Shown here: piece after piece, positions 1 through 22,548 of the stretch | How the letters are laid out: each line of letters starts with the position of its first letter | Numbering within the stretch: the first letter of the stretch is position 1 | Source of the DNA: a virus | IMG/VR virus record: IMGVR_UViG_3300025817_000002 | Location: 1 to 22,548 of that record | DNA: 22,548 bases | Strand: one strand, 5' to 3' | Made by a program: the position numbers and the translations under genes | The notes under the pieces: model-generated | What the model was told of the DNA's origin: nothing | Seen by the model: the letters and a program-made list of their open reading frames with translations, nothing else | Database searches by the model: none

Positions 1-1216
1 AGGCCCACTCGTAGCGGTCAATCTGGCCCGTGCTTTCGCTCTTGAACGCGACTTCCTGACCCGCTTTCGCCGTGTCCGGTGCGTTAATGACGGCGACGGG
101 TGGCTCTGGCGTGGGTTCTGGTTCCGGCTTCAACGCGGCGATGTAGTGCGGCACGAAGTCCACAGGCTGCAAATCAAATAGTTTCCAGGCATCGGAATTA
201 TGCTCGCCGTATTGGAACCATGCCGCGCCCTGCACCATCGGCACCTTGCGAAGCTGGGCATCAGCGTAAGCCATTTGTTTGCCGAGAATTTCCTCGTGAT
301 TAGAGAATCCCCATTCATCCCAGATTTTGCGCGTCTGTACAATGCCGCGCGGGGTGTAGGTGTTGCTGTAATATGGCGTCAGGCTTTGGCGTCCGGCGTC
401 ATCATAGCCGAACTCCGTAATGAAGATCGGAATATTGCCGCCGCCCGTTTCGTTGATGTAGTGATGATCGCGCAGGATGCGAAAAGCGAGCCAGCTTGAG
501 AGGTCGCCGTTGCCCCGGTCGTTGAACCGCGCGGCCTCGTAGACCTCAACATTGTTCAGGTACGCCTTGGGGTGTTTGGCGAGCGGTTTGGATTCCCCGT
601 CCTGGCTGACGGCCTGCACTTCGCCATGCCACAATTCCAGCAGGCCACCCGCGTAGGCGTGGTAGCCCAGCCCGCCGCCGCAATTATGCAGCGTTTGGTA
701 TAGCCCCATCTCTTGAAAAAGTTGGAAGTGTTCAAAATTGGATTTGCCCACGCCGTCATTGATGACGACTGACTTTAAGCCAAGACGGTTCCATGAACGC
801 TCAGCGCGTTCTTGTTCCCAGTCCACAAATTCGCGGCCAATGCCAACCTCGTTGTGGCCCTGTATCCAAATATTCGGCAGGCCGCGCAGCGTATCAAGAA
901 AGCGTTGCATCTTCCCGCCGTCCAGATTGAGCCAGTTGTCCCACGCACGATTCAGGTCGAAATTAACCTTCCCGGCCTCGCTGTCAGTTGCACTGGCCTG
1001 AAATTCGCCAAAGTTGTCCGGCTTGCCCAAATCCTCCCACCAGGGACGCACCACCCACTTGATGCCGCGCCAGCTTTGGGCGATGCTCTGGGCATAGCCA
1101 GCATTGTCCAATGTGACGAAACAGACACAGGTTGCAGGTTGCAGCTTGTCCAAAATGGGGTCGATCTCCGCGCGGGGCGGGTTGTTCATAATGTGTAAGC
1201 CGATTAGATTACTCAT
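1..1216 (-). CDS. Clan GH-A-like glycoside hydrolase with PKD-like domain (partial, C-terminus beyond window)
   Basis: The reading frame opens at ATG 1216 and stays open for 405 codons to the window edge, so the C-terminus is missing. Residues 1-360 look like a TIM-barrel hydrolase of clan GH-A: IWIQGHNEVG puts a candidate acid/base Glu at 123 after Asn122, YHAY lies near 185-189, and IFITEFGYDD puts a candidate nucleophile Glu at 268. A Pro/Glu linker (about 363-373) leads into a PKD-like beta domain (PVAVINAP, then an RYEWA motif at the edge). There is no signal peptide. The start overlaps the stop of the SH3 lipoprotein gene by ATGA, and a holin-like gene lies just before that, so a lysis or envelope-degrading role is inferred. 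The exact GH family and substrate cannot be told. It could instead be a virion-associated depolymerase. Confidence 0.8.
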   Translation of the reverse strand, partial: MSNLIGLHIMNNPPRAEIDPILDKLQPATCVCFVTLDNAGYAQSIAQSWRGIKWVVRPWWEDLGKPDNFGEFQASATDSEAGKVNFDLNRAWDNWLNLDGGKMQRFLDTLRGLPNIWIQGHNEVGIGREFVDWEQERAERSWNRLGLKSVVINDGVGKSNFEHFQLFQEMGLYQTLHNCGGGLGYHAYAGGLLELWHGEVQAVSQDGESKPLAKHPKAYLNNVEVYEAARFNDRGNGDLSSWLAFRILRDHHYINETGGGNIPIFITEFGYDDAGRQSLTPYYSNTYTPRGIVQTRKIWDEWGFSNHEEILGKQMAYADAQLRKVPMVQGAAWFQYGEHNSDAWKLFDLQPVDFVPHYIAALKPEPEPTPEPPVAVINAPDTAKAGQEVAFKSESTGQIDRYEWA

Positions 1217-1743
1217 GGATACTCCGTTAGATAATACGTACCGCTGTCGATATGAAACTCTGCGACCCACTCCCCGGTAGCATCGATCTTGCGCCACCAG
1301 AAACCGTCCGCCACTTCAACGCCCGGCGTGACCGCCAGGATCGTGCCCGGCGGGGCGGTGTCCACAATCGCGCAACTCGTGCCCGCGCACGCGCGGATAT
1401 TCAGCGGGAGCGTGGTATTGACTCGCATGTGCTGCAACGGCTCCGGTGTCGGTGTGGGCCGCAGCGTGCGCGTGGGCAGTGCGACGGTGGTGCGGGTCGG
1501 CGTGGGCGGTTCCGGGGTCTTCGTGGTGGGCGGCTTGCTGGGCAGCGTCCCGATGGGCCGGGGCGACGGCGTGATTATGTAAGTCTGCGTTACAGGTGGA
1601 GCTTGCGAGGTTGCCGTCACCCCCGCCATCGTCGGACTCCCGTCAATAGACGGGGTACACGCGGCGACTAAGAATAGGATCGCACACGAGAAGAGCGCCG
1701 CCGCGCGCGAGAGATTAGCTGACAAGTGTGGGCGCTGGTTCAT
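1213..1743 (-). CDS. Lipoprotein with Pro/Thr-rich linker and SH3-like domain
   Basis: The start at MNQRPHL (1743) is preferred over an upstream in-frame start because it puts a normal lipoprotein signal at the N-terminus: a hydrophobic stretch followed by the lipobox LVAAC, cleaved before Cys. After that comes a roughly 70-residue linker rich in Pro and Thr, then a bacterial SH3-like domain with the typical LNIRACAGTSCAIVDTAPPG pattern and a WWRKI...GEWVAEF end. The gene overlaps the end of the upstream holin-like gene by 29 bases and the downstream hydrolase by 4 bases, so all three are probably co-translated. A role in envelope attachment during lysis, or a spanin-like job, is inferred from context only. 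It may also be a host-type surface lipoprotein carried as cargo. Confidence 0.8.
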   Translation of the reverse strand: MNQRPHLSANLSRAAALFSCAILFLVAACTPSIDGSPTMAGVTATSQAPPVTQTYIITPSPRPIGTLPSKPPTTKTPEPPTPTRTTVALPTRTLRPTPTPEPLQHMRVNTTLPLNIRACAGTSCAIVDTAPPGTILAVTPGVEVADGFWWRKIDATGEWVAEFHIDSGTYYLTEYP

Positions 1744-2248
1744 CCGGCGCGAACCACTTTTTGACGCTGTAGGTTCCAAACACAGATAGGGCCAGCAGGA
1801 TGACGGTTACACCAAGTTGGAAATTGTGACTCGGAACCATATCCAACACCTGAGAGGGCGCGGAATTAAACAGGTTGATGCCCCGATTCACGACAACATA
1901 GTAGGCAGCAACAAAAACTCCCGCGTGAATGATGACGGTACGGATTGCTTTGTTCAGGGCATCGTCGCCCGGAAACTGATTCAGAATTCCAGTGACAATC
2001 GGCTTGATGCCTTTCTCAATGACGGCCAACGATACAGCCCCACCCGCCATTGACAACGTGGCGAAGATGGCGAAAATCCACAGGCCGAAATCTTGAAAGT
2101 TATCTGGCGCGGGCGTGGGTTCCTCGACGGCTACAACGGCAGTCGTCACGGGGTCTTTGGCTGCGTCGCCGTCATCCTGTGCGAGCGCGGCCACCGGGGT
2201 ACTGAAAACGAAAAAGGCGACCAGGGCCGCCAGGATCAAGCGTTTCAT
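1715..2248 (-). CDS. Holin-like membrane protein with signal peptide and three membrane segments
   Basis: The 177-residue product begins MKRLILAALVAFFVF and has a signal peptide ending near VAALAQ. An acidic, Pro-rich spacer follows, then three hydrophobic segments: one near FGLWIFAIFATLSMAGG, one near IIHAGVFVAAYYVVV and one near LGVTVILLALSVFG, ending in a short charged tail. Size, topology and position just before the SH3 lipoprotein and glycoside hydrolase suggest a holin, but no family-specific motif was recognised. The start was placed at the signal peptide; an in-frame extension to 2296 adds 16 polar residues and is unlikely. The 81 bases upstream separate it from the divergent plus-strand promoter; no convincing minus-strand promoter was seen there. 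Confidence 0.65.
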   Translation of the reverse strand: MKRLILAALVAFFVFSTPVAALAQDDGDAAKDPVTTAVVAVEEPTPAPDNFQDFGLWIFAIFATLSMAGGAVSLAVIEKGIKPIVTGILNQFPGDDALNKAIRTVIIHAGVFVAAYYVVVNRGINLFNSAPSQVLDMVPSHNFQLGVTVILLALSVFGTYSVKKWFAPDEPAPTLVS

Positions 2249-2329
2249 TGTGTTTCTCCGATTGAACATTTGCAAATGCGCCCGTAGGCTTCGCAAGAAT
2301 TAGAACGGATGAACTAGCCACCCAATTGC

Positions 2330-2358
2330 TTGACTTTGTACGCACAAAGTCATATAAT
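2330..2358 (+). promoter_or_regulatory. Sigma-70-type promoter of the plus-strand unit
   Basis: TTGACT at 2330-2335 and TATAAT at 2353-2358 are separated by exactly 17 bases, which is a near-consensus housekeeping promoter. It reads toward the 46-residue gene starting at 2395, giving a leader of roughly 30 bases. This is the best promoter in the window and the only one reading on the plus strand. Confidence 0.85.
2331..2352. promoter_or_regulatory. Palindromic operator in the promoter spacer
   Basis: TGACTTTGT (2331-2339) and ACAAAGTCA (2344-2352) form a perfect 9-base inverted repeat around ACGC. The palindrome overlaps the -35 box and fills the spacer to the -10 box, so a bound dimer would block RNA polymerase. 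This is the classic layout of a repressor site. The ribbon-helix-helix-like protein encoded at 2613 is a natural candidate binder, by inference only. Confidence 0.75.
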
Positions 2359-2394
2359 GTAAGTATAGTCAAGTAATCAAGAAGGTGAACGAAG

Positions 2395-2535
2395 ATGAAA
2401 CAGTATACAGCGACAATCTCACTCCAACACGCAGACACCATTTTCAATCTGGTGAACACCCTGCGAGCCAATGGCGCAGTCGTCAATACTCACGCCGCGC
2501 ACAAACACGTTATTGTGACGTGGTTCAAAAAATAA
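2395..2535 (+). CDS. Small hypothetical protein, 46 residues
   Basis: The frame runs MKQYTATISLQ to VIVTWFKK. AAGGTG sits about 8 bases before the ATG, and a consensus promoter lies 37 bases upstream. A strong terminator follows 10 bases after the stop. Predicted layout by eye is strand, helix, strand, strand, with basic residues at both ends; there is no signal peptide or membrane segment. The family is not recognised. The complete expression context (promoter, ribosome site, terminator) makes it a real gene despite its size. Its second neighbour on the same strand is a small basic DNA-binding candidate. Confidence 0.75.
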   Translation: MKQYTATISLQHADTIFNLVNTLRANGAVVNTHAAHKHVIVTWFKK

Positions 2536-2545
2536 CGCGGATCAC

Positions 2546-2580
2546 AAAAGCCCCGCCCGAAATCACCCGGCGGGGCTTTT
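2546..2580 (+). terminator. Rho-independent terminator, possibly bidirectional
   Basis: AAAAGCCCCGCC (2546-2557) pairs with GGCGGGGCTTTT (2569-2580) around an 11-base loop. The A-tract and T-tract on the two sides allow termination in either direction. It lies between the two plus-strand genes, so the second gene depends on read-through or its own start signal. Confidence 0.85.
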
Positions 2581-2612
2581 GCATAGTCAAGTAATCTACA
2601 GGAGATTCTACC

Positions 2613-2795
2613 ATGACACGCGACATCTTAGCCTACAAGCGCGGACGCACCGAGCGTTTGTATGCCCGCGCCACACCCGAAGTCAAGCGCCAGCTTGATG
2701 AACTTATCAAGGCGCGCAAGAAAGACGATCCACTCTTTAGCCTCGCCGACTGGATTGCGGAAAAGCTGGCGGAAGAACGCCAGCAAGCGAAATAG
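2613..2795 (+). CDS. Small basic ribbon-helix-helix-like protein, candidate regulator
   Basis: The product has 60 residues. AGGAG lies 8 bases before the ATG. After a basic start (KRGRTERLYARAT) comes a pattern typical of ribbon-helix-helix proteins: one short strand (ERLYARA), a helix (PEVKRQLDELIKARK), a turn, and a second helix (SLADWIAEKLAEE). The family match is by eye and the loop between the helices is long, so this is a candidate. A terminator follows 5 bases after the stop. A role as autorepressor acting on the palindrome at 2331-2352 is inferred from size, charge and context. Confidence 0.7.
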   Translation: MTRDILAYKRGRTERLYARATPEVKRQLDELIKARKKDDPLFSLADWIAEKLAEERQQAK

Positions 2796-2800
2796 TCAAG

Positions 2801-2821
2801 CGCCCCTCCGGGGGCGTTTTT
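2801..2821 (+). terminator. Rho-independent terminator of the plus-strand unit
   Basis: CGCCCC (2801-2806) pairs with GGGGCG (2811-2816) around TCCG and is followed by five T. It closes the plus-strand unit and faces the terminator of the convergent tRNA-like gene. Confidence 0.9.
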
Positions 2822-2854
2822 GTTTCCGCAGGCTTCATTGTCGCCGGAACACAC

Positions 2855-2872
2855 AAAACCCGCCGGAGCGGG
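2855..2872 (-). terminator. Terminator of the tRNA-like transcript
   Basis: On the minus strand CCCGC, loop TCCG, GCGGG (2872-2859) is followed by TTTTG. It lies about 50 bases after the end of the tRNA-like gene and before the convergent plus-strand genes. The stem is only 5 GC pairs, but the T-tract and position support a terminator. Confidence 0.7.
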
Positions 2873-2922
2873 AATTGTGGGGCAGTTTATTCTGTTAGCT
2901 ATGCCCAGCAGTTACGAAGCTG

Positions 2923-3021
2923 TGGGGATGGCAGGAGTCGAACCTGCACGCTGATTAGAAGGAGCGCCCGAAATGGTCGGGTGCGTCTACCAAGCCCGGA
3001 TGGGCATTCCGCCACATCCCC
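2923..3021 (-). tRNA. Type II tRNA-like gene with D-loop hairpin insertion
   Basis: The 99-base sequence has a perfect 7-bp acceptor stem (GGGGATG/CATCCCC plus discriminator A), U8-G9, a D-stem GCG/CGC, a variable arm (CGCT/AGCG, 10-base loop) and a perfect T-arm GCAGG-TTCGACT-CCTGC. CCA is not encoded. The D-loop carries about 13 extra bases compared with tRNA-Leu, forming a mini hairpin GCCC-ATCC-GGGC between GAAT and TGGTAGA. The anticodon arm CCCGACCATTTCGGG gives either a 5-base loop with 5 pairs or a 7-base loop ACCATTT with 4 pairs. In the second case the central triplet is CAT but position 33 is C, not U. Amino acid identity is not assigned. The gene has its own promoter and terminator. 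Confidence 0.75.
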
Positions 3022-3031
3022 ATATGCTTGA

Positions 3032-3040
3032 ATTATAGCA
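3032..3040 (-). promoter_or_regulatory. Extended -10 promoter of the tRNA-like gene
   Basis: On the minus strand TGCTATAAT (3040-3032) is a perfect extended -10 element. Transcription would begin within a few bases of the tRNA 5' end at 3021. No good -35 box is present, which fits an extended -10 promoter. Confidence 0.7.
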
Positions 3041-3051
3041 GAAAACGGGTG

Positions 3052-3297
3052 TCACGCGCCGCCCTGGTCTTGCTTTGCGTCCTCAAAAAATATAAGGACG
3101 GGATAACCCGAAGGAAGGGTTGTTTTAAGCGATTCGCCGCTATCATCGACCAAATGCACTTCGTAGCGCGTGCCCTGTGGCCGTATTAGGACAACCGCAT
3201 ACTCGCGGTCGTTCACATATGTGATAACCCGCTTTTTGTTTTTCGTCCATAACACAGTATCAATAATTTCGTTGGGCGAATATCCTTCTGCTGTCAT
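3052..3297 (-). CDS. Small hypothetical protein, 81 residues
   Basis: The start at MTAEGYS (3297) is preferred: AGGA lies 9 bases upstream, while an in-frame extension would read through the promoter and palindrome. The product is soluble, about 81 residues, with alternating strands (KKRVITYV, YAVVLIRP, YEVHLVDD, YPVLIFFE), suggesting a small beta fold. The family is not recognised. It seems to have its own promoter with a palindrome over the start site, so it is probably expressed apart from the late operon. It ends 11 bases before the promoter element of the tRNA-like gene. Confidence 0.65.
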   Translation of the reverse strand: MTAEGYSPNEIIDTVLWTKNKKRVITYVNDREYAVVLIRPQGTRYEVHLVDDSGESLKTTLPSGYPVLIFFEDAKQDQGGA

Positions 3298-3311
3298 GTG
3301 GTATGATCCTA

Positions 3312-3360
3312 TTGCTATCTGAACAATAGCAATTGTACCACGAAGCCCGTCGATTCTCCA
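3312..3360 (-). promoter_or_regulatory. Candidate promoter with overlapping operator
   Basis: On the minus strand TGGAGA (3360-3355) and TACAAT (3337-3332) are 17 bases apart, an acceptable promoter with a weak -35. Directly after the -10 box, TTGCTAT and ATAGCAA (3332-3326 and 3318-3312) form a perfect 7-base inverted repeat with a 7-base gap, covering the expected start site. This suits a repressor site, or a hairpin in the leader of the 81-residue gene. Confidence 0.5.
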
Positions 3361-3371
3361 TCGCGGGCTTC
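3342..3371. other. Strong hairpin between small genes
   Basis: GAAGCCCG (3342-3349) pairs with CGGGCTTC (3364-3371), with a further CGAT/ATCG inner stem, one bulged base and a 5-base loop. It follows the end of the gene at 3473 and overlaps the -35 region of the next gene. No T-tract follows on either strand, so it is not a typical intrinsic terminator; RNA processing or transcript stabilisation is possible. Confidence 0.55.
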
Positions 3372-3472
3372 TGGTCAATCAGGCAAAAAGATAAAAGATT
3401 ACATTGACAAAGACGTGATTTTCGCGTTAAGGACTAAGGCACGGTAATGAAATTTACCTTGACCTTACTTTT

Positions 3473-3778
3473 TTACGCCTCGTAAAACAGGTCAATGTCA
3501 CCATAGAGATAACAGTCTTTACCCCGAAATCCTACCCAGGTTTTTGACCAGTGCGAAGCATAAGCCATCGCCTGACGGCGCGTGACAACACGCCCGTGAA
3601 AGTCTCCGTTTGGCTGGCGCTCGAATAGGCGCGCGATGCCGAGCGAGTGACCCTGTGAATGTTCCCATTCCCAAAGCAAGAACTTATCCGGCGAATTGTT
3701 TTCGCGCTTTTGCTTCGGCTTCTTTTTGATAAACCGCTTGGCAAGTGGGCCGCTGTAGACTAGTGGTAGTTCCATCAT
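3473..3778 (-). CDS. Hypothetical basic protein, 101 residues
   Basis: The start is placed at the ATGATG at 3778 (MMELPLVYSGP), which has AGAGAGG just upstream and overlaps the stop of the preceding gene as TGATG. Longer in-frame versions reach back into that gene. The N-terminal third is very basic (KRFIKKKPKQKREN). The rest is rich in Trp, Tyr and His (LLWEWEHSQGHS, YASHWSKTWVGFRG) and ends YGDIDLFYEA. The family is not recognised. The start region is a copy of the start region of the gene before it (28-bp repeat). Confidence 0.6.
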   Translation of the reverse strand: MMELPLVYSGPLAKRFIKKKPKQKRENNSPDKFLLWEWEHSQGHSLGIARLFERQPNGDFHGRVVTRRQAMAYASHWSKTWVGFRGKDCYLYGDIDLFYEA

Positions 3779-4007
3779 CACGCCCTCTCTGAACATCCGT
3801 ATTTCCCCGCCCAATACGCCCACAGTTGCGGAGAGATGAAAATCTTCCGATGTGATGCGTCGAAGTTATCGGGCACAAACAAACGCTTTGCGCCGTCGAT
3901 GATCTGTGCGGCCTTTTTGTTAGGGATGCCCAACGCCTTCAATCGAATATACATTTCAACTTCAAACGCTTGCGTTCTATCCATCATCACGCCCTCTCTG
4001 AACATCC
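3771..4007. repeat. 28-bp direct repeat carrying ribosome site and start codons
   Basis: The 28 bases at 3771-3798 are identical to those at 3980-4007, 209 bases apart. On the minus strand each copy reads ATGTTCAGAGAGGGCG then TGATGGA, so each carries the same ribosome site and double ATG used by the gene that follows. Similarity continues a few bases beyond. The proteins encoded after the two copies are not related by eye. Confidence 0.9.
3778..3987 (-). CDS. Hypothetical protein, 69 residues
   Basis: The start is placed at ATGATG 3987 (MMDRTQAFEVEMY), with AGAGAGG 5 to 8 bases upstream; either ATG could be used. The product is a small helical protein. LKALGIPNKKAAQIIDGAKRLFVP could include a helix-turn-helix, but this is not certain. 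Its last residues (GCSERA and stop) are encoded by the second copy of a 28-bp repeat whose first copy forms its own leader, so its C-terminus doubles as the ribosome site of the next gene. The family is not recognised. Confidence 0.6.
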   Translation of the reverse strand: MMDRTQAFEVEMYIRLKALGIPNKKAAQIIDGAKRLFVPDNFDASHRKIFISPQLWAYWAGKYGCSERA

Positions 4008-4832
4008 TTATTTTACCACGCCGGCGCCCGCAAACAGCGGCAGGCTTTCCAGCGGTTCCGCTTCCCGCTTCCGCTTCGGTGCTTTACCGAATTCGGGATG
4101 GACGCGCCGCCGCGCCAGTTCGCAATATTCCGCGCTGGTGTCGCCGCAGATAAACGCGCGCCCGCTAATTTTGGCGGCGACGGCGGTTGTGCCGCTGCCT
4201 GCGAACGGATCAAGGATCAACGCGCCGGGCTGGGTGTAGGTGCGTATGAGGTACTCGAAAAGGGCGACGGGTTTTTGGGTGGGGTGTTTGCCTCGCTCTC
4301 GATTAAAATAAACTACCGAGGTAGGAAAACGGGTTCCATCATTATCATTGCCTGAATGATTAGGCATTGTGTGGAACTTCATCGCACCGCTTCTTTTTCC
4401 GTGTGCCTTATATGGCTTCCCCGTTTTCATCTGCGGAAAATAATCCATTGTTTCAGAAGGCGAGTATGTCGAGGCGGCAGCACTGAAAACCAAAACCTGT
4501 TCATGTGCTATTGCGGGTTGATAGGGCACGTTGTACATTGTCGTTCCCTTCTCTTTTTCCCATACCCATTCATACTTGAACCACGCCTCATTGCTACATG
4601 CCAATTGATGCGCGAACATACCCGCCGCCGTCATCACCACCGCGCCGCGTGGCTTGATGACCCGCTTGAACGCCGCCCACATGTCAGCAAACGGCACGAC
4701 CACATCCCAGCTACACGCCGTCGTGCCATAGGGTACATCTGTGATGAGTAAATCTATGCTATGCTCTGGGATTTGCGCGCACAATTCGAGCGCGTCCATG
4801 CAGTAGGTGTGATTGGGTTGTGGCCGCCACAC
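4008..4832 (-). CDS. DNA adenine N6-methyltransferase, beta class
   Basis: The 274-residue protein would transfer a methyl group from S-adenosylmethionine to adenine in DNA. Catalytic motif IV comes first (LLITDVPYGTTACSWD, residues 28-43), a variable target-recognition stretch follows (about 90-180), then HPTQKPVALFEYLI (183-196, motif X) and the AdoMet loop DPFAGSGTT (208-216). This order is that of beta-class enzymes. Motif IV reads D-V-P-Y-G rather than the common D-P-P-Y; DLPYGTT-type variants are known in phage enzymes. The start is a GTG at 4832 without a clear ribosome site, so the true start is uncertain. No restriction gene is adjacent, so a solitary phage enzyme for evading or altering host restriction is likely. 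Confidence 0.9.
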   Translation of the reverse strand: MWRPQPNHTYCMDALELCAQIPEHSIDLLITDVPYGTTACSWDVVVPFADMWAAFKRVIKPRGAVVMTAAGMFAHQLACSNEAWFKYEWVWEKEKGTTMYNVPYQPAIAHEQVLVFSAAASTYSPSETMDYFPQMKTGKPYKAHGKRSGAMKFHTMPNHSGNDNDGTRFPTSVVYFNRERGKHPTQKPVALFEYLIRTYTQPGALILDPFAGSGTTAVAAKISGRAFICGDTSAEYCELARRRVHPEFGKAPKRKREAEPLESLPLFAGAGVVK

Positions 4833-4867
4833 CGTGACGGCTTTGGAGGGCGGCAGGGCCAGCGCGT

Positions 4868-5089
4868 CTATTCGCTTGCCTCTTTCGGCTGCGGCTTGCT
4901 CTTGTCAGTATCGCCTTCAGCTAAGCACCACAACACAATCCTCACATCATCACCAACGATATTGGCGCATTCACCGACGGGCTTGAATTCTACCCAATCG
5001 CCATTCTCCCTCAACTGCGCGGCGTCGTGCGGCGCAAAACGGCAAAATACATTGTTGTGACTGTCGCGGATTTCAAGCTGAAGTTTCAT
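4868..5089 (-). CDS. Small hypothetical protein, 73 residues; paralogue of upstream gene
   Basis: The ATG at 5089 overlaps the stop of the preceding gene as ATGA. The product begins MKLQLEIRDSHNNVF and ends SKPQPKEASE. The beginning (KLxLEIxD) and the end (PQPKxxSE) match the preceding 74-residue protein, which suggests an old tandem duplication. The centre has diverged. Predicted by eye as beta-rich and soluble with a charged, disordered tail. Function unknown. It lies between the membrane coiled-coil gene and the methyltransferase. Confidence 0.65.
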   Translation of the reverse strand: MKLQLEIRDSHNNVFCRFAPHDAAQLRENGDWVEFKPVGECANIVGDDVRIVLWCLAEGDTDKSKPQPKEASE

Positions 5090-5112
5090 TCGCTTGTCTT
5101 TTTCGGCTGCGG
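4870..5112. repeat. 25-bp imperfect direct repeat at the 3' ends of two small genes
   Basis: Bases 4870-4894 and 5088-5112 match at 23 of 25 positions and lie 218 bases apart. Each copy encodes the shared C-terminal QPK..SE tail of one of the two paralogous small proteins. Confidence 0.85.
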
Positions 5113-5310
5113 CGGGTCGCCATCGGATGGTTTGATTTCGGCGGTGCCGCCTTCGGTCTTGGGCAGTTCGCGGTAAATTCGCAGATTAACAATATCGATG
5201 TTGTGTATCTCGGTTCCCTGCCCCGGTTCCAGTTCGTCAACATTCACCTCGACGGTATGCAACGTCCGACCAGCCTTATCACTGACTTCAATTATCAACT
5301 TCGGTGCCAC
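5086..5310 (-). CDS. Small hypothetical protein, 74 residues; paralogue of downstream gene
   Basis: The start is a GTG at 5310 with GGAAGG-type ribosome site about 8 bases upstream, inside the end of the preceding gene (23-base overlap). The product opens KLIIEVSDKAGRTLHTVEV, is acidic in the middle and ends PPQPKKTSE. It resembles the next gene's product at both ends. Function unknown. Position after the tail genes could point to an accessory virion or host-takeover protein, but nothing in the sequence shows this. Confidence 0.65.
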   Translation of the reverse strand: MAPKLIIEVSDKAGRTLHTVEVNVDELEPGQGTEIHNIDIVNLRIYRELPKTEGGTAEIKPSDGDPPQPKKTSE

Positions 5311-6010
5311 GCGGTTTCCCTTCCTGAGTCGCCTCGCCTACTTTGGCGGCGGGTGGCTCCTTACTGGCCGGGGCTGGCTTCAGGCGTTTGCCTGGCGTCG
5401 CCATCGGGTCAAGGGTTGGTTTGCTGGTGTCGGTGATGTTTTCCCCGGCTCCTTCGTTTTTCATAGTATACGCCTTGAGGATGAGTGCCTCCAAGCTCTT
5501 TCTTATTTCCTCCGCTTCCTTGCGGACTTCTTCAGCAGCCTTCGCCGGAATCTCGGTGGCGAGTGTTTCAAGGCTGGCGAGGTGGTCTGTGATGGACTTC
5601 ATCTGGCGCTGTGTTTCGTCGTGGCGCTGATCGATGTGAGTCACAATGCGGAGGGCCTGTTTCTGGCCTTCTTTAATCAGCTCCATCGTAATTTCATTGT
5701 GTTCCTTGAAACGCTCGGCGGTCAGGCGGTTGGCTTCGGCTTGCTCTCTCAGGATTTGCGTCAGTTGTGTTTGGTTCTGCTTTATTTCTTTCTGTGTTTG
5801 CACCACCTCAGTAATCACGGGCGCGAACAACGTCATGAGTGCTTTCATGTTGTCGTTGTCGTCGCTGTCGCTGCCCACAATTTTGTAGATGAGCGTCAGG
5901 ATAAGAACCGTCAGGATCATACCCGCCAGCGCCGCGACGACCGGGTTATCGAGGCTTTCCAGCAAACTGCTGGCGGCTTCCTCGATTTGCGCCAGGGCTA
6001 GCCAGTTCAT
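5288..6010 (-). CDS. Membrane-anchored coiled-coil protein
   Basis: The 240-residue product has one membrane segment near residues 24-46 (VVAALAGMILTVLILTLIY), then an acidic SDSDDND stretch. A long charged helical region follows (about 55-185), rich in Glu, Gln and Lys with heptad-like spacing, for example KEIKQNQTQLTQILREQAEANR. The tail is Pro/Lys-rich and disordered. No enzymatic motif is visible. It sits after the tail tip genes; a role in the envelope stage of infection, in lysis or in superinfection exclusion is possible, but the sequence does not decide. The next gene starts inside its last 23 bases. Confidence 0.65.
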   Translation of the reverse strand: MNWLALAQIEEAASSLLESLDNPVVAALAGMILTVLILTLIYKIVGSDSDDNDNMKALMTLFAPVITEVVQTQKEIKQNQTQLTQILREQAEANRLTAERFKEHNEITMELIKEGQKQALRIVTHIDQRHDETQRQMKSITDHLASLETLATEIPAKAAEEVRKEAEEIRKSLEALILKAYTMKNEGAGENITDTSKPTLDPMATPGKRLKPAPASKEPPAAKVGEATQEGKPRGTEVDN

Positions 6011-6016
6011 GGCTGC

Positions 6017-6235
6017 TTAATCGCGGCTCAGATAGAACCAGCGAACTGCTTTCGCCAGAACAATGACCATCGTTCGCAGGGCTTCCGCTTTGGCGGCCTG
6101 CGTCAGACCATCCCAGTTGGTGGTCAGATCATCCATCGCGGCGATATACTGCTGCTTGATGGCTGCTCGCGCGTCGGCTTTGGCGGTCTGTAGTGCGCTG
6201 GGCGCTGTGCCCTGGCCCACTTGAATATCTGCCAT
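6017..6235 (-). CDS. Small hypothetical protein after the tail tip genes
   Basis: The 72-residue product (MADIQVGQGTAPSAL to RWFYLSRD) is mostly helical and has two Trp near the middle and end. The start overlaps the stop of the gene before it as TAATG, so it is translationally coupled to the beta-rich tail protein gene. Family not recognised. An accessory tail or tail-chaperone role is only suggested by position. Confidence 0.6.
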   Translation of the reverse strand: MADIQVGQGTAPSALQTAKADARAAIKQQYIAAMDDLTTNWDGLTQAAKAEALRTMVIVLAKAVRWFYLSRD

Positions 6236-6753
6236 TAGATTCCCTCCACAGTCATAAGCCCGTCGCCAAACAAGTCAGCGCGGGCGTCAATGGTGATGTT
6301 TCCAGTCAGCAGCGTGGACAGTGTCAGCGTTGCCACGCCCGCGACGGCGGCCTTCACAACGGTTTGCCGCGTGCCGTCCGGGGCGCTGACGATGAAGGTC
6401 ACATCTCCGGTGAACGTGCCGTCGGTGGTATCAAACGTGATGACGGCCTCGTCAAGGCCATCATCGGCAATCTGCGCCTTGTCGCTGGTCAGGGTTGGCG
6501 TGCGAGGCACAGTCACGGCGGTCACCTGGTCGAATTCGTCTTTGCTGGCGAAAGCCCGTCCCGGTATGCCGGCGCGCACTGTCGTGAGCTGCTCATCGGT
6601 CAGCGTGACCAGTTCGTAATCGGCGGCCACACCACCGAAACGCCGCGCGGCGTTTTCCTGCACTGCCGAGGCGCTGGGCATCTGCGGCGAGCTTTGCGGC
6701 CACGTCAGCAAACCGTCCGTTTTGCGTCTTGCACATGAATTCACTGCCATCAT
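6235..6753 (-). CDS. Tail-associated protein with Ig-like domain
   Basis: The start at 6753 (ATGATGGCAGTG) follows GGGAGG at good spacing, 11 bases after the previous stop; the longer in-frame version starts in the previous gene and lacks such a site. The 172-residue product has a helical N-terminal half (VQENAARRFGG, LTDEQLTTVRAGIPGRAF). The C-terminal half (about 85-172) has a repeated beta pattern (AVITFDTTDGTFTGDVTFIVSAPDGTR) typical of Ig-like folds on phage tails and fibres. It probably belongs to the tail tip or host-contact structure, from fold and position. Confidence 0.6.
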   Translation of the reverse strand: MMAVNSCARRKTDGLLTWPQSSPQMPSASAVQENAARRFGGVAADYELVTLTDEQLTTVRAGIPGRAFASKDEFDQVTAVTVPRTPTLTSDKAQIADDGLDEAVITFDTTDGTFTGDVTFIVSAPDGTRQTVVKAAVAGVATLTLSTLLTGNITIDARADLFGDGLMTVEGI

Positions 6754-6764
6754 ATATCCTCCCT

Positions 6765-7211
6765 TTATGCGATCCACGCGACATAGGTATAAACCGTTAA
6801 ATTAACGTTCAAGAGATTGCCGGTTCCTGTACCGTCGCCAACGGTAAATCCGTCCGAGTCTAACGATATGATGTAGTCATCCGTGTAGAGCGTGTGGAAT
6901 CTGGACGCGGTGCCGTCCTGATCGGACTTCAGGATGGACGTCTCAGGGGATGCCCCGTCCAAATCCGGGTAAACAATCATGAAAGCCGGCTGAAAGCCTA
7001 CCCCGGTCACGGCCTGCGTTGCGGTGCCGTCGCCCGTGTAGGTTCCGGTCGCCATCCGCGCCGCGCTGGTGGGCGTCGTCAGCGTCTTGAGGTCCACTCC
7101 GCCAATGACCACGTTGTCACCGCCATGCTCGATATTCTCGCGAATGTCGTCCATGTGGGTTTCTGTGACCAGTTGCCCGGCTGTTAGATTCGTTAGTGTA
7201 TTCCAAGTCAT
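6765..7211 (-). CDS. Phage tail tip or fibre-like protein
   Basis: The start at MTWNTLT (7211) follows AGGAG; longer versions run back into the distal tail gene. The 148-residue product begins TWNTLTNLTAGQLVTETHMDDIRENI, and its second half has the pattern GTYTGDGTATQAVTGVGFQPAFMIV, both of a kind I associate with phage tail tip and fibre proteins. The C-terminus is beta-rich and ends VYTYVAWIA. It directly follows the 911-residue distal tail protein and precedes an Ig-like protein. Receptor contact is plausible but not shown. Confidence 0.7.
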   Translation of the reverse strand: MTWNTLTNLTAGQLVTETHMDDIRENIEHGGDNVVIGGVDLKTLTTPTSAARMATGTYTGDGTATQAVTGVGFQPAFMIVYPDLDGASPETSILKSDQDGTASRFHTLYTDDYIISLDSDGFTVGDGTGTGNLLNVNLTVYTYVAWIA

Positions 7212-7221
7212 ATATGCGCTC

Positions 7222-9957
7222 CTATTGATAAACCTCGAAGATGGCGTCGACGCCATCAGCGATCCATTCGCCGCCGCTGACCAGCCGCCGCATTTCGCCG
7301 CTGGCGTAGCCGGGGCTGCTGCTGTCGATGCCCCACTGAATATAATTCGAGGCATCAGGGAAGGCGCGGCTAGCGTCGTAATTGCGTCCCCGCCCCACGT
7401 TGTACAGGTAGGTGACTTCGGCGTCGGTCAGGGCACGCGACCACACACCCACCGGGCCAATCCTCCCATCAAAATAATTCGACACGCCATTCTGACGATA
7501 CCCAACGCCAAAAAATGCGCTGCTATCATAGATACCTGATGAATAGGAAACCGGAGTTGCATCCGTATCGTTTACACGAAGCTTCAAATTAGAACCATCG
7601 TGCCGGGCACATAAAAAATGCCACTCAAGCGTCGCCAACGATACCGTGTTCGTAATAGATGAGAATGCAGTCCCATCACCCGACACAAAGAAATCAGCGT
7701 TCTGGTCAGCCTGCACAATAATCATGAAAGCACGCTCATTTATCGTCGAATCATACTTTGAAACCAATACACGATGGCCGGACGGTACAGCCGTCGCCAT
7801 GTAAAACCACAGCGCAATGCTGCATTCATCCAAATCCAGCCCGCTTTGTGACGCATCCGCAATACTCAAATACTCCGAATTAGCAGCAACAAACTCTGCG
7901 GCGTTGCCTTGCAGTCCGATTGCCTGTGTGACGGTGTTATTGTCGGTCAGATCATTGCTGCCGTGCGCGTCGGTGCGCGTGCCGGATGCTTCATCCAGCG
8001 GCCAGAATGATACCAGGTCGGGGTCGTTGGCTTCCAGCACCAGCCAGTAAGTGGTTGATGCGGTCAGGCTTAAGGTGGCCGACAGCGTAAATGTGACCCA
8101 GGGCGTGCCCGCAATCTCGCTGCCTGAAATAGTGGCTGACGTTGCCAGCAGCGTGTCGGGATAGGCGCCGTCCGTGTTCAGCGTGGTGGTGCTGCCCAGC
8201 AGCCCGTCGGTGGCGTCGCCCAGCAGCCAGCCGCTGGCTAAGGTGCTGCTGCTGTAAATCCGCACGCGGTAATTATGCGTGGGGCTGCCGATGGTACCCA
8301 GAAAGACCTTGACATAGGTTGTGTCAAGGTTGGCTGAGACCTGAAACTGCTGCCCCAGACGGTCATTGACCACACCTCCCTTGAGGCTGACCCAGCTATC
8401 ACGATTGGAGCGCCCATATCCGGCCAGGCGTACCAGGTGGTGCGGTTCCAGCATGAAGGTGGCCTGATGAACGATTCCGCTTTTGCCGGTATCCATCAGC
8501 GTGTGCGTTTCGCCAATGATCCAGTAATAGGCGTCATGGTCGCCCACGATGATATGCAGCCTGTCGCCCAAATCCCAACTGAACAAATGTGCGTCTGAGG
8601 AGCCGTCGCCGGGTTCGGTAAACGATACACTGCGGGCTTCCAGCACAACATCGGTGCGCCGCGCCAGTTGAAAATCGGCAATCTCGACGGCATCTTCGTA
8701 ATCATCCACGCCGCGCAGTTTCAGGGTGAGTTCGGCGCGATTGCCATAGTCCACAACGGATTGATGGTTATCACGCCGCACCTGCACCTCATTGGTTGCC
8801 ATCAACGCCGTGCCCGTGATGGACAGCGCCGTGACCAGGTCGTCCTCCGTCCCGGTGTTGGTCAGCGTCACGATGGCACGGTCGGCGCGCTGGTCAAGGC
8901 TGGCGGTGGTCGTGCCATTGTTGCTCGTCACGGCGCTGGCGCTGACGGTGCCGGACGCCCCACACGAGCGTTTGTTGTTGTCGGTGAACTTGGCATCGAA
9001 GCGGATATAATCGCCCGGCGGAACGGTGGTACTCTGGTCCAGTGTCCACAGCGTGATGCTGCTTTCTGATTCGCGCGGGTAGACTGTGATCCGCACCCGG
9101 TTGAGGATGCCTTCGCCGTCCACATTCCACATCAAACCCGACGGCTTTTGACCACTGACCCCGCTATCGTCCACCGTGCCCACCGGGGCCACGTAATCGA
9201 TCAGGGTATCGCGGTTGTGAAAGATGGCTTTACCATTGCGCCCCTGGAAGAAGCGCCCCGGCTCGGCTTCCGCCATATCGCGGATGATGCGGTAGGCGCT
9301 TTGTTCATTCTGGCGGTGCGGATCGGGTGGGTCATCCTTCAGTAGATTGCGGATGTCCCCGTAATAGTGACAGGTGCGCGTGCCGGTATCCAGCGTGCTG
9401 TAGTCGCCCGCGTCGGCCAGTAGGGTGGTGCTGCCCAGCTCCGAGAAGCCCACCACACCCAGCAGCCAACCACCCGCAACGGCGGGCGGGAGTACCACCT
9501 GCTGCAAGGCCAGCGCGATAATCTCATCGGTGCGCTGGTTGGTTTGCAGGGGTAAATTCACCTCGGTGTTTTGCATAATGAACCGCGTGCCGATGCACTC
9601 GATTACAGCGGTGAGTTTCCCAGTTCGCGGGCCGTCGGGTGCCCATCCGGGCATAATGTTCTGGATGAATCCGCGAAACATGACCACTGCGCCCGTACCA
9701 GGATCGCCCTGAATTTTGACCGGACGACCCGGCAGCAGATTGCCATAGAGCGGGCTGCTGGTATTGTCGGGGTTATATTTGCCGTCGGTGTTGCGAACGA
9801 CAATCTGACAGGTGGATTCGGGCGCAATCACATCATAGGCGTTATTGATGCCGTTGCGCCAGCTCATCGTCTGGTAATCCGCCGCGATGTCGTCATATGT
9901 ACCGCTAAAGTTGCCGTTTTTGTCCCAGTCGATGAGGATATTCCAGGTGGTGGTCAT
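7222..9957 (-). CDS. Distal tail / tail hub protein with LamG-like domain
   Basis: The 911-residue product starts 4 bases inside the tape measure gene (ATGA). Residues 1-110 (WNILIDWDKNGNF, then SPLYGNLLPGRPVKI) look like the start of phage distal tail or baseplate hub proteins. Around 545-640 is a beta-rich region. Residues about 645-860 form a concanavalin/LamG-like domain: LVSFWPLDEASGTRTDAHGS, SIALWFYM, LRVNDTDATP and the usual end FDGRIGPVGVWSRALTDAEV. LamG domains bind sugars, so this part is a candidate for host recognition. A short tail (IQWGIDSSSPGY) closes the protein. Confidence 0.8.
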   Translation of the reverse strand: MTTTWNILIDWDKNGNFSGTYDDIAADYQTMSWRNGINNAYDVIAPESTCQIVVRNTDGKYNPDNTSSPLYGNLLPGRPVKIQGDPGTGAVVMFRGFIQNIMPGWAPDGPRTGKLTAVIECIGTRFIMQNTEVNLPLQTNQRTDEIIALALQQVVLPPAVAGGWLLGVVGFSELGSTTLLADAGDYSTLDTGTRTCHYYGDIRNLLKDDPPDPHRQNEQSAYRIIRDMAEAEPGRFFQGRNGKAIFHNRDTLIDYVAPVGTVDDSGVSGQKPSGLMWNVDGEGILNRVRITVYPRESESSITLWTLDQSTTVPPGDYIRFDAKFTDNNKRSCGASGTVSASAVTSNNGTTTASLDQRADRAIVTLTNTGTEDDLVTALSITGTALMATNEVQVRRDNHQSVVDYGNRAELTLKLRGVDDYEDAVEIADFQLARRTDVVLEARSVSFTEPGDGSSDAHLFSWDLGDRLHIIVGDHDAYYWIIGETHTLMDTGKSGIVHQATFMLEPHHLVRLAGYGRSNRDSWVSLKGGVVNDRLGQQFQVSANLDTTYVKVFLGTIGSPTHNYRVRIYSSSTLASGWLLGDATDGLLGSTTTLNTDGAYPDTLLATSATISGSEIAGTPWVTFTLSATLSLTASTTYWLVLEANDPDLVSFWPLDEASGTRTDAHGSNDLTDNNTVTQAIGLQGNAAEFVAANSEYLSIADASQSGLDLDECSIALWFYMATAVPSGHRVLVSKYDSTINERAFMIIVQADQNADFFVSGDGTAFSSITNTVSLATLEWHFLCARHDGSNLKLRVNDTDATPVSYSSGIYDSSAFFGVGYRQNGVSNYFDGRIGPVGVWSRALTDAEVTYLYNVGRGRNYDASRAFPDASNYIQWGIDSSSPGYASGEMRRLVSGGEWIADGVDAIFEVYQ

Positions 9958-12503
9958 TGCCGGTTCTGCGTATTGACGCGGTTCACGATTTGCGCCAATT
10001 CCTGGCCGCTAACCATCAGGTGGATGTGGTTCTCGATCACCTGCGCGCTGCCATTGGGGTAGACATGCCCGCCCTGGCTGCCCATGACCAGCGTCTCTGG
10101 TCCCTGCTCGCCGACTGTGTAAGACATGCCCGGCTTGACATCGCCACCACCCGCGCGTGCCCCGCCGTGCGAGCCGGTGCCAGTTGTGGGACCGTAGGTG
10201 CTGGTTGCTTCCTTCAGCGCGGCGTTTTCCGCGTCCAGCGCCGCCGCGCCCGCGCCGCCCGCTAGATAGACATACAGCGGGATACTCACGGGCCGGGGCT
10301 GGGTCGCTGCATCCAGCGCACCCTTCATCTGGGCAATGGGTAGTTTGTAGCTGTCGGTGATTTTTATGTTGTGTTCTTCATCAAAAATGTTGCTGATGGT
10401 TTCTTGAAGCAGGGTCTCGCTGTCAGGGTCAGGGCCAAACTGCACGGGCTGCTGTCCCAGCATATTTGACGCGGTAAAAAACGGGTTCGTTACCCCCTGT
10501 GCGCCGCCGTGCGAGCCTGTGACTGAGCTTTCCCCGCCGCTGCCGCCCGAAAGCAAATTGGCGAGTCCCGCCCCGCCGCTTTTTAGGATATTTTCAGGGC
10601 TGTAGGACAGCGGATTTGCGAAATCAAAGCCCGTTTTTTCGGTGACGGCGCTGGTGGCTTCGTCAATCTGGCGCGGGCTGATGTCGATGCCCGTCTGCGC
10701 TAGAATGCCAGACAACAACTGCTCGAAGGCGCTGGCATCACCCACCATTGCATCATAGCTAGCCTTATTCTGAGATCGGATACGCGATAGACTGGCGTTG
10801 ATTTCCGCTTCAAAGCGGCGCAGTTCCATATCGACGGCGGTTGTGTTTACGCCCGGACGAACCGTGAGCGTGCCCGGTGACTGGTTGATGTACTGCTGCG
10901 CCAGCATCATCGCGTCATCATAAGCCATGCCCGTCTGCTGCGAGATGATGGTTGCCAGGTCGCCCGTGTCAAAATTGGCGGGCAGGTGGATGCCCTTGGC
11001 CGCGAATTCGGTATCCATCTGGGATTGTAGAATATCGCGGGCTTGCTGCGCTGTGGCGCTGCCATGCTCTTGTAGATAAGCTGTAACTTGCTCGTCTGAA
11101 ACCGTCGCTGGTAGGGTGATCTCAATGCCCGCGTTTTGTAACGCAGTGTCCAAATCAATTCCGCCTAACGCCGCTTCCAGGTCGGCCAAATCCAGCGTCT
11201 TAATACCCGCATGAAATTCGAGCGCGTCCATACCTTCCAGCATGGCGCGGGCTTCCTCGACGCTGATATTCAACGCCTCGGCCACGCTCGCCACCGTATC
11301 GCCTTCCTGCGTCACATAGCTGATCGTGGCAGTAAAGCCCAGGTCGGCGGCGGTTTGCGCTTCGGGCATCTGCGCCCCGCCCTGTTGTAGAAAGTCAAAA
11401 ACGCTGTTAACGCCTTGCAAGGCGTCCGTCAGGCCGCCCAAAATGCCGCCCTGATTGACCATCGCCACGCTTGCGCCGTCAACGTTGCTTTTGAGCATGG
11501 CCCACTGTGCGCTGAAGGTATCCAGTTGGGCCTCACGCGCGCGCGACGTTGCGCCCTCCAATCCGGTATTGTAGGCATCAAAGAAGGAATTCGCGTCCGT
11601 TGTGCCCAGCGCCAGCGCGCCTTGCAGGGCTTCCACCCGGCCAAACATGGCGGCCAACTGCGATTGGCTGCCGCCCGCTTCGGCTGTGATCTGTTGCAGC
11701 GTTTCCAGAAAACCCTGCTGCTCAATCGTGGTACGAATGTTGGTAATGCCGAGGTCGGCATAGGCCTGCTCCAACTCTTTGGTGGGTTTGAGCAGGGCCG
11801 TGATGATGCCTTGCAATTCGGTTGAGGCCTTGCTTGCGCTGGCCCCCTTGCTGGTCATGAAGGCAATCGACGCGCCCACTTCATCAAAGTTGATGCCTGC
11901 CGTTTGCGTCAGGGTCAGGACCGGCGCCATGGCGCTCACGAACTGATCCATCGTGCCCTTGCCCGTCGCCACCGTGCGCGCAAACACGTCGCTGGCGTAG
12001 GTCGCCTGATCCGCGCCCAAGCTATAGGCGTTCATGGCTGAAATCAGGCCGTCAGATGTGACGGCTAAATCAGCCTGTCCCGCTTCCGCCAGGGCAACCG
12101 AAGCGCGCAGGGTATCCATACGCGCGCTGGCATCGGTGACCGCGCTGGAAATGTCATAGAAGGCGGTGGCGGTGGCCTGCACACCGGGCACGGAGCCTGC
12201 ACCGACGGCCAGCACCTGTTGGCTGAGTGCCGCGATTTGCGCGTCCGTCTGCCCGGTGACGGCCTGCACGTTCGCCATGGCGGACTCAAACTGCACAGCG
12301 GAATCAAAAGCATCCTTGCCAAATTTGACCGCTGCCACCGCCGCCCCCGCAAAGGCGGCCTTGGTCGCCATGCCCATCGCGCTGGACGCTTTCGCCATGC
12401 GCGAATCAGCAGTCGTGACCTGCCCCTCGGCCTCACGCAGGCCAGAAGCGAGTTTGCTGGTATCGGCGTAAACGCCGACAAAAAGACGGGCGACTTCGGT
12501 CAT
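9954..12503 (-). CDS. Tail tape measure protein
   Basis: The 849-residue protein sets tail length and fills the tail tube. The N-terminal 400 residues match TP901-type tape measures: VKFGKDAFDSAVQFESAMANVQAVTG, then STELQGIITALLKPTKEL and QLAAMFGRVEALQGALAL. The C-terminus has PGMSYTVGEQGPETLVMGSQG, a common tape-measure ending. In the middle (about 390-420) YVTQEGDTVASVAEALNIS resembles a LysM domain, followed by related helical units (EITLPATVSDEQV, IHLPANFDTGDL). At about 0.15 nm per residue the tail would be near 125-130 nm. It directly follows the frameshifted chaperone gene with a 4-base overlap. Confidence 0.93.
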   Translation of the reverse strand: MTEVARLFVGVYADTSKLASGLREAEGQVTTADSRMAKASSAMGMATKAAFAGAAVAAVKFGKDAFDSAVQFESAMANVQAVTGQTDAQIAALSQQVLAVGAGSVPGVQATATAFYDISSAVTDASARMDTLRASVALAEAGQADLAVTSDGLISAMNAYSLGADQATYASDVFARTVATGKGTMDQFVSAMAPVLTLTQTAGINFDEVGASIAFMTSKGASASKASTELQGIITALLKPTKELEQAYADLGITNIRTTIEQQGFLETLQQITAEAGGSQSQLAAMFGRVEALQGALALGTTDANSFFDAYNTGLEGATSRAREAQLDTFSAQWAMLKSNVDGASVAMVNQGGILGGLTDALQGVNSVFDFLQQGGAQMPEAQTAADLGFTATISYVTQEGDTVASVAEALNISVEEARAMLEGMDALEFHAGIKTLDLADLEAALGGIDLDTALQNAGIEITLPATVSDEQVTAYLQEHGSATAQQARDILQSQMDTEFAAKGIHLPANFDTGDLATIISQQTGMAYDDAMMLAQQYINQSPGTLTVRPGVNTTAVDMELRRFEAEINASLSRIRSQNKASYDAMVGDASAFEQLLSGILAQTGIDISPRQIDEATSAVTEKTGFDFANPLSYSPENILKSGGAGLANLLSGGSGGESSVTGSHGGAQGVTNPFFTASNMLGQQPVQFGPDPDSETLLQETISNIFDEEHNIKITDSYKLPIAQMKGALDAATQPRPVSIPLYVYLAGGAGAAALDAENAALKEATSTYGPTTGTGSHGGARAGGGDVKPGMSYTVGEQGPETLVMGSQGGHVYPNGSAQVIENHIHLMVSGQELAQIVNRVNTQNRQ

Positions 12504-13095
12504 TTGTATTGGGGGTTCCTGTAGGCTTCAAGTACCTTATGGTGTTCCCACGCCAGAAAGAAGTTCTCCGACGAGAGACTGAGCCAATAATCCGGGGTAG
12601 CGCCGAATTCCTTGCTGAGCAGGTGCGATTGCACGCGCGCAAAAGCGGCGGGCGGCGCGGGTTCGTCCGCCATTTCCGGCCAGAAGACAGCGCGGATTAT
12701 TTTTTTGCTTTTTGGGCGGCAACCTCAACGCCCATGAGGGCGCGCTGTAGGCTGCGAATCATGCGCCACCAGTCCACCTGAATCATATCCTCGAAGTCTT
12801 CGGGCTTGGTGAACACGTATTGCTCTTTCCCATTGCTGCTGGGAAAGCTTTTGATAACCTCGTTCTCAGCAAGGTAGTCATGCAAAGCGCGGTAGGGCAG
12901 CAGTTCCGGCTTGACAAGTGAACCGTCTTTTTCGACGCGCGGCTTACCATCTTCCAGATGAGCAACGCGGCGGCGGTCACATTCAGCCATCAGCCAGCCG
13001 ATATGCGCGACGTGTTTGTGGGCAACAAAAAGCGCCGGAAGGTTTTCGGCCTCCGGCGCGTCATCTGTTGTCTGGTTTTCTGGATTATCCGTCAT
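12500..13095 (-). CDS. Tail assembly chaperone, -1 frameshift product (G-T-like)
   Basis: At the end of the short form the codons read GCA AAA AAA TAA. A -1 slip on A AAA AAA moves into an open frame of 66 further codons (IIRAVFWPEMADEP to EAYRNPQYK) that ends in TGA overlapping the tape measure start by ATGA. The fusion would be 198 residues. The extension cannot start well on its own: its only Met lies 10 codons in and has no ribosome site. Position, slippery site, immediate stop and overlap all match the conserved G/GT arrangement of long-tailed phages. No strong downstream stimulator structure was identified by eye. Confidence 0.88.
12697..13095 (-). CDS. Tail assembly chaperone, short form (G-like)
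   Basis: The 132-residue protein sits between the tail tube and tape measure genes, where G-type tail assembly chaperones are found. It is acidic at the start (TDNPENQTTDDAPEAENL) and helical after, and ends VEVAAQKAKK followed by TAA. The stop comes immediately after a slippery run of seven A. Read on in the -1 frame, the same message makes a longer protein. By analogy with lambda gpG, the short form should be the major product and coat the tape measure during assembly. Confidence 0.8.
   Translation of the reverse strand: MTDNPENQTTDDAPEAENLPALFVAHKHVAHIGWLMAECDRRRVAHLEDGKPRVEKDGSLVKPELLPYRALHDYLAENEVIKSFPSSNGKEQYVFTKPEDFEDMIQVDWWRMIRSLQRALMGVEVAAQKAKK
12700..12706 (-). promoter_or_regulatory. 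Programmed -1 ribosomal frameshift site
   Basis: The heptamer A AAA AAA is in the correct phase (last base of GCA, then AAA AAA) and is directly followed by the zero-frame TAA. The seven A are complementary to the T run at 12700-12706 on the plus strand. Confidence 0.88.
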
Positions 13096-13098
13096 GAT

Positions 13099-13527
13099 TT
13101 ACCAGACATCCGTTTCAGACTCTTTCACGAGGTCGCCCGTCACCTGGAAGTCCACCGTCCACTCAATCAGGCCTTCATAGGTAACGGTCTTGGGGCGGCT
13201 GCTGATGAACATTGACCCGGCGTCGCAGGGGTCCGTACCAGCCCGTGACCCGGCGGGGCCATACTGGAAACTACGCAGTGTGCCGTCCGCCTTCATCAGC
13301 TGGTTGTGCGGCTGGGAGGAGGTACCGCTGGCTGCTTCGTAGATATACTTAAACGATCCAGTTGCATCGCGCAGGGTGGGTACATACGACTTGCTCGCCT
13401 CACTGCCTGCGGTGCTGTCTACCTTGTCTACTGTTGAGGTCAGGGTGAATTCACGCAGTCCGGTCACTTGCGTGCCGTCCACATACAAGACGCCGCTGTA
13501 CCCATAGGTGCGATCAGTGCTTGCCAT
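13099..13527 (-). CDS. Major tail (tube) protein
   Basis: The 142-residue protein is beta-rich with the usual tail tube layout: an N-terminal strand pair (YGYSGVLYVDGTQVTGL), EFTLTSTVDKVDSTAG, then RDATGSFKYIYEA, and the C-terminal YEGLIEWTVDFQVTGDL. This last pattern is common in siphovirus tube proteins. AAGGAG lies upstream of the ATG. The gene sits between the tail terminator and the tail chaperones, as expected. It is probably among the most abundant proteins of the virion. Confidence 0.85.
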   Translation of the reverse strand: MASTDRTYGYSGVLYVDGTQVTGLREFTLTSTVDKVDSTAGSEASKSYVPTLRDATGSFKYIYEAASGTSSQPHNQLMKADGTLRSFQYGPAGSRAGTDPCDAGSMFISSRPKTVTYEGLIEWTVDFQVTGDLVKESETDVW

Positions 13528-13547
13528 CTTCGTTTACTCCTTGTTGA

Positions 13548-13961
13548 TTACGAACTTGAGAACAAAACAACTGTATAACGCCCACCTGCATAATAGGCGG
13601 GTTCGCCTGCCACCATATCGGGAATCCAGAACGGCTCCGTGTGCCAGAACACATTACACGTCCAGCCCGATATGGTGATACTGGCCTGCTGACCATGCAG
13701 CGCGGTTTTGAGTGCCGCCATGATGGTGCGCGCGCTGGTGGCGGCGGCGCTGTGGTCTTTGTCCTGCGTATAGACGCCCACCTGCCACGTTTCCACGCGC
13801 CAGTCGCCGCTGACATTGTTCATTTCCCCGCCGCCGATATGCTCCACAAGAATGTAAGGACTGCTAATCCCTGACGGCGCTTGTGATAGGAAGGTATTGG
13901 CTGCGCCTGTGACGCTGGCGGCCACCAGGCGCGCCTTGATGCCTGCAACGACTTCGTGCAT
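13548..13961 (-). CDS. Tail terminator protein
   Basis: The 137-residue product starts with a helix (MHEVVAGIKARLVAAS), then ISSPYILVEHIGGGE and a pattern of strands (WRVETWQVGVYTQDK, ITISGWTCNVFWHTEPFW) and a final YTVVLFSSS. This is the usual fold pattern of tail terminator or tail completion proteins that stop tube growth and join the tail to the head. The start overlaps the gene before it as TAATG. The order after the HK97-gp10-like gene and before the tube gene is standard. Confidence 0.75.
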   Translation of the reverse strand: MHEVVAGIKARLVAASVTGAANTFLSQAPSGISSPYILVEHIGGGEMNNVSGDWRVETWQVGVYTQDKDHSAAATSARTIMAALKTALHGQQASITISGWTCNVFWHTEPFWIPDMVAGEPAYYAGGRYTVVLFSSS

Positions 13962-14365
13962 TAGTAGCGGCTCACATGTTGAACGATGAAGTGCTGCACT
14001 TCGTTCTCAACCAGTTTATTTCTGGTAATTTCGGCATACAGCAGGATCGCCATTGGCCCAAAGAAGGGGCGAGCGCGCAAATTGTGGCCCGGAAAGCCGT
14101 ATTCCAGGGCGCGGGCGTAGGGCGAATTGCTGATGACGGCGTACCCCCCGGTCGGAATTTTGACCACCTGAATACTGCGCGATAAGTCGCCCGTTTCGAT
14201 GGCGGGCGGCTGTCCTGGCATCGAGCGCGGCGGTACGACGCCGGACCAGCGGTCAATCACAATCTCGCGGCCTCGCTCGGCAGCGGGTTGGGCGATCTGG
14301 TCGCCCAGCTTACCGGAATCGACGGCGGTGGCTAAGGCGCGCAGGCGGCGGGTGTCAACGGTCAT
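13961..14365 (-). CDS. HK97 gp10-like tail completion / neck protein
   Basis: The 134-residue product has the typical arrangement of HK97 gp10-like proteins: an N-terminal helix, then PGQPPAIETGDLSRSIQV, the strand GGYAVISNSPYARALEYG, and LRARPFFGPM before the last helix. AAGAGG lies about 12 bases before the ATG. Such proteins act at the head-tail joint or on tail completion. The first seven codons are also present as a copy at 14615-14635, inside the minigene between the two small genes upstream. Confidence 0.8.
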   Translation of the reverse strand: MTVDTRRLRALATAVDSGKLGDQIAQPAAERGREIVIDRWSGVVPPRSMPGQPPAIETGDLSRSIQVVKIPTGGYAVISNSPYARALEYGFPGHNLRARPFFGPMAILLYAEITRNKLVENEVQHFIVQHVSRY

Positions 14366-14396
14366 TCGCCTAAAAGCCTCTTAAAGCGACGAAATC

Positions 14397-14591
14397 TCAT
14401 TCGGGTTCCAATTGGATAATATAGCGGCGCGTGAAAACATCATGCTCCACAATGCGAAAGTAAAATTTTCCGAGATGAATAACGTCATCGTCGGAAATTT
14501 GTTTTTGTGGCATCTCACGCAAATCGATCTCGTCAAAATAAAAGCAGTCCTGTCTATTTGGAACAGGAAGAAGCTCCAACTCTTCGCTCAT
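14397..14591 (-). CDS. Small acidic hypothetical protein, 64 residues
   Basis: Starts MSEELELLPVPNRQD at 14591, overlapping the stop of the upstream minigene by ATGA, with AAAGGTG just upstream. The product is acidic with several aromatic residues (CFYFDEIDL, LGKFYFRIVEHDVF) and ends IIQLEPE. Not recognised. Its leader and first codons are a copy of those of the 66-residue gene upstream, but the rest of the two proteins is not similar. It lies between the neck stopper gene and the HK97-gp10-like gene. Confidence 0.6.
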   Translation of the reverse strand: MSEELELLPVPNRQDCFYFDEIDLREMPQKQISDDDVIHLGKFYFRIVEHDVFTRRYIIQLEPE

Positions 14592-14635
14592 GCGCTCACC
14601 TTTCTTACTGTTGCGCGGCGGGTGTCAACGGTCAT
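14588..14635 (-). other. Chimeric 15-codon minigene (duplication junction)
   Basis: The frame encodes MTVDTRRATVRKVSA. The first seven residues equal the start of the HK97-gp10-like protein. The last eight equal the end of the stopper protein (ATVGKVSA) with one change. It overlaps the genes on both sides by ATGA, so it could still be translated. It looks like the scar of a tandem duplication rather than a selected gene. Confidence 0.75.
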
Positions 14636-14832
14636 TTGTCCAGCTCCACGTCGAGACTGCATTCAATGCGCTTATAGCCGCCAATCCATCCCGCGAACTG
14701 GATAATTTGGTGACATAGCCACATCCGACGGCGCTGGCGTTTTTCGCCCATTAGCTTGACGCGCAGCACAACGGATTTAGATATGATTTTTTGCGCGTCC
14801 ACTTTGCCCCTAAGATTCAGTTCTTCGCTCAT
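14632..14832 (-). CDS. Small basic hypothetical protein, 66 residues
   Basis: Starts MSEELNLRGKVDAQK at 14832, overlapping the stopper gene stop by ATGA. The middle is strongly basic (LRVKLMGEKRQRRRMWLC) and followed by a short amphipathic or hydrophobic stretch (HQIIQFAGWIGG). It ends CSLDVELDK. The family was not recognised. A membrane-surface or nucleic-acid contact is possible from charge alone. It occupies the first of two duplicated slots in the neck module. Confidence 0.6.
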   Translation of the reverse strand: MSEELNLRGKVDAQKIISKSVVLRVKLMGEKRQRRRMWLCHQIIQFAGWIGGYKRIECSLDVELDK

Positions 14833-15203
14833 GCGCTCACCTTCCCGACGGTTGCGCGGCGCGTCATGCGCTCGCTGTGGTCATCCCACAGCGCCACCAC
14901 TTTGTATTCATCGCCGCCAATAATCACCACGTCATCACTTTGAATATCGGCGTCATACGCAAATCGCAGGCGGTAATATTGCAAGGTGGCTTCCTGCTCA
15001 GCAAAGACCTGCATGGCGCGCACGTCGGTTTCGGGCCGCAGGCTGCACGGATAGACGCCCACAGTGGATGTGCCCCCGGTGGGTAGGCCGTATGGATCGG
15101 AGCCTGTGCCCTCACTCACGCGGATGATCGTCCCGGTATCAGGAAACATGTGGCTGTTCCACTGCGCGCGTAGTTGAGCCAACCGGTCAGTCGTCAGGGG
15201 CAT
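14829..15203 (-). CDS. Head-tail stopper / joining protein
   Basis: The 124-residue product opens with a helix (RLAQLRAQWNSHMF), then FPDTGTIIRVSE and strands with YPCSLRP, LRFAYDADIQSDDVVIIGGDEYKVVALWDD. The DDVVIIGGDEYKVV pattern is typical of small beta-barrel head-tail joining proteins (SPP1 gp16-like stoppers). It starts directly after the stop of the connector gene with no gap. Function is assigned from fold pattern and position between the connector and the HK97-gp10-like protein. Confidence 0.75.
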   Translation of the reverse strand: MPLTTDRLAQLRAQWNSHMFPDTGTIIRVSEGTGSDPYGLPTGGTSTVGVYPCSLRPETDVRAMQVFAEQEATLQYYRLRFAYDADIQSDDVVIIGGDEYKVVALWDDHSERMTRRATVGKVSA

Positions 15204-15785
15204 CTACTGCACCCCCGGTAATTCGGTCGTCTTTGCGCCTGCCTGCTGGCGGTGGTATTTGGCCTGATCCATCGCGTGTTTTTGCATCTGCGACAAACTC
15301 AAGCCCTCGCCGTCACTGCGAACATCGACCATTTCCCAGGCATTGGCGGCCTTGTCTTCCCAGACTTCCGCCGCCGCCGCGTGCAGGTTGTAGCTGCGCG
15401 CCTTAATCTGGTACTGTGTGCCGAGCGTGTCGGCGGTCCGCCGGAACCAGCCCCCAGCGTAGTCGCTAATCTCAAAATCAGCGATGCTGGCTTCATTCCC
15501 GGCGCTGTCCTCGATGCTGAAATACTGCGTGCCGCTGCCGGACTCTTCCAGATTGCCCAACTTGCGCGGCGTGTAGTAATCGTGCCATTCCAGCGTGCCA
15601 TTGTTCCACTCAGGCCGCGCCGTCATCTGGGCAAAGTTGAGGACCAGCACATGCCGATCTAACACGTCCTGAAGCTGGGCATCGGACCAGTAGGACGTAC
15701 CCGCCAGCGTGTAGTCTGCCGTGCCTGCCTGCGTCATGCGGCGCAAGCGCATGACCATCGTTCCCATGCCATCACGGAGCGCCAT
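15204..15785 (-). CDS. Head-tail connector (adaptor) protein, candidate
   Basis: The 193-residue product begins with helices (DGMGTMVMRLRRMTQAG, WSDAQLQDVLDRHVLVL), has a beta-rich middle (GTLEWHDYYTPR, SIADFEISDYAGGWF) and ends in long helices (YNLHAAAAEVWEDKAANAWEMV). This matches gp6/gp15-like connector proteins that sit under the portal, with an inserted beta domain. AAAGG lies 9 bases before the ATG, inside the preceding gene (14-base overlap). Position before the stopper gene supports this. Confidence 0.65.
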   Translation of the reverse strand: MALRDGMGTMVMRLRRMTQAGTADYTLAGTSYWSDAQLQDVLDRHVLVLNFAQMTARPEWNNGTLEWHDYYTPRKLGNLEESGSGTQYFSIEDSAGNEASIADFEISDYAGGWFRRTADTLGTQYQIKARSYNLHAAAAEVWEDKAANAWEMVDVRSDGEGLSLSQMQKHAMDQAKYHRQQAGAKTTELPGVQ

Positions 15786-16038
15786 AACCCAATTCCTTTA
15801 ATACGCGCGCCGTATGTTTGTCAATCAACCGACGCAGCGATTGCAGGGCTGCCTCGTCAATACTGCCATCTTTGTTTGTCTTCACCCGTGCGCCAAGTGT
15901 ATGGCGCGGGTCGCCAATGCCATCAAAAATATGGATAACGAAGCTCGTCATCTCTCCTTCGTATGGTCGGGGGCGTCTATCACAAACAACCTGCCACCCG
16001 TTATCCAGATGTTTCACGAAATTGCCATTGCTGCTCAT
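15772..16038 (-). CDS. Small hypothetical protein, 88 residues
   Basis: Starts MSSNGNFVKHLDNGWQVV with a 4-base overlap on the glycosyltransferase gene before it. The middle is beta-rich (SFVIHIFDGIGDPRHTLGARV). The C-terminal half is a charged helix (DEAALQSLRRLIDKHTARVLKELG). The family was not recognised. It is the last gene of the block inserted between the capsid and connector genes and overlaps the connector by 14 bases, so it is expressed with the virion genes. Confidence 0.65.
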   Translation of the reverse strand: MSSNGNFVKHLDNGWQVVCDRRPRPYEGEMTSFVIHIFDGIGDPRHTLGARVKTNKDGSIDEAALQSLRRLIDKHTARVLKELGYGAP

Positions 16039-16979
16039 GAATTCGCTCCACTCTCAAAAATACCCATGTCAACGGTGTTCATGCTCGTGCCCAGCGTGGC
16101 GTCCATCAAATCTAAAAACGCCGCCGGGTCAAAGGCCTGTCCGATAAACCGCGCGCGCCAGTTCAGCGCCGGACTGTCCCATCGGCGCGCGACCATGACG
16201 GCCTGCGTCGTGCCCATGACCAGCGCGTCAATCGGGTAGTCGAGCCTGGCTTTGTATTCTGCGTAGTGCTGGGGCTGCCCGGTGGCCGTTTCCAGCGTGC
16301 CGAGTTCCTGAAAGTACATGACGGTGGGCACGCCCAGGGCAATCGACAGGTAGCCATAGGTGCCGGAAGAGACCACCACATCGGCGTTTAGAATGTCGTG
16401 GTGGGTGTTGTCATACACCCCAGGATTGTAGGTGGCGGACGCCACCAGGGGCAATCCGTTGGCGGCCAGGCTGCCCAGATAACGCACCGTCAGATCAAAG
16501 CCCATCGTCAGCAGCGCGTCAAAAACGCGGCGGTTGGCATCCTTTTCCGGCTCCGGTAAAAAGTCGCTGCCGTCGGGGTGGATTGGCGCAAATAAAACCC
16601 GCGTGCCATCTTTGGCGGTGGGCACACGGAGCGGCGTCCAGGGCCAGCCCAGCACATGGATCGGGTACGGGTAGCCGTAGGCTTCCATGATTTCCTTGTG
16701 ACCGATAGCGGGCACGATGCAGGCATCCACAGGCTGCGGCTCCCAGATGCCGTCCCATTGCAAGTTCGGGTTGGCCCCGTGCGGCAGCACGACGATTTTT
16801 GCACCGTTGTCGCGGTGAAAGGCGATGAGTTCCCGGTAGCCCAGAATCGGCGCGTCATGGTCAATCAGCAGCAAATCCACCTGTTGCCGGGTTTCGCGCC
16901 AGTCATAGCCGGAATCTAAAAGGGCGTCGATGTATGGACGCCCTTTGTTCTGGTGGTTGGTGGCTGTGAAAGTGGTCAT
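16035..16979 (-). CDS. GT-B-like glycosyltransferase or glycerophosphotransferase-like protein
   Basis: The 314-residue protein has the look of a two-domain GT-B enzyme. The first domain ends at a region with VVLPHGANPN and ACIVPAIGHKEIMEAYGY, as in donor-site proteins of the CDP-glycerol glycerophosphotransferase or 2-epimerase type. The second has VLFAPIHPDGSDFLPEPEKD followed by LNADVVVSSGTYGYLSIALGVPTVMYFQE, which matches the C-terminal donor-binding loop of that superfamily. It is somewhat short for a complete GT-B enzyme. The acceptor is unknown. With the GT4-GT2 fusion upstream it probably builds or modifies a glycan. Confidence 0.75.
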   Translation of the reverse strand: MTTFTATNHQNKGRPYIDALLDSGYDWRETRQQVDLLLIDHDAPILGYRELIAFHRDNGAKIVVLPHGANPNLQWDGIWEPQPVDACIVPAIGHKEIMEAYGYPYPIHVLGWPWTPLRVPTAKDGTRVLFAPIHPDGSDFLPEPEKDANRRVFDALLTMGFDLTVRYLGSLAANGLPLVASATYNPGVYDNTHHDILNADVVVSSGTYGYLSIALGVPTVMYFQELGTLETATGQPQHYAEYKARLDYPIDALVMGTTQAVMVARRWDSPALNWRARFIGQAFDPAAFLDLMDATLGTSMNTVDMGIFESGANS

Positions 16980-17146
16980 TTTAGCTTGTTCAGTTTCTCC
17001 TGTGCCCGCTTGAGTTCAGCGCGGATCACCGCCGCCTGATCGCGGTCTGTGGTGCTTTTGAGCAGGGCCTTTGCGCCCGTAATGGCGATCTGCGTCTTGA
17101 GGCGATGCAGCGCCAGCCAACGCTGTCCGTGTGGGCCGTAGGCCAT
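16976..17146 (-). CDS. Small basic helical protein, 56 residues
   Basis: The start at MAYGPHGQRW (17146) overlaps the stop of the gene before as TGATG; the longer in-frame version runs back through that gene. The product is basic and almost wholly helical (LALHRLKTQIAITGAKALL, RDQAAVIRAELKRAQEKLNKLK) and may form a coiled coil. The family was not recognised. It is sandwiched between the two glycosyltransferase genes with overlapping ends on both sides. Confidence 0.6.
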   Translation of the reverse strand: MAYGPHGQRWLALHRLKTQIAITGAKALLKSTTDRDQAAVIRAELKRAQEKLNKLK

Positions 17147-17400
17147 CAGGCATCCTCCGATTCCCGCTGCGCGATATACTCCTCCACCGCCGCAACAGCA
17201 TCTTGGAGTGTGCCACGAACGCCCCATGACACGGAACCAACCGCCGTCACATGTTCGCAGCCATAGTCATTTCCGGCACCATTCCAGATGTAGAACATCC
17301 CGTATTTGTTTCTTGTCCACCACGCAACGCACGGAAACTGCTGTAAGTGTTTTAGCAGGCCGTCCATCGTGCAGGCTATCTGCTCATCAACACTGCTCAT
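17146..17400 (-). CDS. Small hypothetical protein, 84 residues
   Basis: The ATG at 17400 shares its A with the stop of the glycosyltransferase gene. A TTG three bases earlier is an alternative. The product (MSSVDEQIACTMDGLL to QRESEDA) has a helical start, a Trp/Tyr-rich middle (CVAWWTRNKYGMFYIWNGAG) and a helical, acidic end. No family was recognised. No signal or membrane segment. It is part of the tightly overlapped glycosyltransferase block. Confidence 0.6.
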   Translation of the reverse strand: MSSVDEQIACTMDGLLKHLQQFPCVAWWTRNKYGMFYIWNGAGNDYGCEHVTAVGSVSWGVRGTLQDAVAAVEEYIAQRESEDA

Positions 17401-19325
17401 CAAACCCTCTCCGATTCGGCCTCCGGCATGGCCCTGATTATACCACGCGCATAGGCGCGCAGACTATCCTCATCATGCAGGCCGTTGCTGTTCATATCCA
17501 GCCCGCGCACCCGGCGCACCAGCGAAAGATAGTTGTCCTCGACGTGCTTCATAAATTCGTCGGGATAATCGCGCGATGTGCCGCCGCCCAGGTGCTGCAA
17601 GCCCCAATCGACCTGCACCAGACCGTAGCCCAGCTTGATAGCGCGGTAGCAGAGGTCGGAATCTTCCCAATACCCGAACGGGAAATGTTGGGCGTCCAGG
17701 CCGTCCAGCACCTGCCAGATTTCGCGGCGGGCGGCCACCGCCCAGCCCTCGATGTAGGGCAGCAGTTCATTATCCACTGATTTCATGCCCTGGATTTGCC
17801 CGGTAATGGCTCCGGTGCGAACGCCGCGCACCATATCCAGCCAGCCCGGTTTGGTGGCGGCGATGTCGTTATTCAGCAGCAGCACAATATCCCCGTTGGC
17901 GAGCTTCAAGCCCTGGTTGCTGCCTGCCGCAAACCCAATATTGCTGGTGTTTTTGTGGTAGACCCCACGCAGGCGCTCCACCATGGCGAAGATTTGCGCG
18001 GATATGTCCTCGTCGCTGGCGTTGTCAATGATGATGACTTCATCCGCGCCCCGCACGGCAGCTTCATAGGCCGCGATGTACTCCGGGTGATTGTGCCAGA
18101 GCGTAACAATCGAGAGGCGGCGGCCCGGTGACGGCATGACAAATTGACGGCTGGCCCGCAGGCCCTCCTCAACCAGTCCAAACAAGGGCTTCCAGTATTC
18201 CTCGGTGACGGTGGCGGCGTCGTAGTTTTCGACCACGCCCGCCCGCGCCTTGTTCGCCAGCGCAGCATTGCCGCGCTTTTGGTAGGCTTTCTGGTACGCC
18301 TCGGTAATGGCCTCCACATCGGGAATGGCCTGGTAGCTCTGCTGATACGTCCAGAGTTTGTGCTTGATTGGAACTTTCCAGCCCGCGAACAACTTTTCGG
18401 GCATGGATGAAAAGTCGGTGACGATGGCGGGCGTGCCGCAGCTTTGCGCTTCCACAATCGGCAGGCCAAAACCCTCACCCATCGTGGCATGGCTTAACAC
18501 GTCTATGGCGTTGTACCAGTTGACCATATACGCCTGATCGGTCAGCCCGGCGGTGATTTCATACTGGTTCGTCGCCAGAATCGCATCCATCGGCAGGCCA
18601 ATCACGTCGCACATGCGCACGATGTTTTCATCGGCCACCAGCGGCGTATGGATCGCCAATCGCACATTGTCGGGGTCTTTTTCCCAGAAGGCCTTAAACG
18701 CCCGGATTTGCGGTTCCAGCGCCTTCCGACTGGGTGTGCCCTTGTTGGCCCCAATCAGACCCACGATAAACAGGCCGCTTGACCAGTCCGTGCGGTCATC
18801 CTTTTGACTGAGGAATTCGCGGGCGACCAGCAGGTCGCCCGGTTTCCAGACGGCGGTGTTGATGCCATGCGGAATATAGGCGGCTTCGATGCCTGCCGCC
18901 TTGCAGAGTGCCTGCCCGTCCCGGCTCAACACAACCGGGAACTGGCAATGCTGCAAGACCGTTTTACAGGCCAGCGGCAGCGGATGATGATCGACCGGAA
19001 ACCAGGCCAGCCAGGGGATGCCGTCGAAAAATTCGGGGCGGTAGGCCCACACGTCATGCAGTGTCATCAGCAGATCAGCCTTGAAATAGGTCATGTCCGC
19101 CGCGAATATTTGCGAGCCGCGCGGGTCTTCGGAAGCGTCCATCGGCAGCACCTGAATGGCTTTATTGTTGCCAATGGGAAAAGCGACGGGCGAACCGCCC
19201 AGAGACGAATTCGCCCGCATCACGAATTGATGACCCAGCCCCGCCCAGCGCGGCAGCATTTCAAGTGCCTGCGTGCCGTAGCCGCTGGGGGCCAGGGGTG
19301 GGTTCGAGGAGAAGAGAATCCGCAT
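17400..19325 (-). CDS. Fused GT4-GT2 glycosyltransferase
   Basis: The 641-residue protein joins two glycosyltransferases. Residues 1-390 are a GT-B enzyme of the GT4 type: PLAPSGYGTQ at the N-terminus, IPHGINTAVWKPGD in the middle and the donor-site motif EGFGLPIVE (E284 and E292). Residues about 400-640 are a GT-A enzyme of the GT2 type: LSIVTLWHNHPEY, IIIDNASDED, NIGFAAGSNQG (462-472), LLLNND (482-487) as the metal/nucleotide site, and GYWEDSDLCYRAIKLGYG as the catalytic region. All key residues appear present. The start overlaps the candidate decoration gene as TAATG, so its translation is tied to virion genes. Sugar and acceptor cannot be told. Confidence 0.9.
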   Translation of the reverse strand: MRILFSSNPPLAPSGYGTQALEMLPRWAGLGHQFVMRANSSLGGSPVAFPIGNNKAIQVLPMDASEDPRGSQIFAADMTYFKADLLMTLHDVWAYRPEFFDGIPWLAWFPVDHHPLPLACKTVLQHCQFPVVLSRDGQALCKAAGIEAAYIPHGINTAVWKPGDLLVAREFLSQKDDRTDWSSGLFIVGLIGANKGTPSRKALEPQIRAFKAFWEKDPDNVRLAIHTPLVADENIVRMCDVIGLPMDAILATNQYEITAGLTDQAYMVNWYNAIDVLSHATMGEGFGLPIVEAQSCGTPAIVTDFSSMPEKLFAGWKVPIKHKLWTYQQSYQAIPDVEAITEAYQKAYQKRGNAALANKARAGVVENYDAATVTEEYWKPLFGLVEEGLRASRQFVMPSPGRRLSIVTLWHNHPEYIAAYEAAVRGADEVIIIDNASDEDISAQIFAMVERLRGVYHKNTSNIGFAAGSNQGLKLANGDIVLLLNNDIAATKPGWLDMVRGVRTGAITGQIQGMKSVDNELLPYIEGWAVAARREIWQVLDGLDAQHFPFGYWEDSDLCYRAIKLGYGLVQVDWGLQHLGGGTSRDYPDEFMKHVEDNYLSLVRRVRGLDMNSNGLHDEDSLRAYARGIIRAMPEAESERV

Positions 19326-19699
19326 TAGATCGTAGAAGGCAGCATTAGAACGACGATGTTGGCGGCGTTCAGGTTGCTGTAGGTGAAATGAATGTCATTG
19401 CCAACGGTGGCATGGCGCGCTGATTCAATCTGAAAAGCGACCTGCTCACCGATTGCCAGACTGATGGCCTGATTTCCCAGCGCGCCCCGGAAGGCGTAAC
19501 GGTGGTCGGTACCCGCCGTGATGGTCAGTGTACCCGCCGTGCCGTTGGTCTGGACGAGGACCACCAGGCGGTCCCAGCGCGACTGCGCGCTGATGATATT
19601 GCCGTTGGATACATCAACCGTGCCATGAGCAAACAGGGTACCGCTAGAGGTACCGCCTGCCAATGGTACGCTGATGGGTGTGAGTGCAGTTTCTGCCAT
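19325..19699 (-). CDS. Candidate capsid decoration protein
   Basis: The 124-residue product is small, soluble and beta-rich, with many Thr, Ser, Gly and Ala (VPLAGGTSSGTLFAHGTVDV, GTAGTLTITAGTDHRYAF). It directly follows the coat gene with GGGAGG before its ATG. Decoration and head fibre proteins are often found here and look like this, but no family motif was recognised. The many Ser and Thr and the coupled glycosyltransferase gene after it make it a possible glycan acceptor, as an inference. Confidence 0.6.
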   Translation of the reverse strand: MAETALTPISVPLAGGTSSGTLFAHGTVDVSNGNIISAQSRWDRLVVLVQTNGTAGTLTITAGTDHRYAFRGALGNQAISLAIGEQVAFQIESARHATVGNDIHFTYSNLNAANIVVLMLPSTI

Positions 19700-19711
19700 T
19701 GGTTAGCCTCC

Positions 19712-20569
19712 CTAAATCCGCGTCAGCCAGAGACCCACGAGGCCGTCCGGCTGCACAACCTTCGCGCCGTACAGTTGCAGACCCTTGATGGCATCCGCGA
19801 ACCGCAGTTCGGGGCGGTAGGCTTCGATTTTGCTGAGTTGCGATGCAAAGGTGGTCGCGCCACCCCAGCCCGCGATGCAGTGAAACTCCGTGCCGGCTGT
19901 GGTGGTGGGCACGTTGTTAGATTGCAGGATGTTGATGCCTGCGATGCGCGTCACCATGCCGTTGATCTGGCGCATGTCGGCAGCTTCCGCGCCAGAGGCG
20001 ACGATGTTGCTGTCTTTACGCAGCACGCCCACACAGTAGGGCGGCAGGATCAGGAAACGGTCGATGTTGGGGGCGTTGAGTTCATCGAGCGCCACCTGCA
20101 CATTGACGATGTGGTCGTACAGCGCGCCTTCGGTGCCCAGGTTGCCAGACGGCGAAGTGGCGGCGAACAATTCGGTGCCGCAGGCGCTGCCCATCGTGGT
20201 AGCGATGAACTGGTCAGCGGTATCGGCCAGCTTGTAAGCCGCGCGGCGCATGGCGTCGGACATGAAACTCACGTTGGCCTGTCGCGCGTCCACATCATCT
20301 ACCTGAAAATGGAAGGATGGCGACTGCGTGATGGTCAGCGTGGTTTGTGCGTCGCTGAGTGCTTCCGGTGCGCTCATGTCGGTGTTGGTGGTGTACGTCG
20401 AGATGGTCGGGTCGCCAATCGTGTTAATTCGCACGGTGTCGCCCATGTTGGCGATCAGGCCTTCATATTCACGATTAACGACGCTTGGCTGCCCAAAAAC
20501 CAGGGCTTTCTCAAATGGCTGTACCATGCGAGCCGCCCAGAGTTCGGGTACAAAATGTCGAACTGTCAT
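19712..20569 (-). CDS. Major capsid (coat) protein, P22-like family
   Basis: The 285-residue protein has the typical N-terminal pattern of P22-type/HK97-fold coat proteins: FVPELWAARMVQPFEKALVFGQPSVVNREYEGLIANMGDTVRINTIGDPTI, then SPSFHFQVDDVDARQANVSFMSDAM. The C-terminus ends with ADAIKGLQLYGAKVVQPDGLVGLWL, also typical. There is no sign of an N-terminal scaffold domain, in line with a separate scaffold gene upstream. AAGAGG lies before the ATG. This is the main shell protein of the head. Confidence 0.92.
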   Translation of the reverse strand: MTVRHFVPELWAARMVQPFEKALVFGQPSVVNREYEGLIANMGDTVRINTIGDPTISTYTTNTDMSAPEALSDAQTTLTITQSPSFHFQVDDVDARQANVSFMSDAMRRAAYKLADTADQFIATTMGSACGTELFAATSPSGNLGTEGALYDHIVNVQVALDELNAPNIDRFLILPPYCVGVLRKDSNIVASGAEAADMRQINGMVTRIAGINILQSNNVPTTTAGTEFHCIAGWGGATTFASQLSKIEAYRPELRFADAIKGLQLYGAKVVQPDGLVGLWLTRI

Positions 20570-20578
20570 AGTGACCTC

Positions 20579-21241
20579 TTAGGAATTGTTGGCGTCGCGC
20601 AGGGCCGCTTCGATCTCCTCGTCACTCAGCCGCATGATTTGTTCGCGATCCATCGCTTGCAAATCCTTGAAGCGCAGCGACACCTTGCCAGTCGGATTCA
20701 TGACGCCTGCCCCTTGTTGGGGCTGCGACTGTCCATCCTCCGAGCGGATCAGGTGCGGGCTGTCTTTGGCGAGTTGTTCAAGAATAGATGTCACGGCACT
20801 GGCTCCGCCATCGTTGGTCGATGTGTCCACCCCGGATAGGTCAGCCAATTTCTTAGCCTCCTGCCAGTTGTGGAATTTCAGATCAGCAGCAGCGGTAATG
20901 ACGGCCCGATCCAGCGCGGCGTCCTTGAGTTTCGCTTGTAGCGCCTCATTTTCAGCCGCCCGTTTCGTGGCGAGTTCTTCCCACTTTTTCTCTTCTGCCA
21001 GCCGCGCGTCCTCGGCTCGCTGCTTCTCAGCCGCGAGGCGGTCGCGTTCAGCCTTAATCGCGTTCAGATCGTCCAGTCGCGTGGTGGATTTCTCCTGCAG
21101 CTTCTGGATGGCTGCCGCGATTTCGGCGGGCGTGGCACTGCTGACCCACTGCAAATCTTGCGGAATGTCCGACGCTTTCGCGCCTGATTCCACTGGTGTT
21201 ACGGGTGCGCCTTCCGGCGTGGGGTTCACATCTTCCGACAT
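20579..21241 (-). CDS. Capsid scaffolding protein
   Basis: The 220-residue product has an acidic, Pro-rich start (SEDVNPTPEGAPVTPVES). A long coiled coil rich in Lys, Glu and Ala follows at about 40-115 (LQEKSTTRLDDLNAIKAERD, RAEDARLAEEKKWEELATKR), and the C-terminal part ends MDREQIMRLSDEEIEAALRD. This layout and the position just before the coat gene are typical of scaffold proteins. A strong AGAGGAG site lies before the ATG. Confidence 0.85.
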   Translation of the reverse strand: MSEDVNPTPEGAPVTPVESGAKASDIPQDLQWVSSATPAEIAAAIQKLQEKSTTRLDDLNAIKAERDRLAAEKQRAEDARLAEEKKWEELATKRAAENEALQAKLKDAALDRAVITAAADLKFHNWQEAKKLADLSGVDTSTNDGGASAVTSILEQLAKDSPHLIRSEDGQSQPQQGAGVMNPTGKVSLRFKDLQAMDREQIMRLSDEEIEAALRDANNS

Positions 21242-21260
21242 GATAACTCCTCTTAAAGTA

Positions 21261-21280
21261 AAAACCGCCTTTCGGCGGTT
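21261..21280 (-). terminator. Terminator-like hairpin before the scaffold gene
   Basis: On the minus strand AACCGCC, loop GAAA, GGCGGTT and then TTT form a strong intrinsic terminator-like hairpin. It lies between the minor head gene and the scaffold/coat genes, about 20 bases before the scaffold start. It may reduce transcription from upstream, or act as a stabilising or processing site for the abundant coat message. Confidence 0.75.
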
Positions 21281-21308
21281 CGTTAAGGATGAACTTGGAA
21301 GAAACTAA

Positions 21309-21989
21309 TTATCGAAACTCCATTGTGCATTTACAATTGCTCAGGCATTCGCTGCTCTCACCCGGCGGCGGGAGCGTGCCAATCGGTTGCCAGTTTTGCG
21401 CGGCGTAGCCTTCGCAGTCCCCGCAATGTTCGGCGGGGTTCAACTGGCGGCGCTCCTGCGTGTAATTAAGTTCGCCCGCTGTGGTGCGGCGCGCATCCCA
21501 AAACACGCTTTGCGCGTGATTGTGATACATCTGCAACCGCGCGGCGACCTGTGCATCCGAGAGCGCCGCCGGATCAAACCCTCGCAGATAACTAAATTCC
21601 GTTTCCAGCCAGTTGCTTACCCGGTCAAGGTCGGTCTGCGTCAGGGCGTCAAATCCACCCCGGCCAATGGCGGCGGACTGCAAATGGAAGCGGCGCAAGT
21701 TGGTCGCCATGTCCGCCAGCCAGCGCGCGGCGTCAATCGCGCCCGAATTGAATGCGGCATAGACATCCAATGCGCGCTCTTGTTCTTCCTGCGATAGCGC
21801 GTCCAGCAACTGTCGCTCGTCGAGATCGAGGCCTGGCGCAGTCTGCCATTTGAGCCGCGATATGCTGAAGATGAACAGACCCATCAGGACGGCCCGCAGC
21901 AGGTTGTTTCTGCGCCGTTCGGCGTCGGCTTCCGCGTCGCCAATATCCGCATAGGTGACTTCGGAATCACTCAGGGGGTTGTCGGTCAT
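21309..21989 (-). CDS. Minor head / head morphogenesis protein (Mu gpF-like)
   Basis: The 226-residue protein overlaps the portal gene by 4 bases. It has a hydrophobic helix early on (LLRAVLMGLFIFSI) and a helical middle. The C-terminal part is like Mu gpF-type head proteins, with paired cysteines: HCGDCEGYAAQNW and later SECLSNCKCTMEFR, which may bind a metal. Such proteins sit in small numbers near the portal and help head assembly or are ejected with the DNA. It is shorter than many members of the family. Confidence 0.75.
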   Translation of the reverse strand: MTDNPLSDSEVTYADIGDAEADAERRRNNLLRAVLMGLFIFSISRLKWQTAPGLDLDERQLLDALSQEEQERALDVYAAFNSGAIDAARWLADMATNLRRFHLQSAAIGRGGFDALTQTDLDRVSNWLETEFSYLRGFDPAALSDAQVAARLQMYHNHAQSVFWDARRTTAGELNYTQERRQLNPAEHCGDCEGYAAQNWQPIGTLPPPGESSECLSNCKCTMEFR

Positions 21990-22548
21990 CGCCCTCGTTG
22001 TGCCTCAACCAGCGGATTACTACTGGGCACGCGTGCCGCGCGCCCGACCTGTGCGCTCTCATCCGCGCTCTGGGCCTGATTGCCGCGTGTCGCTCTGGCC
22101 GCGCCTTCCCGCTCCTGAAGCTTGCGTTTGGCGCGTTCGTCGTCCGGTTCAAAGCCGACCCGCGTTAAGATGGTATCATCACTCAGGCCATGATTGGAGA
22201 GGACATCCAGCGCGGAGGCGGTTTCGGCTAGATTGGTCGGCAGCGGCGCGGGCGGCGTCACCTTAACCGGGATGTGCGCGCCAAAACCGCCCAATTCCAG
22301 CGCGGCCTGACACATATCGCGCAGGGTTTCGGCGGCGTCCAGCCATTTCGATTGGCGCTTGAACAAAGCATCTTGATAGACCACGCGCAAATCAAAATTG
22401 CTCATTTTGCCGAGTTGACCCGCGACGGCTGCCGGGTCCACTTCGCGCGCACTGTTCCAGAACTGGCGCTCCATATACTGCATTTGATCCATTGTGATTT
22501 TGCCGTCACTGGTGGGGTGCACATAATAGACCTTAGCGCCAGGCTCCT
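21986..22548 (-). CDS. Portal protein, C-terminal part (partial)
   Basis: The frame is open to the right edge (EPGAKVYYVHPTSDG), so only the last 187 or so residues are seen. The part YMERQFWNSAREVDP, then MSNFDLRVVYQDALFKRQSKWLDAAETL, is typical of the C-terminal portion of SPP1 gp6-like portals, where a clip and crown follow a long helix. The end is basic and disordered (AKRKLQEREGAARATRG). It forms the ring through which DNA enters the head and to which the connector binds. Confidence 0.82.
   Translation of the reverse strand, partial: EPGAKVYYVHPTSDGKITMDQMQYMERQFWNSAREVDPAAVAGQLGKMSNFDLRVVYQDALFKRQSKWLDAAETLRDMCQAALELGGFGAHIPVKVTPPAPLPTNLAETASALDVLSNHGLSDDTILTRVGFEPDDERAKRKLQEREGAARATRGNQAQSADESAQVGRAARVPSSNPLVEAQRGR

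Follow-up and report, generated by a model that had tools for sequence, protein, structure and literature searches.

A leucine-type tRNA-like gene with a D-loop hairpin and an abnormal anticodon loop in a viral genome fragment

The locus and its gene neighbourhood

The stretch of DNA analysed here (the window) comprises 22,548 nucleotides, positions 1 to 22,548 of the IMG/VR virus record IMGVR_UViG_3300025817_000002. Its minus strand carries, from 3021 to 2923, a 99-nt tRNA gene of the leucine type. With cmscan, the gene scores 38.7 bits against the Rfam tRNA model (RF00005), for a gathering score of 29, and it is therefore recognized as a tRNA cloverleaf; the E-values are 4e-7 on a 191-nt stretch and 1.1e-8 on the record. 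A cmscan of the whole window (E<=1) and ARAGORN with default settings both missed it, presumably because the D-loop is long, and ARAGORN at a reduced threshold reported a distorted version. The features of the locus are the following.

2923..3021, minus strand: whole tRNA-Leu-like gene, 99 nt; A73 at 2923; CCA not encoded, the next bases being CAG
Gene sequence, minus strand, 5′ half: GGGGATG TG GCGG AAT GCCCATCCGGGC TT GGTAGA CGC A CCCGA CCATT TCGGG
Gene sequence, minus strand, rest, after TCGGG: CGCT CCTTCTAATC AGCG T GCAGG TTCGACT CCTGC CATCCCC A
3015..3021, minus strand: acceptor stem, 5′ strand GGGGATG, 7/7 pairs with 2924-2930
2924..2930, minus strand: acceptor stem, 3′ strand CATCCCC, 7/7 pairs with 3015-3021
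3010..3012, minus strand: D-stem, 5′ strand GCG (positions 10-12), from the sequence and the cmscan alignment
2994..3006, minus strand: 13-nt D-loop insert TGCCCATCCGGGC; same 13-mer on the plus strand at 9640-9652
2994-3005, minus strand: insert hairpin GCCC-ATCC-GGGC, from folding against shuffles
2983..2985, minus strand: D-stem, 3′ strand CGC (positions 23-25), after G18 G19 U20 A20a, from the sequence and cmscan
2967..2981, minus strand: anticodon-like arm CCCGA-CCATT-TCGGG, 5 bp and a 5-nt loop, or 4 bp and ACCATTT
2949..2966, minus strand: variable arm CGCT-CCTTCTAATC-AGCG, 4 bp and a 10-nt loop, from the fold of the middle segment
2948, minus strand: U48
2931..2947, minus strand: T-arm GCAGG-TTCGACT-CCTGC, 5/5 pairs, normal 7-nt loop
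3032..3040, minus strand: extended -10 element TGCTATAAT, perfect; the leader would be about 5-10 nt
2859..2872, minus strand: terminator-like hairpin CCCGCTCCGGCGGG (CCCGC-TCCG-GCGGG), then TTTTGTG; not above chance
2-1180: open-ended reading frame, lysis-like region
1213-1779: SH3_3-type protein, lysis-like region
1715-2296: 193-aa protein, lysis-like region
4008-4832: DNA methylase, beyond small unknown proteins

A sequence-only reading had described this locus as a tRNA-like gene with a hairpin in the D-loop, an abnormal anticodon loop, and perfect acceptor and T-arms, and the sequence and the Rfam score show that it is real. It had also credited the gene with its own promoter and terminator. 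The promoter part holds to the extent that the extended -10 element is perfect (0.31 such sites are expected per window and two are seen), but a scan for a -35 element gave none above the cut-off. The terminator part is not supported, as shuffled sequence yields hairpins as good as that at 2872-2859.

The tRNA gene is flanked by the lysis-like region and, via small unknown proteins, by the DNA methylase gene. An attachment-site remnant, left from a host tRNA gene after integration, had been proposed; integration at the 3′ ends of tRNA genes is common among phages. This origin is most improbable. The gene is complete and has its own -10 element, and it is flanked left and right by minus-strand genes of the phage gene array, so that the locus is no attachment-site junction. 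Moreover, no integrase was found among the window proteins searched, and no cellular gene matching the 99-nt gene was found in 400 Chloroflexota genomes.

Some other features of the window deserve mention. Near the tRNA gene, a plus-strand 60-aa ORF (2613-2795) runs opposite to the main genes and weakly matches phrog_35472 (E 0.0004); it is followed by a terminator-like hairpin (2798-2819). Two minus-strand frames, 14397-14591 and 14632-14832, have near-equal leaders (..GGTGAGCGCATGAGC..) and both start with MSEEL, apparently as the result of a partial duplication. A two-domain glycosyltransferase gene (17400-19325, minus strand) lies within the head gene array, and a related gene occupies an equivalent place in Microcystis phage Mae-JY09. 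Finally, a cmscan match to "IRES_Bip" at 13604 is below its gathering score and was taken as chance.

Departures from a standard leucine tRNA

The gene resembles the tRNA-Leu(UAG) of Chloroflexota (L117/L118) in its acceptor stem GGGGATG/CATCCCC, its TGGCGGAAT..GGYAGACGC D-arm, its long variable arm, and A73. Unlike bacterial tRNA-Leu, a type II tRNA, it has a 13-nt insert forming a hairpin in the D-loop, a 5-nt anticodon loop, and a variable-arm loop enlarged to 10 nt, the last of which is absent from the sequence-only reading. These three departures all sit in loops. Indeed, every stem is intact (acceptor 7/7, T-stem 5/5, D-stem 3/3, anticodon stem 5 pairs), which bears out the earlier argument against simple decay. 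An identification as tRNA-Sec or allo-tRNA was rejected, because these require a 12/13-bp acceptor-T domain (8/5, 9/4, 8/4, or 9/3) and the gene has 7/5.

Measured against GGCGGAA|TTGG, the D-loop insert is exactly 13 nt long. It folds into a better hairpin than 1000 shuffles (p=0.001), and hairpins with four G:C pairs and a 4-nt loop make up 0.17% of the 12-mers of the window. The cloverleaf bearing this hairpin is 0.8 kcal/mol above the computed minimum free energy; hence, the bare fold is not unique and has competitors. The 3′ acceptor strand was considered as the source of this insert, but the resemblance is not significant (p about 0.2).

The anticodon arm is as previously described. Its five pairs close a 5-nt loop, and opening A31-U39 leaves a 4-bp stem with the 7-nt loop ACCAUUU, in which the anticodon is CAU and position 33 is C. 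A decoding tRNA-Leu has a 5-bp stem, a 7-nt loop, and U33; the first form of the arm fails on loop size and the second on C33, which upholds the view that this is not a standard decoding tRNA. Since the 7-nt loop can be drawn with four stem pairs, the RNA might still decode through CAU, inserting leucine at AUG codons or, once modified with lysidine, at AUA. Such decoding is very doubtful: A31-U39 pairs and closes the 5-nt loop, U33 is replaced by C33, leucine at start and methionine codons would be harmful, and other genes with a D-loop hairpin also do without a canonical arm. The earlier suggestion of a recoding tRNA is unlikely for the same reason of a 5-nt loop or C33.

The exact 13-nt insert recurs, inverted, in a tail/lectin-domain gene at 9640-9652, with GTCGGGTGC shared near both sites. 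A second copy in the window is found for about 0.8% of 13-mers having the G+C content of the insert, but for 8% of hairpin 13-mers. The tail-gene copy suits an accidental templated insertion. Apart from this 13-nt match, the phage genes offer mostly stretches of 8-10 nt that could pair in antisense with the D-hairpin or with the anticodon and variable loops.

No homologue of the 99-nt gene was found in viral contigs or in phage and plasmid DNA, and the DNA of the tRNA region gave nothing beyond short tRNA stretches against phages and plasmids. The only close relative of the record, L002, is identical over the capsid end and stops short of the tRNA gene. Apart from L002, no viral-contig relatives were found for the tape-measure protein, the tail protein, or a 240-aa protein (5288-6010). 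Chloroflexota prophages have a capsid protein about 45% identical and almost nothing else in common with the record; the capsids of Aeribacillus phages are equally near, so that capsid likeness singles out no host. The gene is a single orphan copy whose stems and -10 element are intact.

These observations bear on the main rival of a non-decoding role, a recent pseudogene. A canonical phage tRNA-Leu would have been broken when its D-loop received a templated insertion of 13 nt and its anticodon loop lost two bases, its stems being intact because the decay is young. The inverted copy of the 13-mer in the tail gene and the orphan status of the gene favor this history. An intact ancestor is also readily conceived, as 2 of 400 Chloroflexota genomes have a normal tRNA-Leu(UAG) whose acceptor stem is identical. 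Yet at least two indels would have to have spared the stems, the insert folds as a strong hairpin, and the variable-arm loop has changed as well. A recently broken tRNA-Leu is possible and, on balance, rather unlikely.

Leucine-tRNA-like genes with a D-loop hairpin in other viral contigs

Carriers of similar genes were searched for with a pattern for leucine-type D-arms having an insert ahead of G18G19. Leucine-tRNA-like genes were found in dozens of other viral contigs, about 35 distinct ones having a D-loop hairpin. Thirty distinct viral inserts, that of the window included, give far better hairpins than shuffled sequence does (Fisher p about 4e-30, uncorrected for relatedness), while four cellular inserts that resemble gene duplications do not. 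In one group of nine, the D-hairpin covaries, with compensatory changes in 3/6 pairs and all cells paired, and slid controls are much worse than the true helix. Most cellular matches of the D-insert pattern were set aside as tandem duplications or chance. A scan for GGCAGACGC variants gave two further carriers and otherwise chance matches, and a family model derived from the carriers with a D-hairpin served only to recheck known loci.

The decoding arm is affected in the same genes. A full five-pair anticodon stem together with a 7-nt loop and U33 is present in none of the 35 carriers besides the window gene (three have 4/5 pairs with U33), vs. five of five cellular leucine tRNAs with inserts. 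The 46 clustered non-canonical middles (the D-loop is normal in 12) are hypervariable apart from a kept U48, found in 45; A73 is kept in 38. The search pattern left U48 and A73 free, whereas it partly fixed A14, A15, and G18G19. These viruses thus appear to maintain a leucine-type shell that has a hairpin in the D-loop and lacks a decoding arm. This recurrence, with covariation in one group, speaks against the window gene being a broken tRNA-Leu.

The window gene has both hallmarks, namely a hairpin before G18G19 and, with A15-U48 kept, no full 5-bp/7-nt/U33 arm. Like the IMG/VR carriers (L012-L078), it has leucine-type D- and T-arms, a hairpin at the same site of the D-loop, no standard anticodon arm, and U48. 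The carriers differ in that they are mostly AT-rich, with AGTCAGG-type shells, often lie beside other tRNA genes, and have a variable middle of 20-117 nt, whereas the anticodon and variable arms of the window gene are roughly normal in size. As sequence matches are limited to the general tRNA-Leu shell, the tie to the other carriers is best regarded as a structural analogy rather than a demonstrated homology. The nearest structural parallel is L023 at 624 (minus strand), on a viral contig of 376 kb. It is a near-canonical tRNA of the leucine type whose D-loop bears a hairpin and whose anticodon loop, GCTAAA, has 6 nt.

Various arrangements occur among the other carriers. AGTCAGG..CCTGACT shells enclosing a hypervariable structured middle of 20-117 nt, which takes the place of the anticodon and variable region, are found in L012, L015, L025, L028, L033, L037, L046, L048, L054, L063, L065, and L071. 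A single viral contig can have as many as six occurrences of the shell pattern (G017). L012 and L028 have the same D-hairpin shell and quite different middles. With small changes, a middle module TATACTTAAGCAGTTGAAGCTGGGTAATTCAACAAT is found in L033, L045, L015, L048, and L073, both with and without a D-loop hairpin, as if modules had been exchanged between shells. In L017, L047, L075, and L040 (at 3908), the middle has a stem around ATGGTTATAGCA that changes yet stays paired, as well as a GGTAAAAAAAC stretch, and TTATAG/CTATAA may form a pseudoknot; Rfam gave no match to this type of module in L017, L040, and L047. In L152, near 175-290, the anticodon arm of a leucine-tRNA-like gene with a D-loop hairpin is replaced by a second T-arm-like hairpin, ATTAGG-TTCGAAT-CCTAAT, and a stretch resembling a T-arm is likewise present in the middle of L020. 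Some carrier contigs also gave matches to tmRNA-like sequences and one to GOLLD RNA (L046 1303-1794, L036 134-549, L047 9099-9338).

No Rfam family besides tRNA covers these RNAs in the loci scanned, blastn of annotated phage records returned short tRNA matches or nothing, and no description of such RNAs was found in open-licence papers. Leucine-tRNA-like RNAs of this sort are probably under-annotated, because default ARAGORN and the whole-window Rfam scan missed the window gene.

Leucine determinants and a possible role off the ribosome

In Escherichia coli, leucine identity relies on A73, A15-U48, G18G19, A20a, and D/T-loop contacts, and removal of the anticodon and variable arms leaves tRNA-Leu chargeable (PMC9976931). 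When compared with this set, the window gene carries A73, A14, A15-U48, G18G19, and A20a. Since the leucine determinants are all kept, the product is a candidate non-decoding tRNA: it may undergo processing like a tRNA and be bound or charged by leucyl-tRNA synthetase (LeuRS) while being unable to read codons. We give an even chance to its being transcribed as a phage leucine-type tRNA-like RNA that no longer decodes, and, given the look-alikes in other viral contigs, we rate this above recent decay.

What we infer for this RNA, namely transcription, processing, charging, and a decoy role, would proceed as follows. The transcript would start at its own extended -10 element, host RNase P would trim the 5′ end, and a CCA tail would be added. 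The RNA would fold as an L-shaped tRNA whose elbow bears the extra D-loop hairpin. LeuRS and other tRNA-binding proteins would probably bind or charge it through the kept A73, A14, A15-U48, G18G19, A20a, and D/T contacts; the D-hairpin adjoins G18G19 and could block charging. The anticodon loop, with 5 nt, or 7 nt and C33, should prevent codon reading, so that the RNA would work away from the ribosome, where its most likely part is to engage some host factor that binds tRNA, as a competitor or decoy. Neither the window nor 20 carrier records yielded a gene for a LeuRS editing domain or a Leu/Phe transferase, so nothing points to a partner encoded by the phage. Several features count against a non-decoding role: a single copy with no relative found, no -35 element, a chance-level terminator, competing folds, and the 13-mer in the tail gene.

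One version of the non-decoding reading makes the RNA a decoy for host anticodon nucleases or for a phage-sensing tRNA nuclease. A stable non-decoding tRNA body could occupy tRNA-cleaving enzymes, and resistance to anticodon nucleases has been proposed for phage tRNAs whose anticodon loops are altered (PMC10264068). Like the window gene, those tRNAs are phage-encoded and altered in the anticodon loop; however, the proposal covers decoding tRNAs that replace cleaved ones, their decoding loops are kept, with substitutions, and a D-loop hairpin is not reported. This particular function is improbable. Another parallel is offered by rnaC and rnaD of phage T4, small stable RNAs that are also encoded beside tRNA genes, rnaC ending in a T-arm-like hairpin; they differ in length (139 and 119 nt) and in the absence of a D-loop hairpin on a leucine-type D-arm.

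More broadly, and tentatively, phages may encode a class of non-decoding leucyl-tRNA-like RNAs, of which the window gene would be a small, nearly canonical, G+C-rich example. Members would keep the acceptor and elbow shell that LeuRS reads and gain a hairpin in the D-loop, with the anticodon arm lost or exchanged for something else. The charged or LeuRS-binding RNA would then work off the ribosome or carry other RNA modules.

The usual explanations of phage tRNAs are codon supply and the replacement of cleaved host tRNAs. The non-decoding reading predicts leucine charging without decoding. If it is true, phages also put tRNA bodies to uses beyond decoding, retaining the determinants for charging while giving up a working anticodon loop.
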